Assembly: GCF_000018865.1 (NCBI RefSeq)
Contig: NC_010175.1
Location: 372,001-436,000 of the forward strand
DNA length: 64,000 bases
Reading direction: 5' to 3'
From: Chloroflexus aurantiacus J-10-fl
GTDB taxonomy: Bacteria; Chloroflexota; Chloroflexia; Chloroflexales; Chloroflexaceae
Shown here: positions 1-64,000 of the stretch, one piece after another
Numbering within the stretch: the first letter of the stretch is position 1
How the letters are laid out: each line of letters opens with the position of its first letter
Notes under the pieces: model-generated
The model's input: the letters and a program-made list of their open reading frames with translations, nothing else
The model's database searches: none
Told to the model about the DNA's origin: nothing
Program-made: the position numbers and the translations under genes

Positions 1-18
1 TGTGGTATCATTAGTCAT
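1..18 (-). CDS. Start of a gene running off the left edge
   Basis: An ATG on the minus strand at 16-18 is preceded by a GGAG-like ribosome-binding site about nine bases upstream, and only six codons are visible. It would be the next gene of the minus-strand operon of the integrated element. Too little is seen to assign any function. Confidence 0.3.
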
Positions 19-44
19 GGAACGCATCTCCGTTTCGTTCCTCA

Positions 45-77
45 GCGCGGCGCTGGTGTGTGAGGCCAGCGCCGCGC
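45..77. other. Strong GC-rich hairpin between operon genes
   Basis: GCGCGGCGCTGG at 45-56 is perfectly complementary to 66-77, giving a 12-bp stem with a 9-base loop. It lies between the 109-residue ORF and the next gene start on the minus strand. No good T-run follows on the minus strand, so it may be a processing or attenuating structure rather than a full terminator. Confidence 0.5.
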
Positions 78-97
78 GCGTTTTCGTCATGATACTG

Positions 98-427
98 CTA
101 TTCGGCTTGGGCGATAATCGCGGTGAGCGCGGCCAGCACCGTTGCCGGTTCAATGCCGCGCCAGCGCGCCAGCGCTACCGCATCGGCCAGCGCCAGCCGA
201 ATATCCATGAGGGCCGCATCCGCATCTGCCGGTTGCACCAGATGCGCCGGCGCAACCTCATAGCGGTGCGGTTGGGTGTGGATGATAGCGTGGTCTACGC
301 CGTCAAGCGTGATGTGACCTACCACATAGCCGATAAGCCGATGCGCCCGCACCAGTGCGCGGGCTGGCGCGGCGGGCGCGTCTCCGGGCTGCTCAGGGCC
401 GGTAGCGGGCAATTCCGGCGGCGTCAT
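98..427 (-). CDS. Hypothetical protein of the integrated element (109 aa)
   Basis: Function unknown. The protein has a Pro/Ala-rich start, a middle part rich in His and Val, and an Ala-rich predicted helical C-terminus with a run of hydrophobic residues. It follows the 71-residue ORF by 5 bases on the same strand and has an AGGTAGGAACC-type ribosome-binding site ahead of its ATG. Its GC and codon use match the other genes of the element. I recognise no domain. It is most likely an accessory gene of the integrated element, transcribed with the FtsK-like ATPase. Confidence 0.55.
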   Translation of the reverse strand: MTPPELPATGPEQPGDAPAAPARALVRAHRLIGYVVGHITLDGVDHAIIHTQPHRYEVAPAHLVQPADADAALMDIRLALADAVALARWRGIEPATVLAALTAIIAQAE

Positions 428-432
428 GGTTC

Positions 433-648
433 CTACCTCCGAGTGGCGCGCGCAACGTGCAAGAGGTTGCGCGCATAGCGGTACATATCGTCATGCCGGC
501 TGAGGCCGGTAGCGGCCAGTAGTTGGGTGTGCAAGATTTGCCGGTCGCGGTCAAGCTGGTGCAATGCGCCGGCAGCATAGCAGCCCGTGCGCATCGCGTC
601 AACCAGCGCCACATACTCGGCGCACATGCTGATCAGCGTCTCATCCAT
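433..648 (-). CDS. Small hypothetical protein, translationally coupled (71 aa)
   Basis: The frame is open further upstream, but I chose the ATG at 646-648. It overlaps the TGA of the upstream membrane-protein gene by 8 bases (ATGGATGA) and removes an Arg/Pro-rich stretch that looks non-coding. The remaining protein is an ordinary-looking, mostly helical polypeptide with many Leu, Asp and Arg residues and paired Tyr near its end. Family unknown. The overlaps on both sides suggest it is produced together with its neighbours in the element operon. Confidence 0.5.
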   Translation of the reverse strand: MDETLISMCAEYVALVDAMRTGCYAAGALHQLDRDRQILHTQLLAATGLSRHDDMYRYARNLLHVARATRR

Positions 649-1387
649 TGCGGGCCTCCGTTCCGGGCCGGCACTGCCGGCAGTAGCCGTGCTTGCGCGC
701 GGCCCCATATTGGCCGAGGTTCGCCAGCGGCGCGCCACAGTGCGGGCACTGGTAGCGCGGCGCGGCGTCACTGGTGCGCGCCGTTGCCGAGGGGCTGCTA
801 TCCGGCGCTGCCGGTTGCGGTTCGGGATAGCTGGCAACGCGGGCCAGCACCAGATCAGCCGCTGGCGGCAAGGCGGCGCGTTCATGCGCTTGCACCGCGT
901 TGCGCATCGCCGTGATAATGCGCACCATCGCGGCGGCCTCGGCAGCAATGCGCTGTACCGCTACTTCCGCGTGCTTGGCGCGCGCTTCCACTTCCGCTTG
1001 CACCAGCAAGGCGCGGTCAAGCAGCAACGCTTCCAACCCGCGCCAGACGGCATAGGATGCCAGCATCAGCACCAGCGTCACGATGCCGGCCAGCGCCCAA
1101 GCCTCAAGGTCGCCTACGCCCTTGGCCAGCGCGTGAATGCTGTGCAGGGCGGGCGCGGCGCTGGCGACCGGCAAGAGGTGCCGAGCGGCGGCAACCGGTG
1201 TGGGAATGCCGAGCACATGCAAGGCGAAGCCGGCCAGCGCAAAGGCTTCGATGAGCAACAAGGCCCCTACCGCCGCCCAAGGCGTGAGAAACACGAATTG
1301 CCAAAACGTGTAAGCCCCCCAGAGCGACCATCCAACAATCACCAGCGCCAAACCGCCGTGAATGGCTAAGCCGATATGCCGCTTCAT
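641..1387 (-). CDS. Membrane protein with C-terminal zinc ribbon (248 aa)
   Basis: The N-terminal half has three or four predicted membrane helices (about residues 8-26, 32-60 and 95-115). An Ala/Glu-rich, probably coiled-coil stretch follows (about 125-170). The C-terminus holds two Cys pairs (CPHC and CRQC, about residues 213-240) that look like a zinc ribbon. The start codon overlaps the stop of the FtsK-like ATPase gene by 4 bases (ATGA), so the two are probably coupled and may form a complex at the membrane. I do not recognise a named family. A role in DNA transfer or maintenance of the element is inferred only from its neighbour. Confidence 0.6.
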   Translation of the reverse strand: MKRHIGLAIHGGLALVIVGWSLWGAYTFWQFVFLTPWAAVGALLLIEAFALAGFALHVLGIPTPVAAARHLLPVASAAPALHSIHALAKGVGDLEAWALAGIVTLVLMLASYAVWRGLEALLLDRALLVQAEVEARAKHAEVAVQRIAAEAAAMVRIITAMRNAVQAHERAALPPAADLVLARVASYPEPQPAAPDSSPSATARTSDAAPRYQCPHCGAPLANLGQYGAARKHGYCRQCRPGTEARNG

Positions 1388-2895
1388 CCTTGCACCTCCG
1401 TAGTGGCACGCAAGCCGTCACGCGGGCTTGCAACCAGTAGCCCATTGAGCAGTTCCGTTTCGGCCTCTACCTCACGCCGCGCCCGCGTCCAATCGCTATT
1501 GTCAAACGCGACGCCTTGGGCGCGGGCCTCATCGCGCGTGATGCCGGCCCGGATGAACGCCTTCAGTCGCTCAATCGTCTCGGCGTCTGCGCGTCTGTCT
1601 GTCTGTGCCGGCCCGCTGGCGGCCTCATCGCAGACTGGCAGACGCCAGACGTTCGGCGATCGCTGCGGGCGCACCTGATGAATGCCGGTGCGGTCGCAGA
1701 TGCGAAACTCGCCGTCTACCTCACGCAGCGCCGGATAGGGCCGGCCTTCCAGCGTCGCTAGGATGTCGCGGGCATTGCGGGCATCGCGCAGCATGACGCG
1801 GATGCTGGCCATGTCCAGTCCGATGATGGTGTAGTTCCGGCGCATCACCGAGTTCATCATCAGGTCTTCCACTAACGGGCTTTGGCTCAGGATGATGAGC
1901 GCGATGCCTACCTTGCGCGCCTCACTGCCGAGCCGGGTTGCTAACGCCTTCCAGCGCCGTTCCAGCGCGGCAGCGATGGCCGGTGCTTCATCGATCAGCA
2001 CCGTGAGCCGCTGGCCGGGCGGCTCACCATCAGCCAGCCGGCGATAGCGTTCGGTCATCTCGGCATCGAGCGCGTCCAGCGCCGCGCCGATGGCCGCATA
2101 ATCGCGGCCCGCCCCGATCGCATCAATCCCCCACCATTTGCCGGGTTCGTGATGCGGATCGATCACGCAGATGGCATCGCCGGCGTCAATCCGGCGCGCC
2201 AAGAGTGCCGCTCCCGTTGTTGTTTTGCCGCTGGCCGTCTTGCCGGATACCAAGATGTGCGCTTCCCGCGCCGCCACATCCGTCACCCAGTCATCAAGCC
2301 GCTCAATCGCTGGCGTTACAACGCTTTCTAGCGCCTTGCGCGCCTCTTCGCCGCTCGGCTTCGCTGCCGAGGCGCTGAGGCTGAGGCTTTCAACACCCCG
2401 GTAGGCGCGATACGGCGCTACCTCACGCTCAAGGGCCGCCGCGCGCTCAAAGAGGGCGTAGTAGCTCGGCAAGGTCAATTGGTTGATCAAGTGCGCCGGC
2501 ACCGGGTTCATAAGCTTGTCGCGGATGACATTCGCTCGGCGCGCATAGATGCGCCGTTCATACACCCAGACGCTGGCGGCCAGTATGCCCAACCAAGCCG
2601 GCGCGCTCGCCGTGATGCCCAACAACACCTGCCAAAAGAGCACCCAACCCGGCGCGGGCGGGTAGGCGCTCTCGGTAATGCGGGCCGCCACCCAAAACAC
2701 GATCACCAGCGCTAACCAGCCGCCCAACGCGACCAGCCCGGCCAGTGCAACGCCGAGGGCGTCGCGCCCGCGCCAGCGGGCCGGTGCCGGGCGCACATCC
2801 AACGCCGCAAAGCGCGCCGCCTCTACATCCTCATCGTGCCATGCGCTATCGGCCTGCGCTTCCGGGCCGATCCGGTTTATCGTCAGATTGCTCAT
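1384..2895 (-). CDS. FtsK/TraG-like DNA-translocase ATPase
   Basis: A 503-residue protein with two N-terminal membrane segments (about residues 47-72 and 85-112), a linker, and a P-loop ATPase domain. Walker A is GKTASGKTT at 218-226. Walker B is LTVLIDE at 297-303, followed by a sensor-like ILSQSP near 335. This order (membrane anchor, then RecA-like hexameric motor) matches FtsK/SpoIIIE, VirD4/TraG-type coupling proteins and the cell-division-like translocases of integrative elements. The likely role is pumping or coupling element DNA at the membrane. Ribosome-binding site GGAGGTGCGCG precedes the ATG at 2893-2895. No gamma winged-helix domain of true FtsK is evident, so I favour a transfer ATPase. 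Confidence 0.75.
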   Translation of the reverse strand: MSNLTINRIGPEAQADSAWHDEDVEAARFAALDVRPAPARWRGRDALGVALAGLVALGGWLALVIVFWVAARITESAYPPAPGWVLFWQVLLGITASAPAWLGILAASVWVYERRIYARRANVIRDKLMNPVPAHLINQLTLPSYYALFERAAALEREVAPYRAYRGVESLSLSASAAKPSGEEARKALESVVTPAIERLDDWVTDVAAREAHILVSGKTASGKTTTGAALLARRIDAGDAICVIDPHHEPGKWWGIDAIGAGRDYAAIGAALDALDAEMTERYRRLADGEPPGQRLTVLIDEAPAIAAALERRWKALATRLGSEARKVGIALIILSQSPLVEDLMMNSVMRRNYTIIGLDMASIRVMLRDARNARDILATLEGRPYPALREVDGEFRICDRTGIHQVRPQRSPNVWRLPVCDEAASGPAQTDRRADAETIERLKAFIRAGITRDEARAQGVAFDNSDWTRARREVEAETELLNGLLVASPRDGLRATTEVQG

Positions 2896-3143
2896 CGCGC
2901 ACCTCCGCTGTCACACCTGTCACACCTTGTCACACCTACCGCCATCGGTAGGTGTGACAGCCGTTTAAGCCGTCCTAATGCGCTCGGCGCGGATGCTGTC
3001 ACACCTGTCACACCTATTTTGCTGATTTTGTCTGTCACGCTATCATGAGCGTGCCGGTTGTTGGCTGCGCCCAGCCCGGCAATGCGGCGCGCGGTTTGGC
3101 CTGCACTCCGGGCCGCGCGCCGTGATGGTTGGTATCTCCGCAT
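2892..3143 (-). CDS. Possible small ORF containing the GTCACACCT repeats (83 aa)
   Basis: This frame fills the gap between two element genes. Its ATG at 3141-3143 lies 11 bases after the upstream TAA with a G-rich stretch before it, and its TGA overlaps the ATG of the ATPase gene by 4 bases. The translation is Arg/Ala-rich and then repeats Val-Thr pairs, because it crosses the short repeats. The tight junctions favour a real gene. The composition favours a repeat-bearing control region that is open only by chance. Confidence 0.3.
   Translation of the reverse strand: MRRYQPSRRAARSAGQTARRIAGLGAANNRHAHDSVTDKISKIGVTGVTASAPSALGRLKRLSHLPMAVGVTRCDRCDSGGAR
2910..3015. repeat. Iteron-like cluster, GTCACACCT x5 plus one inverted
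   Basis: Exact copies of GTCACACCT lie at 2910-2918, 2919-2927, 2929-2937, 2998-3006 and 3007-3015, with an inverted copy (AGGTGTGAC) at 2950-2958. The third copy and the inverted copy also form a hairpin around 2929-2958. The spacing, partly at 9-10 bases, resembles iterons or a cooperative operator just upstream of the ATPase gene. Confidence 0.7.
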
Positions 3144-3154
3144 GCAATCCCCCG

Positions 3155-3373
3155 TTACACGATGGCCGGCAAGCCGGCCTCGATTCTCACAGCCAGTAAC
3201 GCCGTCACATCGCCATTGGCGGCCCGTTCCAAGAGCGTGAGCGGGTAGGTGCGATTGGCCAGCCACTCGGCCAGCCGCTCGGCCTCTACCATCGCCGGCC
3301 CAATGCCGCTGGCCGCTTGCTCGGCCCAGATAGCCAGCGCCAGCCGGCGCGCCTCTTCCGAGATCATCCGCAT
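3155..3373 (-). CDS. Small helical protein of the element (72 aa)
   Basis: A short, mostly alpha-helical protein rich in Ala, Leu, Glu and Arg. A strong GGAGGTGAACC ribosome-binding site sits directly before the ATG at 3371-3373. No domain recognised. It is the first gene downstream of the second repeat cluster and the XRE regulator on the minus strand, so it probably opens the element operon. A DNA-binding or relaxation accessory role would fit its position, but nothing in the sequence shows it. Confidence 0.55.
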   Translation of the reverse strand: MRMISEEARRLALAIWAEQAASGIGPAMVEAERLAEWLANRTYPLTLLERAANGDVTALLAVRIEAGLPAIV

Positions 3374-3397
3374 GGTTCACCTCCGAGGTTATGAGTA

Positions 3398-3492
3398 GGT
3401 TTTGAGATTCTCAAAACCGGTTTTGAGTAGGGTTTTGAGTACGCCGGTTTAGCGCGTTGCAATGCGCTACGCCGAGGTTTTGAGGTTTTGAG
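3398..3492. repeat. Iteron-like cluster, GGTTTTGAG x5 plus one inverted
   Basis: Copies of GGTTTTGAG lie at 3398-3406, 3419-3427, 3431-3439, 3476-3484 and 3484-3492, and an inverted copy CTCAAAACC at 3410-3418. The inverted copy makes a near-palindrome with its neighbours. The cluster fills the gap between the XRE gene and the operon start, where an operator or replication iterons would be expected. Confidence 0.7.
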
Positions 3493-3520
3493 TAACGGGA
3501 TAAGGGAACGAAAAACGCGC

Positions 3521-3784
3521 CTACCGCGCCGGCTCTTCGGGCAGCGGTTCAAGGCGCAAAATGTCACCCGGCTGGCAATCCAGCCAGACACAGAGGCGCG
3601 CCAGATCATCGAGCGGCACCTCGCGGATGGTGTTATTCATCAGGCGCTCGATAGCACTCCGAGACGCGCCCGATTCTTCCGCGATCACCCGCACGCTGAG
3701 CCGGCGACGTTCGCGCAATTCTTTTTGCGCGATGAGGATGCGTAGATGGCTATTCACGACTTTCACCCCCTTATTGTACAACAA
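3521..3784 (-). CDS. XRE/Cro-type helix-turn-helix regulator (87 aa)
   Basis: A compact single-domain repressor of the short Cro/C1-like class (HTH_26 type). A basic N-terminal helix is followed by the helix-turn-helix segment VRVIAEESGASRSAIERL (about residues 32-49), then the typical LARLCVWLDCQPGDIL ending at about residue 77. It is divergent from the integrase gene and shares a 120-base intergenic region with a palindrome next to its own start, so it probably controls both itself and the integrase. A later GTG or Val start around residue 10 is possible. Confidence 0.8.
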   Translation of the reverse strand: MLYNKGVKVVNSHLRILIAQKELRERRRLSVRVIAEESGASRSAIERLMNNTIREVPLDDLARLCVWLDCQPGDILRLEPLPEEPAR

Positions 3785-3799
3785 CCAACGTTGTTGGTT
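3783..3799. promoter_or_regulatory. Palindromic operator candidate
   Basis: AACCAAC-GTT-GTTGGTT is a perfect 7-bp inverted repeat with a 3-base centre. A related half-site (ACGTTGTTG) recurs at 3811-3819 and further GTTG-type half-sites lie at 3851-3860. It abuts the start of the XRE gene in the divergent intergenic region, as expected for autoregulation. Confidence 0.55.
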
Positions 3800-3857
3800 A
3801 GCAGTATAGCACGTTGTTGCAATAATGGCAATGAGATGATTTTACCTACATTGTTGA

Positions 3858-3885
3858 TTGCAATTTAACAACCTTGTGGTACAAT
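3858..3885 (+). promoter_or_regulatory. Probable promoter of the integrase
   Basis: TTGCAA at 3858-3863 and TACAAT at 3880-3885 are separated by 16 bases and lie about 40 bases upstream of the integrase start. The -35 region lies close to half-sites of the candidate XRE operator. Confidence 0.5.
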
Positions 3886-3922
3886 CCTAGGAAAGTAATC
3901 ACACTCTGGCATGGAGGGGAAT

Positions 3923-5446
3923 ATGCACGCGGTCATCTATGCGCGGGTAAGCACGGAAGAGCAGGGGGATAACTTTAGCATTCCGGCCCAGCTTGCGGCC
4001 TGCCGGGAATATGCCGAGCGCAACGGGTTGCAGGTAGTAGCCGAGTGCATCGATACGATGAGCGGTGCGCGGTTAGATCGGCCCGGCTTGCAGCAAGTGC
4101 GTGATCTGGTATCGCAACAGTTGGTGCAAGCGGTGATTGTGTATCACCAAGATCGCTTATCACGTAATCTTGCGCACTTTTTGTACCTGCGCGATGAGTT
4201 TCAGAACGCGCGTATTGCGTTGCACTTTACCACGCTTGGACAGGCGCGCGATACGCCAGAAGATAAACTCATTCAAAACATGATCGGTTCCTTTGCCGAG
4301 CATGAGCGGTTGCGCATTATTGAACGCACGAAGCAAGGCCGGCGCGCTCGATTGCTATCCGGCAAGCCGCTTGGCCTCGGTAATCACCCTGCCTATGGGT
4401 ATCACTGGCATGGAACCAAGCATGATCGTCACTTACACATCAACGAAGCGGAAGCGGCAATTGTCCGCCGCATCTTTGCTTGGGCATTGGAAGGCGTGCC
4501 TACCCAACGCATTGCGAAGCTGCTTACTGATATGGGCGTCACACCACGCGGGCGAGCTGGCCGCCCTCCTCGGCCTGAATGGGATCATACCACCGTTGCC
4601 GGCATGTTGCGCAATCCGGTGTACAAAGGGCAATACTACTCGGCAGCGCATAATCTCTTTGTGCCAGTTCCAGCAATTGTAGACGCCGAGACATGGGAAG
4701 CGGTGCAAGAGCAATTGACGCGCAATCAGGCAATGGCCAAGCGCAATGCTAAGCGCGTGTATTCGTTGCGCGGGCGGATACGGTGCGGGATATGCGGCAA
4801 TCGCATGTCAGGCAATGGCGCGGGCACACGTGCATCCGGCAAGACGTATCACTATTACATGTGTCACGCCGCCAAAGGCGCGCTGATTGCATCGTGCAAC
4901 CATGGCACATCGTACCGGGCCGAGCGGCTGGAAGCGTTGGTATGGCAATGGGTAATAGAAACGGTGTTGGATGAGACGCGACTAGTGCGAGCAATCGAGG
5001 CGGCCCGCGCCAATGAAGCCGGCCAGCGTGAGGCGCTGGAACATGAGCGAGCTGCCTATGCACGCCAGATTGCCGAGGCAGGAACGCGCACGGCGCGGCT
5101 CATTGAATTGTATACCGCTGGTGTATGCACATTGGATGAGGTCGCCGCCACCAAGAAACAATACGAACTGCAACGTCAAAGCGCTCAGCGCGAGCTTGAC
5201 CGAATCGATGCCCAGCTTGCCGCATTAAACAGCCACCATGCCAATCGTGACGCGCTGCTTGCGATGGCTCGCGCACTCAAAGCGGCATTGCAGATTGAGG
5301 CAACGCCGGAAGAGCAAATGAAGGTCTATGAGGCGTTGGATGTGCAAGTGGTAGTGCGCGAGAATAATATCGATGTGCGCGCAGTGCTTACCGGTGATGC
5401 CGGCACGTTTTTGATTGCGGGGGAACCAATAAGTTCAACCAGATGA
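3923..5446 (+). CDS. Large serine recombinase (integrase), 507 aa
   Basis: Site-specific recombinase that inserts and excises the element. The catalytic resolvase domain starts with YARVSTEEQ (nucleophile Ser10 from the start used here). It contains the conserved DRLSRN and FAEHERLRIIERTKQGRR segments, then the recombinase domain (about 150-270). A zinc-ribbon domain follows (CGICG, later MCHAAKG and SCNHGT, about 285-340), then a C-terminal coiled coil (about 365-440). The ATG at 3923 is preferred because the in-frame ATG at 3911 overlaps the GGAGGGG ribosome-binding site. The gene stops at 5446, exactly where the interrupted host gene begins, so the attachment site is adjacent. Confidence 0.93.
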   Translation: MHAVIYARVSTEEQGDNFSIPAQLAACREYAERNGLQVVAECIDTMSGARLDRPGLQQVRDLVSQQLVQAVIVYHQDRLSRNLAHFLYLRDEFQNARIALHFTTLGQARDTPEDKLIQNMIGSFAEHERLRIIERTKQGRRARLLSGKPLGLGNHPAYGYHWHGTKHDRHLHINEAEAAIVRRIFAWALEGVPTQRIAKLLTDMGVTPRGRAGRPPRPEWDHTTVAGMLRNPVYKGQYYSAAHNLFVPVPAIVDAETWEAVQEQLTRNQAMAKRNAKRVYSLRGRIRCGICGNRMSGNGAGTRASGKTYHYYMCHAAKGALIASCNHGTSYRAERLEALVWQWVIETVLDETRLVRAIEAARANEAGQREALEHERAAYARQIAEAGTRTARLIELYTAGVCTLDEVAATKKQYELQRQSAQRELDRIDAQLAALNSHHANRDALLAMARALKAALQIEATPEEQMKVYEALDVQVVVRENNIDVRAVLTGDAGTFLIAGEPISSTR

Positions 5447-5450
5447 AAAA
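5420..5450. other. Probable attachment-site junction of the element
   Basis: The integrase stop codon (5444-5446) falls within the boundary to a truncated host gene read on the minus strand. Host-like protein sequence (FFIWLNLLVP) can be followed to about 5427 and then degenerates. The crossover therefore lies roughly at 5420-5450. The partner junction is outside the window. Confidence 0.5.
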
Positions 5451-5555
5451 GGTCACGGCTGTACCACCGTTACCGAGTGCCGCCAACCAATAGGTTGGTG
5501 TGTAGCGTTCACCCAGCGAGCGCAACCCCGTCAGACGAGCAACCACATGACGCAT
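5447..5555 (-). pseudogene. N-terminal fragment of a TDT/TsoY-like membrane transporter gene
   Basis: A GGAGGAGGTT ribosome-binding site (about 5564-5573) precedes the ATG at 5553-5555. The 40 or so codons that follow read as a conserved N-terminus with the motif YTPTYWLAALGNGG and then a hydrophobic helix. This resembles TDT-family (TehA/SLAC1-like, TsoY-type) integral membrane proteins, whose usual length is several hundred residues. The frame runs into the element and stops at 5388. The rest of the gene should lie left of position 1, beyond the other element end. Family assignment is from memory of the motif. Confidence 0.55.
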
Positions 5556-5683
5556 GAGTTTGTAACCTCCTCCTTTTGTCAAGTCTTTTGCGACCTTTTG
5601 TCTATAAGATGCAATGAATTGGGAAGAGGTTACACCGTCCAACCAATTAAATGGGGAAAGGAGATACTGGCTCGCCCGTACTG

Positions 5684-6443
5684 GAACCTATTTCAAAAAA
5701 CATTTACAAGAGGTACCTCACTCGTTACCAACAGATATGCTTGTGATGAGCACACAGCATCTCCGTGGTCAGCAGGGTCAACAGCGTGACTCGCGCCCGG
5801 CACGAAGCACGGCTGGTGCGGCAGCATGGCTGCCGCACTCCAAACGCCGCGCCACGCGCACAACGAGCGGGTAAGGCAATCCATCCAGCGCGTGATGGCA
5901 CCGCCGATGGTCGTCAGCCCACCTCGCTGCCATACCAGCAGACTGGAAGTAGAACCTGTTTCAAAAAAACATTGACTAGAGGCTCTCTCATTCGTTACCA
6001 ACAGGTATGCTCGTGACGAGCGCACACCGCACCCCGTGGTCAGCCGGGTCAACAGCGTGACTCGCGCCCGGCACGAAGCGCATGACGAGCGGGTAAGGCA
6101 ACCCATCCAGCACGTGATAGCACCGACGATGGTCGTCAGCCTACCTCGCCACCATCCCAGCAGACGGGGAGTAGAACCTGTTTCAAAAACATTGACTAGA
6201 GACTCTCTCATTCGTTACCAACAGATATGCTAGTGACGAGCACACAGCATCTCCGTGGTCAGCAGGGTCAACAGCGTGACTCGCGCCCGGCACGAAGCAC
6301 GGCTGGTGCGGCAGCATGGCTGCCGCACTCCAAACGCCGCGCCACACGCACAACGAGCGGGTAAGGCAACCCATCCAGCGCGTGATGGCACCGCCGATGG
6401 ACGTCAGCCCGCCTCGCTGCCATCCCAGCAGACTGGGAGTAGG
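5684..6443. repeat. Three tandem copies of a 220-270 bp dispersed repeat
   Basis: Units begin with GAACCTATTTC or GAACCTGTTTC followed by an A-run, at 5684, 5952 and 6174, and end near 6443. Units 1 and 3 are nearly identical. Unit 2 lacks an internal segment containing the hairpin GGCAGCATGGCTGCC. All six frames carry only shadow ORFs. An inverted, diverged copy lies at 54325-54580. Together with the remnant of the interrupted gene this explains 5556-6518. Confidence 0.85.
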
Positions 6444-6518
6444 ATATGATGTCGTTGGCAATTAGCAAGCGTCCATACGCCTATGCGACAGTTGTTAGCA
6501 CGATAGTACAGCTAAGTG

Positions 6519-7559
6519 CTACCGTTTTGCCGCCGAAAGTGACCGCCGCCCTCGCATGACCGGACGATCAACCGGCAACGCGACCAACCAGAGCAGGGTG
6601 GTCATCGTGATTGCCGAGAGCAGACACCAGAGACAGGTCGCCCCAATCACAAATGGTTCGAGGAAGGTCAGGTAGAGCGAAACGAGTGTGCCGACCAGAA
6701 CGAATCCAACCAACAACTGGCGGGCTACCCGCCAATCACGAACATAGTTGATCATCCAGGCCCCAAGAATAGCCAGGTAGCCGGCTACGCCTACCAATCC
6801 GACCGGAATCCCCGCGATACGGGCATAAGGACTCTGGTGTACCAGATTACAATCGCCGATTGGGCCGCACACAGCGCTCTGCTGACTCAATTCAACCACG
6901 GCCAGATAACCGGCCAACACCAGACCAACAACCGCAAACACCGGTATGAGGCGATTGCTGGATGCCGGCAATGACCGATCAAACGGCCAGCGCAGGCGAC
7001 GAATAGTTATGAAGATAACGATCACCATGCCGGTTAGGACGAGTAACGCCAGCGTGTTGGCCGGATCGCGACTGAATGGGGAGGTAGAGGCAGAGGCAGA
7101 TGGCAGTGATGGCGTACCTGCTTCAAGGCGGGTGATATACGGTTCCAGACCGGGAATGGGCGGCCACCGGCTCCCACCCGTGGTCAGAGCTTGTTCGATC
7201 AAGCCTGGCAACTGCGCAGGAATTTCCGTGCTACCGACCAGATGTACCTGCTCGAAAAAGAGTGCCGGCACCCCGAAGCGTTCACGCGGAACGGCAAAGG
7301 TGGTGATGGCCGCTTCGTACAGTGCCATGCCGTCGGGAGTTGTGACATCGATGGTCAGAATGTGCAACTGATCACCGTAGCGAGCTTGCAGGGGTGGCAA
7401 GACCTCATCTAACACCACGTGGCAATGAGGACAGGTGGGTGAGAAGAAGAGAACAGCCCGCGCCACCGGTGACTGGGCAAGGGCATCAGGCAGCGACAAC
7501 CATTCAACAATTACCAGCAGGCTACTGAGCAAGCCTACCCATAACCAACGTGTGCGCAT
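6519..7559 (-). CDS. Thioredoxin-VKOR fusion protein (346 aa)
   Basis: Predicted disulfide-forming enzyme of the cell envelope. After a signal/anchor (about residues 4-24) comes a thioredoxin-like domain with active site CPHC (Cys43/Cys46). A low-complexity linker follows (about 145-165), then a four- or five-helix vitamin K epoxide reductase domain with the loop pair Cys231/Cys237 and the quinone-site motif CLWC (Cys309/Cys312). Known VKOR fusions usually carry the thioredoxin domain at the C-terminus, so this N-terminal arrangement is less usual. The ATG at 7559 follows an AGGAGGTTCC site. An upstream in-frame start at 7589 is less likely. It would reoxidise an exported partner such as the DsbA-like lipoprotein at 19.4-20.2 kb (inference). 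Confidence 0.85.
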   Translation of the reverse strand: MRTRWLWVGLLSSLLVIVEWLSLPDALAQSPVARAVLFFSPTCPHCHVVLDEVLPPLQARYGDQLHILTIDVTTPDGMALYEAAITTFAVPRERFGVPALFFEQVHLVGSTEIPAQLPGLIEQALTTGGSRWPPIPGLEPYITRLEAGTPSLPSASASTSPFSRDPANTLALLVLTGMVIVIFITIRRLRWPFDRSLPASSNRLIPVFAVVGLVLAGYLAVVELSQQSAVCGPIGDCNLVHQSPYARIAGIPVGLVGVAGYLAILGAWMINYVRDWRVARQLLVGFVLVGTLVSLYLTFLEPFVIGATCLWCLLSAITMTTLLWLVALPVDRPVMRGRRSLSAAKR

Positions 7560-7697
7560 AGGAACCTCCTCTGTTTGAGCGATTACCATGCATTGTATTG
7601 GTTGTTCAAGTCGCTTTGAAGCCCGAATTAACTAACAAACTGGTACATATTCCGCAACACAACCTGCTCATCCACCCTGCGAGGTCGACTTCGAGAG

Positions 7698-7824
7698 AGG
7701 CTACACCTGCCCGATTGCCAACCAGCATGGCATCACCCATCTACAAGACGGAACGTGTGACATCGGTGCGCATGAGCTTCAGGTGCAGCGGATTCATCTG
7801 CCCCTGGTGCTGAAACAGTCATGA
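7698..7824 (+). pseudogene. C-terminal remnant of a beta-helix surface protein
   Basis: About 42 codons here match the last codons of the intact gene ending at 9352, including DGTCDIGA, the HLPLVLKQS tail and the stop. The roughly 60 bases after the stop also match those after 9352. The upstream part of this copy is missing. It is the scar of a tandem duplication, and the intact gene now lies between two direct repeats. Confidence 0.75.
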
Positions 7825-7921
7825 GCCTGGCAAGCGCAGTATGCATGTAGACGTTTTGTAGACGCCTCTTGTGTATGCTGGAGACAACCACGAACGATGT
7901 GTAACTACACAAGAGGCGAGT

Positions 7922-9352
7922 ATGGAACGACATAACACCGTACTATCGTTACCCACGCTACGTGGTCTGGTGGGCAAGCTCGTTTATACCTCTGGCTCAC
8001 ATGCCTTTTCTCGCTCCATCTTGAAAGGTAGACGTTACGCTCAGGATAGGTGGGGAAGCTTCATCGAAAGCCGTTCCTGGGGCTGGATTATGTTGATGAT
8101 CGTGGCCGGTGTGGTTGGTGGATGGCTCCTGCTTCACAACGCCCGGCCAACGCTGAGTGCCGGCTCAATCGTCGTCACTACCACCGATGATGAACTGAAT
8201 AGTGATGGTGACTGTTCTTTGCGCGAGGCGATCCAGGCGGTGAATACGCAAAGTCCAGTTGACGCCTGTCCGACCGGTAGTGGCAACGACACCATCACCC
8301 TGCCGGCGGGCGTCTACACATTGAACATCGCTGGCGCAGGTGAAGATAACAATACCACCGGTGATCTGGACATCTTCGCAACAGCTTCGGCAGTGACCCG
8401 CACGCTCATCATTCAAGGCAATGGTGCTTCAACCACGGTTGTGGACGGCAATCAGCTTGATCGGGTCTTCCATCTTGTAGCCAGGGCACCTGTAAGATTT
8501 CAGGATGACCTTCTGGTGCTGCGAGACCTCACCGTGCGGAATGGTCGCCTGCCTGCTGCGACTCGAGAAGGTGGTGCTGGATTGCTAAGCTGGGGCCGCC
8601 TCGAACTCTACAACGTGATCATCGAAAACAATGCCACGACCGGTACGAGCAGCAGTGATGTTGGCGGCGGCTTTTGCATTGGCTGTGGTCCCGGTACCGG
8701 TAGCGGATACCTGGAGAACGTTATCGTGCGCAACAATGCTGCTCAAAGAGGCGGTGGTGTCTTCAGCAATCGGCCGCTGACCATCACCGCCAGTAGCATC
8801 ATCAGCAACACCGCAGTCGCCAGAGGGGCAATCGAGAACTACGGCGCCCTGACGCTGATCAATGTCACGGTGAGCAATAACTTCGCCAGCAATAATACCG
8901 GCGGAATCGGACACTTTGCCGGCTCGCTCAGCGTGCTCAACAGCACGATCAGTCACAACACGAGCCGTGGGATTCTCTTCGACGCGCCGGCAACGCTCAA
9001 AAACACTCTCCTCGCCTACAACACACCCGGCGGGAACTGCTTTATCTCTACACCACCAACATCACAGGGTTACAACCTGAGTAACGATAATAGTTGCGCC
9101 AGTTTACTGACGGCCAGTGGTGATCTGAACAATGTTGATCCACAACTCGGCCCGTTGCAGAACAACGGCGGCTTCACCCCAACACGGGCGCTTGCCCTGA
9201 CCTCACCTGCGGTTAATGCCGGTACCAACAGCGACTGTCCGGCTACCGACCAGCGCGGCGTTACCCGTCCCCAAGACGGAACGTGTGACATCGGCGCGTA
9301 TGAGCTTCAAGTGCAGCGGGTTCATCTGCCCCTGGTACTGAAACAGTCATGA
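7922..9352 (+). CDS. Surface-anchored parallel beta-helix protein (476 aa)
   Basis: Likely exported cell-surface protein. It has a basic N-terminus and one membrane segment (about residues 55-75), then the CSLREAI motif (about 100) that opens many right-handed beta-helix surface proteins. Pectate-lyase-like Asn-rich coils run from about 130 to 390, followed by a choice-of-anchor-Q type end (NNGGFTPTRAL ... DIGAYEL) and the tail HLPLVLKQS. The ATG at 7922 was chosen for its AAGAGG site; an earlier in-frame start at 7871 lies in repeated downstream-type sequence. The substrate or ligand is unknown. A broken copy of its 3' end precedes it. Confidence 0.75.
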   Translation: MERHNTVLSLPTLRGLVGKLVYTSGSHAFSRSILKGRRYAQDRWGSFIESRSWGWIMLMIVAGVVGGWLLLHNARPTLSAGSIVVTTTDDELNSDGDCSLREAIQAVNTQSPVDACPTGSGNDTITLPAGVYTLNIAGAGEDNNTTGDLDIFATASAVTRTLIIQGNGASTTVVDGNQLDRVFHLVARAPVRFQDDLLVLRDLTVRNGRLPAATREGGAGLLSWGRLELYNVIIENNATTGTSSSDVGGGFCIGCGPGTGSGYLENVIVRNNAAQRGGGVFSNRPLTITASSIISNTAVARGAIENYGALTLINVTVSNNFASNNTGGIGHFAGSLSVLNSTISHNTSRGILFDAPATLKNTLLAYNTPGGNCFISTPPTSQGYNLSNDNSCASLLTASGDLNNVDPQLGPLQNNGGFTPTRALALTSPAVNAGTNSDCPATDQRGVTRPQDGTCDIGAYELQVQRVHLPLVLKQS

Positions 9353-9514
9353 GTCGGGCCAGCACGGTATGCATGTAGACGTTTTGTAGACGCTTCTTGT
9401 GTATGCTGAGAGGTATCGCAATACAGCTATCTCCCAGCCGTTCAGGAGGGGGCAAGCTGCGGGACGATGATGGCAATGGCAACTTTGTAGTACATCAACG
9501 ACTGGAGGGCACAC

Positions 9515-10009
9515 ATGATCACAAAATTGTTTAGCCATCTGACGGGTGGATTCATCATGATCATCTTCGGAGCAATCTTCGTCGGGGTCGGTCTCTTCGC
9601 TCGCGACTGGATGGTACCCTCATCACACCTCTCGGCTAGTGGGGTGGTTGTCGATCTGGACGAGGTGCGGAGTTCCAGGGGCAGCACCGGCTATAAGGCC
9701 GTGGTGGAATTCACCACCAGTACGGGGCAGGTTGTGCGGTTTCAAGACCCGACAAGCAGTAATCCTCCCGCCTATCGTCGCGGCCAGGAAGTGACCGTAC
9801 TCTACGATCCGGAGAACCCTGAATTTGCGGTGATCGACTCGCCCTTCACCTGGCTGCCATCTACCGTGTTTATTGGCTTTGGTGGACTGTTTGTGGTGCT
9901 GGGGATTTTTGCCCTGCTCAACTGGCTCCTCATCTTGTTGAAGCTGGGCGGGATATTGGGCGTGCTGGGTCTGCTGCTGCGACGATCCCGGTCCCCTGTG
10001 AGTCATTAA
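9515..10009 (+). CDS. DUF3592-type membrane protein (164 aa)
   Basis: A first membrane helix (about residues 10-29) is followed by a soluble beta-rich domain with the typical pattern of DUF3592 proteins (EFTTSTGQVVRF ... GQEVTVLYDPENPEFAVI). A pair of hydrophobic helices follows (about 110-155). Function is not known for the family. The ATG is preceded by GGAGGG. It stands alone between surface-protein genes. Length fits the family. Confidence 0.75.
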   Translation: MITKLFSHLTGGFIMIIFGAIFVGVGLFARDWMVPSSHLSASGVVVDLDEVRSSRGSTGYKAVVEFTTSTGQVVRFQDPTSSNPPAYRRGQEVTVLYDPENPEFAVIDSPFTWLPSTVFIGFGGLFVVLGIFALLNWLLILLKLGGILGVLGLLLRRSRSPVSH

Positions 10010-10246
10010 CTACTTACTGCGCATTGCACAGGCATACGTATAACTGGCGAACCGACAGGCAGCGCATTGATTACCCGCAAGGTATGAACAGATAGTTACC
10101 ACATACGCGCAGAGACACATGATTTCATTGCAGTAATAGACACTCGTTCTGACGAACAGGCGATGAGGTGGTTACTGTCGATGAGCAAACCACCAGGCAT
10201 TGATCTACCGTCATCCTTATGATCGCTTGTGCAAGGGAGATATACA

Positions 10247-11155
10247 ATGCCCATCACTCGTTTCGTCCTGATTGCAGTGATCCTGGCTTTGTCCGCCTGC
10301 TCGTCAGGCGGCAGTTCGACGGTTGAACCGTCACCGGTGGCGGTGAACCCCACTCCGACCGTTCAACCGTCGCCGGTGGCGGAGAACCCCACTCCGACCG
10401 TTCAACCGTCGCCGGTGGCAGCGAACCCCTCTCCGACCGTTCAACCCTCACCGGTGGTAGAGAACCCCACTCCGACCGTTCAACCCTCACCGGTGGCAGA
10501 GAACCCCACTGCACCTGTTCCGCCTGTGGCTGCCGCCGGTCAGTGCCAGAACCCCTACTACCCCGTAGTTCAGGGCGCTACCTGGCAATACCAGATCAGC
10601 GGCGCGAGCAGCGATACGTTCGTGCGGACAATCACCCAGGTTCGCGAAGACGGCTTCGACGATCAGGATGTGTTCAGCAGCGGCGCTACCCGCCAGGGAA
10701 GCTGGCAATGTCAGCAAGGCAATCTCATCGGTCTGTCAGCCGGTTCCAACCCCAGCGTCGCTCTCTCGGACCAGATGAACTTCACGTTTACGGTGGAGTC
10801 CAATACCGGCATCTCATTCCCCGCCGATCCTCAGCCAGGCGCTGAATGGACGCAGACCATTGTCTATGGCGGTCAATCTGATATTGGCGGCACAACCGTA
10901 GCATTGCGCAACACGATGCAGTTGTCGTGCAAAGCCATCGGAGTGGAACGGGTGAGCGTGCCCGTCGGCAACCTCGAAGCCTTGCGAGTTGACTGCACAA
11001 CCAGGTTTGACATCTCGTTCGCAGGTGCTACAGCGTTGAGTACGACTACAACTGGTTCTGCCTGGTATGCGTCAGGGGTGGGTCTGGTCAAATCGCGGGA
11101 CTCCAGCGATACCGGCGTAACCGAGATCGTGCTGCTTTCCTATTCCATCCCCTGA
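10247..11155 (+). CDS. Lipoprotein with Pro/Thr repeat linker (302 aa)
   Basis: The signal peptide ends in the lipobox LSAC (Cys near residue 20), so the protein should be lipid-anchored outside the cell. Residues about 28-92 are five 13-residue repeats of the form [13 protein letters not shown], a flexible stalk. The globular remainder (about 100-302) starts with [17 protein letters not shown], a pattern seen in uncharacterised exported proteins, and is beta-rich. Start ATG at 10247 with AAGGGAGA ahead, rather than the GTG at 10229. Function unknown. The next gene, for a membrane protein, follows by 28 bases and may be co-transcribed. Confidence 0.7.
10321..10515 (+). repeat. 39-bp tandem repeat inside the lipoprotein gene
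   Basis: Five copies of a 39-base unit encode the [13 protein letters not shown] stalk. Copies differ by a few third-position and single-residue changes, so the array is at least partly diverged. Confidence 0.85.
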
Positions 11156-11183
11156 GATGCATTCAACGAGAGGAGCAAAGACC

Positions 11184-12170
11184 ATGTGGGACTTCAGCAT
11201 CGGCAAGGCTTTCAGTTTGCTCATCCGCACCACGCCGTTTATCGGCTTCCGTTTCGCCATCTACTTTGGGATTACCCTCGCCTACATCGTGGCAACCGGT
11301 GGTGGCGCCGGTATCGGATACCTGATCGGCAGCGTCCTTGGCGATGCCGAGACCGCAGGTGGCAGTGCATTTTGGGGCGGATTGTTCGGCTTTGGGTTCG
11401 TGTCGGGCGCGTTGTACTTTGCCCGTGAGTATCTGATGTACATTGTCAAAGCGGGGCATATTGCAGTACTGGTACGCCTGATGGATGACCAACCCATACC
11501 GGAAGGAACGGGGCAGATCGCGTATGCCTCTCAGATCGTGAAAGCGCGTTTCGCCGAAGCCTCACTGCTCTTTGGCCTCGATCAGCTCATCAAAGGTATC
11601 ATCCGCACCGTGAACAGCACGCTGCTGACTATCAGCAGTTTTCTGCCCATCCCAGGACTAACCAACGCCATGGAGTTTGTGACAGCCGTGATCAGATTCT
11701 CGCTGACGTATGTAGACGAGGCCATTCTCGCCTACATCATCCGCACCGATCAAGCGAATAGCTGGGCCAGCGCTCGTGACGGCGTGATCCTGTACGCCCA
11801 AAACTACCGGCTGCTGCTCAAAAATGCGGTCTTCCTCACCATCTTTGCCTGGATATTGTCCTTTGTGATTTTCCTGATCGTGATTGCACCGGTTGCCGCA
11901 CTTGTGAGCGTGATGCCGGGTTTGGGTGGGTTCTGGACGCTGATCATCGCCATCATCACCGCGTATGCGCTGAAAGCAGCGCTAATTGACCCCTTTGCCA
12001 TGGCGTGTATTGTCCAGGTCTACTTCCAGGCCATCGCAGGCCAGACACCGAGTCCGGAATGGGTCGACCGCCTGAATTCGCTCTCAGCCCAGTTTCGGGA
12101 GTTAGGCGAAAAGGCCGCAGCCGCGATGGGCGGCAGCAGTCGTCTGCCCATCTCAACCTGGAAAGGCTGA
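11184..12170 (+). CDS. Polytopic membrane protein, unknown function (328 aa)
   Basis: About six hydrophobic segments are visible (roughly residues 20-50, 65-85, 125-150, 210-235, 240-265 and 270-290) with Gly-rich stretches in the first two. The C-terminal 50 residues are soluble and Ala-rich. No family motif that I recognise. Start at ATG 11184 because AGAGGAG lies at the right distance; the in-frame start at 11157 is less likely. It follows the lipoprotein gene closely, which suggests a shared envelope role but nothing more specific. Confidence 0.65.
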   Translation: MWDFSIGKAFSLLIRTTPFIGFRFAIYFGITLAYIVATGGGAGIGYLIGSVLGDAETAGGSAFWGGLFGFGFVSGALYFAREYLMYIVKAGHIAVLVRLMDDQPIPEGTGQIAYASQIVKARFAEASLLFGLDQLIKGIIRTVNSTLLTISSFLPIPGLTNAMEFVTAVIRFSLTYVDEAILAYIIRTDQANSWASARDGVILYAQNYRLLLKNAVFLTIFAWILSFVIFLIVIAPVAALVSVMPGLGGFWTLIIAIITAYALKAALIDPFAMACIVQVYFQAIAGQTPSPEWVDRLNSLSAQFRELGEKAAAAMGGSSRLPISTWKG

Positions 12171-12352
12171 CAACAGACGATTGATCGCAGGCTACCAGAT
12201 ACGCTATCGGCGCCTCACGATGTTCGTCGCGCTGACCGTTGCGCGGCGCAGGGGATGTCCTCGAATTGGCCGGCCTTATCTTGCGGCAAAAACGCACAGA
12301 GCCGCACGTCGTTCAGGTACGCAATCGTAACAGGTACAACTCAGGAGGCTGT

Positions 12353-14542
12353 ATGACGATCACCCGATTTCCCCGAATGCTCGCTCTTCTGATCGTGATG
12401 GCGCTGATAGTCGGAGGACTGCCCGTCCGCTCGATGTATGCAGCGGGCTTTGTCGTGAACAGTCTGGGAGACACTGCAATGCCCACGGCGGGGGATGGAT
12501 TCTGCACCCTGCGGGAAGCCATCGCATCGGCGAACAATGCCGGCAACGGCGACTGCGGCCCTAACAGCGCTGCTGACGACACCATTACCTTTAGCGTGAG
12601 CGGGACAATTACGCTTGCTGCCGTCTTGCCCTTCATTGCTGGCGGAGCGGGAGCGCTAACGATTGACGGCGGCGGGAACATTGCCATCAGTGGCGGTGGC
12701 AGCGATCAGGTGTTGCTTATCAACTCCGACGCGAACCTGACGCTGCAAAGGTTGACCATTACCAATGGGTATTCCCTTGGCTTCGGCGGCGGCATTCAAA
12801 ACAGCGGCACGCTGACCGTCACCAACAGCGTGCTCTCGAACAACGCAGCAGGCTTCGGCGCGGGTATCGACAACACGGGAACGCTGACCATTACGAATAG
12901 TACATTCTCGAACAACGCAGCAACCACCAGCGGCGGTGGCATTTACAATGCAGGCACGCTGACTATCACAAATAGTTCGTTCTCGAACAACGCAGCAACC
13001 ATTAGCGGCGGCGGAATCTCCAACGACACCAACGGCACGCTGACTATCACGAACAACACGCTCTCGAACAACATGGCAGACTATGGTGCGGGCATCTACA
13101 ACGACACCAACGGCACGCTGACTATCACGAACAGCACGCTCTCGAACAATATAGCAAGTAACAGCGGCGGCGGAATGTACAATTCGGGCACACTGACCAT
13201 TACCAACAGCACCTTCTCGACCAACCAGACAGGTGCCTTCGACGGCGGTGGCATCTACAACCAGGGCGCGTTGACTATCGCCAACAGCACGTTTTCGAAC
13301 AACATAGCAACCAACGGCGGCGGCATTTACAATGCGAACGCACTGACCGTCACCAACAGCACATTCGAAGGCAACACAGTATCCAGCAGCGGCGGCGGAA
13401 TCTACAACGACACCGTCGGCACGCTGGCTATCACGAACAGCACGTTCTCGAACAACGGAGCTCCTAACGGCGGCGGCATTGGCTCCACCGGCACGTTGAC
13501 GTTGAACAATACCATCATCGCCAATAGCTTCGGTGGCGATTGCCGGGGATCGGTCGCATCTGCCGACCACAATCTGATCGAGAACACAGGTACTAATGCC
13601 TGCAACCTGACTAATGGCGTGAACGGCAACATCATCGGGCAGGATCCGAACCTGGGCACACTCGCCGGCACGCCTGCCTATTTCCCGCTCAACACCGATA
13701 GCCCGGCCATTGACAAGGGGAGCAACGCCATCTGCGCCGCTGCACCGGTCAACAACCAATCGCAGAACGGCGTCACCCGTCCGCAGGACGGCAATGGCGA
13801 CAGTAGTGCGACCTGCGATATTGGTTCTTACGAATTGGATGTAACTCCTCCCACGGTCACTTCTATCACCCGCGCCGACCCCAACCCGACCAACGCCGCC
13901 AGTGTGAGCTTTACGGTCACGTTCAGTGAAGCCGTGACCGGCGTGGATAGCAACGACTTTAGCCTGAACCCGACCGGCGGTGTGAGCGGTGCCGGCATCA
14001 CCGGTGTGAGCGGCGCCGGCAGTTCCTACACCGTCACGGTCAATACCGGCACCGGCAGCGGAACACTGGGGCTGACCCTGGTGGACAACGACTCGATTGT
14101 GGACGTGGCCGGTAATCCGCTGGCTGGGTTGGGGGCCGGCAACGGCAACTTCACCGGTGAGAGTTACACGGTGGATAAGGGAGCGCCGACCGTCACCGCC
14201 ATCACCCGTGCCGGCCCCAATCCGACCGGTGCCGCCAGCGTGAATTTCACGGTCACGTTCAGTGAAGCCGTGACCGGCGTGGATAGCGGTGATTTCAGTC
14301 TGACGACCACTGACAGCCTGAGTGGCGTCGGCATCACCGGTGTGAGTGGCTCCGGCAGTTCCTACACTGTCACGGTCAATACCGGTACCGGCAGCGGGAC
14401 GCTACGGCTGGATGTTCCTGCAACAGCTACCATTACCGACCCGAGTGGTAACTCCCTGAGCAGCCTGCCCTTCACCACAGGTGAAAGCTATCTGGTCAGA
14501 TCGTCTTTCGTCTACCTACCGCTGGTAGTGAAGGCACCGTAG
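12353..14542 (+). CDS. CSLREAI-type beta-helix surface protein with Ig-like domains (729 aa)
   Basis: Exported surface protein. Signal peptide at residues 1-31, CTLREAI motif near 55, then a long right-handed beta-helix built of repeats around LTITNSTFSNN and GGGIYN (about 110-380). A choice-of-anchor-Q-like segment ends in DIGSYEL (about 497). Two Ig-like repeats of about 95 residues beginning PTVTSITRA/PTVTAITRA follow (about 500-710), and the tail is FVYLPLVVKAP. The ATG at 12353 follows TCAGGAGG. The repetitive helix and Ig repeats suggest adhesion or sheath formation (inference). Internal repeats are close enough to recombine. Confidence 0.75.
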   Translation: MTITRFPRMLALLIVMALIVGGLPVRSMYAAGFVVNSLGDTAMPTAGDGFCTLREAIASANNAGNGDCGPNSAADDTITFSVSGTITLAAVLPFIAGGAGALTIDGGGNIAISGGGSDQVLLINSDANLTLQRLTITNGYSLGFGGGIQNSGTLTVTNSVLSNNAAGFGAGIDNTGTLTITNSTFSNNAATTSGGGIYNAGTLTITNSSFSNNAATISGGGISNDTNGTLTITNNTLSNNMADYGAGIYNDTNGTLTITNSTLSNNIASNSGGGMYNSGTLTITNSTFSTNQTGAFDGGGIYNQGALTIANSTFSNNIATNGGGIYNANALTVTNSTFEGNTVSSSGGGIYNDTVGTLAITNSTFSNNGAPNGGGIGSTGTLTLNNTIIANSFGGDCRGSVASADHNLIENTGTNACNLTNGVNGNIIGQDPNLGTLAGTPAYFPLNTDSPAIDKGSNAICAAAPVNNQSQNGVTRPQDGNGDSSATCDIGSYELDVTPPTVTSITRADPNPTNAASVSFTVTFSEAVTGVDSNDFSLNPTGGVSGAGITGVSGAGSSYTVTVNTGTGSGTLGLTLVDNDSIVDVAGNPLAGLGAGNGNFTGESYTVDKGAPTVTAITRAGPNPTGAASVNFTVTFSEAVTGVDSGDFSLTTTDSLSGVGITGVSGSGSSYTVTVNTGTGSGTLRLDVPATATITDPSGNSLSSLPFTTGESYLVRSSFVYLPLVVKAP

Positions 14543-14621
14543 GCATACGCTGACACGCAGCTTCTGGTCTGAGGATGATCTGATGGCTCTCACCCCCGGC
14601 CCCTCTCCCGCACAACGCGGG

Positions 14622-15032
14622 CTATGCATAACCCATACCTCGGATACTGCATAGCTCGCGTGCGGGAGCGGGGGTGATGGCCGGCGAGTCGGCGGGTTAC
14701 AACTCTACCTCAATTCATAGAAGCCCCTTCGGAGCTGCCTGACGGCGGGGAGTGGGGACCGGGCGTGCTGCGGGGTAGCCCCGCAGGGGCTTGCAGGTTG
14801 TGAGGCAGAGCGTCAGCCCGCACGACCAGATCGGCGGGTTGGGTGAGGCGGAGGGGCCGTCATGCCCGACCATGGGACAGGTGTCCACCCTGTGCACCAG
14901 CGGCTACGGTGAGCACCTGACGGGGTAGCGGGAATGACTGCAACGCGGGCTTTCCGCCTGCGTCACGGGGAGCCACCACATGTTACATGCGGCACCCCAC
15001 TGCCTACCACGTGACTTATGGGTAATGCATAG
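14622..15032. mobile_element. MITE-like segment with 16-bp inverted ends
   Basis: The left end CTATGCATAACCCATA (14622-14637) and right end TATGGGTAATGCATAG (15017-15032) are inverted repeats with one mismatch, enclosing 411 bp without a gene. I did not identify a target-site duplication, so transposition is inferred. Confidence 0.4.
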
Positions 15033-15100
15033 GACCGACTGGGGACGGGAATCGCCAGTACGGGATGACTCCCGCTAGCACGTGGTGGGTCAGGTGGTAA

Positions 15101-15300
15101 GCGCGCCGGAGGCGTGCGCTCCCAGGGAACACAGACACGCCCCCACCCTACCCCGCCCCCGCTGGGGGCGGGAACTATCGGTACAGGATGACTTCCGCTT
15201 TCACAAGCTGGTTCAGATGACGAGCGCGCCGGAGGCGCGCTCCCAGGGCATGCCGGGCTGGTGTCGGTGGCGAGCGCGCCGGAGGCGCGCACTCCCAGGG
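15101..15300. repeat. Three copies of a GCGCGCCGGAGGCGYGC repeat
   Basis: Near-identical units lie at about 15101-15127, 15222-15247 and 15272-15300, each followed by CTCCCAGGG; two continue into ACAGACACGCCCCCAC. The core is itself nearly palindromic. They are dispersed-type intergenic repeats. Confidence 0.65.
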
Positions 15301-15337
15301 GATACAGACACGCCCCCACACTCACCCGCCCCCGCTG

Positions 15338-15647
15338 CTATGCATTACCCACAGGTCACGCTGCGTTAGACCGGGCTGCAAGCGCTCCCTGTGGCGCGGG
15401 CTTCCAGCCCGCGTGCCGGCATCATCGCCACCGCCGTCAGGGGCTGGCTCCGCCGGCAGGCTGGAAGCATGCCCCACCGTCTGATACACCGTCTCCCTCC
15501 GCCACCACCGCGACCATACGTTTCCCATTCGTGACGTGCGACTCACGCTACAGCGTTACAACGCGATAGTGCCCAGGAACGTGCACGATACGATAGGCGC
15601 TGCTGATGCGTGAAGAGGTTGACAAAATAGTTATGGGTAATGCATAG
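15338..15647. mobile_element. Second segment with the same inverted ends
   Basis: CTATGCATTACCCA (15338-15351) and TATGGGTAATGCATAG (15632-15647) form an inverted pair 310 bp apart, using the same motif as 14622-15032. The interior has paired GCGGGCTTCCAGCCCGC-type hairpin sequences. Gene-free. Confidence 0.4.
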
Positions 15648-16244
15648 CCCGCTGGGGGGGCGGGAACTACCGCTACAGAATGGCATCCGCCTTCACAAAC
15701 CTGCCGCAGCACCGTATGCGCCGCACCGGATCGGTAACTATCGCGACAGTACCTGCATACCCGGTGCCACTTGTACGCAAGCCAGCATACGCAATGCCGG
15801 GATAGAGGCGCATGGGTAAGACACGGAGATTGATCACCCCGCCTGACTATTCATTTCTCTATTGCTTGTGGCAGGCTGTTCATTATACTATCGGGAAAAG
15901 TGTTCTCCTGCTGCACTGTGAATATAAATCACCAAAACCGAATGGATTGCTGAGCGTGTCAAGCACGCTGCCACAGCGACTATGATCGCACCCACACCGT
16001 TCGACGTGATTTGCACACGATGCCGGTCGGAGCACCCGATACGAACAATGGGTATGGAAGCACGTCGCAATGGGAGGTGATGACGAACCACATTCTTCGC
16101 CAGACCCGCTGGTCAGCACCGGAACGTTCGCATTGTTGTCGGCACGAAGAAGGCAGGCAGGAGATGGTGCAACCGTTATCAGGGTGTTCGGTTGCTGTTC
16201 CTGTACGCAATCTTCCTTACCCAACAGCGCAGAAAGAGAGACGT

Positions 16245-18056
16245 ATGAGCAACCATAGTGGACATTTCTTCGCAGGACGGCAACCGACTCGTCATCGGCT
16301 CATCGGGATTGCAGGTGTGCTTCTCGTAAGCGTTATCCTGATGATCGGCTCTGTTCAAGCAGCACCCCTCGGCACGGCCTTCACCTACCAGGGCCAGCTT
16401 CAGAAGAATGGTAGTCCATACAACGGCACCTGTAGTTTCCAGTTTAGTCTGTGGGATGCGGTCAGCGGTGGCGCACAGGTCGGGAGCACCCTCACCCAGA
16501 CCGGCGTGACCGTCAGCAACGGCCTGTTCACGGTCACGCTGGATTTTGGCACCGGCGTGTTTACCGGCGATGTGCGCTGGTTGCAGATCGCCGTGCAGTG
16601 TAGCGGCGATAGCGGCTATACTACCCTTTCCCCACGGCACGCCCTGACAGCAGCGCCGTATGCATTGGGGCTACGGCCAGGGGCGCAGGTGATTGGATCG
16701 GTTGTGGATGCCAGCTTGTTGGTACAAAATACAGCCGCAGGTGGGTTCGGTTACGGTGTCTTCGTGCAGACCGACAGTACTAGTTCCGACGCTGCGGGTG
16801 TTATGGGCTACGCTGCTGCCACCAGTGGCGTAACCTACGGCGTCTATGGCAGGAGCAACAGCCCGAACGGTACAGGTGTCTACGGTATTCACCAGGCGTC
16901 GTCAGGTTCGGCACCCGGTATTCACGGCGTCACAAGGTCTACCAGTAATGACGCGGTGGCTATTCTGGGAGAGGTGCCATTTTCCTCCCTTCCTGGGGCC
17001 ACCTCTACCGCAGTGCGTGGGTTGAATAAAGGTACTGGAGGAACCGGGATCGGGGTGTGGGGATCACATGACGGTGGTGGATGGGGCGTCTACGGAACGA
17101 GTGTGTCCGGCATTGGCGTGTATGGTCGTACCACGACCGAGACTGGTATAAGCACAGGTGTTTTTGGCGAAACCACCAGCACCTCCGGTAGAGGTGTGTA
17201 TGGCCTTGCCGTTGCCAATACCGGAACTACCTACGGTGTGTATGGTGGGAGCATCAGTCCTTCTGGTACCGGCGTGTATGGCGTTGCCACCGACACCAGC
17301 GGCATTAACTACGGCGTCCGAGGCAAGAGTAACAGCAGCAATGGCTACGGTGGGTATTTTGAAAACACCAGCGATGGGATCGCCCTCTATGCTGAGGGGA
17401 ATGGCAATGGCCGCAATAAAGCTGCGTTACGGGTGAATAATACCGACACCGGTCAGGGAATGGCAGCCTACTTCACCAACAATAGTGGTTTCCATACCGC
17501 CCATTTCTACAATGCACAAAGTGGGAATGTCCTGTACTTGCAGGGGAGTAGTACGGGTACCGGCGACTTTATCACTGCCGTGAACAATGCAGAAACCAAT
17601 ACATTGTTCCGGGTGACATCGACCGGTCAGGTGCAATCCGATGTAGGCTTTAGCACGCCTGCCGCCGATTTTGCCGAGATGCTGCCCGCTGTTTCCGGTC
17701 TGGAACCGGGGGATGTGCTTGTCATCGGTGCAGATGGCAGGCTAGCCCGCAGTACGCAACCCTACCAGGCTACTGTCGTTGGGGTCTACTCAACCCGACC
17801 GGGCTTTATCGGTGGTCAGCCGGTAGACGGCAACCTGGAAGGCCATATCCCGCTGGCAGTGGTGGGGGTCGTACCGGTTAAGGTGAGTACGGAGAACGGT
17901 CCTATCCAGCCTGGCGATCTGCTGGTTGCCTCGGCGACACCTGGTCACGCGATGCGCGCCGGCACCAACCCACCGCAAGGAACGGTCATCGGTAAGGCGC
18001 TGGAAGGGCTGGATGATGGCACAGGTGTTATTCGGATGCTGGTTGTGCTTCAGTAG
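16245..18056 (+). CDS. Exported YGVYG-repeat protein (603 aa)
   Basis: Probable surface or filament-like protein. An N-terminal membrane/signal segment (about residues 18-40) precedes a conserved domain starting GTAFTYQGQLQKNG (about 45-135). Many Gly-rich repeats of the form GVYGxS/GTGVYG follow (about 170-400), a pattern seen in tail-fibre-like and adhesin-like proteins. The C-terminal domain (about 440-603) has FRVTSTGQVQSD, ADFAEMLP, paired PGDLLV segments and the ending GTGVIRMLVVLQ. It resembles domains found at the end of such repeat proteins (possibly peptidase-G2-like; not certain). The ATG at 16245 precedes a sensible signal peptide, although the frame is open to 16011. The next small exported protein follows by 10 bases. 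Confidence 0.65.
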   Translation: MSNHSGHFFAGRQPTRHRLIGIAGVLLVSVILMIGSVQAAPLGTAFTYQGQLQKNGSPYNGTCSFQFSLWDAVSGGAQVGSTLTQTGVTVSNGLFTVTLDFGTGVFTGDVRWLQIAVQCSGDSGYTTLSPRHALTAAPYALGLRPGAQVIGSVVDASLLVQNTAAGGFGYGVFVQTDSTSSDAAGVMGYAAATSGVTYGVYGRSNSPNGTGVYGIHQASSGSAPGIHGVTRSTSNDAVAILGEVPFSSLPGATSTAVRGLNKGTGGTGIGVWGSHDGGGWGVYGTSVSGIGVYGRTTTETGISTGVFGETTSTSGRGVYGLAVANTGTTYGVYGGSISPSGTGVYGVATDTSGINYGVRGKSNSSNGYGGYFENTSDGIALYAEGNGNGRNKAALRVNNTDTGQGMAAYFTNNSGFHTAHFYNAQSGNVLYLQGSSTGTGDFITAVNNAETNTLFRVTSTGQVQSDVGFSTPAADFAEMLPAVSGLEPGDVLVIGADGRLARSTQPYQATVVGVYSTRPGFIGGQPVDGNLEGHIPLAVVGVVPVKVSTENGPIQPGDLLVASATPGHAMRAGTNPPQGTVIGKALEGLDDGTGVIRMLVVLQ

Positions 18057-18066
18057 GAGGTGGACA

Positions 18067-18357
18067 ATGCGAGGTATCCGTAGACTCCTCGTTCCTGGCC
18101 TGATTCCGCTTCTTCTGCTGCTATCTGCGCTTGCCCTGGCCTCTTCCGGCGGCCCTTACAACCTGAACTGGTGGACGGTGGATGGTGGCGGGTATACGGT
18201 CAGCACCGGCGGGAGTTACGCGCTGGGCGGTACGGTCGGGCAGAGCGATGCGGGTGTGCTGAGTGGCGGCAGCTATACGTTGCGTGGTGGGTTCTGGGGT
18301 GGTGTCGAGGTGACGTATCAGGTCTGGACACCGTTGATTATGCGTGATAGTCCGTAA
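18067..18357 (+). CDS. Small exported protein with SGGSYTLRGGFWGG motif (96 aa)
   Basis: Signal peptide at residues 1-26, then a short beta-rich domain of the type WWTVDGGG ... GTVGQSDAGVLSGGSYTL ... GGFWGG seen in many Chloroflexota exported proteins. The end WTPLIMRDSP resembles the YLPLVxK surface tail. An AGGAGGTGG ribosome-binding site overlaps the stop of the upstream gene, so the two form an operon. It may be a partner or minor subunit of the YGVYG-repeat protein (inference from position). Confidence 0.65.
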   Translation: MRGIRRLLVPGLIPLLLLLSALALASSGGPYNLNWWTVDGGGYTVSTGGSYALGGTVGQSDAGVLSGGSYTLRGGFWGGVEVTYQVWTPLIMRDSP

Positions 18358-18569
18358 GCGCGAACGTGGCGTGCGCTGTACCATGCCGCAGTACGATGCG
18401 CAGCACACGCTGCCGGTGGTGTCTCTCGATACGCCTGATGATCGCATCAGATATGCGTTTATCGGGAGACACCAGCGTGACCGGTAGCAACCATCTCCCA
18501 TGTGGCGACCACCGGCCACAAGCCGCTACGCATCCTATACCGCCGGTATAGCGGACGTGTCCGGAATCG

Positions 18570-19142
18570 TTATCCCAACACCGTATACACCGCGCCACGT
18601 GGGGTCAACTGGCTGCGGAAGAGGCGCGGCGAATCGCTCTGCCAGGTCAACGATTGCGGAGCAACGGTGTCCAATGCGGTGCGCAGGGCGCGCAGATCGG
18701 CGGCTGTGGCGTTGGGTCGCGCACGAGCCAGGGTAATGTGGGGTACAAAAGGCCGCGTTTCGGTCGGTAAGCCGAGCGATTGGATGACCGTAGCGAGTGA
18801 CCGGTGCAGGGTGGCAAGCGCTGCCAGATCGCCGCGCAGGCCAACCCAGACCACGCGCAGGGCGCCGTTGGCCGGAAAACAGCCCAGGCGGTCGAGGGTG
18901 AGCGAGAGGGCAGGTGCCGATACCGACCGCAAACCGGTCAGCAACGGTTCAACCAGGCGCTCCGGCGTTTCGCCGAGAAAGTGTAGGGTCAGGTGCATCC
19001 CGGTTGGGTCTGTCCAGCGTGCGGCCCGGCTGTGGCCTTGTAAACGTTGTTGAATGCGCTTCAGCTCATCGCGCACTGGCTGCGGCAGTTCGAGCGCGAT
19101 GAAGAGGCGGAGGGTTGGTTCAGCAGGTGGGGTTTGTGACAT
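18570..19142 (-). CDS. thpR: RNA 2',3'-cyclic phosphodiesterase (ThpR/LigT family)
   Basis: A 190-residue member of the 2H phosphoesterase family, which opens 2',3'-cyclic phosphates on RNA ends. The two catalytic motifs are present: HLTLHFLG in the first half (about residue 50) and HITLARA in the second (about 134). The N-terminal LRLFIALELPQPVRDEL is typical of ThpR. Length matches the family. It stands alone on the minus strand between surface-protein genes and the DsbA-like lipoprotein. Cytoplasmic, with a role in RNA processing or repair. Confidence 0.9.
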   Translation of the reverse strand: MSQTPPAEPTLRLFIALELPQPVRDELKRIQQRLQGHSRAARWTDPTGMHLTLHFLGETPERLVEPLLTGLRSVSAPALSLTLDRLGCFPANGALRVVWVGLRGDLAALATLHRSLATVIQSLGLPTETRPFVPHITLARARPNATAADLRALRTALDTVAPQSLTWQSDSPRLFRSQLTPRGAVYTVLG

Positions 19143-19199
19143 ACAGAATACGCTTTGCGTTCAGATTATCTTTACCTGTTTGCATGATAAGTGTAACTG

Positions 19200-19440
19200 A
19201 GGAGATAGAAAATAGGAAATAGAAAATAGGAGATAGGCATTAGGGGATAGGAGATAGGCATTAGGTATTAGGAGATAGGCATTAGGGGATAGGAAATAGG
19301 CATTAGGAGTGAGGAGAGAGTATCAGGTAGATATGTTGAGGGAGATGCCCTCACTCCCCTCTCCCCTTTCTCCTCTATCTATCCTATCTTCTACTTTCTA
19401 CCTTCTATCTTCTATCTCCTATCTCCTCCCTCCTCCCTCC
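19200..19440. repeat. Purine/pyrimidine simple-sequence tract
   Basis: A diverged array of GGAGATAGGCATTA- and GAAATAG-like units (19200-19310) is followed, after a short spacer, by a TCTATCT/TTCTAC-rich pyrimidine tract (19365-19440). The two halves are roughly complementary, so a long imperfect hairpin is possible. The pyrimidine half runs into the 3' end of the DsbA-like gene. Confidence 0.75.
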
Positions 19441-20201
19441 AACACATCACGCCAGCGTGCAATCGGTTGGGCACCGGCAAAGAGCTGATTGTTGATGAAA
19501 AAGGTCGGCGTACCGAACACCCGTAAGGCATGCGCTTCGCTCACGTGGCGGGCCAGCGTCGCCTGGGTCGCCGGATGTTCCATACAGCGTTGCAACACGG
19601 CGCTATCCAGACCGAGATCGGTCGCTAGCGCGATGATCCGCCTGCGGGCAGTGGTAGCATCGCTGTACCAGGCATCGCCGGCGGCGAAGAGCTGGTCGTG
19701 CATCTCCCAGTATTTGCCCTGTTCGCCGGCACATAGCGCAGCCAACGCCGCCTGATCACCATGCGGGCTGGTGACCGGGAGCTGTCTGACCACGTAGAAG
19801 ACCTGGCCGCTGGAAATGAATTCTTCCCGCAAGGCAGGGAAGGTGAGCACGTGGTGGCGACGGCAGAAGGTACAGCCAAAATCAGTAAATTCGATGATGG
19901 TCACCGGTGCGTTGGGATCGCCCAGGATCGCATACGGTTCGGCACTGATGCCAAGCTGCGCCATACTGGCGGTGGTGATGCCGTCCGCAGAGATAACCGG
20001 CGTTGGGATTGGTGTTGGGGTGAAGACGGGTAAAGGAGATTCGCTCAGGCGAATGATGCGTGGAGTCGGTGTGCTTTGCGACAATGGTTCGGGTGTGACT
20101 GTGGGTAGGCGAGGAATGGCTGTAGGCGACGGCACTGGTGTCGCTGCGGTACAGGCTGTCAGCGAGAGCAACATTATTAGCACCAGGAGACGAACACGCA
20201 T
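19419..20201 (-). CDS. DsbA-like thioredoxin-fold lipoprotein (260 aa)
   Basis: Extracytoplasmic thiol oxidoreductase. A signal peptide with lipobox LTAC (Cys17) precedes a Pro/Thr-rich stalk (about 20-70). A DsbA/thioredoxin domain follows with PVTIIEFTDFGCTFC (active site CTFC near 112-115), the helical insert, and the cis-Pro region FGTPTFFINNQLFAGAQP (about 230-247). This is the layout of DsbA-like proteins that work with VKOR. The last residues (EGGGRR) are encoded by a simple-repeat tract, so the C-terminus may have been altered by repeat growth. Its likely redox partner is the thioredoxin-VKOR protein at 6.5-7.6 kb (inference). Confidence 0.85.
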   Translation of the reverse strand: MRVRLLVLIMLLSLTACTAATPVPSPTAIPRLPTVTPEPLSQSTPTPRIIRLSESPLPVFTPTPIPTPVISADGITTASMAQLGISAEPYAILGDPNAPVTIIEFTDFGCTFCRRHHVLTFPALREEFISSGQVFYVVRQLPVTSPHGDQAALAALCAGEQGKYWEMHDQLFAAGDAWYSDATTARRRIIALATDLGLDSAVLQRCMEHPATQATLARHVSEAHALRVFGTPTFFINNQLFAGAQPIARWRDVLEGGGRR

Positions 20202-20573
20202 GCGCAGAACCTATCTTTCAACTCAAGTTGCTACCTTTGTCACCACAGAGACACGGAGGACACAGAGAATGGGCATAACCTGGGTTGCTACCATGAGGCG
20301 TGACGTAGCACGCCCATAGGAACTGGCTGCTCCCCCTATCGTGTATCGGGTAAGCCACATCTTAAGCGATTATCGTGACTGCATCTGACCTGGCAGATTG
20401 CTCACACAGGAGATACAGCCGTTTGCCGGATGGTATGACGTGGCCGGTAATACAGAGTCGTTCCCCGGTAACACGGGCTTCAGGCTGGACATCATATCAA
20501 ATTCGATGACAGGTGTAGGGGCGACGCATGCGTCGCCCCTACGCCGACGCCAATCCACTAGCGTGTCGCTCGA
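20202..20573. other. Intergenic region with dispersed repeats
   Basis: No gene. It holds a copy of the CACCACAGAGACACGGAGG-type dispersed repeat (about 20240-20266, also at 25317) and the 28-bp palindrome at 20515-20542 just downstream of lon. Confidence 0.6.
20515..20542. repeat. 28-bp perfect palindrome downstream of lon
   Basis: GTAGGGGCGACGCA at 20515-20528 is followed directly by its exact reverse complement at 20529-20542. It resembles the GTAGGGGCRGGTT hairpin in the 175-bp tandem repeat at 46 kb and is probably a REP-like element. It might also end transcription of the lon operon, but has no T-run. Confidence 0.8.
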
Positions 20574-22946
20574 TTACTCACTCACCGGTTGCGGGGCAAT
20601 TTCCAGACCCAGTTCGTGCAGTACCTCGTCCATATGCTTGACCAGCACAATCTCCAACTGCTCCTTCGTTTCGGCAGGTACGTCGCGAAGGTCGATCTCG
20701 TTTTCGGTAGGGAGCAGAACTTTGCGCACACCGGCCCGCTGCGCGGCAAGTAGTTTTTCTTTGACACCGCCGATAGGCAATACCTTGCCACGGAGGGTTA
20801 CTTCACCGGTCATCGCGATCCGTTTGTCAACTTCGCGTCTGGTCAGCGCCGAGATGAGCGCACTGGCGATGGTGATGCCTGCCGATGGGCCATCTTTCGG
20901 CACAGCACCGGCCGGCACGTGAATGTGAATGTCACTCTTCTGGAAGACCTCTGGATCGATACCCAGAGCGGATGCGCGCGAACGGGCGTAGGTCAGGGCG
21001 GCCCGCGCCGATTCTTTCATCACATCACCCAATTGACCGGTCAGGATGAGCTGACCATTGCCCGGAATGACACTCACCTCAACGAAGAGCACGTCACCGC
21101 CGGTCGGTGTCCAGGCCAGCCCGGTAACCACCCCCACTTCATTGTCGCCGAGGATGGTCTCGCTGCGGAAGCGCGGCGGCCCTAGCAGGTCGTCGAGATC
21201 AGCCGCATCAACCTGATCGGGTAGCGTCTGTTCCGAGGCCAGACGGGTCGCCATCTTGCGATAGATCGCCCCAATCCGCCGTTCCAGATCACGAACGCCG
21301 GCTTCATGCGTGTATTCGCGAATGAGACGCTGCAAGGCGGCTGTGGTCAACTCTGGCCCGCGATTTGTCATGCCCTGTTCACGGCGCTGGCGCGGGATGA
21401 GATAGCGACGGGCTATTTCCAGCTTTTCTTGTTCGGTGTAACCGGCAAGTTCCAGCAGTTCCATCCGGTCGAGCAACGCCGGCGGGATGGTATCAGCCCG
21501 GTTGGCCGTACAAACAAAGAGTACTTTACTCAGATCAAACGGTACATCCAGGTAACGATCAACGAACGCGACATTCTGTTCAGGATCGAGCACTTCGAGT
21601 AGTGCCGCTGCCGGATCGCCCTGAAAGCCGATGCTGAGCTTATCCACCTCATCGAGCAGCAGCACCGGATTGTTACTCTTGGCCCGACTCAGCCCCTGGA
21701 TAATCCGACCGGGCAGGGCACCGATGTAAGTGCGACGATGACCACGAATTTCGGCCTCATCGCGTACACCACCGAGGGCAACCCGGACAAACTTACGCCC
21801 TAACGCCCGGGCAATTGACGCGCCCAGACTCGTCTTGCCCACGCCGGGCGGACCGACGAAGCAGAGGATCGGACCACGCGCCTCGTTGTCAGCACCTTCT
21901 TCCCGGCGTAATTTGCGTACCGCCAGATACTCGATAATCCGCTCTTTGATGCGTTCGAGATCGTAGTGGTCTTCATCAAGTACCTGGCGGGCCTGGGTAA
22001 TATCGAGATTGTCCTCGGTGCTGGTGTGCCACGGCAGATCGAGCAGCCAGTCGAGGTAGGTGCGGGCAACGGTGTATTCGGCTGCGCCAGGGGGCATCCG
22101 TTCAAGGCGCAACAGCTCGCGCTCTGCTTCCTGACGGGCTTCAGCCGGTAGATTGGCCTCTTCGATGCGCCGCCGCAACTCGGCAATTTCAGCGGCATGA
22201 TCATCGGTTTCGCCTAGCTCGCGCTTGATTGCCTCGAGCTGTTGCCGTAACACGTATTCGCGCTGGTTCTTCGAGACCTCTTCCTGGGCTTTGCGGCCAA
22301 TTAACAGGATTTCGCGCTCACGCTCAAGCAGACGCAACACCAGTTGCAGCCGCTCATGCACATCAAACGTGTCGAGAACCTTTTGCTGATCGTCGAGATT
22401 CAGATTCAGGTTGGCCGCGATCAGATCGGCCAGCATGCCCGGATGGGGAGCGTTCGCGGCGGCAATCGCCAGTTCATCGGGCAAATTCGGACTTTGCTCA
22501 ACGATCTGCTGGAAACCTGCCAGTACCGCTCGCGCCAGGCCGGTGGTCTCCATCGAAACATCAACTGGATCGAGAGCGACCGTAACGTGCGCCTGGGGAT
22601 ATGGCTTGACGGTCACCCACCGCTGCACCTTGATCCGGGCCTGCCCTTGCAACAACAGTTGCACGCCACCCTGGGGCAGGCGCATCATCCGCACAATTAA
22701 GGCTGCCGTGCCGGTCTGGGCCAGCATCTCCGGCTCAAACTCGGCGCCGGACTGAATGCGGCGGAAGACGCCGATGATCTTGGTAGAGAGTGCTGCCTCG
22801 TCAACCAGCCGTACCCAGGCTTCACCACTCACCACCAGCGGCAAAAACATGCCGGGGAACAGGATCGCGTTGTTAATCGGCAATACCGGCAAGACATCCG
22901 GTATCTCCGGCATAGGCGGACGTTGCATTGGGTTTGGATCATTCAC
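20574..22946 (-). CDS. lon: ATP-dependent protease Lon
   Basis: A 790-residue LonA protease that degrades misfolded and regulatory proteins in the cytoplasm. It has an N-terminal substrate-binding domain (about 15-210, starting VLPVLPINNAILFPG), a coiled coil (about 215-285), and an AAA+ module with Walker A GPPGVGKT (365-372) and LLLDEVDK. The C-terminal protease domain has the Ser688 (DGPSAG) / Lys729 (GGVKEK) dyad. The start is a GTG at 22944-22946 with GGAGGGAGAAC upstream, overlapping the Hsp20 stop by 4 bases (GTGA). This ties Lon to the small heat-shock protein. Length is close to the family norm. Confidence 0.95.
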   Translation of the reverse strand: MNDPNPMQRPPMPEIPDVLPVLPINNAILFPGMFLPLVVSGEAWVRLVDEAALSTKIIGVFRRIQSGAEFEPEMLAQTGTAALIVRMMRLPQGGVQLLLQGQARIKVQRWVTVKPYPQAHVTVALDPVDVSMETTGLARAVLAGFQQIVEQSPNLPDELAIAAANAPHPGMLADLIAANLNLNLDDQQKVLDTFDVHERLQLVLRLLEREREILLIGRKAQEEVSKNQREYVLRQQLEAIKRELGETDDHAAEIAELRRRIEEANLPAEARQEAERELLRLERMPPGAAEYTVARTYLDWLLDLPWHTSTEDNLDITQARQVLDEDHYDLERIKERIIEYLAVRKLRREEGADNEARGPILCFVGPPGVGKTSLGASIARALGRKFVRVALGGVRDEAEIRGHRRTYIGALPGRIIQGLSRAKSNNPVLLLDEVDKLSIGFQGDPAAALLEVLDPEQNVAFVDRYLDVPFDLSKVLFVCTANRADTIPPALLDRMELLELAGYTEQEKLEIARRYLIPRQRREQGMTNRGPELTTAALQRLIREYTHEAGVRDLERRIGAIYRKMATRLASEQTLPDQVDAADLDDLLGPPRFRSETILGDNEVGVVTGLAWTPTGGDVLFVEVSVIPGNGQLILTGQLGDVMKESARAALTYARSRASALGIDPEVFQKSDIHIHVPAGAVPKDGPSAGITIASALISALTRREVDKRIAMTGEVTLRGKVLPIGGVKEKLLAAQRAGVRKVLLPTENEIDLRDVPAETKEQLEIVLVKHMDEVLHELGLEIAPQPVSE

Positions 22947-23350
22947 GATTGTTCTCCCTCCAGCACTGGAATAACGACCTGGCGTAGTGTACGTCCGGCA
23001 AAGGGCAGGCGAATCTCAAGCAACCCATGCACCGAGCGAGCACTGGTCTGTTCGGGATCGATCAATCGTTCAAATGGCACCTCAATTTGAAACACACCGG
23101 CCGCAATCTCCATCCGGTGCAGACGACGCAGACCGGTCGGCAGCGTGAGCTGCCGGGCACCGGCGATCCTGACCAGTTCGGGATAGGCTTCGATCTGTAA
23201 GGTCGCCGGATCAACCCCGGCCAGCTCAATGACCAGAATCATCTCCCGGTCGGTCTCGAACACGTTGAGCGGTGGCGTCCAGGGTCGCGTATCGAACTGG
23301 ACGTAAGGCAGTCGGGTACGCAGAATACGAATGTACGAAGAATCACTCAT
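22943..23350 (-). CDS. Small heat-shock protein Hsp20/alpha-crystallin family (135 aa)
   Basis: ATP-independent chaperone that holds unfolding proteins. The alpha-crystallin domain spans about residues 25-125, from PPLNVFETDREMILVIELAGVDP to the LEIRLPFAGR strand near the end (the usual GxLxIxLPK region). It ends in VIPVLE, similar to the family's C-terminal I-x-I/V tail. It is coupled to lon by a 4-base overlap, so chaperone and protease are made together. The preceding membrane-protein gene lies 18 bases upstream. Confidence 0.88.
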   Translation of the reverse strand: MSDSSYIRILRTRLPYVQFDTRPWTPPLNVFETDREMILVIELAGVDPATLQIEAYPELVRIAGARQLTLPTGLRRLHRMEIAAGVFQIEVPFERLIDPEQTSARSVHGLLEIRLPFAGRTLRQVVIPVLEGEQS

Positions 23351-23368
23351 TGCTCACGTCCTTTTCTA

Positions 23369-23629
23369 TTACGCCTCGATGATAAACGAGCGCTTGAACA
23401 GTTCATAACGACGTTTGACCTGTCGTACCCGCCAACCCAACACCAGCAAGACAATCCCAATCGCGATGAAAAAAGCTGCGGCGAGGAAGGCCAGCAGCTC
23501 CGGCCAGATAATCACCGCCACACCGAGCGCGATCAGGGCAAGTCCCTGCGACAGGTAAAACCACCAGAGCGCCGATAATTCGGCGGTCAGATAATCAAAA
23601 GGCCGAAAATCTATTGAATAGATGGGCAT
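23369..23629 (-). CDS. Small two-helix membrane protein (86 aa)
   Basis: Two strongly hydrophobic helices (about residues 22-44 and 46-68) with a basic C-terminal tail (WRVRQVKRRYELFKR). No family recognised. A GGAGGTGCG site precedes the ATG. It sits directly ahead of hsp20-lon, so it is probably part of the same stress operon and could be a membrane-stress component, but that is only positional. Confidence 0.65.
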   Translation of the reverse strand: MPIYSIDFRPFDYLTAELSALWWFYLSQGLALIALGVAVIIWPELLAFLAAAFFIAIGIVLLVLGWRVRQVKRRYELFKRSFIIEA

Positions 23630-23748
23630 AACGCACCTCCTGTTTGTGATCTAATATGCTATATGACCAGCCTAACCCCCACACTGCAACACTCCCTCAC
23701 GAGCCGGCACTTTGCCCCACCAGACGTCACGGTGTTCGCTTGAGGACG

Positions 23749-24066
23749 CTACTCGTACCACTCAGCATCGATCCAGTTGCGACTGTGTTCAAACGCACGC
23801 CGATAAGCCAGTTCTGCCCGTAACCGGGCAATTTCACGCTGCATCTCCAGCATTCGTCGGCGCATGTGCAAAATGATGTCAACCGCCTCTGAAGGCACTT
23901 CCAGATCATTGATCAGGCGGCGGATCAGGCGTAACTCAGCAAACTCGGCTGCCGGTAATTCGGGAACGGGATGAATGTACCCCATGTCGGTCAGGTATTG
24001 CAAGACCGGTACCGGCAGACCAACTGCTACAGCCAGCTCCTCTAAACTCATCCGTCGCACAAGCAT
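23749..24066 (-). CDS. CbpM-like chaperone modulator (105 aa)
   Basis: Resembles CbpM, the MerR-related protein that binds the J-domain of CbpA and restrains it. It opens with a short helix-turn-helix-like segment (MSLEELAVAVGLPVPVLQYL, about residues 6-25), then a conserved aromatic turn (YIHPVPE) and a helical stretch. It ends in a coiled coil (about 65-90) and the acidic tail DAEWYE. Length matches CbpM. A cbpA/dnaJ gene lies two genes upstream on the same strand, which supports the assignment. A small MerR-type regulator is the alternative. Confidence 0.65.
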   Translation of the reverse strand: MLVRRMSLEELAVAVGLPVPVLQYLTDMGYIHPVPELPAAEFAELRLIRRLINDLEVPSEAVDIILHMRRRMLEMQREIARLRAELAYRRAFEHSRNWIDAEWYE

Positions 24067-24084
24067 AGGCGGTGTCTCCTTAGC

Positions 24085-25275
24085 TTAGAATTGCAATTCA
24101 GCCAGCGTTACCGGCACCACCTGCTCACGACCATCACGAATGATCTTGACCTGCACCGTTTCGCCTACCTGTGTCTCGGTCTCAAGATAGACGAGCAGGT
24201 CTTGACTGGTCGTGATGGGCCGATCATTGACGGCAACGATGACATCGCCGCCGACCGGCAGGTTTAAATTACCTACCCGCACGAGGCGATCAGGGCCGCG
24301 TAATCCAGCCTGGGCCGCCGGCCCGTTCGTGATCAACTCTGCGATCAGCAACCCCTGCGTTACCGGCAACTGCATACCGGCTCGCTCGAACAGACTGGCC
24401 CGCTGTGGGGTTAACTCGATCACACGCACACCCAGTGACGGATGCGGATAGCGTCCCTCACGGATCAGGACGGGAACAACCCGCTGGACAGTCCGAGACG
24501 AGATGGCAAAACCGATCCCGGCATTTGCCCCGCTCGGACTGAGAATCGCCGAGTTAACACCGATCACCCGACCGGAGAGATCGAGCAGCGGGCCACCGGA
24601 GTTACCGGGGTTGATCGCGACATCGGATTGAATCACTTCGCCGATAAAGCGCTGGTTGGGACTCTCAATCACTCGGCCCAAAGCACTGACGATACCAAAG
24701 GTCAGGGTACGCTCCAATCCGAACGGATTACCGATAGCCAGCACAAATTGACCAACATAGACCTGGGTTGAGTCGCCAATTGGCAGCGGACGAATTGTCG
24801 CTGTCGGCAGATCAACCTTGATCACGGCCAGATCGTTCGACGGATCGCTGCCAACAATCCGGGCCGGCACCGTCTGACCATCGGCCAGCGTCACCTGTAG
24901 TTCGTCAGCATCGGCGATCACGTGATAGTTGGTAACGATATGTCCCTGGTCATCGTAGAAAAAGCCCGAACCACTACCCTGCCGTGGTACCGGGTTGAAG
25001 AAGAAATCGTAACTGATTGAGCGACTGGTAATATTCACCACACTGACACCAGCTTCGCGGTAGACGGCAGCGATCTGCGCTTCCAGATCGGTAGCGGTGA
25101 GCGGCACGACCGTCGGCGCCGGCAATACAACCGGCGTGGGAGACGGGGCAACGACAATGGTCGCCGGACGATTGCCGGTGAATGCTGTCCAGACAAAAGC
25201 GCCGGCAATTACGACAAGCAGGGCCAGCTCGATAAAAAGAACGATCCAGCGACCGCGTCCAGATTGACGCTCCAT
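24085..25275 (-). CDS. HtrA/DegP-type serine protease (396 aa)
   Basis: Membrane-anchored S1C protease that degrades damaged envelope proteins. One N-terminal membrane helix (about residues 10-32) and a Pro-rich linker lead to the trypsin-like domain with His118 (TNYHV), Asp148 (SNDLAVIKV) and Ser226 (NPGNSGGP). A single PDZ domain follows (about 285-390). The ATG at 25275 is used; GTG at 25281 is also in frame and near the GAGGTGATT site. It lies between CbpM-like and DnaJ genes in the proteostasis cluster. Confidence 0.92.
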   Translation of the reverse strand: MERQSGRGRWIVLFIELALLVVIAGAFVWTAFTGNRPATIVVAPSPTPVVLPAPTVVPLTATDLEAQIAAVYREAGVSVVNITSRSISYDFFFNPVPRQGSGSGFFYDDQGHIVTNYHVIADADELQVTLADGQTVPARIVGSDPSNDLAVIKVDLPTATIRPLPIGDSTQVYVGQFVLAIGNPFGLERTLTFGIVSALGRVIESPNQRFIGEVIQSDVAINPGNSGGPLLDLSGRVIGVNSAILSPSGANAGIGFAISSRTVQRVVPVLIREGRYPHPSLGVRVIELTPQRASLFERAGMQLPVTQGLLIAELITNGPAAQAGLRGPDRLVRVGNLNLPVGGDVIVAVNDRPITTSQDLLVYLETETQVGETVQVKIIRDGREQVVPVTLAELQF

Positions 25276-25316
25276 AATCACCTCGCAATGATGTAGTTCT
25301 AATGTGGTGCATTTCT

Positions 25317-25404
25317 CACCACAGAGACACAGAGGATATGTATAACCTCAGTTGCCACCTGATTATCCGCTATCACTCTCTGTACTCTCGGTGCCTCTGT
25401 GGTG
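25317..25404. repeat. Inverted dispersed repeat between htrA and dnaJ genes
   Basis: CACCACAGAGACACAGAG (25317-25334) has an imperfect inverted partner at 25376-25404 (ending CCTCTGTGGTG), so the segment can fold into a long hairpin. A related single arm lies at about 20240. The family is probably a REP/MITE-like element. Confidence 0.6.
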
Positions 25405-25413
25405 CATCTCTCC

Positions 25414-26340
25414 CTAGCGCTGGCGTTTTCGCACCAGTTCACGCAACGTAGCCAGCTCCGCGTCACTCAACGGCTCCGGCAACACCAGCTTCACGCGGGC
25501 AAAGAGATCACCGCGCTCGGCGGGATTCTCCAGGCGCGGCATCCCTTTGCCACGCAGACGGAACACACGATCTGCCTGCGTGCGGGGCGGTATCTTCAGC
25601 GTCACCGAACCGTCAATCGTTGGCACCCGCACTTCGCCACCTACCGCCGCAGTGAAGGCATCGACCGCAATGGTCGTCGTCAGATCGTCACCGTCACGCT
25701 CGAATTGCGGATGCGGCGCCACCTCAACGACCAGATAGAGATCGCCGTCCGGCCCGCCGCCAATACCGGGTGCCCCCTGACCACTCAACCGCACGCGGGT
25801 ACCTGTGCGCACACCACGCGGGATGCGGGCTTCGATCCGGCGGTCACCGACCTGCAGCGAGCGGGTTGTGCCTGAGAAGGCCTCTTCGAGCGAAACGGTT
25901 ACCGGCGCCTCAAGATCGCGTCCACGGGCCGCCCGACTCGCACGCCGGAACTGGGGCTGACCGAAAATTGAACTGAAGAAATCAGAGAACGGGCTGTCGG
26001 CACCAAACAGGTCCTCAAGGTCTTCCGGCGAGACATTGTAGGTATAGACCTGTTGGCCAGGTGCAGCCTGCCACTGGCTCCAATTGAAATCGCCGCGACC
26101 GCCGCTGCGTTGCCAGCGCTGATAATACGAACGCAATTCATCGTACTTGCGCCGCCGTTCGGGGTCGCTCAGCGCCTGATACGCCTCATTTATCTCTTTG
26201 AACCGCTCTTCGGCCTTCTTATCGCCCGGATTAACGTCAGGATGATATTGACGGGCCAGTTTGCGATAGGCTTGTTTGATGGCCTGCTCATCGGCATCCG
26301 GGCTAAGTCCTAAGATGGCATAGTAATCTTTGAATTCCAT
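25414..26340 (-). CDS. DnaJ/CbpA-type co-chaperone (308 aa)
   Basis: Co-chaperone that delivers clients to DnaK. The J-domain spans residues 4-68 with His-Pro-Asp at 33-35. A Gly/aromatic-rich spacer follows, then two C-terminal substrate-binding domains (about 130-300) without the zinc-finger Cys repeats, which is the CbpA or type B layout. The ATG at 26340 is chosen because the family begins MxFKDYYxxLGL; an upstream extension to 26412 lacks similarity. The CbpM-like modulator on the same strand fits this pairing. Confidence 0.9.
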   Translation of the reverse strand: MEFKDYYAILGLSPDADEQAIKQAYRKLARQYHPDVNPGDKKAEERFKEINEAYQALSDPERRRKYDELRSYYQRWQRSGGRGDFNWSQWQAAPGQQVYTYNVSPEDLEDLFGADSPFSDFFSSIFGQPQFRRASRAARGRDLEAPVTVSLEEAFSGTTRSLQVGDRRIEARIPRGVRTGTRVRLSGQGAPGIGGGPDGDLYLVVEVAPHPQFERDGDDLTTTIAVDAFTAAVGGEVRVPTIDGSVTLKIPPRTQADRVFRLRGKGMPRLENPAERGDLFARVKLVLPEPLSDAELATLRELVRKRQR

Positions 26341-26452
26341 AGTCTTCTCATCACCGTGCGATGATGTTGTGATGATAGGGTAACACCGGCAATCAGGTGT
26401 AGCGGGCAGCAATAATGCCCACTACACCACACCGGGAGAGTGAGCCGGCAAC

Positions 26453-27634
26453 TTACCAGCGCAACAATCCGGCCAGACCGCCGAAATCGCGTGACAGGTG
26501 ATCCTGGGCAGGGCCGGACACAAATTCCAGCCGCGTCGCAAACGCGGCACATGCATCAACCAGGACATCACGCAATGCAACCGGCTGTGCTTCGCCATCG
26601 GGAACCAGGGTCGCAATCTGTTCACGACTCCCGGCCAGCAACCCATTAGACGCCATCCAGACCTGAGCATCGAGCTGCCATGGCGCAATCAGCACGCTCA
26701 ACCTGCCCTCTTGCAACGCATTGAGCGTTGGATCAATCCCCCATACACCGGGCTGGCGCGTTACCTGTTCCAGCAATGCCTGTTCGTGGCTCTGCTCGAC
26801 CTGCTCTAGCGCCGGCAGCACCTTTGCCAGCACATGGGCTGGTGACGCATCGGGATGCGGTAAATCGGCTACATGCGCAATAACCATCTGCCGAACGGAA
26901 CGCGGTAACAGATCGGCAAACTGTTTGGTTGCCTCTTCGCGACCGAGCAGAACCAGTCGGCGAATGCGGAAATGATCAAGTGCGCGTTCGGTGAGTTCGG
27001 CCAGCCGTTGCAGATAGCGCGCTGCAATGTTCTCCATGCGCCGGGCAAACCGATCACGATTGCCCATCGCCTGTGCCCGTAGATCATCCCGCAGTCGGCG
27101 GGGGTCAAACTCGGTGACCTGCTGCCAGAGATCGGCTTCAACGCTCCGGAACACGTCGGTATGCTCAACAATCTCACCCAGAAAGACCTCGAAGAAACGC
27201 CAGCCTTCACCGCGCAACCAGACCACCGCGGTACGCTCGTATTGATCGAGCGCGTAAATCAGAGGCGCAATGTACGGTTCGCCCCAACGCGCCTCTACTT
27301 TTCCGTTTGTTATGTCGATTAAAGGCAGCGTGATATGGAGTGGCACCTTCGTCACCGCGACGGTTGCGCTCTTGCGCTCGGTCGCAGGCGCGGCAGCGAA
27401 CAGGGCCAGCGTGCGCGCCTCCGGAGCAATCTCCGCCTCAAGAGCTGCAAGTACCACTTGTTCAACCTCAGCCGGCACTGCCAGGGCTTTCACTGCATTA
27501 CGTGCGCGCAACACCCAGGCGCGCCGCTCATTTTCGGGCCGGGTTGGATCAACCTCGACGTACAACGACAGGACCGGCGGCTGCAATGCTCCCAGATCAG
27601 CCCGTATCTGCTGCACTGCTTCCCGATCAATCAT
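26453..27634 (-). CDS. VLRF1/baeRF-type eRF1-like protein (393 aa)
   Basis: Resembles the bacterial archaeo-eukaryotic release-factor-like (baeRF, VLRF1) proteins, thought to act on stalled ribosomes or peptidyl-tRNA. The N-terminal part (VLSLYVEVDPTRPENERRAWVLRARN, broken here as about residues 18-43) and the central MENIAARYLQRLAELTER / RRLVLLGREE segments (about 200-245) match that pattern, followed by an eRF1 domain-3-like C-terminus. I see no GGQ; a divergent loop is usual in these groups. The ATG at 27634 with GGAAAGGAAG upstream is preferred. Its place in a chaperone/protease cluster fits ribosome rescue (inference). Confidence 0.6.
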   Translation of the reverse strand: MIDREAVQQIRADLGALQPPVLSLYVEVDPTRPENERRAWVLRARNAVKALAVPAEVEQVVLAALEAEIAPEARTLALFAAAPATERKSATVAVTKVPLHITLPLIDITNGKVEARWGEPYIAPLIYALDQYERTAVVWLRGEGWRFFEVFLGEIVEHTDVFRSVEADLWQQVTEFDPRRLRDDLRAQAMGNRDRFARRMENIAARYLQRLAELTERALDHFRIRRLVLLGREEATKQFADLLPRSVRQMVIAHVADLPHPDASPAHVLAKVLPALEQVEQSHEQALLEQVTRQPGVWGIDPTLNALQEGRLSVLIAPWQLDAQVWMASNGLLAGSREQIATLVPDGEAQPVALRDVLVDACAAFATRLEFVSGPAQDHLSRDFGGLAGLLRW

Positions 27635-27654
27635 AAGCGCTTCCTTTCCGACTA

Positions 27655-27876
27655 TCATCGCCACCAGCGGGCAATCAGATTGGCGATGACAGTCAATATC
27701 AGACTCACCACCAGCATCGTGCCAAGCGGGATGAAAATCGTCAGATTATCACGCTCGATCAGGATGTCACCGGGAAGGCGACCCAACCAGGGCAAACGAC
27801 CGGCAGCCAGCACGACCAGCCCGATCACAACCAAAATGACACCAGCACCGATCAACCAGCGTCCAAGCTCGGTCAT
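27655..27876 (-). CDS. DUF2905 family membrane protein (73 aa)
   Basis: Matches the short DUF2905 pattern: a first helix (about residues 6-25), the loop GRLPWLGRLPGDILIERDN, and a second helix (about 48-68). The role is unknown in the family, which is often found near stress or recombination genes. It opens the minus-strand cluster and ends 20 bases before the VLRF1-like gene. Confidence 0.85.
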   Translation of the reverse strand: MTELGRWLIGAGVILVVIGLVVLAAGRLPWLGRLPGDILIERDNLTIFIPLGTMLVVSLILTVIANLIARWWR

Positions 27877-28126
27877 AGCCTCACCTCAATGCGGACGTAG
27901 AACCGTCCCTATCACTTCTGCTTCAGTATTATGATGGATCGATGTTAGTCACCGGTCAACGAGGTGCTAATAATGTGTTAGAGAGCTGATTGACAGGGCG
28001 AAGATGTGGAATTCATCCCCACTCATGTACCATCCGAATCAGGTATACTGCCATTATAGAGATATTTAGCCTGTCAATCAACGGTTTTGTAATCAATGTC
28101 AGGTGATATATAGAAGGAGCAAAACG

Positions 28127-29062
28127 ATGAATCAGAATCGTCAACCATTTCCTACCTCAACCATGCGCGGATGGTCAATGTCAGCAGCGGTCGGGATTGT
28201 GCTGCTGATCATGATTGCCATCTTTGTTGTCAGCAACTCAGTAACCACCATTGAAGCCGGTACCCGCGGTGTGTTGAAGACGTTCGGCGAGATTACCGGC
28301 GTGCTTGACGAAGGACTGCATTTCCGCACTCCTTTCATCACCTCGGTCACAGTGGTTGAAGTTCGTACTCAACGCTACGAGTCGAACTCAAGTGCTGCCT
28401 CGCGTGACCTTCAGACCGTAACTACCCAGGTTGTCATCAACTATCGTCCTGACGCCTCGCAGGTTGATCGACTGGTGCGCGAGATCGGTGTAGATTACGA
28501 GCGCCGGGTTGTTGATCCAGCCATTCAGGAGGCGCTCAAGGCTGCAACTGCTCGCTTCACTGCCGAAGAGCTGATCACTCGCCGACCCGAAGTGTCGGAC
28601 TTGATCCTGAACATCTTGAGTGAACGGCTGACCCCACGCGGTGTGATTGTCGAGAGTGTTTCAATCACCGACTTCAATTTCAGCCCTGAATTTGCCCGTG
28701 CCATCGAAGCCAAGCAGGTCGCCGAACAAGATGCCCTGCGCGCCGCACGCGAACTTGAGCGGGCACGGATCGAGGCGCAGCAGCAGGTAGCGCGCGCCGA
28801 AGCCGAAGCCAAAGCGCGCCTGGAAATTGCCCGCGCCGAAGCCGAGTCGCTGCGGTTGCTCGGTGAAGTCGTTAGCCCGCAACTGCTCCAATTGCGCTTC
28901 ATCGAACGTTGGGACGGCATCCTCCCCCGTCTGGTGAGTGGTGACAACGGCTTGCTGACAATGTTGAGCATTCCAACCGATGGTATGCTCGGTGAAACAC
29001 CAACCGCTCAACCAACACCCCCGAACAGCGAACAACCGACGGGAACAACGGGTGGTGAGTAG
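28127..29062 (+). CDS. SPFH/prohibitin-domain membrane protein (311 aa)
   Basis: Stomatin/prohibitin/HflC-like protein that forms large membrane rings and often modulates membrane proteases. One N-terminal membrane helix (about residues 17-38) precedes the SPFH domain (about 40-215, with VEAGTRGVLKTFGEITGVL-like start). An Ala/Glu/Arg coiled coil (about 205-255) and a Pro/Thr-rich tail follow. The ATG at 28127 follows GAAGGAGC. A rho-independent terminator follows at 29152. A second SPFH gene is at 55.2-56.2 kb. Confidence 0.88.
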   Translation: MNQNRQPFPTSTMRGWSMSAAVGIVLLIMIAIFVVSNSVTTIEAGTRGVLKTFGEITGVLDEGLHFRTPFITSVTVVEVRTQRYESNSSAASRDLQTVTTQVVINYRPDASQVDRLVREIGVDYERRVVDPAIQEALKAATARFTAEELITRRPEVSDLILNILSERLTPRGVIVESVSITDFNFSPEFARAIEAKQVAEQDALRAARELERARIEAQQQVARAEAEAKARLEIARAEAESLRLLGEVVSPQLLQLRFIERWDGILPRLVSGDNGLLTMLSIPTDGMLGETPTAQPTPPNSEQPTGTTGGE

Positions 29063-29151
29063 GAGCGTGCGTAGCTAAGGGATTAAGAGAAAACGATAAT
29101 GAAGTGAACAGGGTTTAGCAGTGTTGATCAGGTCAGAATAAGCTGTTAATT

Positions 29152-29184
29152 GCCCCCTTTCGCTACAGGCGAAAGGGGGCTTTT
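29152..29184 (+). terminator. Rho-independent terminator after the SPFH gene
   Basis: GCCCCCTTTCGC (29152-29163) pairs with GCGAAAGGGGGC (29169-29180) around a 5-base loop and is followed by TTTT. The 12-bp perfect stem and the position 90 bases after the SPFH stop make it a clear terminator. Confidence 0.9.
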
Positions 29185-29289
29185 GTCATAGTGCCTCAAT
29201 ATCTTGCTTCCGCATTCAATCACATTTGCGTTATCCTCAACACCACCTTGCATTATCGCCTCTTGTCTGCTATGATGTGAGGCGTGTTC

Positions 29290-29460
29290 GACAAGTTCAT
29301 ATCGTCGCGGTGACCCGTTGGCCCGGATGCCAGGGCGTAAAGGTGGAAGCTGGTGCAAGTCCAGCGCTGTGCCGCAACTGTAACCGGTTAGAAAGCCGGA
29401 AGCCAGGACGCCTGCCGCGATGTGATGATGTTCGGCCCTTCTCGAGCTAAGGAGGAGAAC
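29290..29460 (+). promoter_or_regulatory. Cobalamin (B12) riboswitch
   Basis: The conserved core is visible: GCTGGTGCAAGTCCAGCGC and CCGCAACTGTAACCGG (about 29350-29387), then the B12-box-like AAGCCAGGACGCCTGCC (about 29400-29416). A final helix runs toward an AAGGAGGAG sequence. It precedes a corrinoid-type ABC importer operon, as expected. A short TTCTC...GGAGAA stem (29440-29459) could hide the ribosome-binding site of the small ORF that follows, so control may be translational, transcriptional (terminator at 29503) or both. Confidence 0.93.
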
Positions 29461-29598
29461 ATGTACCCCGCTTTACTTATACTTATGCGGGCAAGATGTG
29501 TTACTCCAGCTCTCGGAAGAGACTGGAGTTATTTTATGAGTAGTGACAACTGCTCACCTGGCTTGCCCGGGATCCCACATTACACACCAACAACATAA
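29461..29598 (+). CDS. Possible leader ORF after the B12 riboswitch (45 aa)
   Basis: A very strong AAGGAGGAG site (29450-29457) lies at perfect spacing from ATG 29461, and the frame stays open for 45 codons across the terminator hairpin. The protein has no recognisable motif. Either it is a genuine leader peptide whose translation melts the terminator, or the site is a relic. The sequence alone cannot decide. Confidence 0.4.
   Translation: MYPALLILMRARCVTPALGRDWSYFMSSDNCSPGLPGIPHYTPTT
29503..29535 (+). terminator. Terminator hairpin in the B12 leader
   Basis: ACTCCAGCTCTC (29503-29514) pairs with GAGACTGGAGT (29519-29529) around GGAA and is followed by TATTTTAT. It lies between riboswitch and first gene and is probably the expression platform. 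It also overlaps the small ORF at 29461-29598. Confidence 0.7.
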
Positions 29599-29712
29599 TC
29601 TGACCATCCATCAAAGCCGTCTGTCGCGTGTCGTAGCCAACAGTATTACCTGCTGTCGGCATGTCTTTGTGTTCTCTTAGAGACAATTGTTGTCTTGTTA
29701 TGGAGGAGAGTC

Positions 29713-31020
29713 ATGCGTCGTTTCCTATTCCGCATCCTGGCACTTGTCCTTATCCATCTGCTCGTTGCATGTGGCAATCAGCAAACCAGTTCCCCCACCT
29801 TAACCGCTGTCCCAACGAACTCGACAGCAGCAATGACAGCCCCTACTGCAACCGCTATACCGACCGTTGTACCAACAGTCGCCCCAACAGTAGCAGTGCT
29901 TGAACCACCGACCGCAAATCTGACCGATGAGTGTGTAAGCGAGTTTGATCCGGAGATTGACTATTTTCCAGAAAAGGTTACGCTCAGCGATGCAACCGGT
30001 TGGACAATCGAGTACTTCAACCACTACAAAGTGATTACGGTTCTCAACCCATGGCGAAACGCCGACACCCAGTTCCAATACATACTGGTGCAATGCGGTA
30101 CTCCACCACCACCAGCTAGCGACAATGCACTGATCATTGAAATTCCAGTGCAGCGCGTGATTGCAATGTCTACAACGCAACTTCCACACCTCGACGGGCT
30201 AGGTGTGCTCGATAAGCTGATAGGTGTCGATAGTTTTCTGTACATCAACAACGAAGCAGTGCGCAAGAAGATCGACGCTGGAGAACTGGTAGAAATTGGC
30301 AGTGGCGGTCAGGTCAATGTTGAACAGGCACTCGATCTCGAACCAGATCTGATTATGACATATGGGGTTGGCAATCCCGAGTACGACGCTCACCCCAAAC
30401 TCCTGGAAGCCGGTCTGAATGTTGTTTTAAACAGTGAATACATGGAAGGCTCACCACTTGGGCGCGCTGAATGGATCAAGTTCACCGCTGCATTTTTCAA
30501 CCAGGAAGCGAAAGCAAACGAACTGTATACCGCCATTGCCCAACGCTACCGCGACATCGCAGCTAAAGCCCGTGCCGTAGCTGAAAAACCCACCGTCTTT
30601 GCGAATGCCCCATTCCGCGGCACGTGGTATATGCCCGGTGGAAAGAGTTATGTTGCGCAACTGCTGGCCGATGCCGGGGCAAACTACCTCTGGGCTGATG
30701 ACACTTCGAGTGGAAGTCAGCAATTAAGCTTTGAAGAGGTCTTCGAGCGTGCTCAGAATGCATCCTTCTGGCTGAACCCCGGTAGTGCCAAGAGCCTGAG
30801 CGAACTGCAACAAATGGATGAACGATTTACACAGTTTGCTGCCTTCCAGAATGGCGCGGTCTTCAACAACAATAAACGATTAAACGAGAATGGTGGCAAC
30901 GATTATTGGGAGACCGGTGTAACGAATCCACATCTGATCCTGGCAGATTTGATCAAGATTTTCCACCCAGAACTCTTGCCGGATCACGAACTCTTCTTCT
31001 ATCAGCAACTGACACCGTAG
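29713..31020 (+). CDS. btuF: Corrinoid ABC transporter substrate-binding lipoprotein (435 aa)
   Basis: Exported binding protein of the BtuF/FecB (TroA-like) superfamily. A signal peptide with lipobox LVAC (Cys near 19) and a Thr/Pro-rich linker (about 25-65) precede the two-lobed domain, which carries the usual IPVQRVIAMSTTQLPHLDGLG start and EQALDLEPDLIMTYGVGNPE segment. The protein is longer than classical BtuF because of the linker and N-terminal insert. The B12 riboswitch upstream and the permease and ATPase genes downstream make corrinoid the likely ligand; iron-siderophore is the alternative. The ATG at 29713 follows GGAGGAGAG. Confidence 0.8.
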   Translation: MRRFLFRILALVLIHLLVACGNQQTSSPTLTAVPTNSTAAMTAPTATAIPTVVPTVAPTVAVLEPPTANLTDECVSEFDPEIDYFPEKVTLSDATGWTIEYFNHYKVITVLNPWRNADTQFQYILVQCGTPPPPASDNALIIEIPVQRVIAMSTTQLPHLDGLGVLDKLIGVDSFLYINNEAVRKKIDAGELVEIGSGGQVNVEQALDLEPDLIMTYGVGNPEYDAHPKLLEAGLNVVLNSEYMEGSPLGRAEWIKFTAAFFNQEAKANELYTAIAQRYRDIAAKARAVAEKPTVFANAPFRGTWYMPGGKSYVAQLLADAGANYLWADDTSSGSQQLSFEEVFERAQNASFWLNPGSAKSLSELQQMDERFTQFAAFQNGAVFNNNKRLNENGGNDYWETGVTNPHLILADLIKIFHPELLPDHELFFYQQLTP

Positions 31021-31029
31021 AGGTGAACG

Positions 31030-31359
31030 ATGTCGAAACCCCAAATGAACCCATATGTGCGCCACATCTTTATCTGTACTGGACGCTATTGTGATCCAGA
31101 AGGCACGGCTCCACAACTATATGCACAATTGGCGCAACTATTAGGGCCTTTGGGGAATTATCACAATCCGTGCCGGGTAAAGCGGGGCACGACACCCTGT
31201 TTGGGAGTCTGCTCCGCTGGCCCCATCGTTGTGATCTACCCGGAAGGCATTTGGTACCATCACGTTGATAAAACCGTTCTCGAACGCATCGTGCGTGAGC
31301 ATCTGGTGCAAAACAGACCGGTAGTTGAGCATATCTTCCACCAGTTGCATGAGCAGTGA
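31030..31359 (+). CDS. Thioredoxin-like [2Fe-2S] ferredoxin (109 aa)
   Basis: A small (2Fe-2S) ferredoxin of the thioredoxin-fold type: [14 protein letters not shown] near the start and [17 protein letters not shown] in the middle supply four Cys ligands, with spacing typical of the family. Homologues are found in cobalamin gene clusters, where they may help reduce cobalt. Here the gene lies inside the riboswitch-controlled importer operon, 9 bases after the binding protein. Cytoplasmic. Its exact redox partner cannot be told. Confidence 0.85.
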
Positions 31360-31373
31360 GTAAGAATAGAGAG

Positions 31374-32462
31374 ATGAGCATGACAAAAACACTCTCAGCA
31401 GCGATACAATCTACACGATGGCCACGGCCAGGCTTGCAACCGTTGGTTCTACTGGCAATGGTTGGCGTGACGCTATGCATCTTTTTGCTGAGTCTTAGTT
31501 TAGGATCGGTATCTATCCCACCCGAACAGGTGTTGAGTATTCTCTTGTACCAGGAGGCCGAACGGAAATCCTGGGTCACAATCATTTATGATTTTCGTCT
31601 TCCCAAAGCACTGACCGCCGCGCTGGCCGGTGCTGCGCTTGGTGTTAGCGGCTTGCAGATGCAGACCCTGTTTCGCAACCCTCTGGCCGATCCGTTCGTT
31701 CTCGGCATTAGTTCAGGTGCCAGTCTGGGAGTAGCCATCGTTGTACTGAGTGTTGGTGCGGCAAACACAGCACTCCTCGCAGTTGCCGGCCTACTCGGTA
31801 ACGTGAGCCTGGTAGTTGCCGCCAGTCTCGGCGCCGGTATGGTTATGATGATTATTCTCACCCTCGCTCAACGAGTGCGGAGTAGCATCACCTTACTTAT
31901 CCTGGGTCTGATGATAGGCTATGTAACCAGTGCTGTGGTCAGTCTCCTGCTGTACTTCAGTATCGCTGAGCGTATTCAGGCCTACATCGCCTGGAGCTTT
32001 GGCAACTTTGGTGGGGTAACATGGAGCCAGATGCAGGTACTGGCACCGACCATCGGAATAGGGTTAATACTGGCATTACTCCTGACAAAAGTACTTAACG
32101 CCCTGCTGCTAGGCGAGGCATACGCACGCAGTATGGGTATGGATATTCAACTGGCGAGATGTGGTATTGTCCTGAGCAGTTCTGTCCTCGCTGGTACAAT
32201 CACCGCATTCTGTGGCCCAATTGCATTTCTCGGCATTGCCATTCCTCATCTCTGTCGAGCACTATTCCGCACCGCCGATCATCGTATTCTGCTCCCTGCC
32301 TGTATGTGGATTGGAGCAACAATCGCCCTGCTTGGTGATTTGATCGCCCAGGTGCCAGGCTATAGTATCGTCTTACCGCTCAATGCCATCAACGCACTCT
32401 TCGGTGCACCCATCGTTATGTGGGTCGTTCTGCAACGGTATCGAGGAGTTTTTGGGTTATGA
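31374..32462 (+). CDS. btuC: FecCD/BtuC-family permease
   Basis: About 362 residues with roughly ten membrane helices. The conserved FecCD signatures are LPKALTAALAGAALGVSGLQ and RNPLADPFVLGISSGAS (about residues 80-115), and CGPIAFLGIAIPHLCR near 283. It forms the channel for the substrate delivered by the binding protein. The start is uncertain among GTG 31356, ATG 31374 and ATG 31380; the last has the best spacing from AGAGAG. The gene overlaps the ATPase gene by 4 bases. Confidence 0.9.
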   Translation: MSMTKTLSAAIQSTRWPRPGLQPLVLLAMVGVTLCIFLLSLSLGSVSIPPEQVLSILLYQEAERKSWVTIIYDFRLPKALTAALAGAALGVSGLQMQTLFRNPLADPFVLGISSGASLGVAIVVLSVGAANTALLAVAGLLGNVSLVVAASLGAGMVMMIILTLAQRVRSSITLLILGLMIGYVTSAVVSLLLYFSIAERIQAYIAWSFGNFGGVTWSQMQVLAPTIGIGLILALLLTKVLNALLLGEAYARSMGMDIQLARCGIVLSSSVLAGTITAFCGPIAFLGIAIPHLCRALFRTADHRILLPACMWIGATIALLGDLIAQVPGYSIVLPLNAINALFGAPIVMWVVLQRYRGVFGL

Positions 32463-33535
32463 GCCGCTCCATTCTGGTTACCGAACATCTCCGTATTGGC
32501 TATGCCAATCGGCGTGGAGAGGCACGAGTGGTTGCAGATCAACTCAACCTGACCCTCAATGAAGGTGACGTCGTCTGCCTGTTAGGACCAAACGGTATTG
32601 GTAAGTCAACCCTCTTGCGCACACTGATCGGTATGCAAGCACCGCTAGCCGGACGGGTCCTGCTCGATGGTATTGACATCGCTACTCTCAAACCACGAGA
32701 TATTGCTCGCCGTGTCAGTGTCGTACTCACCGAACGAATTGAAGTGGGTCAGCTCTCGGTGTACCATCTGGTTGCACTAGGACGTTATCCGTATACGAAC
32801 TGGATCGGGAAACTGACACCACATGATGAAGAGGTTATCCAGAGGGCACTCAGCGCCGTACAGGCAGAACAACTGGCCGGTCGCTTCGTTCACGAATTGA
32901 GTGATGGTGAGCGACAGCGAGTAATGGTAGCGCGTGCCTTAGCTCAGGAACCGCATGTGATGGTGCTCGATGAACCAATGGCCTTTCTCGATCTCCCGCG
33001 CCGGATCGAGATGATGCGTTTACTCCGCCGATTGGCCCATGAAATGAGGCAAGCTGTCATCCTTTCTATCCACGATCTTGATCTTGCCATACGAACTGCT
33101 GATCTGCTCTGGTTGATGACACCTGACGGCAAGATACAGGCCGGTGCGCCAGAGGATCTCGTGCTGAGTGGAGCGTTTGAGAAGGCTTTCGCCGGTAACA
33201 ATCTTGTATTTGACCGCTTTCATGGCCAGTTTCGGCTGCACGAACCGCCATCACGCCACGCCGTACTGCTCGGTGATGGTCTGATCTACAAATGGACAAT
33301 GCATGCACTGGAGCGAGCCGGTTATCAATGCAACCAGGCAGATGATACAGCAGCACTGCATATCACTATTCACGGCAATGAGCAAAACCCTCTCTGGCTT
33401 ATGCAATTAAACCGGCAGACGGTGAAAAACTTCCATTCTCTGCGTGATCTGGTTACGTTTTTACGCGGGATGCCCTACCCTTATCAGTCACAGGAGACAA
33501 GCGATGACGACCACGAACCAATCTTTCATCGTTGA
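32459..33535 (+). CDS. btuD: ABC transporter ATPase with extra C-terminal domain (358 aa)
   Basis: Energises the corrinoid importer. Walker A GPNGIGKS (43-50), signature LSDGERQRVMVARA (about 143-156), Walker B VMVLDEPMAFLDLP, and the H-loop SIHDLD. The usual family length is about 250-260. Here about 100 residues follow (from around 262), with an ALHITIHGNEQNPLWLMQL segment of unknown fold. Starts at ATG 32459 overlapping the permease stop (ATGA). The next gene begins inside its 3' end. Confidence 0.88.
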   Translation: MSRSILVTEHLRIGYANRRGEARVVADQLNLTLNEGDVVCLLGPNGIGKSTLLRTLIGMQAPLAGRVLLDGIDIATLKPRDIARRVSVVLTERIEVGQLSVYHLVALGRYPYTNWIGKLTPHDEEVIQRALSAVQAEQLAGRFVHELSDGERQRVMVARALAQEPHVMVLDEPMAFLDLPRRIEMMRLLRRLAHEMRQAVILSIHDLDLAIRTADLLWLMTPDGKIQAGAPEDLVLSGAFEKAFAGNNLVFDRFHGQFRLHEPPSRHAVLLGDGLIYKWTMHALERAGYQCNQADDTAALHITIHGNEQNPLWLMQLNRQTVKNFHSLRDLVTFLRGMPYPYQSQETSDDDHEPIFHR

Positions 33536-34079
33536 AGAACCGGGTAATGGAACCCTGGAAATCTTTCCGCTGCAACCAGATGAGGCAGCTCTCACCGCAC
33601 TGATGACAGAACTTTTTCGTGATCATTGGGATAAAATCCATTTTGGACCACTGATTCAGGGCGCGGTGTTTGAGATTAAAGTAACCCAGCCACCTCAGCG
33701 CATCGGTATGCTCGATGGGTACCTGACAGTTGACTTCGGGGTCTGGCATTTCCATCTATGCATTGGCGAACATAAGGGGAGTAAGACACGGCCAGTTGAT
33801 CCCGAACTTGCCCGGCATCGTCGTACAGGGAGGGCTGAGTTTTACCGCAGGCTCAACCCGGATGGAACGGTTGGTAGCTGGGGCATACGGTTATTTAACG
33901 GCAAAGGTGAAAACCAGATTTATATCTTTCTACCCAATCCCTTTCTTACCGACGAGATGAAATTTCGTCGGGAACCAGACTGGTCACGACTGGAATTGTG
34001 GGATGATTTACGCCAACGCTACTTAGGCTTGCCACCCGATCCTAAGGACCGAAGTGGTAGGACAATGTTCCATGGCTAG
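33504..34079 (+). CDS. Conserved-looking protein of unknown function in the B12 operon (191 aa)
   Basis: Begins at ATG 33504 with CAGGAGAC upstream, inside the last 32 bases of the ATPase gene, so it is surely co-transcribed. It is a soluble, mixed alpha/beta protein with an FGVWHFHLCIGEH segment (about residues 76-88) holding closely spaced His and Cys, then an Arg/Glu-rich part and a GIRLFNGKGENQIYIFLP strand pair. The His/Cys cluster could bind metal or corrinoid, but I recognise no family. A role in corrinoid handling is inferred from the operon only. Confidence 0.6.
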   Translation: MTTTNQSFIVEEPGNGTLEIFPLQPDEAALTALMTELFRDHWDKIHFGPLIQGAVFEIKVTQPPQRIGMLDGYLTVDFGVWHFHLCIGEHKGSKTRPVDPELARHRRTGRAEFYRRLNPDGTVGSWGIRLFNGKGENQIYIFLPNPFLTDEMKFRREPDWSRLELWDDLRQRYLGLPPDPKDRSGRTMFHG

Positions 34080-34132
34080 AACACATCTCAAAAATTGACA
34101 GACAGGACAGCTGACCTGTTTATGTGAACAAT

Positions 34133-34159
34133 GAGAGCGGAAGCAGAATTTCCGCTCTC
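34133..34159. terminator. Hairpin between convergent operons
   Basis: GAGAGCGGAA (34133-34142) pairs with TTCCGCTCTC (34150-34159). It lies between the end of the B12 operon and the end of the convergent flavodoxin operon and could stop transcription from both sides. There is no strong T-run. Confidence 0.5.
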
Positions 34160-34301
34160 CATAATAACACGGTAGACTCACAACTGACCACGTGAGCAGA
34201 TATATAGTAATGCTTTGTTCCTGGCCATGTTTTAGATTACAACCACCATCCAGAATAATAGAGCATTTGTCACCAGCCAAACCTTTCGCCTCCTACCGAC
34301 A

Positions 34302-34709
34302 TCAATTCCGCCATTCGGGACGCGGGAGCACACACGTCACCGGTCGACTCGGTTCGAGTGGATGCCTCGGTGGTGGCGATGAATCAGGGCTGAGTAGTTT
34401 CAAGCGGGCTGCGGCATGCCAGAGCAGAGCAGCCAGATCGTACAGATCGCTTTGACTCAGACACACACCAATCTCGTGATACCAGAGATGCAATGAGCCA
34501 TCGGGTTGCCGGATGATCAAAAAGGGTTCGCTTCGTGCCTCATCGAACTCTGGCTTCCAGCATTGAACGAGCGCGAGCAAGGGCATCAGCTCGGCTGGAT
34601 GTAAAAAGAGCGCTGCTCGCGTCCAATAGAGATGAATTGTCCCATGTTCACATTGCGCAACAATGCGAGTGGCGCTGTCGCGCGCCAGGATCGTAAGTTT
34701 ACGACACAT
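34302..34709 (-). CDS. Hypothetical protein, last gene of the flavodoxin operon (135 aa)
   Basis: Soluble protein with alternating strands and helices, several Cys and His residues (CEHGTIHLYW, WYHEIGVCLS) and a Pro-rich C-terminus. No domain recognised. AAGGAGAAG precedes its ATG, 9 bases after the binding-protein stop. The operon promoter carries the putative metal-responsive operator, so an iron-related role is plausible but unproven. Confidence 0.6.
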   Translation of the reverse strand: MCRKLTILARDSATRIVAQCEHGTIHLYWTRAALFLHPAELMPLLALVQCWKPEFDEARSEPFLIIRQPDGSLHLWYHEIGVCLSQSDLYDLAALLWHAAARLKLLSPDSSPPPRHPLEPSRPVTCVLPRPEWRN

Positions 34710-34718
34710 GACTTCTCC

Positions 34719-35675
34719 TTACGTGCCAGAGGCGAGAATCTCTTCCAACATCGTCAGTAATACTCGTTGGCCGCGCAAACCCGGAAAACCGATCCGATCC
34801 AGCTCAACCACCCGTTGGGCCTGCACTGCCGGTAGTTGTTGCCAAAGCGGATGATCCATCATTTCTGCAACCGCACTTGCCTCACCTTCAACGTCTGCGG
34901 TTTGCAGAAGGAAGATCATATCGCCATCAGCCATGGATAGTTGCTCCAGACTAATAAATGCCCGTCCATTCCGAATATTCAGATCGGTAGTTGTGGTCGG
35001 ATCGGGGCGAATCTGTAGTCCCAATGCGCGAACTAACAATGGAATCGGCGAGGGACCATCGAACCAGAGCGCTACATTCATACCAGGATAAACTGTTACC
35101 AACGAAACCCGTTGCGTTGCAGTTCCACGCGCTATTGCCACACGCTGAATTTCGGCGCGCAAGGCATCAACTTCACGCAGAGCCTCTTCGGCGCGCCCAA
35201 AGACGGTAAGCGTTTCGATATATTGCGTCAACGGAGTTGCCCCACTCAACGCCACTGTTGGCGCAATCTGACTTAGCTGCCGATAGCCGATCTGGTCGAT
35301 GAAAAATTCGGTACCGATAATGAAATCGGGCTGATATGTGCTGAGGGTCTCAAGTGAAATATCACCAGCCGACGGGAAAAGCTCTATTCCAGCCAATTCT
35401 TCAGCCGAAAGTAATGGGACGCGATCTGGTAGATTCACGCTTGCCGCCACCGGCCGCATCCCGCTATCAATAAGATCAATCAAGAGACCCTCTTCCCCCA
35501 ACGCGAGCACCCGTGACGGATTGAGGGGCACCTGCGTTTCGCCGAACACATGACGAATGAGACGGTATGAGTCAGTCGTTGAGACTACTTCCAATGATTG
35601 TGCAGTTGAGGTACTGCTTGTGCAGGCGGACAATAGTAAGAGTACAAGGATGGCAAATAATACCATCCGATGCAT
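34719..35675 (-). CDS. Iron-type ABC substrate-binding lipoprotein (318 aa)
   Basis: FecB/BtuF-like (TroA superfamily) binding protein. Signal peptide with lipobox LSAC (Cys near 18), then the N-lobe motif GETQVPLNPSRVLALGEEGL, LSTYQPDFIIG and a C-lobe ending LTMLEEILAS. Start ATG 35675 is preferred because it gives a clean signal peptide; the frame extends to 35717 inside the upstream gene. It has no permease or ATPase beside it and would have to share one. The operon promoter and the flavodoxin partner suggest ferric-siderophore or haem as ligand (inference). Confidence 0.8.
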   Translation of the reverse strand: MHRMVLFAILVLLLLSACTSSTSTAQSLEVVSTTDSYRLIRHVFGETQVPLNPSRVLALGEEGLLIDLIDSGMRPVAASVNLPDRVPLLSAEELAGIELFPSAGDISLETLSTYQPDFIIGTEFFIDQIGYRQLSQIAPTVALSGATPLTQYIETLTVFGRAEEALREVDALRAEIQRVAIARGTATQRVSLVTVYPGMNVALWFDGPSPIPLLVRALGLQIRPDPTTTTDLNIRNGRAFISLEQLSMADGDMIFLLQTADVEGEASAVAEMMDHPLWQQLPAVQAQRVVELDRIGFPGLRGQRVLLTMLEEILASGT

Positions 35676-35691
35676 CGGTACGTTCCTCGAT

Positions 35692-36267
35692 CTATGCTTT
35701 GAGCCATCGTTGGCCAATCCAACCCGCGCATATCCCCAACAGACAGGTCAGACCAACCGCACTGCACCCAATCATCGCGCTAAGGGGTAGTGAGGTAAAG
35801 ACAAAGGGGAACAACCATCCAAACAGAATCACCATCCCAACACCGACGAACAAACCGCACCAGCCGAGTCGGGCTGGAGTTAACCGTCGATAACGTGTAC
35901 AGAGGGCAATAACCGGCTCGGCGACGAGCGCAAAGAACGTACAGACAAGCAATACTTCGCCGTCGATAGGAGTCAGCAGCAACAGCACGATGGCCTGGGG
36001 AACCTGTACCGCCAGTGCAGCTCCCGGCTTGCCGACCGCAACCGCAGCCAGTGCACCCGGAAACCAGATTAATGCCATGCCAATCACGAGTGGAAGTAAG
36101 CCTATAACACCCAACCACAGATGAACGAGTGGCAGCAGTACCAGCCAGAACAAACCGGAGAGGAGCAGACCACTGAGCAGGCCGATGTTCCCTACCAGCA
36201 ACCAATCGCGACTGAGCCAGCGTAGCGGATCGGCAGTCGTCGGCACCGATTTATCAAGTCTCGGCAT
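35692..36267 (-). CDS. Six-helix membrane protein, possibly ECF-type S component (191 aa)
   Basis: Six predicted membrane helices cover almost the whole protein. The short N-terminus, the length near 190 and the Ala/Gly-rich GALAAVAVGKPGAALAVQVPQA loop recall YkoE-like ECF transporter substrate components, but no energising ATPase is adjacent and the match is from memory. The start at 36267 follows AAGGAAGG; the longer frame overlaps the flavodoxin stop. It lies between flavodoxin and binding-protein genes in the putative iron operon. Confidence 0.5.
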   Translation of the reverse strand: MPRLDKSVPTTADPLRWLSRDWLLVGNIGLLSGLLLSGLFWLVLLPLVHLWLGVIGLLPLVIGMALIWFPGALAAVAVGKPGAALAVQVPQAIVLLLLTPIDGEVLLVCTFFALVAEPVIALCTRYRRLTPARLGWCGLFVGVGMVILFGWLFPFVFTSLPLSAMIGCSAVGLTCLLGICAGWIGQRWLKA

Positions 36268-36359
36268 GAAACCTTCCTTACTACGGTGAATGACAGGAAG
36301 ATAAACGACGAACGTACAGTTGTCAGCTCGCAGGTGGAAACGCATAGCTTCTAAACGCC

Positions 36360-36932
36360 TCATGGATGAATAAGGTGAGTTCCCGATACATCCCTGCGAA
36401 CGATCCCTTCGGGATGCGCAGCCAGTTCGGATAGTAACTGATCAACCCATGCCTGAAGACGAGCTATCGTCTTTTCATCCTCATTTTCATAGTCAAGAGC
36501 CAATCCAAAAAACATACCATCCTCGACTCCAAGTGAATGAAAGAAATCATAACCATCGATTGGCCAGCGCCCGATGATCATTGCCCCGCGTTCGCGAACT
36601 TTTCGGCCAAGAATACCGAGTGCATCCTGGAAGGTATCGGGATAGCCCTGCTGATCTCCGAATCCGAACAGAGCGACAATGGTTCCCTGCAGATCAAGCT
36701 GGTCAAGCAGAGGAAACGCATCATACCAATCGTCTTGCAATTCACCGATATTCCAGGTCGGACAACCGATAATCCAGACCCAATACCGCAAAAGCGGACG
36801 CAAATCACGCTTCACGGTAGCGACATCGATCAGATCGACCGGTACCGTCGTTTTAGCGCGCAACATGTCAGCGATCAGGCTGGCGGCACCTTTGGTATTG
36901 TCGGTTGAACTTCCGTACACGACGGCGATCAT
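36360..36932 (-). CDS. Flavodoxin (190 aa)
   Basis: Small FMN electron carrier. The phosphate-binding loop YGSSTDNTKGAA is at residues 6-17. WIIGCPTWNIGELQDDWYD (about 53-71) and the GFGDQQGYPDTFQDALG loop (about 95-111) are the two isoalloxazine-binding regions. It resembles long-chain, iron-stress flavodoxins that replace ferredoxin when iron is short. AAGGAG lies ahead of the ATG. The promoter at 37074-37104 carries the TTAG/CTAA palindrome shared with the Fe3+ importer operon. Confidence 0.92.
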   Translation of the reverse strand: MIAVVYGSSTDNTKGAASLIADMLRAKTTVPVDLIDVATVKRDLRPLLRYWVWIIGCPTWNIGELQDDWYDAFPLLDQLDLQGTIVALFGFGDQQGYPDTFQDALGILGRKVRERGAMIIGRWPIDGYDFFHSLGVEDGMFFGLALDYENEDEKTIARLQAWVDQLLSELAAHPEGIVRRDVSGTHLIHP

Positions 36933-37073
36933 ATATACTCCTTCATCTCACCAGAAGTGTGCGAGAACAGCGAACACGCTTTCCTCTCGACATTGCAAGA
37001 GGGTGATTGTGACCAGGACCGACAGACATCATACAGCACTAAGAGGATGGATTCACTCATCGAATTGTTGAGG

Positions 37074-37104
37074 TTAGTATATGCTAATAAAAAACTTTTG
37101 TCAA
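37074..37104 (-). promoter_or_regulatory. Promoter with TTAG-N6-CTAA operator, flavodoxin operon
   Basis: Reading the minus strand, TTGACA (37104-37099) and TATACT (37081-37076) are 17 bases apart. The palindrome TTAGTATATGCTAA (37074-37087) covers the -10. The same arrangement and neighbouring bases recur at 44429-44460 and 45930-45960. The untranslated leader would be about 135 bases. Confidence 0.8.
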
Positions 37105-37855
37105 CCAAATACTTTCTTAAATCTGCGGCAATTCCTACGCCACGCGCAAGAATGATCGCTTGCCGCTACCTGCAACTCTGTTACTATCACAACAAAGGGT
37201 CGAGCTGCGTTGAAAAGCTGTGCGGTGGTACGTAGGTCGTCTAGTGCGCCTACCGGGCAGTCTGGTCGTATTGACCGTGGTTTGGGATAATGGAGTTGAT
37301 CACGTATCACTGTAAGGGAGATTAGAAGTGCTTGCGACAATCTGAATGTAACCAAGGCTTTCGTCTGTTCAGACGAAAGCAGCTGCAATCAATCCCCAGA
37401 CAAAATCAGCAGTCCGGCCTAATATCAAATCTGGTGTTATAGGAGTTATTGTTGTACACTGTCCAACATCCAGACGGGTGATCCACTTGAGTATGGATGT
37501 GCAGTACCAGCGTTTCTACTGTGCAAGCGGTGTATGATATACCGGATTGGCTGTGGTTCACGCTCAGGGATACACGTGTCGAGCGGTTTGGAGTGCGAAC
37601 GCATGGCTTCTGCAGAAGTTGTGCTCAATGTCAGACACGTGTCGCAACGGCCACTTTGTTAGATACAGTATCTCGTTGGATACAGGACGACGTGCATGTA
37701 CATCATGAATCATCTAGCTTGTCAGTGATTAATGAGGTGACGCTTATTGAGGAAACAAAGGCCAGTGCAGACACCCATACTGCCTGGCCGATGCTCATTT
37801 GCTCTATAATAATGCGAATGCGGACCTCACAGACACAATCTAAGGGTACAGATAT
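37105..37855. other. Gene-poor region before the restriction-modification genes
   Basis: No convincing gene. A frame of 130 codons at 37497-37889 overlaps the restriction gene and has no motif or good ribosome-binding site. A perfect hairpin is at 37357-37380. Base composition shifts to AT-rich toward the right. Confidence 0.5.
37357..37380. terminator. Perfect 11-bp hairpin
   Basis: GCTTTCGTCTG (37357-37367) and its reverse complement (37370-37380) flank a 2-base loop. No T-run on either strand. It marks the left border of the AT-rich island and may be a terminator or an element end. Confidence 0.5.
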
Positions 37856-38476
37856 ATGGAAAGTGTTACAGACAAAATTCGTTCATTAGCATCAAAGTAT
37901 GCTCAAGAGCTACAACACAAGATCGAAACTCGCACCAAAGAATTAGAAAGCGACGATCAATCACACTATCTGATATATAAAGTTCTAGGAATACAAGATG
38001 ATGAAGGAAGATTAATTGATCTGTATCAAAACAAAGGACGATTTCTTTACAAATATGCCGGCGCATTTCTGGAAGAAGCTACCTTTCTCTGCTTCAAAGA
38101 ACGCTTCCCTCATGCGAGACGTGCGCAAGTAGAGAACACATCTGGTCAGCGTCCACGGCAATTTCACATAGATTGCCTGATAGATAGGGAGGCAATAGAG
38201 ATCAAATGGCGTGATGCTACCACTGATGGCGATCATATTATCAAAGAACATGCACGGATAAAGGTTATTAAAGATCACGGTTTTTATCCAGTTAGAGTTA
38301 TGTTCTTCTACCCTAATCGAGAGCAGGCCAAAAGGATACAAGAGACCATAAAAACCGTCTATCAGGGTATCGGAGGAGCATGTTATACTGGAGATGATGC
38401 GTGGGAATATGTAAGAACCAGAACAGGCATTGATTTAAAGGTGATTCTGGTCAATATTGCAAAAGATTTGCAATGA
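37856..38476 (+). CDS. Type II restriction endonuclease, possibly ApaLI-like (206 aa)
   Basis: Predicted PD-(D/E)xK nuclease: Asp106 (HIDCLI), Glu115 and Lys117 (REAIEIKW) form the catalytic pattern, followed by RDATTDGDHIIKEHARIKVI, which recalls ApaLI-type enzymes (GTGCAC cutters). The family call is from memory. The stop overlaps the next possible ATG, and a DNA methyltransferase follows, so the pair forms a restriction-modification system. Codons are AT-rich compared with neighbours, pointing to recent transfer. Only a weak ribosome-binding site is visible. Confidence 0.75.
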   Translation: MESVTDKIRSLASKYAQELQHKIETRTKELESDDQSHYLIYKVLGIQDDEGRLIDLYQNKGRFLYKYAGAFLEEATFLCFKERFPHARRAQVENTSGQRPRQFHIDCLIDREAIEIKWRDATTDGDHIIKEHARIKVIKDHGFYPVRVMFFYPNREQAKRIQETIKTVYQGIGGACYTGDDAWEYVRTRTGIDLKVILVNIAKDLQ

Positions 38477-38487
38477 AAGGAGTGGAT

Positions 38488-39690
38488 ATGACAGTGCTTT
38501 GTGGAGATTGTAGAATTGTTTTACAAAGTATAAATGACAGCAGCATTGATCTTGTGTATATGGATCCGCCATTTTTTACACAAAAAACCCATGCTCTTGT
38601 CAATCGCGATGGTAATGCATCGTATTCATTTGAAGACACCTGGGAATCTATCGAAACATATCTTGCCTTTATGAGAGAGGTTTTGATACAGTGCAAACGT
38701 GTGCTTAAGGATACTGGTAGCATCTTTGTTCACTGTGATCGGTCAGCCTCCCATCATCTTCGTGTACTTCTTGATCAGATATTTGGCCCAGAACACTTTC
38801 AAAGTGAGATTATCTGGACATATCGGCGATGGTCAAACTCAAAAAAAGGTCTTCTCCCGGCTCATCAGACAATATATTTTTACAGTAAGACGGAGAACTT
38901 TAAGTTTAATGTTCTTTTTACTGACTATTCACCAACCACAAACATTGATCAGATTTTACAGGCAAGAGCGCGCAATGAAAAAGGAAAGTCGGTATATCGT
39001 CGCGATCAACACGGTAACATTGTCGCAGGTAAGGAGAAAAAAGGAGTTCCGCTTTCTGATGTCTGGTATATCCCGTTCCTAAACCCAAAAGCAAAGGAAA
39101 GAGTTGGCTATCCTACGCAGAAGCCTGTTTTGTTGTTAGAGCGAATCATCAAAATCGCAACCGACAGTGGGGACAGCGTACTAGACCCTTTCTGCGGTAG
39201 TGGAACAACACTCGTTGCTGCAAAGTTACTCGGACGAACATATATTGGCATTGATATATCGCGAGAAGCGGTTAGCCTGTCGGAAGAACGATTACGCCAG
39301 CCTATCAAAAGCGAGTCACAGTTGCTCGTCGTCGGCGAGGAAGGGTTTCGGATGAAGTCTAACTATGAACGAAACCTGTTAAAAGCACTTGATGCCGTTC
39401 CTGTCGAAAGGAACAGCGGCATAGATGGATTTTTGTTTATAGATGAGCAGCCCATACCTGTACGAATTCAAAAAGATGATGAAGATATTGCAACTGCCAG
39501 GCAAAAGTTGAAAGCTGCGAGTAGAGCAAAGCAATGCTCATCGATGATTTTAATTAGAACAAAGACTGAGAACAATCTATGTCTTTTTGAAACAGAAGAT
39601 GATGATGTCCTGGTTATAGATGCTTACGATCTTATCATCCGTTCCTGGCTTCATAAACGGAAGTATCGCAAGAAAACAACAGTTTCATAG
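38488..39690 (+). CDS. DNA N4/N6 methyltransferase, beta class (400 aa)
   Basis: Protects the host from the partner nuclease. The catalytic motif DPPF (residues 26-29) comes before the SAM-binding motif DPFCGSGTT (about 233-241), the order of the beta class. About 110 residues follow motif I (from around 290), with an unusual DDEDIATARQKLKAASRAKQ helix. Start ATG 38488 follows AAAGGAGTGG; the ATG at 38473 overlaps the nuclease stop and is less favoured. AT-rich like its partner. Whether it methylates A or C cannot be told from DPPF alone. Confidence 0.9.
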   Translation: MTVLCGDCRIVLQSINDSSIDLVYMDPPFFTQKTHALVNRDGNASYSFEDTWESIETYLAFMREVLIQCKRVLKDTGSIFVHCDRSASHHLRVLLDQIFGPEHFQSEIIWTYRRWSNSKKGLLPAHQTIYFYSKTENFKFNVLFTDYSPTTNIDQILQARARNEKGKSVYRRDQHGNIVAGKEKKGVPLSDVWYIPFLNPKAKERVGYPTQKPVLLLERIIKIATDSGDSVLDPFCGSGTTLVAAKLLGRTYIGIDISREAVSLSEERLRQPIKSESQLLVVGEEGFRMKSNYERNLLKALDAVPVERNSGIDGFLFIDEQPIPVRIQKDDEDIATARQKLKAASRAKQCSSMILIRTKTENNLCLFETEDDDVLVIDAYDLIIRSWLHKRKYRKKTTVS

Positions 39691-40363
39691 AGTATATTTC
39701 TGCCGAAACCGCATTTCTGTCAAAAGCATTGACCGGTAAATTATCAATCACGGCTTGTGGAAGACTGCTGCGACAAGCGCCTGGAATTTAGTGAGGTAGG
39801 TACGGAAGCTACGCTTCTACACTCCAAACTGCCCAAAGCGGGTATCCTGAGCGTGAACGGTAGCCAATCCGGCACGTAATGTCACAGCGTACATAGCGGA
39901 AACACTGACTCCGCACTCAGGTATTACCTCATGGTGATCATTAGGATAGCGCACAGTGACTTCTTTACAACCATATTTTGATGTTATCGATTTAGCCCAG
40001 GACACGTTCCGGGAATCGGTTCAGACAGCGAGGACACACACAATAGCAGCGGCGATGTTGGTGAGAGCAAGCAGTGCAGTGAACGTATCGGTAGGGTCGC
40101 AGACCGGATGCCCATGACCGTAGTGTTGAGCTATGAGTGGTGGGCTTAAGGGTAAGGAGAAGTAGCACAGACCATACCGGTCACCACAGCACGATAACGT
40201 AACAATAGTGCGCATCGTCAATGACCGGTGCTCTGGCGCAACCCACAGGAAGGGAATGAGTTAAATGTCTGGCTTCCGCACACCAAACAACAAACTACCT
40301 TCTCTTTCTATCTTCTATCTTCTATCTTCTATCTTCTATCTTCTATCTTCTATCTTCTATCTC
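39691..40363. other. Intergenic region without a convincing gene
   Basis: About 670 bases with only short frames on the minus strand (39817-40005, 40021-40221) that match nothing I recognise and could be decayed genes. The right end is a TTCTATC simple repeat. Confidence 0.5.
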
Positions 40364-40386
40364 CTATCTCCTATTTTCTATCTCCT
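40310..40386. repeat. TTCTATC heptamer tandem repeat
   Basis: About seven tandem copies of TTCTATC are followed by CTCCTATCTCCTATTTTC variants. It runs into the last codons and stop of fbpC, so the end of that protein (about 10 residues) is repeat-encoded. A similar tract is at 19200-19440. Confidence 0.85.
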
Positions 40387-41473
40387 CCACACCCTCCCCC
40401 CTGCCAACATCAGTAACCGCACGACCATTCCGGAAACACACCAGATCGTGACCAGGGTGCAGCTCGACACGCACACGGGTGCCGGGTGCATAGATACGGG
40501 TATGGGGCATCAGACTGTAAATGGTGCGGCCTGACGGCAACGCAATCTGATACATGCAGTGCATCCCTTGAAAACCGGTGCGAGCAATGTACGCCTGACC
40601 GGTCTCATCAGGATATACGGTCAGATCGTCAGGACGAACCAGGATATTCACTTCCGCTCCTGAATCCAACGAGAGACGTTGTGGCAAAAAGCCAAGCTCG
40701 GTTTCCAGACCATCAGCGGTGGCCCGCCCTGAAATGAACACCGTATAGCCAAAAAACTCAGCTACAAAGTGAGTTGCGGGTTGGTGGAACACCTGCTCAG
40801 GCGTGCCTATTTGTTCGATACGCCCCTGATTCACAACCGCCACCCGGTTACCAAGGAGCAGTGCTTCTTCCTGATCATGCGTGACAAAGAAGGTCGTGAT
40901 ATTGATCTCTTTCAGAAGACTCTGAAGCTGCTCGCGCATTGCGGTTCGCAAACCGGCATCCAGACTGGAAAAAGGCTCATCGAGCAACAAAATATCAGGC
41001 TGCGGGGCCAGGGCACGCGCCAGGGCTACGCGCTGTCGCTCGCCACCGGACAGCTCGTGTGGGTAGCGGTCTGCCATATGGGCCAGATGTACCATCTCGA
41101 GCATCTCGTACACACGCCGTTGCACATCAGCTTTTGACCGGCCATGGAGACCGAACGCCACATTTCTGGCTATCGTCATATGCGGAAAGAGGGCATAATC
41201 TTGAAACACCAGCCCTACCCGCCGTTTCTCTGGCGGCACAAAGACCCCCTTGCCACTGACGATACGGTTTTGGATCTTGATGCTGCCTTCATCCTGGACA
41301 TCCAGACCGGCAATTAAACGGAGCAGGGTTGTCTTGCCACAACCGCTAGGCCCAACGATCACCAGGCATTCTCCCTGCGCTGCCGCCAGAGATACGTTAT
41401 TCACAGCGACAACCTTGCCGTACCGTCGGGTAACGTTTTGCAGTTGAAGTGCCGGTTCTGCGCTGAAATTCAT
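40364..41473 (-). CDS. fbpC: Fe3+ ABC transporter ATPase FbpC
   Basis: Energises ferric-ion uptake. Walker A GPSGCGKT (41-48), Q-loop, signature LSGGERQRVALARAL, Walker B ILLLDEPFSSLD, H-loop FVTHDQEEAL, and a C-terminal TOBE-type regulatory domain (about 240-355). Length 369 fits the FbpC/PotA group. AGAGGAGAC precedes the ATG. The last residues GEGVEEIENRR are encoded by a simple repeat. It is third gene of the fbpABC operon under the 44.4-kb promoter. Confidence 0.9.
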   Translation of the reverse strand: MNFSAEPALQLQNVTRRYGKVVAVNNVSLAAAQGECLVIVGPSGCGKTTLLRLIAGLDVQDEGSIKIQNRIVSGKGVFVPPEKRRVGLVFQDYALFPHMTIARNVAFGLHGRSKADVQRRVYEMLEMVHLAHMADRYPHELSGGERQRVALARALAPQPDILLLDEPFSSLDAGLRTAMREQLQSLLKEINITTFFVTHDQEEALLLGNRVAVVNQGRIEQIGTPEQVFHQPATHFVAEFFGYTVFISGRATADGLETELGFLPQRLSLDSGAEVNILVRPDDLTVYPDETGQAYIARTGFQGMHCMYQIALPSGRTIYSLMPHTRIYAPGTRVRVELHPGHDLVCFRNGRAVTDVGRGEGVEEIENRR

Positions 41474-41495
41474 CAGACGTCTCCTCTAACCAATG

Positions 41496-43220
41496 CTATG
41501 TTCTCTCGATGGAATGTCTGCCTCTCAGGGTTGCCGACCGAATAAGAATACCTACCACCAGCAAATCAGCGACCACAATGGTCAACGCCGGTAAAGCTGC
41601 TTCACTCCACAACGACTCAGCCACGTTCTGCCAGATCCAGAGCGCCAGTGTTTCGTAGCCAAAAGGCCGGAGCAACAAGGTGATGGGAAGTTCCTTCATC
41701 ACATCGACAAAGACCAGGGCAGCGCCGGTCAACATACCTGCGCGAATCAGCGGTAGATGCACATGCCATAAGACACGAATTGGTCTGGCGCCCAGGGTAC
41801 GGGCTGCGGCTTCAATGCCGGGTGAGATCTTTTCCAGACTGGCTTCAACGCTTGAGTGAGCTACCGCCATGAACCGCACCACATACGCATAGATCAGACC
41901 GGTGATGGAACCGGTGAAGATTAACCCTGGCAACACACCCCACCACTGGTAGGTCACATCGTTCAGGGTATGATCCAGCCAGGACAGCGGCAAGAGAACA
42001 CCCAACCCGATCACAGCGCCCGGAATGGCGTAGCCGAGAGTTGCTCCCCGTGCAGCCAGACGGGTCACCGGCGAACGGCTCAGGTGTGTGCCATAAGCCA
42101 GCAACACTGCCGCCAGGACGGAAATAACCGCACCGGCACCGGCCAGGATCAGGGTTGCCCGCACATGGCGCCAGTAGATCGCCAGCAAGCCTTCAGGCAT
42201 CCGGTGCCACAACTCATGCACACTCCACTGGATCAATTGCGACACCGGGAGCAGAAAGGCCGTGGCCAATACAAAGCTACATACCAGGGTGGCGGCCAGA
42301 GCACGCCAACCGGTTAAGGGCACCTGGGCAAGGCCGTGTCCACGCGAACCCTCTTGCACATAGCGGGCACGTCCTCGCGTATAGCGTTCAATCAGCAACG
42401 CGCCGAAGGCAAACAGCAGGAGCACTGCGGCTGATTGCAGCGCTGCATCGCGATCCATCATGCCGTGCCAGATCCGAAAGATACCATCACTCAGAGTGGG
42501 AAAATTCAAAAAGCGTACCGTACCGACATCGGTCAAGACTTCCATCAACACCAGGGAAAGGCCGGCAACCAGGGAGGGGCGCGCCATCGGCAGCACAACC
42601 CGCAAGAATGCCTGAAGACGGGTCACGCCAAGTGTGCGGGCAACCTCGAACGTGCCCCGGCCATGTTCGTGGAATGCAGCACGTGCCAATAGATAGACAT
42701 ATGGGTACAGGGTCAGCGTCATGACGAATATCGCTCCGCCGCCAGAGCGGATCGACGGAAACCAGGCACTGCTCCCAAACCAGGCGCGCAATGCTTTTTG
42801 CACCGGACCGGCGTAATCGAACGTCGCCATGAAGACAAAAGCCAGCACATACGAAGGCACCGCCATAGGCAGCATCAATGCCCAATCGAACAGCCGCTGA
42901 CCAGGAAAACGATACGCCGTCACCAGCCAGGCCAGCGCCGTACCCAGCAGCGTTGTGCCGAGACCAACTCTGATCAACAGCACAACCGTGTTGGAAAGGA
43001 ACTCGGCCAGCCGGGTGGCCCAGAGATGCTGCCACACATCGGGGGCAGGCTGCACCAGCATGCGCAAAATGATCGCGATAGGCAACAGCGCCAGCCCGGC
43101 GATCAGGAAGGCAATGATACTCCAGCGATCCGGGAGTGACCAGTTTCCGGCAAGTTGTTGACGTTTAATCAGCATGACGTTCCAATACCGGCGAGTCAAC
43201 GGGACGATCATACTGCGCAT
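41496..43220 (-). CDS. fbpB: Fe3+ ABC transporter permease FbpB (574 aa)
   Basis: A double-length permease with about twelve membrane helices and two binding-protein-dependent transport domains. The EAA loops are visible as FEVARTLGVTRLQAFLRVVLP (middle, broken here) and IEAAARTLGARPIRVLWHVHLP (near the end). This duplicated layout is typical of FbpB/SfuB iron permeases. GAGGAG lies 10 bases before the ATG. A later ATG at about residue 16 is possible. Lies between fbpA and fbpC. Confidence 0.9.
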   Translation of the reverse strand: MRSMIVPLTRRYWNVMLIKRQQLAGNWSLPDRWSIIAFLIAGLALLPIAIILRMLVQPAPDVWQHLWATRLAEFLSNTVVLLIRVGLGTTLLGTALAWLVTAYRFPGQRLFDWALMLPMAVPSYVLAFVFMATFDYAGPVQKALRAWFGSSAWFPSIRSGGGAIFVMTLTLYPYVYLLARAAFHEHGRGTFEVARTLGVTRLQAFLRVVLPMARPSLVAGLSLVLMEVLTDVGTVRFLNFPTLSDGIFRIWHGMMDRDAALQSAAVLLLFAFGALLIERYTRGRARYVQEGSRGHGLAQVPLTGWRALAATLVCSFVLATAFLLPVSQLIQWSVHELWHRMPEGLLAIYWRHVRATLILAGAGAVISVLAAVLLAYGTHLSRSPVTRLAARGATLGYAIPGAVIGLGVLLPLSWLDHTLNDVTYQWWGVLPGLIFTGSITGLIYAYVVRFMAVAHSSVEASLEKISPGIEAAARTLGARPIRVLWHVHLPLIRAGMLTGAALVFVDVMKELPITLLLRPFGYETLALWIWQNVAESLWSEAALPALTIVVADLLVVGILIRSATLRGRHSIERT

Positions 43221-43260
43221 CGCCCGTTGACTCCTCTATAATTATCGGGTACAACCCGGT

Positions 43261-44391
43261 TTATTGATACCCGGCTTCGTTCATCAGCTTGATCGCATCA
43301 GCTTGCAGACTGCCAATCTCGCTAATCTGCAGTGTATCGCGCTTGAAGTCACCCCACTGCTGGATCAGCTCATGCGGTGCTACATTGGGGTTTGCCGGAT
43401 ACTCGAAATTGCTGTCGGCGAACAGACGCTGACCGCGCTCGGTGCTCAGCCACTCAAGCAAGCGAATGGCATTCTCTGGATGGCGGGCGTATGTCGTCAC
43501 ACCGGCGCCACTAGCGTTCACATGCACACCCTGCTCGGCCTGATTGGCCCAGAGGAGCTTAACCGGGTAATTGGCGTCTTCACTGAGCAAGCGAGCCAGG
43601 TAGTAGTGATTGACAACACTGATGTCGCATCCTCCCTCGGCAATGGTCTGCAAAATTCGCGTGTCGCTGTCAATATACTCTTTGGCATTCTGTGCCCAGC
43701 CAGTCACAATCTCTTTGGCCTTGTCGTAGCCGTGGTGGACAATCAGGCTGCTCACCAGCGACTGGGTGTACGACTTGGTTGACGGGCGCCAGCAGATGCG
43801 GCCTGCCCACTTTGGATCGGCCAGCGACTCGTAGGTGGCGATCTCTTCAGGATTGACCCGATCTGGATGGTACGCGATGGTGCGCACCCGCAGGGAGAGA
43901 GCATACCACTGATTGCTCGGATCCTGCAAATAGTCGGGAATATTGCTCTCCAACACATCCGAATTGATCGGACGCAGCAAACCTTCCTGCGCTGCCAGCC
44001 AGAGATTGGCGGCATCGACCGTGAACAGCACATCAGCCGGTGTGAAGCGCCCCTCAGCTTTCAACCGCTCACGCAATTCGGCATCGCTGCCAAAGGTAAA
44101 CCGCACCTCAATGCCCGTCTCTTTTGTAAATTCGGCAAACGCCGTTTCCATCTGGCCGTAGTGACGGGCAGAGTAGACGTAGACAATCGGTTCCTCAACC
44201 GGAACTTCCACTGTCTCGCGCACAACTACCGTTTCCCGAACAGGAACTTCCTGAGTGACGACTACGGTTTCCCGAATAGTCTGAGGGGCAGTCTGTGATG
44301 CACTCTGATTCGTACAGGCCACCAGCGATACTACGAGAAGAATGAACCCAACAAGTGTTATTCCGGCCTTTTTCCTTCGTGTGAAGAGCAT
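43261..44391 (-). CDS. fbpA: Fe3+ ABC transporter binding lipoprotein FbpA (376 aa)
   Basis: Ferric-ion binding protein of the extracellular-solute-binding type. Signal peptide with lipobox LVAC (Cys near 26), a Val/Glu-rich linker with repeated VRETVVV/VPV segments (about 37-65), then the FbpA fold starting IVYVYSARHYGQMETAFAEF (about 70). VVNHYYLARLL (about 258) carries the paired Tyr that usually bind iron. ATG 44391 follows GGGGAGGAG; the longer frame starts with TTG. The first gene of the operon, 34 bases after the predicted transcription start. Confidence 0.92.
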   Translation of the reverse strand: MLFTRRKKAGITLVGFILLVVSLVACTNQSASQTAPQTIRETVVVTQEVPVRETVVVRETVEVPVEEPIVYVYSARHYGQMETAFAEFTKETGIEVRFTFGSDAELRERLKAEGRFTPADVLFTVDAANLWLAAQEGLLRPINSDVLESNIPDYLQDPSNQWYALSLRVRTIAYHPDRVNPEEIATYESLADPKWAGRICWRPSTKSYTQSLVSSLIVHHGYDKAKEIVTGWAQNAKEYIDSDTRILQTIAEGGCDISVVNHYYLARLLSEDANYPVKLLWANQAEQGVHVNASGAGVTTYARHPENAIRLLEWLSTERGQRLFADSNFEYPANPNVAPHELIQQWGDFKRDTLQISEIGSLQADAIKLMNEAGYQ

Positions 44392-44428
44392 GTATCTCCT
44401 CCCCAATTACTAGAACCTTATTGACTTT

Positions 44429-44460
44429 ATTAGTATACACTAATAATCCAATTTAGTCAA
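44429..44460 (-). promoter_or_regulatory. Promoter with palindromic operator, fbpABC
   Basis: On the minus strand TTGACT (44460-44455) and TATACT (44437-44432) are 17 bases apart. The palindrome ATTAGTATACACTAAT (44429-44444) covers the -10. The flanking GTCAACCAAATACTT is almost identical to that of the flavodoxin promoter. Confidence 0.82.
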
Positions 44461-44607
44461 CCAAATACTTCTTAAATTAAGATTGCCTGTCTCTACCATC
44501 ACCAGGCGACTTTCGGCATTGGGGCACTCTACCTGCATCCAAACGGGGAACAGCGACCGGTGTCTCTGCACCACAGAGAGGACAGCCAGAACAGGCGCAA
44601 CGTATTG

Positions 44608-45420
44608 TTATGACAATCCAAACCTGATTCCCACCACCACCAGCAAAGCGACTATCACCTCTTGCACCCCAACCAGTGGCGTTGGCGTGGCAAGACTACG
44701 CGGCGATAGACCAATCCAGCAACGCATAAACAGCAAGGCAAACACCAACAGTACCGGCCAGCTTACCCAACCGATGCTTAGCAAACCGGCCACGGTCACA
44801 AGCGCCGCCAGGTGCAAGATCAAGGCCGGTGCGCGATGGGCAGGTTCGTTGCGCGCCAGTCGCAGGCGAATTCTGACGTAGACGATAGCGGTGACTGCCT
44901 GCAACGAAAGTAACAACCACAGCCCAAGCGCCGACCACAATGTCCAGCCGGCTGCCATCACAATCACGGCTGCCAGCGCACTGATGGCAATAGCACCTGC
45001 CAGTTCGGCAAGCAGCGCCCGGCTTTGTTTCCGGAGATCGAAGAACAACTGAACCACTGCGAAGGGGACAGCCAGTATGATCGGCGGCCAGAAGGAGAAC
45101 GCCGCATACCACCAGGCCATGCCAACAGCGATCAAGGTGATGGCGCCATAACCCAGCACAAACCGCTCGGCCCAAACGGTGCGTGGATAGCGCTTCCCTC
45201 GGCGATAATCGCTAATCGCCAGCTTCAGTGGCTGCCGACCCAGAAAGGCACCTAATGCTGCCAGACTCAACCAGAACCCGGCTGGTGATGGTGCCAGCCA
45301 TAACCCTAACGCGATGGGTGCACCCACCATGCTCCAGCCACCGTGTTCAATCGGTAGGGCAATTGGGCGCAGGCGTACCGGCGCTGGCTTTGTTGTTGCG
45401 GCAGAGTTATGCTGCTGCAT
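44608..45420 (-). CDS. YwiC-like membrane protein (270 aa)
   Basis: Matches the YwiC-like family: it begins near IALPIEHGGWSMVGAPIALGL (about residues 19-40) and has about eight membrane helices. It has a conserved KLAISDYRRGKRYPRTVWAERF segment (split here as about 66-87) that recalls UbiA-type proteins. The family's function is not established. It follows a cupin gene under the third TTAG/CTAA promoter, so it may belong to a metal-starvation response. Confidence 0.8.
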   Translation of the reverse strand: MQQHNSAATTKPAPVRLRPIALPIEHGGWSMVGAPIALGLWLAPSPAGFWLSLAALGAFLGRQPLKLAISDYRRGKRYPRTVWAERFVLGYGAITLIAVGMAWWYAAFSFWPPIILAVPFAVVQLFFDLRKQSRALLAELAGAIAISALAAVIVMAAGWTLWSALGLWLLLSLQAVTAIVYVRIRLRLARNEPAHRAPALILHLAALVTVAGLLSIGWVSWPVLLVFALLFMRCWIGLSPRSLATPTPLVGVQEVIVALLVVVGIRFGLS

Positions 45421-45461
45421 ATACCTATCTCAACAGCGTGTAAACCTGCATGACGCGCGTC

Positions 45462-45782
45462 CTACCGTGTACCACGTAACAGCAGCAAGAGCATGATCAC
45501 CGGCGTATGCGCCTGAATGCTGTGAGGCAGATGAGCCGGCATATGCACCCAGGTACCGGGTTTTGCTTCGACAACCTCTTGACCAAGCGTCACCCGTGCT
45601 TCACCCTGCACGAAGTGCATGATTGCCGGTGTGGCCGCCGTATGTTCGGAAAGCTCCTGACCAGCAGCGAAACCAAATAAGACCGCTTTGATCTGATCGT
45701 CCTGATAGATGGTGCGGCTAATAGTACTATCGTCCGGGATGCTGATCTGCTCAAGTACATGACGAACGGTTGCCGGGTTCAT
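45462..45782 (-). CDS. Cupin-domain protein (106 aa)
   Basis: Single small cupin barrel: motif 1 region GQELSEHTAATPAIMHFVQGEA (about residues 41-62, only one His visible) and motif 2 PGTWVHMPAHLPHSI (about 75-89, with two His). It probably binds a divalent metal. The substrate is unknown. GGGGGAGGAACT precedes the ATG. It is followed by the YwiC-like gene after 41 bases. The promoter at 45930-45960 carries the same operator as the flavodoxin and fbpABC promoters. Confidence 0.85.
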   Translation of the reverse strand: MNPATVRHVLEQISIPDDSTISRTIYQDDQIKAVLFGFAAGQELSEHTAATPAIMHFVQGEARVTLGQEVVEAKPGTWVHMPAHLPHSIQAHTPVIMLLLLLRGTR

Positions 45783-45929
45783 AGTTCCTCCCCCTGATCA
45801 GGGCCGGGTTTGACGGCGGGGTTGAGCCGAAACACATATCTTCAGGCGATCATTCCAGCAGATGCACAGGCACGTCTGCAAACCGGCGAGTAAGCGATTG
45901 CAGTGCTCTTTATCTGCGAACGCTGAGCG

Positions 45930-45960
45930 TAAGCATACGCTAATATAAAAAATTTGTCAA
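45930..45960 (-). promoter_or_regulatory. Third promoter with the same operator, cupin-ywiC
   Basis: On the minus strand TTGACA (45960-45955) and TATGCT (45937-45932) are 17 bases apart. TAAGCATACGCTAA (45930-45943) covers the -10, with one arm slightly degenerate. The leader to the cupin ATG is about 140 bases. Confidence 0.75.
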
Positions 45961-46087
45961 CGTAAATCCTTCTAAATTATGGGTGACAAAGTGACAACTT
46001 TCCATACCAATTCGTTATAAGCGTCATCGAGTAGAGGGATAACAGCGTGAGAGGAGTGGGGCTACCGGGTATCCCTTCGTCACACCT

Positions 46088-46787
46088 CTCGTGCATACCG
46101 CGCCACACCCGGCCTCCCCGTCTGGCAGCGCAATTGAGAACGACCACCCCATCCGCAATGGCAAGGTGATCGGGAACACGCAACGTCTGTAGGGGCAGGT
46201 TTTGAACCCGCCCCTACCTGCCAATGCCCGACACGCGATCCACCACGTCCCCTATTCATCCCCTCGTGCATATCGTGCCACACCTGGCATCCCCGTCTGG
46301 CAGCGCAATTGAGAACGACCACCCCATCCGCAATGGCAAGGTGAACGGGAACACGCAACGTCTGTAGGGGCAGGTTTTGAACCCGCCCCTACCTGCCAAT
46401 GCCCGGCCCGCGATCCACCACGTCCCCTATTCATCCCCTCGTGCATATCGTGCCACACCCGGCATCCCCGTCTGGCAGCGCAATTGAGAACGACCACTCC
46501 ATCCGCGATGGCAAGGTGATCGGGAACACGCAACGTCTGTAGGGGCAGGTTTTGAACCCGCCCCTACCTGCCAATGCCCGGCATGCGATCCACCACGTCC
46601 CCTATTCATCCCCTCGTGCATATCGTGCCACACCCGGCATCCCCGTCTGGCAGCGCAATTGAGAACGACCACCCCATCCGCGATGGCAAGGTGATCGGGA
46701 ACGCGCAACGTCTGTAGGGGCGGGTTTTGAACCCGCCCCTACCTGCCAATGCCCGGCCCGCGATCCACCACGTCCCCTTTCGCCCCC
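46088..46787. repeat. Four tandem copies of a 175-bp repeat
   Basis: Units at 46088-46262, 46263-46437, 46438-46612 and 46613-46787 are more than nine-tenths identical by eye and exactly 175 bases long. Partial ends lie on both sides. Each unit contains a hairpin GTAGGGGCRGGTT / AACCCGCCCCTAC. The repeat ORFs on the minus strand are repeat translation, not genes. Confidence 0.92.
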
Positions 46788-46965
46788 CTCGTTCGCCGCA
46801 TCCCGCGTAGTTATAGATGGTGCCACTGCTGACGGTATCTCCCTGTCCGTTCGGATCGTACCGGTAATACCCCCGGACTTTGCCGATGGAAGGGCCAGTC
46901 ATAGATCACCGCGCATTATTTCCGGCGTGGATTTACGACATAGCTTCTCCACCAGGACTATTCAC

Positions 46966-46994
46966 TTGACACAATTAGCGACTCCTGATATATT
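46966..46994 (+). promoter_or_regulatory. Promoter of the lysine operon
   Basis: TTGACA (46966-46971) and TATATT (46989-46994) are 17 bases apart. The -10 lies inside a 15-base direct repeat, GATATATTCGTGGCA, at 46987-47001 and 47010-47024, which could be a regulator site. Transcription would start near 47001, 26 bases before the leader peptide. Confidence 0.8.
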
Positions 46995-47026
46995 CGTGGC
47001 ATTGTAAGAGATATATTCGTGGCACT

Positions 47027-47095
47027 ATGAGAAACGTGAATCTTTTCGCCAAGCAGAACAAGCAAGCGAAGAAGCCGGACGAGAGGTCTGGTTAG
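47027..47095 (+). CDS. Lysine-rich leader peptide (22 aa)
   Basis: ATG at 47027, TAG at 47093-47095. Codons 9-16 read K-Q-N-K-Q-A-K-K, so four of eight are AAG lysine codons, the last two adjacent. This is what a leader that senses charged tRNA-Lys looks like. Only a weak ribosome-binding site is visible (AAGAG about 16 bases upstream). It lies upstream of competing hairpins in the leader of the lysine-biosynthesis operon. Confidence 0.7.
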   Translation: MRNVNLFAKQNKQAKKPDERSG

Positions 47096-47165
47096 CTCTG
47101 CTTGTCTGCTGTGCGTAAGAGACAAGACCCGGCTCACCAGACCTACGGTGCGCCGGGTCAATTGT
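47084..47165 (+). terminator. Attenuator with competing hairpins
   Basis: Antiterminator: AGGTCTGG (47084-47091) pairs with CCAGACCT (47137-47144), enclosing a small stem CTTGTCT/AGACAAG (47101-47107/47120-47126). Terminator: GACCCGGC (47126-47133) pairs with GCCGGGTC (47152-47159) and is followed by AATTGTTTGT. The first structure traps one arm of the second. A ribosome stalled on the Lys codons (47051-47074) leaves 47084-47091 free; one that reaches the stop codon covers it. The T-run is weak. Confidence 0.7.
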
Positions 47166-47181
47166 TTGTACGGAGGGAAGT

Positions 47182-47292
47182 ATGAAACACATTGCTAGCG
47201 TCAGCCCAATCGCCTACACGCCACGCTATTGCCGGCCAGAACTCTTTGGCTCCTGTCAAGTGAGAGAGGTGCTGATCTATGTCACTGCCTGA
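47182..47292 (+). CDS. Small ORF ahead of homocitrate synthase (36 aa)
   Basis: ATG 47182 has a strong CGGAGGGAAG site, and its TGA at 47290-47292 lies 14 bases inside the homocitrate synthase gene. No motif is visible; it contains two Cys and several Tyr. It may only serve to bring ribosomes to the next start (translational coupling). Confidence 0.45.
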   Translation: MKHIASVSPIAYTPRYCRPELFGSCQVREVLIYVTA

Positions 47293-48406
47293 GCGCTTGT
47301 TTTTTGTTGATACGACATTGCGCGAAGGCGAACAATTCGCCAGCGCTCGCTTTACAACTGCTCAACGAATTGCCATTGCTGAAATGCTCGACGCCTTTGG
47401 CGTAGAGTATATCGAACTCACCTCCCCTGCTGCCTCACCACAAAGTGCGCGTGATCTTGCAACTATCGCCCGTCGCGGTTTACGTGCCCGCATCCTCACC
47501 CATATCCGCTGCCATATGGCCGATGCTCGGCTCGCTGTTGAACACGGCGCGCAGGGTGCAAATCTGCTCTTTGCCACGTCCGAACCGTTACGCACGGTAA
47601 GCCACGGTCGCAGCCTGAGCGAAATCCTGGCTGAGGCCAAACGTGTGATCTGCTATCTCCGTGACCACGACATTGAAGTACGCTTTTCGTGCGAAGATAG
47701 CTTTCGTACCGACCTCGCCGATCTGATCCGTATTTACCGCGCCGTTGAAACAATGGGTGTGCAACGGGTCGGTCTGGCTGATACGGTGGGCATCGCCACC
47801 CCACGCCAGGTCTACGACGTGGTGCGGGCAGTACGTAACGAAGTACAGTGCGACATCGAATTTCACGGCCACAATGATAGCGGCTGCGCAATTGCCAATA
47901 CCTTCTCGGCCTATGAGGCCGGTGCAACGCATCTTGATGTGACGGTACTCGGCATCGGTGAACGGAATGGGATCGCCAGTTTGAGTGGTATGATTGCGCG
48001 CATCGCCAGCATTGATCCATCCCGCGTGCAACGCTATCGCCTCGATCTGCTGCCCAAAATTGATGAGACGGTTGCAACGATGCTCGGCATTGAGATTCCG
48101 TTCAACCAGTGTATTACCAGTCCGACCGCGTTCCACCACAAGGCTGGGATGCATACCAAAGCGGTGTTGAGCGACCCGCGCAGCTATGAAGTGCTTGATC
48201 CCAATCTGTTCGGTCGGCAGCGCACTATCGCGATTGCCCATCGGCTGGTTGGATGGCACGCTGTCGCCGAACGTGCGCGTGAACTGGGCATTACGCTCAG
48301 CGAAGCCCAGGCCCGTGCTGCCGCTGCCCGGATCAAGGCACTCGGTGACGAACACGATCTTGATGGCGCAATGATTGACGAGATTCTCTATAGCTACGCA
48401 GAGTAA
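47279..48406 (+). CDS. lysS: Homocitrate synthase, AAA lysine pathway (375 aa)
   Basis: Condenses 2-oxoglutarate and acetyl-CoA, the first and usually lysine-inhibited step of the alpha-aminoadipate route. HMGL-like TIM barrel with DTTLREGEQFA (residues 11-21) and metal ligands in EFHGHNDSG (about 196-204). The short C-terminal part SPTAFHHKAGMHTKAVL (about 283-299) is typical of homocitrate rather than 2-isopropylmalate synthases, which carry a longer regulatory domain. Downstream lysW, lysX and lysY genes settle the pathway. GAGAGAGGTG precedes the ATG. Confidence 0.9.
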   Translation: MSLPERLFFVDTTLREGEQFASARFTTAQRIAIAEMLDAFGVEYIELTSPAASPQSARDLATIARRGLRARILTHIRCHMADARLAVEHGAQGANLLFATSEPLRTVSHGRSLSEILAEAKRVICYLRDHDIEVRFSCEDSFRTDLADLIRIYRAVETMGVQRVGLADTVGIATPRQVYDVVRAVRNEVQCDIEFHGHNDSGCAIANTFSAYEAGATHLDVTVLGIGERNGIASLSGMIARIASIDPSRVQRYRLDLLPKIDETVATMLGIEIPFNQCITSPTAFHHKAGMHTKAVLSDPRSYEVLDPNLFGRQRTIAIAHRLVGWHAVAERARELGITLSEAQARAAAARIKALGDEHDLDGAMIDEILYSYAE

Positions 48407-48421
48407 GGGGAGGATACGGCT

Positions 48422-49678
48422 ATGCCAACGATGAGCGAGCAAATTTTGAGCCGTGTCGCCGGGCGGACGGTGCGCGCCGGTGATGTGGTGACGGCAAACG
48501 TTGATCTGGTGATGGTGCACGATAGTCTGGCCCCCGGTATTATTCGCATCTTGCATCAAGAGTTAGGTGCAGAACGGGTCTGGGATCCGCAACGGGTCGC
48601 CGTCGTGATCGATCACGTCGCCCCCGCCGCCAGTGTCCAGACCGCCGAGAAGCAGCAAGAGGTGCGGCGCTGGGTACGTGCTCAGGGCATTCCTCATCTG
48701 TTTGATGTTGGGCGTGGCATCTCGCACCCGGTGCTGGTCGAGGAAGGGCTGGCCCAGCCGGGGATGCTCATTCTGGGGAGTGATAGCCACAGCACGGCCT
48801 ATGGCTGCGTGGGTGCGTTTGGTACCGGAATGGGCAGTACCGATATTGCCCTGGCGCTGGCCACCGGCAAGACATGGCTGCGCGTACCTGAAACAATTGT
48901 TGTCCGGGCACGCGGTAGGTTTGGATTTGGCGTTGGCCCCAAAGACCTGGCGCTGCGTGCGGCCCGTTTGCTGCGTGCCGATGGCGCAACTTACGCCGCA
49001 ATTGAATGGCACGGTGTCGAATTCCTGAGTGTGATGGAGCGTATGACGCTGGCGACACTTTCAATTGAAATGGGAGCAAAAGCCGGCATTGTGCCGCCGA
49101 CCGGTCTCAATGTCACCGGCCCGCTCTTGCCCACAGTCACCGCTGATGCCGGCTATCAGGAAGTGGTTGAGATCGATCTCGACCAGCTTGAACCACAAGT
49201 CTCAGCTCCCCATTACGTTGACAACGTCGCCAACCTCAGCGATCTGGGTCGGGTCGCAGTTGATGTCGTGTACCTCGGCACCTGCACCAACGGTCATTAT
49301 GAAGATATGGCAGTTGCCGCCCAGATTCTGGCCGGACGCCGACTCGCGCCGGGTGTGCGCATGATTGTGGTACCAGCAAGTGCGCAGGCCCTGCAGCGTG
49401 CTGCTGCCGATGGCACACTCGCGACGCTCCTGGCTGCCGGTGCCACCATCGGCACACCGGGATGCGGTGCCTGCATCGGTCGTCACATGGGAGTCCTTGC
49501 CCCAGGCGAGGTCTGTCTGTTTACCGGCAACCGCAACTTCCGTGGTCGGATGGGTAGCCCTGAAGCGCAAATCTATCTGGCATCGCCGGCGGTTGCCGCA
49601 GCCACAGCACTTACCGGCTATCTAACTGATCCGCGCACGGTGATGGATGGACAACCGGCTATCGCTTCCCGTAACTAA
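48422..49678 (+). CDS. lysT: Homoaconitase large subunit (418 aa)
   Basis: Isomerises homocitrate to homoisocitrate with the small subunit. Aconitase/IPM-isomerase fold with [4Fe-4S] ligands in YLGTCTNG (about residue 286) and TPGCGACIGRH (about 348-358), and the early segments MSEQILSRVAG and GSDSHSTAYGCVGAFGTGMGS (broken here; about 118-139). GGGGAGGATACGG precedes the ATG, 15 bases after the previous stop. Sequence alone does not separate it from LeuC; the operon does. Confidence 0.88.
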   Translation: MPTMSEQILSRVAGRTVRAGDVVTANVDLVMVHDSLAPGIIRILHQELGAERVWDPQRVAVVIDHVAPAASVQTAEKQQEVRRWVRAQGIPHLFDVGRGISHPVLVEEGLAQPGMLILGSDSHSTAYGCVGAFGTGMGSTDIALALATGKTWLRVPETIVVRARGRFGFGVGPKDLALRAARLLRADGATYAAIEWHGVEFLSVMERMTLATLSIEMGAKAGIVPPTGLNVTGPLLPTVTADAGYQEVVEIDLDQLEPQVSAPHYVDNVANLSDLGRVAVDVVYLGTCTNGHYEDMAVAAQILAGRRLAPGVRMIVVPASAQALQRAAADGTLATLLAAGATIGTPGCGACIGRHMGVLAPGEVCLFTGNRNFRGRMGSPEAQIYLASPAVAAATALTGYLTDPRTVMDGQPAIASRN

Positions 49679-49700
49679 GTGAAGAAAGAGAGGTATCGCT

Positions 49701-50201
49701 ATGGCTCGCGTGTGGCTCTTCGGCCCCGATATCAATACCGACCAGATCGTACCCGGTCGCTACGCACCCTACATGCTGAAAGACGAGAGTGAATTACGGC
49801 GCTATCCGTTTATCGAGCATCGGCCAGATTTTGCGGCCAATGTGCGACCGGGCGACATCATCGTAGCCGGCAAGAACTTTGGTTGCGGCAGTTCGCGTGA
49901 ATACGCCCCGCTGGCGCTGCGAATGGTGGGTATCGGCGCGATTATTGCTCCCCTCTTTGCCCGCATCTTCTTTCGGAATGCGCTCAATCTTGGCATTCCA
50001 TGCTTTACCGCCGATCTTACCGGCGAGCTAGCCGATGGTGATGAGGTTGAACTTGATCTGGAACAGGGCCGTATCACAACCGCCGATGGGCGCGTGATTC
50101 ATCTGCCACCGCCACCGCTCTTCTTGCGAGAAGTCTGGGCGGCGGGAGGGATTGTGCCCTTTTACCGTACCTACGGACGTTTTCCCGGTGAGGTGGCCTG
50201 A
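49701..50201 (+). CDS. lysU: Homoaconitase small subunit (166 aa)
   Basis: Swivelling-domain partner of the large subunit. Contains INTDQIVPGRY (about residues 11-21), the conserved KNFGCGSSREYAP loop (about 59-71) and the FARIFFRNALNLGIP segment. Length is typical. GAGAGAGGTATCG is ahead of the ATG. Its TGA overlaps the next ATG by one base (TGATG), so homoisocitrate dehydrogenase is coupled to it. Confidence 0.9.
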   Translation: MARVWLFGPDINTDQIVPGRYAPYMLKDESELRRYPFIEHRPDFAANVRPGDIIVAGKNFGCGSSREYAPLALRMVGIGAIIAPLFARIFFRNALNLGIPCFTADLTGELADGDEVELDLEQGRITTADGRVIHLPPPPLFLREVWAAGGIVPFYRTYGRFPGEVA

Positions 50202-51199
50202 TGCAGATCTGTGTTATTCCCGGCGATGGGATCGGCCCGGAAGTCATAGCCGTGGCAACTGCGGCCCTGCGTGTGCTGGCACCCGATCTGACCATCAAAG
50301 AGGCAGAAGCGGGATGGGCTGTCTTTCAGCGCACCGGTACGGCACTTCCTGAAACAACCCTGGCTCTGGCGCGTGAGGCGACGGCGATCCTCTTTGGTGC
50401 GGTCGCGTCACCAAGCCATCCGGTTCCCGGTTATCGCAGTCCGATTGTCGAGTTGCGGCGCACCCTCGACCTTTACGCCAATATTCGACCAACCGTGGGC
50501 AATGAGGTTGACCTGGTGGTTGTGCGTGAAAACACCGAAGACCTGTACATCGGGCGGGAACGGTTAGAAGATGATGGCGCGACCGCCATTGCCGAACGTG
50601 TCATTACCCGGGCCGCCTCGGCCCGGATCGTGCGTACCGCCTGCGAACTGGCTCGCACGCGCCAGGCTTACGGCCATCCCGGCAAAGTGACTATCGTCCA
50701 CAAAGCCAATGTCTTGCGGGTCAGCGACGGTCTTTTCCGCACGGTAGCGCTCGAAGTCGCCGCCGATTATCCCGAACTGACCTTCGAGGAACGGCTGGTT
50801 GATGTTGCGGCCATGCAACTCGCTGCGCAACCGCAACGATTTGACGTGATCGTAACCACCAACATGTTCGGCGATATTTTGTCGGACATTGCCTGCATTC
50901 ACGGCGGTGGATTGGGCGTTGCCGCCAGCAGTAATCTCGGCCATGGCCGGGCGTTGTTTGAACCAGTGCATGGTGCAGCGCCCGACATTGCCGGACGGGG
51001 AATCGCTAATCCAACCGCAGCACTCAATTGTGTCGTAATGCTGCTCGACTGGATCGGGCGTCCGCATGCGGCGGAACGCCTCCGTTCTGCCATCACGGCT
51101 GTGGCGGCTGCCGGCATTCGTACACCCGATGTCGGTGGTCAGGCAACCACCCGCGAAGTCGCCGATGAGATTCTTAACCAGTTATCTGCTCAGATGTGA
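50201..51199 (+). CDS. hicd: Homoisocitrate dehydrogenase (332 aa)
   Basis: Oxidatively decarboxylates homoisocitrate to 2-oxoadipate. Beta-decarboxylating dehydrogenase with [10 protein letters not shown] at the start, the substrate loop [18 protein letters not shown] (about residues 84-101), [12 protein letters not shown], the metal-binding [11 protein letters not shown] (about 225-235) and the nucleotide motif [18 protein letters not shown]. The arrangement fits the short bacterial HICDH/IPMDH group. Two LysW genes follow at once. Confidence 0.9.
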
Positions 51200-51213
51200 A
51201 AGGAGAATCAGCC

Positions 51214-51381
51214 ATGCACGCCGAATGCCCTGAATGTGTTGCCCAGATTACCTTACCTGCCAGCACGCTGGAGAGCGAAATTGTCGCCTGTCCCGACTGT
51301 GGTGCTGAGCTGGAAGTCGTCAGTCTCAACCCACCCACACTTGCGCTGGCGCCAGAGGTCGAAGAGGATTGGGGCGAATAG
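51214..51381 (+). CDS. lysW: LysW amino-group carrier protein, copy 1 (55 aa)
   Basis: Tiny acidic carrier whose C-terminal Glu is attached to alpha-aminoadipate, protecting its amino group during lysine synthesis. Two Cys pairs (CPEC at 5-8, CPDC at 26-29) form a zinc ribbon, and the tail EDWGE is the signature acceptor end. This copy has Val9 after the first Cys pair, where the second copy has Gly. AAAGGAGAA precedes ATG 51214. A second complete copy follows 43 bases later. Confidence 0.93.
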
Positions 51382-51424
51382 CCAGATCGTCCGTGATGAT
51401 CACTACATCAGAAGGAGTAAACCC

Positions 51425-51592
51425 ATGCAAGCTGAATGCCCTGAATGTGGCGCAACCATCGCCTTACCCGCCGGAACCATGGCCAATGAGATCGTCGCCT
51501 GCCCCGATTGTGGCGCAGAGCTGGAAGTCGTGAATCTTGATCCGCCCACCCTCGCGCTGGCGCCTGAAGTCGAAGAGGATTGGGGCGAATAG
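51425..51592 (+). CDS. lysW: LysW amino-group carrier protein, copy 2 (55 aa)
   Basis: Same length and architecture as copy 1: CPEC at 5-8, CPDC at 26-29, EDWGE end. Most differences lie in residues 2-20 and the last half is almost identical, so this is a tandem duplication with both copies intact. AAGGAG lies before the ATG. The zinc ribbon here has the usual CPECGA. Having two carriers beside one LysX is unusual in my experience of this cluster. Confidence 0.93.
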
Positions 51593-51654
51593 GAATAGTT
51601 GTTCAGTGCGGAGTCGTCGTCCACGACTCCGCTCACTGCCAGGGAGAAACCATT

Positions 51655-52503
51655 ATGCGCATTGCTGTTCTTTGTTCGCGGATTCGCGCTGAAGAAAAAC
51701 TGCTCTTCCAGGAGCTGGAGCGCCGTGGTCTCGATTATGTCAAAGTTGACGACCGCGAGCAGATTTTTGATCTGCATACCACAACCTATCCCTTCGATGT
51801 TGTACTTGAGCGCTGCATCCAGCATAGCCGGGCCCTCTACATGCTCAAAATCTTCAACGATGCCGGCGTGCCTACGGTCAACACCTATCACGTAGCGCTC
51901 ACCTGTGGCGACAAATTCCTGACCACGCAGGCCCTTATTCATGCCGGCGTCCCCACACCACGCTGCCTGCTGGCATTCACCCCGGAAAGTGCCCTCGAAG
52001 CCATGGAGCAACTCGGCTATCCGGTTGTGCTCAAGCCGGTGATCGGCTCGTGGGGGCGGATGGTGAGCAAGATCAATGATCGCGATGCTGCCGAAGCCAT
52101 TCTCGAACATCGTGATGTTCTGGGCAACTATCAACACTCCATTTTTTACATTCAGCAGTACATTCACAAACCGGGGCGCGACATTCGCAGCTTTGTGATC
52201 GGCGATGAGTGTATCGCCGCAATTTACCGCACCAGCCCGCACTGGATCACCAACACTGCACGCGGTGGCGTTGCCACCAACTGCCCGGTTACCCCAGAAC
52301 TGGCCGACATCAGCGTGCGTGCTGCCCACGCCGTCGGCGGTGGGGTAGTGGCGATTGACTTGCTGGAAACGCCCGAAGGTGAGCTGCTGGTTAATGAAGT
52401 CAACTACACCATGGAGTTCCGCAATAGTATCGACACCACCGGCGTTGATATTCCGGCCCGGATTATCGACTATGTGCTAGAGGTTGGGCGCGGGCGCGGC
52501 TAG
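51655..52503 (+). CDS. lysX: LysW-aminoadipate ligase LysX (282 aa)
   Basis: ATP-grasp enzyme that joins alpha-aminoadipate to the C-terminal Glu of LysW. Recognisable parts: [17 protein letters not shown] near the start, [20 protein letters not shown] (about 74-93), [16 protein letters not shown] (the ATP-binding loop, about 125-140), and the magnesium site [13 protein letters not shown] near residue 250. Length is typical of LysX. AGGGAGAAACC precedes ATG 51655. It does not show an ArgX-specific feature that I can name. Confidence 0.92.
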
Positions 52504-52632
52504 CGTACCACACAGGATAGATTTCAGCACAGACGAAGAGCGAATGTCTGCTGACGGCCAGACTCCGACGGATTACAACCTGTTTGCAGGACTACCACCC
52601 AGCAGAGTTGGCCGTTGTACGCAAGGTGTTGT

Positions 52633-53667
52633 ATGAGCTTACGAGTCAGCATTGTGGGGGCAAGCGGTTATGTCGGCGGAGAACTCCTCCGCCTCCTGCT
52701 CGATCATCCCCACGTATCAATCATACAGGCTACCAGTGCCCGCAATGCAGGACGGTATCTCTACCAGGTACATCCCAACCTGCGCGGACGCACCAACCTG
52801 CAATTCGTCCACCCTGACACCCTGCAGCCGTGTGATGTGCTCTTCCTGGCCCTCCCACACGGCGAAGCAGCTCAGGCTATTGAACGCTACGCCAGCCTGG
52901 CCGAACGGATCATCGACTGTTCAGCCGATTTTCGCCTGCGCGATCCGGCAGTGTACCAGCAATGGTACGGGAGCGCTCACCCGGCTCCGGCATGGCTCGA
53001 ACGCTTCGTGTATGGGCTGCCCGAAGTTAATCGGGCGGCGCTGACCGGTGCTCGCTACGCCAGTGGGGTTGGCTGCAACGCCACAGCCACCAACCTTGCC
53101 CTGTTGCCACTGGTTGAAGCGAACCTGATCGACCGCAGTCGCCCGATCATTGCCGACGTGAAAGTCGGCTCATCGGAAGGTGGGGCCACCGTTAACGAAG
53201 CCAGTCACCACCCCGAACGGTCTGGTGCGGTACGCTCCTTTGCGCCGGTGGGACATCGCCACCTCGCCGAAGTCGAGCAAGTGACCGGCCTGCGCAATGT
53301 GCATCTCTCAATTACTGCCATTGAGCTAGTGCGTGGCGCACTGGCAACAGTTCACGCTTTCGCCAGTCGCGAACTGAGCGAGAAGGAACTCTGGCAGGCC
53401 TACCGGACATTTGCCCGCGAACAGCCGTTCATTCGTATCGTCAAAGAGCGGCAGGGCATTTACCGCTATCCAGAACCAAAGATTCTGGCCGGCACCAACT
53501 ACGCCGACATCGGCTTCGCGTATGAACCGGCGACCGGGCGGATTGTGAGTATCTGTGCTATCGACAACCTGATGAAGGGTGCTGCCGGCAGTGCCGTGCA
53601 ATGTATGAACCTGATGTGCGGCTTTGCGGAGACGACAGCCTTGACATTTGCCGGTTTACATCCGTAA
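52633..53667 (+). CDS. lysY: LysW-aminoadipyl phosphate reductase LysY (344 aa)
   Basis: NADPH-dependent reductase of the ArgC family making the LysW-bound semialdehyde. VSIVGASGYVGGELLRLL is the Rossmann start (residues 5-22). The catalytic Cys lies in SGVGCNATATN (about residue 150), where ArgC proteins have GCYPT; the NAT variant fits LysY. The gap of 129 bases after lysX holds no gene. The kinase (lysZ), aminotransferase (lysJ) and hydrolase (lysK) are not in the window. Confidence 0.9.
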   Translation: MSLRVSIVGASGYVGGELLRLLLDHPHVSIIQATSARNAGRYLYQVHPNLRGRTNLQFVHPDTLQPCDVLFLALPHGEAAQAIERYASLAERIIDCSADFRLRDPAVYQQWYGSAHPAPAWLERFVYGLPEVNRAALTGARYASGVGCNATATNLALLPLVEANLIDRSRPIIADVKVGSSEGGATVNEASHHPERSGAVRSFAPVGHRHLAEVEQVTGLRNVHLSITAIELVRGALATVHAFASRELSEKELWQAYRTFAREQPFIRIVKERQGIYRYPEPKILAGTNYADIGFAYEPATGRIVSICAIDNLMKGAAGSAVQCMNLMCGFAETTALTFAGLHP

Positions 53668-53740
53668 GGCGGAGGACAGCAGAGCGAAGCTGTATCTGAA
53701 CTCATAGCTGTAGCCATTACCGGGCAAGAGACACAGAAAA

Positions 53741-53760
53741 GGGCGCACCGTTGTGCGCCC
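53741..53760. terminator. Terminator between lysY and the convergent coiled-coil gene
   Basis: GGGCGCAC (53741-53748), loop CGTT, GTGCGCCC (53753-53760). Read on the minus strand it is followed by TTTTCT, so it is best for the convergent gene, but can also end the lysine operon. Confidence 0.75.
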
Positions 53761-53781
53761 TCAACAACCGAAGCCTGTTTG

Positions 53782-54054
53782 TTATTCCTGCTCGTGACCG
53801 GTCAACGTCTGATCGGCCAGCTCAGCCTGCAACGCCTGAATAGCAATGAGCAAATGGCGTTCACGCTCGGCAAGGGTTGTCGCCATAGCGCGCGCTGCCG
53901 ACAACTGGGCCGCACGAGCCAGAGCAGTCGCTCCAGCCGGAACTGCTTCATTCTCCAGACGCGCCACCGACTGCCGGGCCCGTTCAAGACCGGGGCGCAG
54001 GCTATTCAACCGTGCCGTTAAAACCTCGATGCGCTGACGAACGTATCCTTCCAT
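53782..54054 (-). CDS. Small coiled-coil protein (90 aa)
   Basis: Almost wholly helical: two heptad-rich stretches (about residues 5-37 and 48-82) with many Ala, Leu, Arg and Glu and no Cys. The shape recalls small helical-hairpin proteins, but no family is recognised. A terminator lies 21 bases after its stop. A GGTG-type ribosome-binding site lies upstream. Function unknown. Confidence 0.6.
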   Translation of the reverse strand: MEGYVRQRIEVLTARLNSLRPGLERARQSVARLENEAVPAGATALARAAQLSAARAMATTLAERERHLLIAIQALQAELADQTLTGHEQE

Positions 54055-54324
54055 CGAACACCTCTCACATACATTCGCCGGGCGCGTCAGGAGCGCCGCG
54101 GCGACAATGACCAGAGCGGCACCGTCGCCGCGACCTTACCATTATAAGTATACTGTGATTGCACGCTTTTTGCAATGTACTTGCAGTAATAATGCACAGT
54201 TATTATCAATCACTTTGCCAATATCATGCAAGCAACACTAGAACTTATTTCATAAAAGCTGTACGGTCGACCATTGCCCAGGCTTGTGAACGCTTGCCAA
54301 TGACCAACGATAGCCTATCCTGCT

Positions 54325-54580
54325 CCCAGTCTGCCAGTATGGAAGCGAGGAGCGCTGACGATCATCGCCAGTGCCATCACTCGTTGGATTGGGTGCCTTA
54401 CTCGCCTGTCATGCGTGTGGCGCAGCGTTTGGAGTGCGGCAGCCATGCTGCCGCGCCAGCCGTGCTTACGATCTGGCGCGTGACACATCGTTGACCCGGC
54501 TGGAAACAAGGAAGCTGTGTGTGCTCGTCACGATCATGGAGTCGGTCGGTAATAGGAGATGTTTTTTTGAAATAGGTTCT
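54325..54580. repeat. Inverted diverged copy of the 5.7-kb repeat family
   Basis: Contains the reverse complement of the same features: CCCAGTCTGCCAGTATGG, GTGCCTTACTCG, GGAGTGCGGCAGCCATGCTGCC, TGTGTGCTCGTCA and the end TTTGAAATAGGTTC. It is therefore in opposite orientation to the three tandem copies at 5684-6443. Confidence 0.75.
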
Positions 54581-54584
54581 AATT

Positions 54585-55015
54585 CCTCTACCGGTCTCGC
54601 TCGTATCGCCCCCCACCCCAACCCGCTTCCGCTGGAGGCGGGAGTTATCGTTCCTCAACTCTCTGGCGTCACCCTGCGGGGACGAACAGAAAATATGTCT
54701 ACCACAATTTCTGCCACATCAGGACGCTCCCTGCGCGGCGCTCTGTGCTCGCCTTACCAGCGCTGCACCGGGGGTGAGAGTGTTCATGGCATCGCCAATC
54801 CCTCTACCGGTCTCGCTCGTATCGCCCCCACCCCAACCCGCTTCCGCTGGGGGCGGGAGTTATCGTTCCTCAACTCTCTGGCGTCACCCTGCGGGGACGA
54901 ACAGAAAATATGTCTACCACAATTTCTGCCGCATCAGGACGATCCCCGCGCGGCGCTCTGTGCTCGCCTCGCCAGCGCTGCGCAGGGAGAGGGGCCGGTG
55001 GTGAGGGTGTTCAGA
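54585..55015. repeat. Two tandem copies of a 216-bp repeat
   Basis: CCTCTACCGGTCTCGCTCG begins at 54585 and again at 54801. The units share CCGCTGGRGGCGGGAGTTATCG, CTGCGGGGACGAACAGAAAA and a CGCTCTGTGCTCGCC end. The GGGGGCGGGA core also occurs at 15.2 and 15.65 kb. Confidence 0.75.
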
Positions 55016-55179
55016 GCGTACCCAAGCCCTATCTCTTGCATACGCTCCCACGTTCTGTCCGCTCTTGAACGACACTGGAATCGGGCGTTCCTCACCGTAC
55101 AATGAACCGCGAGACACGCTGGGATCAGGGTGGCAGTCATGTGGTGCGCGAAGACTGCCACCCGCGTCCGCAATGACCG

Positions 55180-56205
55180 CTACGGACTGACCGATGGCTC
55201 GGTTGGCGCAGGCGGAGTTACCGATTGGCCGGCACCGGGTTGCGGGATTACCAGAGCCTGACCTTCCCCAGCCTGATTATTCAGCAACAGTGTCAGGTTG
55301 GTATTTGGATCCACAAACCAGATATTGCCGTTCGCCATCATCTGCACCAGCAACTCGCGCTTACGCAGCTCAAACAGCTCTGGATTTTCGCGCCAGTAGC
55401 GGCCTTCGATAGCCCGCACCTGTGCTTCGCGATTCGCTGCCTCAAGCGCGGCAGCCGTAATACCGCGTTCACGGGTCAACGCAACCAATGCCTCCTGTTC
55501 AGCCTGGAACAGGTTATTGGCCTGTTGCGCCTCGATCTGCTGCCGTCGCTTCTGCTCGGTCTCGATCTGCACTTCGAGATTCGCCTTCTCGGCCAGCAAC
55601 TGGGCATACGTCTCGCCAACCTTAATATCGAGCACCTTCACCGCCTCAATCGTAATGTAGAGCTGGTCAACCGGTGCGCGCTGACCATCGCCGGGAGGTG
55701 TCGTCAAGAAACGTCGGATGCGCTCGGCAAACGCTCCCCGGTCAGAAAGAGCCTCATCGAGGGTAAACTGCGTACTGGCACTCTTGAGGGCATCGTTGAT
55801 AAAGCCATCGAGAAAATCGTTGAGCTGGGCATCGCTGACGCCAATTTCCGCATAAGCTGCGCGCAATGCCTGCTCGGTGGGCAGACGGCGAAAATCAACC
55901 TGAATATCGATGTCGTACAACTGCTTATCGCTACTCGCCACATTCTGTGAAATCTGACGTGACTGACGGCGAATATTGACCAGTTCGATCTCGGTAAACG
56001 GTGCGAAGGGACGGAAAATCGGGCCTGGGCCATGGACAGCGACAATACGCCCCTGCACCAATTCGATGGCCGCCTGTCCTTCATCCACCTGCACATACTT
56101 CATCGTGCTGAGACCAATGCCGACAATGATCAGCAACAGGATGAATCCACCGACCAGCGATAGCCGTGACGTCATCGATCCTCTAACTGGGGCGCGCTGC
56201 GACAT
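55180..56205 (-). CDS. SPFH/band-7 membrane protein (341 aa)
   Basis: Second SPFH-domain protein in the window. An N-terminal membrane helix (about residues 13-35) precedes the SPFH core (about 38-205). A Glu/Ala/Arg coiled coil (about 200-265) and a Pro/Ser-rich tail follow. It probably assembles into membrane rings. AGGAGGAGTGGT precedes the ATG. The glycosyltransferase gene ends 14 bases upstream on the same strand, so they are likely co-transcribed. It is only distantly similar to the protein at 28.1 kb. Confidence 0.85.
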   Translation of the reverse strand: MSQRAPVRGSMTSRLSLVGGFILLLIIVGIGLSTMKYVQVDEGQAAIELVQGRIVAVHGPGPIFRPFAPFTEIELVNIRRQSRQISQNVASSDKQLYDIDIQVDFRRLPTEQALRAAYAEIGVSDAQLNDFLDGFINDALKSASTQFTLDEALSDRGAFAERIRRFLTTPPGDGQRAPVDQLYITIEAVKVLDIKVGETYAQLLAEKANLEVQIETEQKRRQQIEAQQANNLFQAEQEALVALTRERGITAAALEAANREAQVRAIEGRYWRENPELFELRKRELLVQMMANGNIWFVDPNTNLTLLLNNQAGEGQALVIPQPGAGQSVTPPAPTEPSVSP

Positions 56206-56219
56206 ACCACTCCTCCTGA

Positions 56220-57239
56220 CTACTTAACAGATGTTGACTGTTCCATATGGGTTGTACGCACTGAAGCCGGAGAAGTTGCAGGTTCTTCTTCCACCCCCAG
56301 CGCTTCGGCCACAATGTAGAGGGGCCGTCCCTTTACCTCATCGTAGATACGGCCCACATACTCGCCAATAATGCCCAGTGAAATCAACTGCACAGCACCA
56401 AGAAAGAGGACACTGGCCAGCGTGCTGGCCTGACCGTAGAACGCCGGTTCCGGGGCAGACGGATCGGCAAGCCGCATCACAAAGACCACCAGCAAGAAGA
56501 TCATACTGATGGCAGCCACAATAAAACCGAGATAGGTTGCCAACTGGAGCGGCAAATACGAGAAACTGGTAATCCCATCAAGCGCGAAGCGCAGCATCTT
56601 GCGCAGAGGGTACTTTGTCGTTCCGGCAGCACGGGCATGACGGCGGTAGGGCACACCGGTTTGCCGAAAACCGATCCACGCCGATAGACCTCGCATGAAA
56701 CGGTGGTGTTCACGCATCCGCTTGAGTGCATCAACGACTTTGCGATCCATCAAACGAAAATCGCCGGTATCAACCGGAATATTGACGTTGGTGATACGCA
56801 CGATGAGCCGGTAAAAGATCGCTGCGGTCGTCTTCTTAAACCACGTCTCACCTTCGCGCTCTTCACGTACACCGTAGACAACCTGATATCCTTCCCGCCA
56901 ACGCGCAATCAGCTCAGGGATCACCTCTGGCGGGTCTTGCAGGTCAGAGTCGATCACAATCACTGCCTTCCCGGTGGCATAATCGGTACCGGCAGTAATG
57001 GCGATTTGATGACCAAAGTTACGCGAAAAGTTAATCACCTTAATGCGCGGATCGCGCTGATGCAGTTCCCGCATAATTTCTGGTGAACGATCACGACAGC
57101 CATCATTCACCAGTACCAGCTCAAACGGCTCGCCGAGTGGCTCAAGCGCGGCAATCACCCGGCGGCAAAACTCAGCAATCAGTTGTTCTTCGTTGTACAC
57201 CGGTGCGACGACCGAAAAGGTTGGTTGTTGTTTTACCAT
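56220..57239 (-). CDS. GT2 glycosyltransferase with C-terminal membrane helices (339 aa)
   Basis: Dolichol-phosphate-mannose-synthase/GtrB-like enzyme that moves a sugar from a nucleotide donor to a polyprenyl phosphate. [13 protein letters not shown] (residues 9-21), [31 protein letters not shown] (metal-binding DSD and LQDPPE, about 95-110), [14 protein letters not shown], then two membrane helices (about 232-260 and 268-290). The C-terminal tail after residue 310 is soluble. GGAGGCAGT lies before the ATG. Sugar and acceptor cannot be told. Confidence 0.9.
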
Positions 57240-57423
57240 ACTGCCTCCACGCCATCAATGGTGATGGCTCTTCGTTGCGTTGTGCTGATGATAACAAATC
57301 TGGACGGGTTCATGTTGAGAAGGAGCACGGTTCAATACTTACGTCAAACGTATCGAGATTCACGCGTGGCTTTGAGATACTAAAAGAAACGTAGATCTGG
57401 TCTGTCAGGTTAAGAAAACAGAT

Positions 57424-57451
57424 TTGACACCGGCTGAGTAGCTGATAAAAT
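57424..57451 (+). promoter_or_regulatory. Promoter of the fluoride-riboswitch operon
   Basis: TTGACA (57424-57429) and TAAAAT (57446-57451) are 16 bases apart. Transcription would start near 57459, about 11 bases before the riboswitch aptamer. Confidence 0.75.
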
Positions 57452-57469
57452 GAGATTAGACAATCGATT

Positions 57470-57519
57470 GGGTGATGAGGCTCACCCTCAACTGCCATTA
57501 CGGCTGATAGCCTCTACAG
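57470..57519 (+). promoter_or_regulatory. Fluoride riboswitch (crcB motif)
   Basis: P1 is GGGTGA/TCACCC (57470-57475/57482-57487) with loop TGAGGC, which can form the known pseudoknot with GCCTC at 57510-57514. Then come AACTGCC and GGCTGATAGCCTCTAC, the conserved 3' half with its GCTGATRGCCTCTAC core. The order and bases follow the structurally studied Thermotoga fluoride aptamer almost throughout (from memory). Its 3' strand is also the 5' arm of the terminator, so ligand binding should allow read-through. Confidence 0.95.
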
Positions 57520-57552
57520 GGAAACGTTTTCTCTGTAGAGGCTTTTATTTTT
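57510..57552 (+). terminator. Riboswitch-controlled terminator
   Basis: GCCTCTACAGGGAAA (57510-57524) pairs with TTTTCTCTGTAGAGGC (57527-57542) and is followed by TTTTATTTTT. The first eight bases belong to the aptamer, so aptamer and terminator exclude each other. Gene start is 20 bases further on. Confidence 0.95.
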
Positions 57553-57573
57553 GAATCGATAAGAGGCATGATC

Positions 57574-59096
57574 ATGGTTTCGCTCAGTATTCTTCACTAC
57601 CACGACGGTCTCCAAACAGAAGCAACCAGCCAGCCTGATTTCTTTCCCGATCTAAACCTGGATCAGGTGGTAGAAGCCATCACAAAACCCGGACAGGAGT
57701 ACAACTTACAACCCTTTTTCTGGACTCCCTTACGCGATGCTCAAGCCGTCCGCTACCGGCAAGAGGTGTTTCAGGACCTGGAAAAAGCTCCTATCCTGGA
57801 AGCTATCAAGCAGTTTGCGGAAGGTATGAGGGTGGTGCGACGTTATCTGGCGATGATGGAGCAACTTAACTTTGCCGATCACAGAAAGGGGTGGCTCCTG
57901 GAAGCAGCCCTGGTCTATTGTGACACCGTAACAACTCTGGCTCGCCATCTCGTCGATCTTCCCTTGAGGTCGAATGGCCTTTCGACTTTCCGAGAACATC
58001 TGACAACCTGCATTCAGTCACCGGCATTCCGTTCCCTGGCTACCGATAGTCAACACGTCAAAAACGCCCTGGCTGCCATCAAGTATAGCGTGATTATCGA
58101 GAGTGGCAAGTTCAGCGTAAAGCGCTACGAGGGCGAGGTAGATTACAGCTCGGAAGTGGAACATGTCTTCAGCAAGTTCAAACAACGTGATGCCCAGGAT
58201 TATCTGGTACACCTTCCAGAAAGAGCTGGAATGAGTCACATTGAGGCCAAGATCCTCGAGTTCGTCGCCAGGTTATATCCCGAACCCTTCGAGGAGCTAG
58301 ACCGCTTCTGTACGGAGCATAACCAGTTTCTCGACGAGACCATTCGCACGTTCGACCGCGAGATTCAGTTTTACGTGGCTTATCTGGAATATATCGCCGA
58401 CCTCAAACGTCAGGGGCTACCCTTTTGTTATCCTCACGTCAGCGCAACGAGTAAAGCAGTCTATGTACGCGATGGCTTCGATCTGGCCCTGGCTCATGCC
58501 TGGCGTTACGAACAGAAGACTATCACGCTGAACGATTTCTTCCTGACAGGCCCGGAACGCATTCTCGTCGTCACCGGACCCAATCAGGGAGGGAAGACGA
58601 CATTTGCTCGGATGTTTGGGCAGTTACATTATCTCGCTAGCCTCGGCTGCCCTGTTCCGGGCCGGGAAGCAGGTCTGTTCCTGGCCGACCGCATCTTTAC
58701 CCATTTCGAGCGCATAGAGGATAGTCAAAATCTACGGGGAAAACTGGAAGATGATCTGGTCCGTATGCACAGAGCACTCATCCAGGCTACCCCTGACAGC
58801 ATCTTCATCCTGAACGAAATTTTCTCCTCCACCACTGTTCAGGATGCACTTTTTCTAAGTAAGGAAATTATGGCCCGGCTGACGGATCTGGATGTTTTGG
58901 GTGTTTGGGTGACGTTCCTCGACGAACTGGCTTCGTTGAGCGAGAAAATGGTCAGCATGGTGGCATCGGTAGACCCCAATGATCCCGTCAGACGCACATT
59001 CCAGATCATTCGCAAACCCGCCGATGGGTTGGCCTATGCTCTTTCATTGGCTCGTAAACATGGGCTGAGCCGTGAACAACTTCAGGAGCGAATACG

Positions 59097-59100
<4 letters not shown>
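57574..59100 (+). CDS. MutS-like ATPase, first of a tandem pair (508 aa)
   Basis: C-terminal MutS ATPase fused to a helical MutS core/lever-like region (about residues 40-310), without the mismatch-reading N-terminal domain. Walker A TGPNQGGKTT (about 333-342). The Walker B region reads FILNEIFSST (about 410), with Asn where MutS proteins normally have Asp. The D-loop/signature part RGKLEDDLVRMHRA lies between. ATG 57574 fits the AAGAGG spacing better than ATG 57568. It is controlled by a fluoride riboswitch. Other MutS-like genes have been reported behind such switches, as I recall; the molecular role is unknown. Confidence 0.85.
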
Positions 59101-60614
<1,514 letters not shown>

Positions 60615-61143
60615 ACCAGACCACTAACCCACACTAAATAAATGACGCTTTTCTTTGCACGGCGACTGAACGTTGCCGTGAGCATCTGATAGATGTTTCA
60701 TCTTGCCCGCGGAGGTGAAGCCTTCTGAGGAAATGGAGACGCAAAAAGAAAGCACTTCCTGGAGTCGCGGGGAGTTTGCCGGATGTGCTGACCCTGAACG
60801 CCGGCTATCATACCCCTACTTGTGGAGAACTACGGAGAGATGCAAAGCCAGCCTCTCAAACCGCACCATCGTCTGTTGAGCAGTCGATGATCTTCCGCTA
60901 TCTAGCAGTTGCGGCTACCGTCGTCCTGATTTTGGTTCCAACTTCACATCTTTGCAGATCAACCTATGCCGAATACGCTGGGGCAGCCTTTACAGCCTAC
61001 CAGTTCGCCGCACCGCAAGTCGGGCTGGACACGTCTCGACTATCGGCATTGCCGACCGGGTAGGATTGGCTTATTTCGCGCAATCTTCCCGGCACTAACC
61101 GCAATCGCAACCTCCGCTATCAAGGGTCTGATCTACCTCTCAC
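60615..61143. other. Intergenic region after the MutS-like pair
   Basis: No convincing gene. A frame from 60776 (or an internal ATG near 60890) to 61063 has a hydrophobic stretch like a signal peptide but no ribosome-binding site. A weak hairpin CACGGC/GCCGTG lies near 60658-60681. Confidence 0.5.
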
Positions 61144-63972
61144 CTAGCCCATCGCCAGTGGACTCATCTCATCCCAATTCGGGCCAACTTCGAGATTAAC
61201 GCTTAGTGGTACGACCAAATCACGGTACACACTGCTCATTACGTCACGCAAGAGCCGTGCGGCTGGCTCAACCTCATCTTCTGGAGCCTCGGCGATTAAT
61301 TCGTCGTGTACCTGTAGCAACAGGCGTGTGCGCAACCCCTGCTCACGCAGTGCACGATGCACATTGACCATCGCCATTTTCATCAGATCGGCAGCAGTGC
61401 CCTGAATGGGTGCATTAATCGCTTCTCGTTCGGCAGCAGCACGTCGTGCACCACTGGCGCGCAGGTCTTCCATCACCCGACGACGACCAAAAAGGGTTTG
61501 TACATACCCATGCTGCCGTCCAAATTCGAGCGTTTGATCAATGTAGCGGCGAATACCGGGGAACTGAGCAAACAGATTATCGATCAGTTGGCGGGCCAGA
61601 TCACGTTCGATCCCCAACCGCTGGGCCAGACCAAACGCACTGATCCCATAGATCACGCCGAACACCACCGTCTTCGCGACGCGCCGTTGATTCTTATCGA
61701 CTGCTGTCGGTTCAACCCCAAACAGTCGGCTGGCCGTGGCCGCGTGAATGTCAAGCCCCTGCTGAAATGCTGCGATCAGGTTCTCATCACCACTCATATG
61801 GGCCAGCACCCGCAGCTCGATCTGCGAGTAGTCGGCAGCCACAAAGCGCCAACCGGGTTCAGCGACAAAGGCACGCCGAATCTCGCGCCCTTCCTCAGTG
61901 CGTACCGGTATGTTTTGCAGGTTGGGATTATTCGACGACAACCGCCCGGTGGCCGCACCAAGCTGATTGTACGAGGTATGAATGCGTCCGGTCCGTGGAT
62001 TGACCAGATCAGGCAGTGCATCGATATAGGTGCTCTTGAGCTTCGTCAATTGACGGTAGGTCAGAATATCGGCAGCAATCGGATAGAGCTGGCTCAGCTC
62101 TTCCAGAACCTCCGCCGTAATCGAGTAGCCACCACTCTTGAGCTTGCTCAGACCGTGTGCACGGGGATCAATTCCCAATCGTCCAAACAGCACATCATTC
62201 AACTGTTGGCCGGAATTGATATTGAACGGGCCACCGGCCTGTTGATAAATCCGCTCGACCAGATCGGCAATCCGTTGCGCAAAATGCCTGCCCAACTCGC
62301 GCAAATACTCCTGATCGAGACGGATGCCAGTTAGTTCCATGTCGGTCAACACCTCGATCAGCGGTAATTCAACCCGGTAATACAGATCGTGCAGCGCAGG
62401 TTCAGCCTCTAACTGACGCTGCAAGCGCTCGGTGAGCCGCAACGTGTAGAGGGCATCGGCCGCCGCATACGGAGCCGCCTGCTCAACCGGCACCTCAGCA
62501 AAGCTAATCTGCTTATTGCCCCGCCCGATCAGGTCTTCAATCGTAGTAGGCGGCTCTGGGAGTTTCAACTCGTAGAATGCCAGGTCTTTCAAACCCTGCC
62601 GCTTGCCCAGCATGGCCGCTGCAATCATCGTATCGAATGCCAGTCCGGACACCTTGATCCCGGCCCCGGCCAGAACCTCCATATCAAACTTGGCATTATG
62701 GGCAAACTTTGGCTGCTGAGGATTGGCAAAAAACGGGGCCAGCGCAGTGACAACCTCTCCACATGGCACCTGCGTCTCGGATTGATGGCCGACCGGAATG
62801 TAGCAGACGGTATCGGGCGCGATAGCAATTGAAATCCCAACCAGATCGCTGGCAACCGGTTGCAGACTGGTACATTCGGTGTCGAACGCAAAAGCCGGCG
62901 CATTGCGGAGACGCGATACCAGATCGGCCAGCGCCGTAGCATCTCGCACAATTGTAACCGGTGGCGGTTCGGCTGTCGGCTGAGCGGGTTCCGACTCGCC
63001 GGCAAAGAGCGAAAGCTGCGTTGGTGCAGTCGTGAGTGGTGCAGCGGGCAGATCGGCAGGCAGTTCGGCCAGTGTCGGTGCCTGAACGACCGAAGGTAGC
63101 TTCTTGATCAGGTTTGAGCTAACGCCAAACTCCAACTCTTGAAAGAGGGCCATCACTGCCGAACGGTCGTAGACGCCGATGCGGGCAGCTTCCAGATCGA
63201 GCTGTACCGGCACATCGGTGACAATCGTCGCCAATTGGCGCGAGAACCGCGCTGCCTCGGCCTGCTCGCGGAGTAATGTCTGGTAACGCTTCGGCGCAGC
63301 ATCAATCTGCTCAAGCAATGCGTCGAGTGAACGAAACTGCTTGAGTAAGGCAATCGCCCCCTTCTCGCCAATCCCGCGCACACCGGGGATATTATCTGAG
63401 GTGTCGCCCTTCAGACCGCGCAGATCGGCCAGTTGATCTGGCTCAAGGCCATCGTACCGCTTACGCACCTGCTCCAGATCGTAGAGCGTGACACTTGTCT
63501 TGCCGCCGTAGGGATTGGCTAATGCCACCCGCACGTGATCATTCACCAGTTGCAACACATCAGAATCGCCGGTGAGAATGATGGTATCAACACCGCGCTC
63601 CGTCGCCTGACGGGCCAGCGTCCCAATCACATCATCGGCCTCGTACCCTTCGGCGGTGTAGATTGGGATATTGAGCGCCTGTACCAGTTGCTTAATCCGT
63701 TCAAATTGGGGATAAAACTCTTCTGGTGTCTCGGCACGCCCGGCTTTGTATTCGGCGTAGAGATCGTCACGAAAGGTACGCCCAACATCGAAAGCAACGG
63801 CGGCGTAATCGGGACGATACTCGGCCAGTGCAGTCAGTAGAATTTGCGCAAAACCAAAGACGGCATACGTCGGCTCACCACGGGACGAACGTAACCCACT
63901 CTCGCGCAACGCAAAAAACGCCCGATACGCCAAAGCGTGACCATCAACTAACACCAATAGCGGATACGCCAT
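61144..63972 (-). CDS. polA: DNA polymerase I
   Basis: A 942-residue family A polymerase for repair and Okazaki fragment processing. The 5'-nuclease domain (1-290) has LVDGHALAYRAF, YEADDVIGTLA and DLRGLKGDTSDNIPGVRGIG. The 3'-5' exonuclease domain (about 345-530) keeps FDTEC near 362 and further acidic residues, so proofreading may be active. The polymerase domain has LSSNNPNLQNIPVRTEEGR, VAADYSQIELRVLAH (motif A), the O-helix RRVAKTVVFGVIYGISAFGL (motif B) and LLQVHDELIAE (motif C). A Pro/Thr-rich linker lies around 300-335. Complete in the window. Confidence 0.96.
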   Translation of the reverse strand: MAYPLLVLVDGHALAYRAFFALRESGLRSSRGEPTYAVFGFAQILLTALAEYRPDYAAVAFDVGRTFRDDLYAEYKAGRAETPEEFYPQFERIKQLVQALNIPIYTAEGYEADDVIGTLARQATERGVDTIILTGDSDVLQLVNDHVRVALANPYGGKTSVTLYDLEQVRKRYDGLEPDQLADLRGLKGDTSDNIPGVRGIGEKGAIALLKQFRSLDALLEQIDAAPKRYQTLLREQAEAARFSRQLATIVTDVPVQLDLEAARIGVYDRSAVMALFQELEFGVSSNLIKKLPSVVQAPTLAELPADLPAAPLTTAPTQLSLFAGESEPAQPTAEPPPVTIVRDATALADLVSRLRNAPAFAFDTECTSLQPVASDLVGISIAIAPDTVCYIPVGHQSETQVPCGEVVTALAPFFANPQQPKFAHNAKFDMEVLAGAGIKVSGLAFDTMIAAAMLGKRQGLKDLAFYELKLPEPPTTIEDLIGRGNKQISFAEVPVEQAAPYAAADALYTLRLTERLQRQLEAEPALHDLYYRVELPLIEVLTDMELTGIRLDQEYLRELGRHFAQRIADLVERIYQQAGGPFNINSGQQLNDVLFGRLGIDPRAHGLSKLKSGGYSITAEVLEELSQLYPIAADILTYRQLTKLKSTYIDALPDLVNPRTGRIHTSYNQLGAATGRLSSNNPNLQNIPVRTEEGREIRRAFVAEPGWRFVAADYSQIELRVLAHMSGDENLIAAFQQGLDIHAATASRLFGVEPTAVDKNQRRVAKTVVFGVIYGISAFGLAQRLGIERDLARQLIDNLFAQFPGIRRYIDQTLEFGRQHGYVQTLFGRRRVMEDLRASGARRAAAEREAINAPIQGTAADLMKMAMVNVHRALREQGLRTRLLLQVHDELIAEAPEDEVEPAARLLRDVMSSVYRDLVVPLSVNLEVGPNWDEMSPLAMG

Positions 63973-64000
63973 AGACTGTCTCCAATCCGCACAGATTTGC

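What the first reader, a model, noticed from the sequence alone, without database searches (positions are those of the whole stretch)
46966..47165. Lysine-codon leader peptide with antiterminator/terminator switch
Directly visible: a consensus promoter, a 22-codon ORF with four AAG codons in an eight-codon stretch, and an antiterminator (47084-47091 with 47137-47144) that traps one arm of a terminator (47126-47133 with 47152-47159). The stop codon lies 3' of the antiterminator arm, so ribosome position would decide the fold, as in classical attenuation. I recall lysine-responsive leader attenuation being described for the Thermus AAA cluster; a Chloroflexota version would be separate.
Basis: partly seen in the sequence, partly recalled or inferred. 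Interest (0 to 1): 0.85.

Follow-up and report, generated by a model that had tools for sequence, protein, structure and literature searches.

The report
Lysine-sensing attenuator with conserved second peptide
The start of this bacterium's lysine-making operon carries a ribosome-operated off-switch that reads lysine codons; relatives carry the same switch, some re-coded for arginine, and between switch and first gene lies a second, unexplained conserved mini-protein.

Summary
At 47027-47095 a 22-codon ORF with four Lys codons precedes a terminator (47126-47138/47147-47159) and a competing antiterminator (47084-47096/47132-47144), upstream of the AAA-pathway lysine operon (hcs-hacA-hacB-HICDH-lysW-lysW-lysX-lysY) of a genome whose size matches Chloroflexus aurantiacus. 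The Lys-rich leader and switch recur upstream of hcs in 31 of 33 hcs-bearing genomes of the family. Related elements precede hcs in two sister families, hacA, lysX or a LysE-family gene in another, and stand in tandem pairs in two Caldilineae MAGs. The terminator shows covariation. The last Lys codon lies 15 nt (sometimes 16 or 18) from the antiterminator core; folding with a stalled ribosome frees the antiterminator, and a ribosome at the stop codon blocks it. Arg-codon versions of the same design precede argG and argJ, including in this genome. Lysine attenuation is a known kind (Thermus, from memory). The shared Lys/Arg design and the coupled peptide are new as far as I could check. Nothing is shown experimentally.

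The parts
46966..46994 (+). sigma-70-type promoter, TTGACA-17-TATATT
   Evidence: TTGACA or TTGACG and a TATA-like -10 recur upstream of most leaders of the family
46987..47024 (+). 15-nt direct repeat GATATATTCGTGGCA (46987-47001 and 47010-47024), duplicating the -10 region; absent in the other Chloroflexus genomes, where only about 10 nt separate -10 and leader ATG (near-leaderless)
   Evidence: alignment
47027..47095 (+). leader peptide ORF MRNVNLFAKQNKQAKKPDERSG*, Lys codons at 47051, 47060, 47069, 47072
   Evidence: conserved as [STA]KQxKRxKKPxxRSG* or close to it in 29 genomes
47059..47104 (+). helix P1: Lys-codon region 47059-47063 with 47100-47104 (forms when the leader is not translated)
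   Evidence: 86% of cells pair, 22-47% in slid controls; no covariation above shuffles
47074..47092 (+). anti-antiterminator hairpin 47074-47080 with 47086-47092
   Evidence: MFE; 90% of cells pair, 5-63% in slid controls; no covariation
47084..47144 (+). antiterminator: 47084-47096 with 47132-47144
   Evidence: 92% of cells pair, 21-37% in slid controls; two double changes only (arm nearly invariant)
47101..47126 (+). hairpin CTTGTCT/AGACAAG nested in the antiterminator loop; different sequence but still pairable in other genera (TGCAC/GTGTA)
   Evidence: read from alignment A2; not scored
47126..47169 (+). intrinsic terminator: 47126-47138 with 47147-47159, then AATTGTTTGT
   Evidence: 95% of cells pair, 19 double-changed cells against 7.2 in shuffles, 0/500
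47182..47292 (+). ORF2, MKHIASVSPIAYTPRYCRPELFGSCQVREVLIYVTA*, with GGAGGG SD at 47172-47177; its end lies 14 nt inside hcs
   Evidence: RPELFG invariant in 30 genomes, third codon positions variable
47279..48406 (+). hcs, homocitrate synthase (TIGR02146)
48422..53667 (+). rest of operon: hacA, hacB, homoisocitrate dehydrogenase, two tandem lysW, lysX, argC-type lysY

Best explanation
The region is a classical ribosome-mediated transcription attenuator for lysine, controlling the AAA/LysW lysine operon, followed by a second translated ORF that hands ribosomes on to hcs. When Lys-tRNA is plentiful the ribosome runs to the leader stop codon and covers the 5' arm of the antiterminator; the 3' arm then folds into the terminator and transcription stops before hcs. 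When Lys-tRNA is short the ribosome stalls on Lys codons 15-16; its leading edge lies just upstream of the antiterminator arm, the antiterminator forms first and RNA polymerase reads through. Without translation of the leader, the Lys-codon region folds on itself and termination is again favoured. Read-through RNA is translated first at ORF2 (strong SD), whose end overlaps the hcs start, so hcs is translated by coupling; the conserved RPELF peptide adds an unknown, probably regulatory, function. Shown here: sequence features, conservation, gene context, folding. Inferred: stalling, termination, lysine response, coupling.
For: Lys leader and helices upstream of hcs in 29 genomes, two more with altered leaders. 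Terminator covariation 0/500. Antiterminator pairs in 92% of cells; in L017 TCT to CTT changes the peptide (S to L) while the partner arm changes to keep pairing. Last Lys codon to TCTGG core is 15 nt in 28 of 29 leaders and 15, 16 or 18 nt in most outside the family, even where the stop codon lies elsewhere. Partition functions on nascent RNA: P(antiterminator) averages 0.98-0.99 with a stall at Lys 15 or 16 and 0.00 with a ribosome at the stop; in C. aurantiacus 1.0 against 0.0. RNA model R1 finds the element before hcs, hacA, lysX and LysE-family genes; every forward hit with E below 1e-5 in the class that I opened and that had downstream sequence lies before a lysine, arginine or LysE-family gene. 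The codon composition follows the downstream pathway: leaders before lysine genes mostly 3-5 Lys, leaders before argG/argJ 4-7 Arg and no Lys.
Against: No expression data. At equilibrium the terminator still wins once both arms are made, even with a stalled ribosome, so the switch must be kinetic. The U-tract in Chloroflexus is weak. P1 and the anti-antiterminator show no covariation beyond shuffles. Without a ribosome the antiterminator still forms in about half of the relatives' RNAs (mean 0.66 at 37 C), so the 'no translation' state is not uniform. Some relatives have lost Lys codons (G057a has two; G019 has an Arg-rich leader).
Confidence: 0.88

Rival explanations
1. A riboswitch or protein-binding attenuator that senses lysine directly; the ORF is incidental.
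For: Strong conserved RNA structure upstream of lysine genes.
Against: No Rfam family matches, including the lysine riboswitch. The reading frame, Lys codons and their 15-nt spacing to the antiterminator are conserved while the sequence in front varies. Arg codons replace Lys codons in front of arginine genes.
Confidence: 0.05
2. The terminator and leader are a constitutive, unregulated element, or the terminator of an upstream transcript.
For: Equilibrium folding favours the terminator in all states.
Against: Competing antiterminator conserved in 29 leaders and beyond; promoter directly upstream in the same direction; recurrence before different lysine and arginine genes.
Confidence: 0.05
3. 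ORF2 serves only as a coupling device and its peptide sequence does not matter.
For: Its end overlaps the hcs ATG by 11 or 14 nt in 30 of 30 Chloroflexaceae; the hcs SD lies inside ORF2.
Against: RPELFG has no amino-acid change in 30 genomes while every third position varies; RPELF is kept in Herpetosiphonaceae; RNAalifold finds no structure at the junction.
Confidence: 0.3
4. ORF2 is a small stable protein acting in trans (for example on homocitrate synthase) rather than in cis.
For: Peptide-level conservation; occurs only with hcs.
Against: N- and C-terminal parts are variable, only about 14 residues are conserved, and the distance from RPELF to the hcs start is fixed at 46 or 49 nt in Chloroflexaceae, which suits a cis role.
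Confidence: 0.2

Closest known systems
Thermus thermophilus lysine (AAA) cluster leader-peptide attenuation (Tsubouchi et al. 2005, from memory; not in the paper library)
   Same: Lys-rich leader peptide and terminator upstream of the hcs gene of an AAA/LysW lysine cluster
   Different: Different phylum. I could not compare sequences; whether Thermus has an ORF2, or shares this RNA design, is unknown
E. coli trp/his/thr operon attenuators (general knowledge)
   Same: Leader ORF rich in the pathway's amino acid, ribosome position chooses antiterminator or terminator, protector hairpin when untranslated
   Different: Lys and Arg codons in one RNA design; second conserved coupled ORF; tandem attenuators in Caldilineae
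Lysine riboswitch (RF00168)
   Same: Lysine-responsive control of lysine genes
   Different: No match in the window at gathering threshold, nor for 46900-47400 at E up to 1
Regulatory nascent peptides (SecM, TnaC, ErmCL type; general knowledge)
   Same: Short conserved peptide motif a fixed distance before the controlled gene
   Different: RPELF motif matches no such family known to me, no Pfam or NCBIfam hit; arrest untested

Membership tests
Ribosome-mediated (classical) transcription attenuator | Short leader ORF with several codons for the end product of the operon | tested here: met
   Four Lys codons in codons 9-16; conserved in 29 genomes
Ribosome-mediated (classical) transcription attenuator | Intrinsic terminator between leader and first structural gene | tested here: met
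   Helix with covariation 0/500; U-tract weak in Chloroflexus, better in most other genera
Ribosome-mediated (classical) transcription attenuator | Mutually exclusive antiterminator | tested here: met
   Arms share 47132-47138; 92% of cells pair
Ribosome-mediated (classical) transcription attenuator | Geometry: stall on the sensing codons frees the antiterminator arm, ribosome at the stop covers it | tested here: met
   15-nt spacing in 28/29; nascent-RNA folding 0.99 versus 0.00
Ribosome-mediated (classical) transcription attenuator | Amino-acid-dependent read-through in vivo | not testable with these tools
   No expression data
Thermus-type lysine leader attenuation | Homologous leader and RNA in Thermus | not tested
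   No Thermus hcs sequence could be fetched (one search names Thermus composti only as a control); paper not held
Lysine riboswitch | Rfam covariance model match | tested here: not met
Arrest peptide (ORF2) | Peptide-level conservation of a short motif at fixed distance from the regulated start | tested here: met
Arrest peptide (ORF2) | Ribosome arrest dependent on the motif | not testable with these tools
   needs toeprint or ribosome profiling

The most novel reading that the evidence does not exclude
Chloroflexota use one reprogrammable attenuator design, re-coded for lysine, arginine and perhaps glutamine, and in Chloroflexaceae and Herpetosiphonaceae add a second tier: a nascent RPELF peptide that regulates hcs translation in cis, so that the first enzyme of the pathway is controlled by two successive leader peptides.
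Probability: 0.3. Interest if true: 0.85.

Novelty: new variant of a known kind. Interest (0 to 1): 0.62.

Why it matters
It extends leader-peptide attenuation to a deep-branching phylum and shows natural re-coding of one RNA switch: the same antiterminator/terminator design reads Lys codons before lysine genes and Arg codons before arginine genes, both in the same genome. This makes codon specificity, ribosome spacing and switch evolution directly testable. The RPELF peptide is a concrete candidate for an undescribed regulatory peptide. Leaders before LysE-family genes predict a link between those transporters and lysine or glutamine supply.

Tried and rejected
Rfam search: only cobalamin and fluoride riboswitches in the window, nothing credible at the leader. 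Pfam/NCBIfam for ORF2: none. ORF2 in plasmids: only chance-level hits. ORF2-like hit in G382 (PELFGSCQVR): antisense to another gene, taken as chance. ORF2-hcs as a programmed frameshift fusion: the frame relation is constant, but hcs has its own ATG in every Chloroflexaceae genome, so coupling is simpler. Antiterminator covariation: too invariant to be informative. Weak R1 hits in Chloroflexus: several lie on the reverse strand of the attenuator itself; G000 3445552, L248, L249, L254 and L250 show no Lys or Arg leader, most looking like coding DNA. Simple DNA pattern for the antiterminator: no better than its reversed control apart from the known site. Soil Chloroflexi hcs (most of L039-L083 and L130-L167): no Lys leader found. 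Literature: no hit for Chloroflexi lysine attenuators.

Full report
What was checked. The window is part of a single-contig genome of 5,258,541 bases, the size of Chloroflexus aurantiacus J-10-fl (from memory). One correction: the arms as quoted do not overlap; the extended arms do (antiterminator 47084-47096/47132-47144, terminator 47126-47138/47147-47159), and that overlap makes them exclusive. The 170-nt leader folds far below shuffled sequence (z = -5.5). NCBIfam identifies the downstream genes as homocitrate synthase, homoaconitase large and small subunit, an isopropylmalate/homoisocitrate dehydrogenase, two LysW copies, LysX and an ArgC-type reductase, i.e. the LysW lysine operon.

Conservation. 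hcs is found in 33 of 41 family genomes. Twenty-nine have a 19-22 codon leader ending KKPxxRSG* or close to it, with Lys at three or four fixed positions; G017 and G019 have altered leaders; G004 and G025 could not be judged because of a contig end or a partial gene. Lys codons change between AAG and AAA while the amino acid stays; the second Lys codon is AAG in all 29 and lies in helix P1. The terminator has four pairs with changes on both sides, 19 cells against 7.2 in shuffles, 0 of 500. The antiterminator is nearly invariant, so it pairs (92%, slid controls 21-37%) without significant covariation. L017 is a telling case: the codon TCT is CTT, changing Ser to Leu, and the opposite arm changes too, keeping the pairs.

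Geometry. The last Lys codon lies 15 nt before the TCTGG core in 28 of 29 leaders, and at 15, 16 or 18 nt in most Caldilineae, Herpetosiphonaceae, f3 and f4 leaders, although the stop codon sits before, inside or after the arm (the few values of 10 or 13 come from the pattern matching an earlier CTGG). This is what a stalled ribosome just clear of the arm requires. Partition functions of the nascent RNA agree: antiterminator probability 0.98-0.99 with a stall at Lys 15 or 16, 0.00 with a ribosome at the stop, at 37 and 55 C. With the full terminator transcribed, equilibrium favours the terminator in every state, so the decision must be kinetic.

Distribution. A covariance model from the 29 leaders (R1) finds the element in 70 of 158 genomes of the class at E <= 0.1, including weak and reverse-strand matches. 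Opened hits: hcs in f1, f2 and f3; hacA in f4, including a genome of 5,801,598 bases that I take to be Roseiflexus sp. RS-1; lysX in G059 and G057; a LysE-family gene (PF01810) in several f4 genomes. Beyond the class, two Caldilineae MAGs carry two tandem Lys attenuators before hcs, and G363 has MNSHGIQIDNKKKCKKQPYSRSG* before lysX.

Arginine versions. R1 also hits upstream of argG (G030, G052, G055) and of a phosphatase-argJ pair in Chloroflexus (G008). Their leaders have Arg runs in place of Lys: SRRIRSRRQPVCWSG, TPRRLRRTQPDQTSG, TPRRRRTKPDTTSG, NRRHRRHSQPVTRSG. All eight Chloroflexus genomes have an Arg leader before this pair, in this genome MFTTFTVCICSHSRTAVFYDRRRHRRQPVTRTG*; gene identities. 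Leaders before arginine genes have no Lys in the scored segment and 4-7 Arg; leaders before lysine biosynthesis genes mostly 3-5 Lys and 0-2 Arg. Some LysE-family leaders are rich in Gln codons (G004, G028, G085, G300, G321); this is a lead only, the matches are weak.

ORF2. Between terminator and hcs lies ORF2 (47182-47292) with a strong SD. A profile finds it in 30 of the 33 hcs-bearing family genomes, in none of the eight without hcs, once per genome and always before hcs. A second profile also finds it in seven Herpetosiphonaceae. RPELFG shows no amino-acid change in 30 genomes while all third positions vary, so the peptide, not the RNA, is conserved; RNAalifold finds no structure at the junction. 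RPELF lies 46 or 49 nt before the hcs ATG and ORF2 overlaps hcs by 11 or 14 nt in all 30. I infer translational coupling. A ribosome paused just after RPELFG would cover the hcs SD, which makes a regulatory nascent peptide attractive but unproven.

Relation to known systems. By mechanism and by every feature I could test, the element is a classical ribosome-mediated attenuator. Lysine attenuation of an AAA cluster was, as I remember, reported for Thermus (Tsubouchi et al. 2005); neither the paper nor a Thermus hcs locus was available. PMC3766115 surveys cis-RNA regulons including Chloroflexi and does not use the term 'leader peptide'. PMC4833913 proposes reinitiation from leader genes in general, which fits ORF2, but is not about these genes. 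I rate the Lys element alone a new member, and the shared Lys/Arg design plus ORF2 a new variant of a known kind.

Noticed in passing
47182-47292: Second conserved small ORF (RPELF motif) overlapping the hcs start, no family match; restricted to Chloroflexaceae and Herpetosiphonaceae.
   Followed up: yes
L283 (G000:C1 about 4486000, outside the window): Arg-rich leader MFTTFTVCICSHSRTAVFYDRRRHRRQPVTRTG* with the same switch design before a phosphatase gene and argJ in the same genome.
   Followed up: yes
L046 and L071, about 420 to 90 nt upstream of hcs: Two tandem lysine attenuators before one hcs gene in Caldilineae MAGs.
   Followed up: partly
L210, L211, L215, L233, L234; also G004, G028, G085, G300, G321: LysE-family transporter genes behind Lys-codon leaders (f4) or Gln-rich leaders (others); induction on starvation would be odd for an exporter.
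   Followed up: partly
51214-51381 and 51425-51592: Two tandem lysW genes, both over the TIGR01206 cut-off.
   Followed up: no
46987-47024: Direct repeat doubling the -10 region, only in this genome; the other Chloroflexus leaders would be nearly leaderless mRNAs.
   Followed up: partly
57462-57523: Fluoride riboswitch just upstream of the ORF at 57568-59100, which looks like a MutS-family ATPase by eye.
   Followed up: no
29291-29433: Cobalamin riboswitch.
   Followed up: no
46500-46770: Repeated intergenic segment (gatggcaaggtgatcgggaac...ggttttgaacccgcccctacctgcc) occurring twice.
   Followed up: no
L321 (G324): Weak R1 match with leader MPMRLPSPPEPEKPDRRSG* before a gene that looks like a metallophosphoesterase; amino acid sensed unclear.
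   Followed up: no
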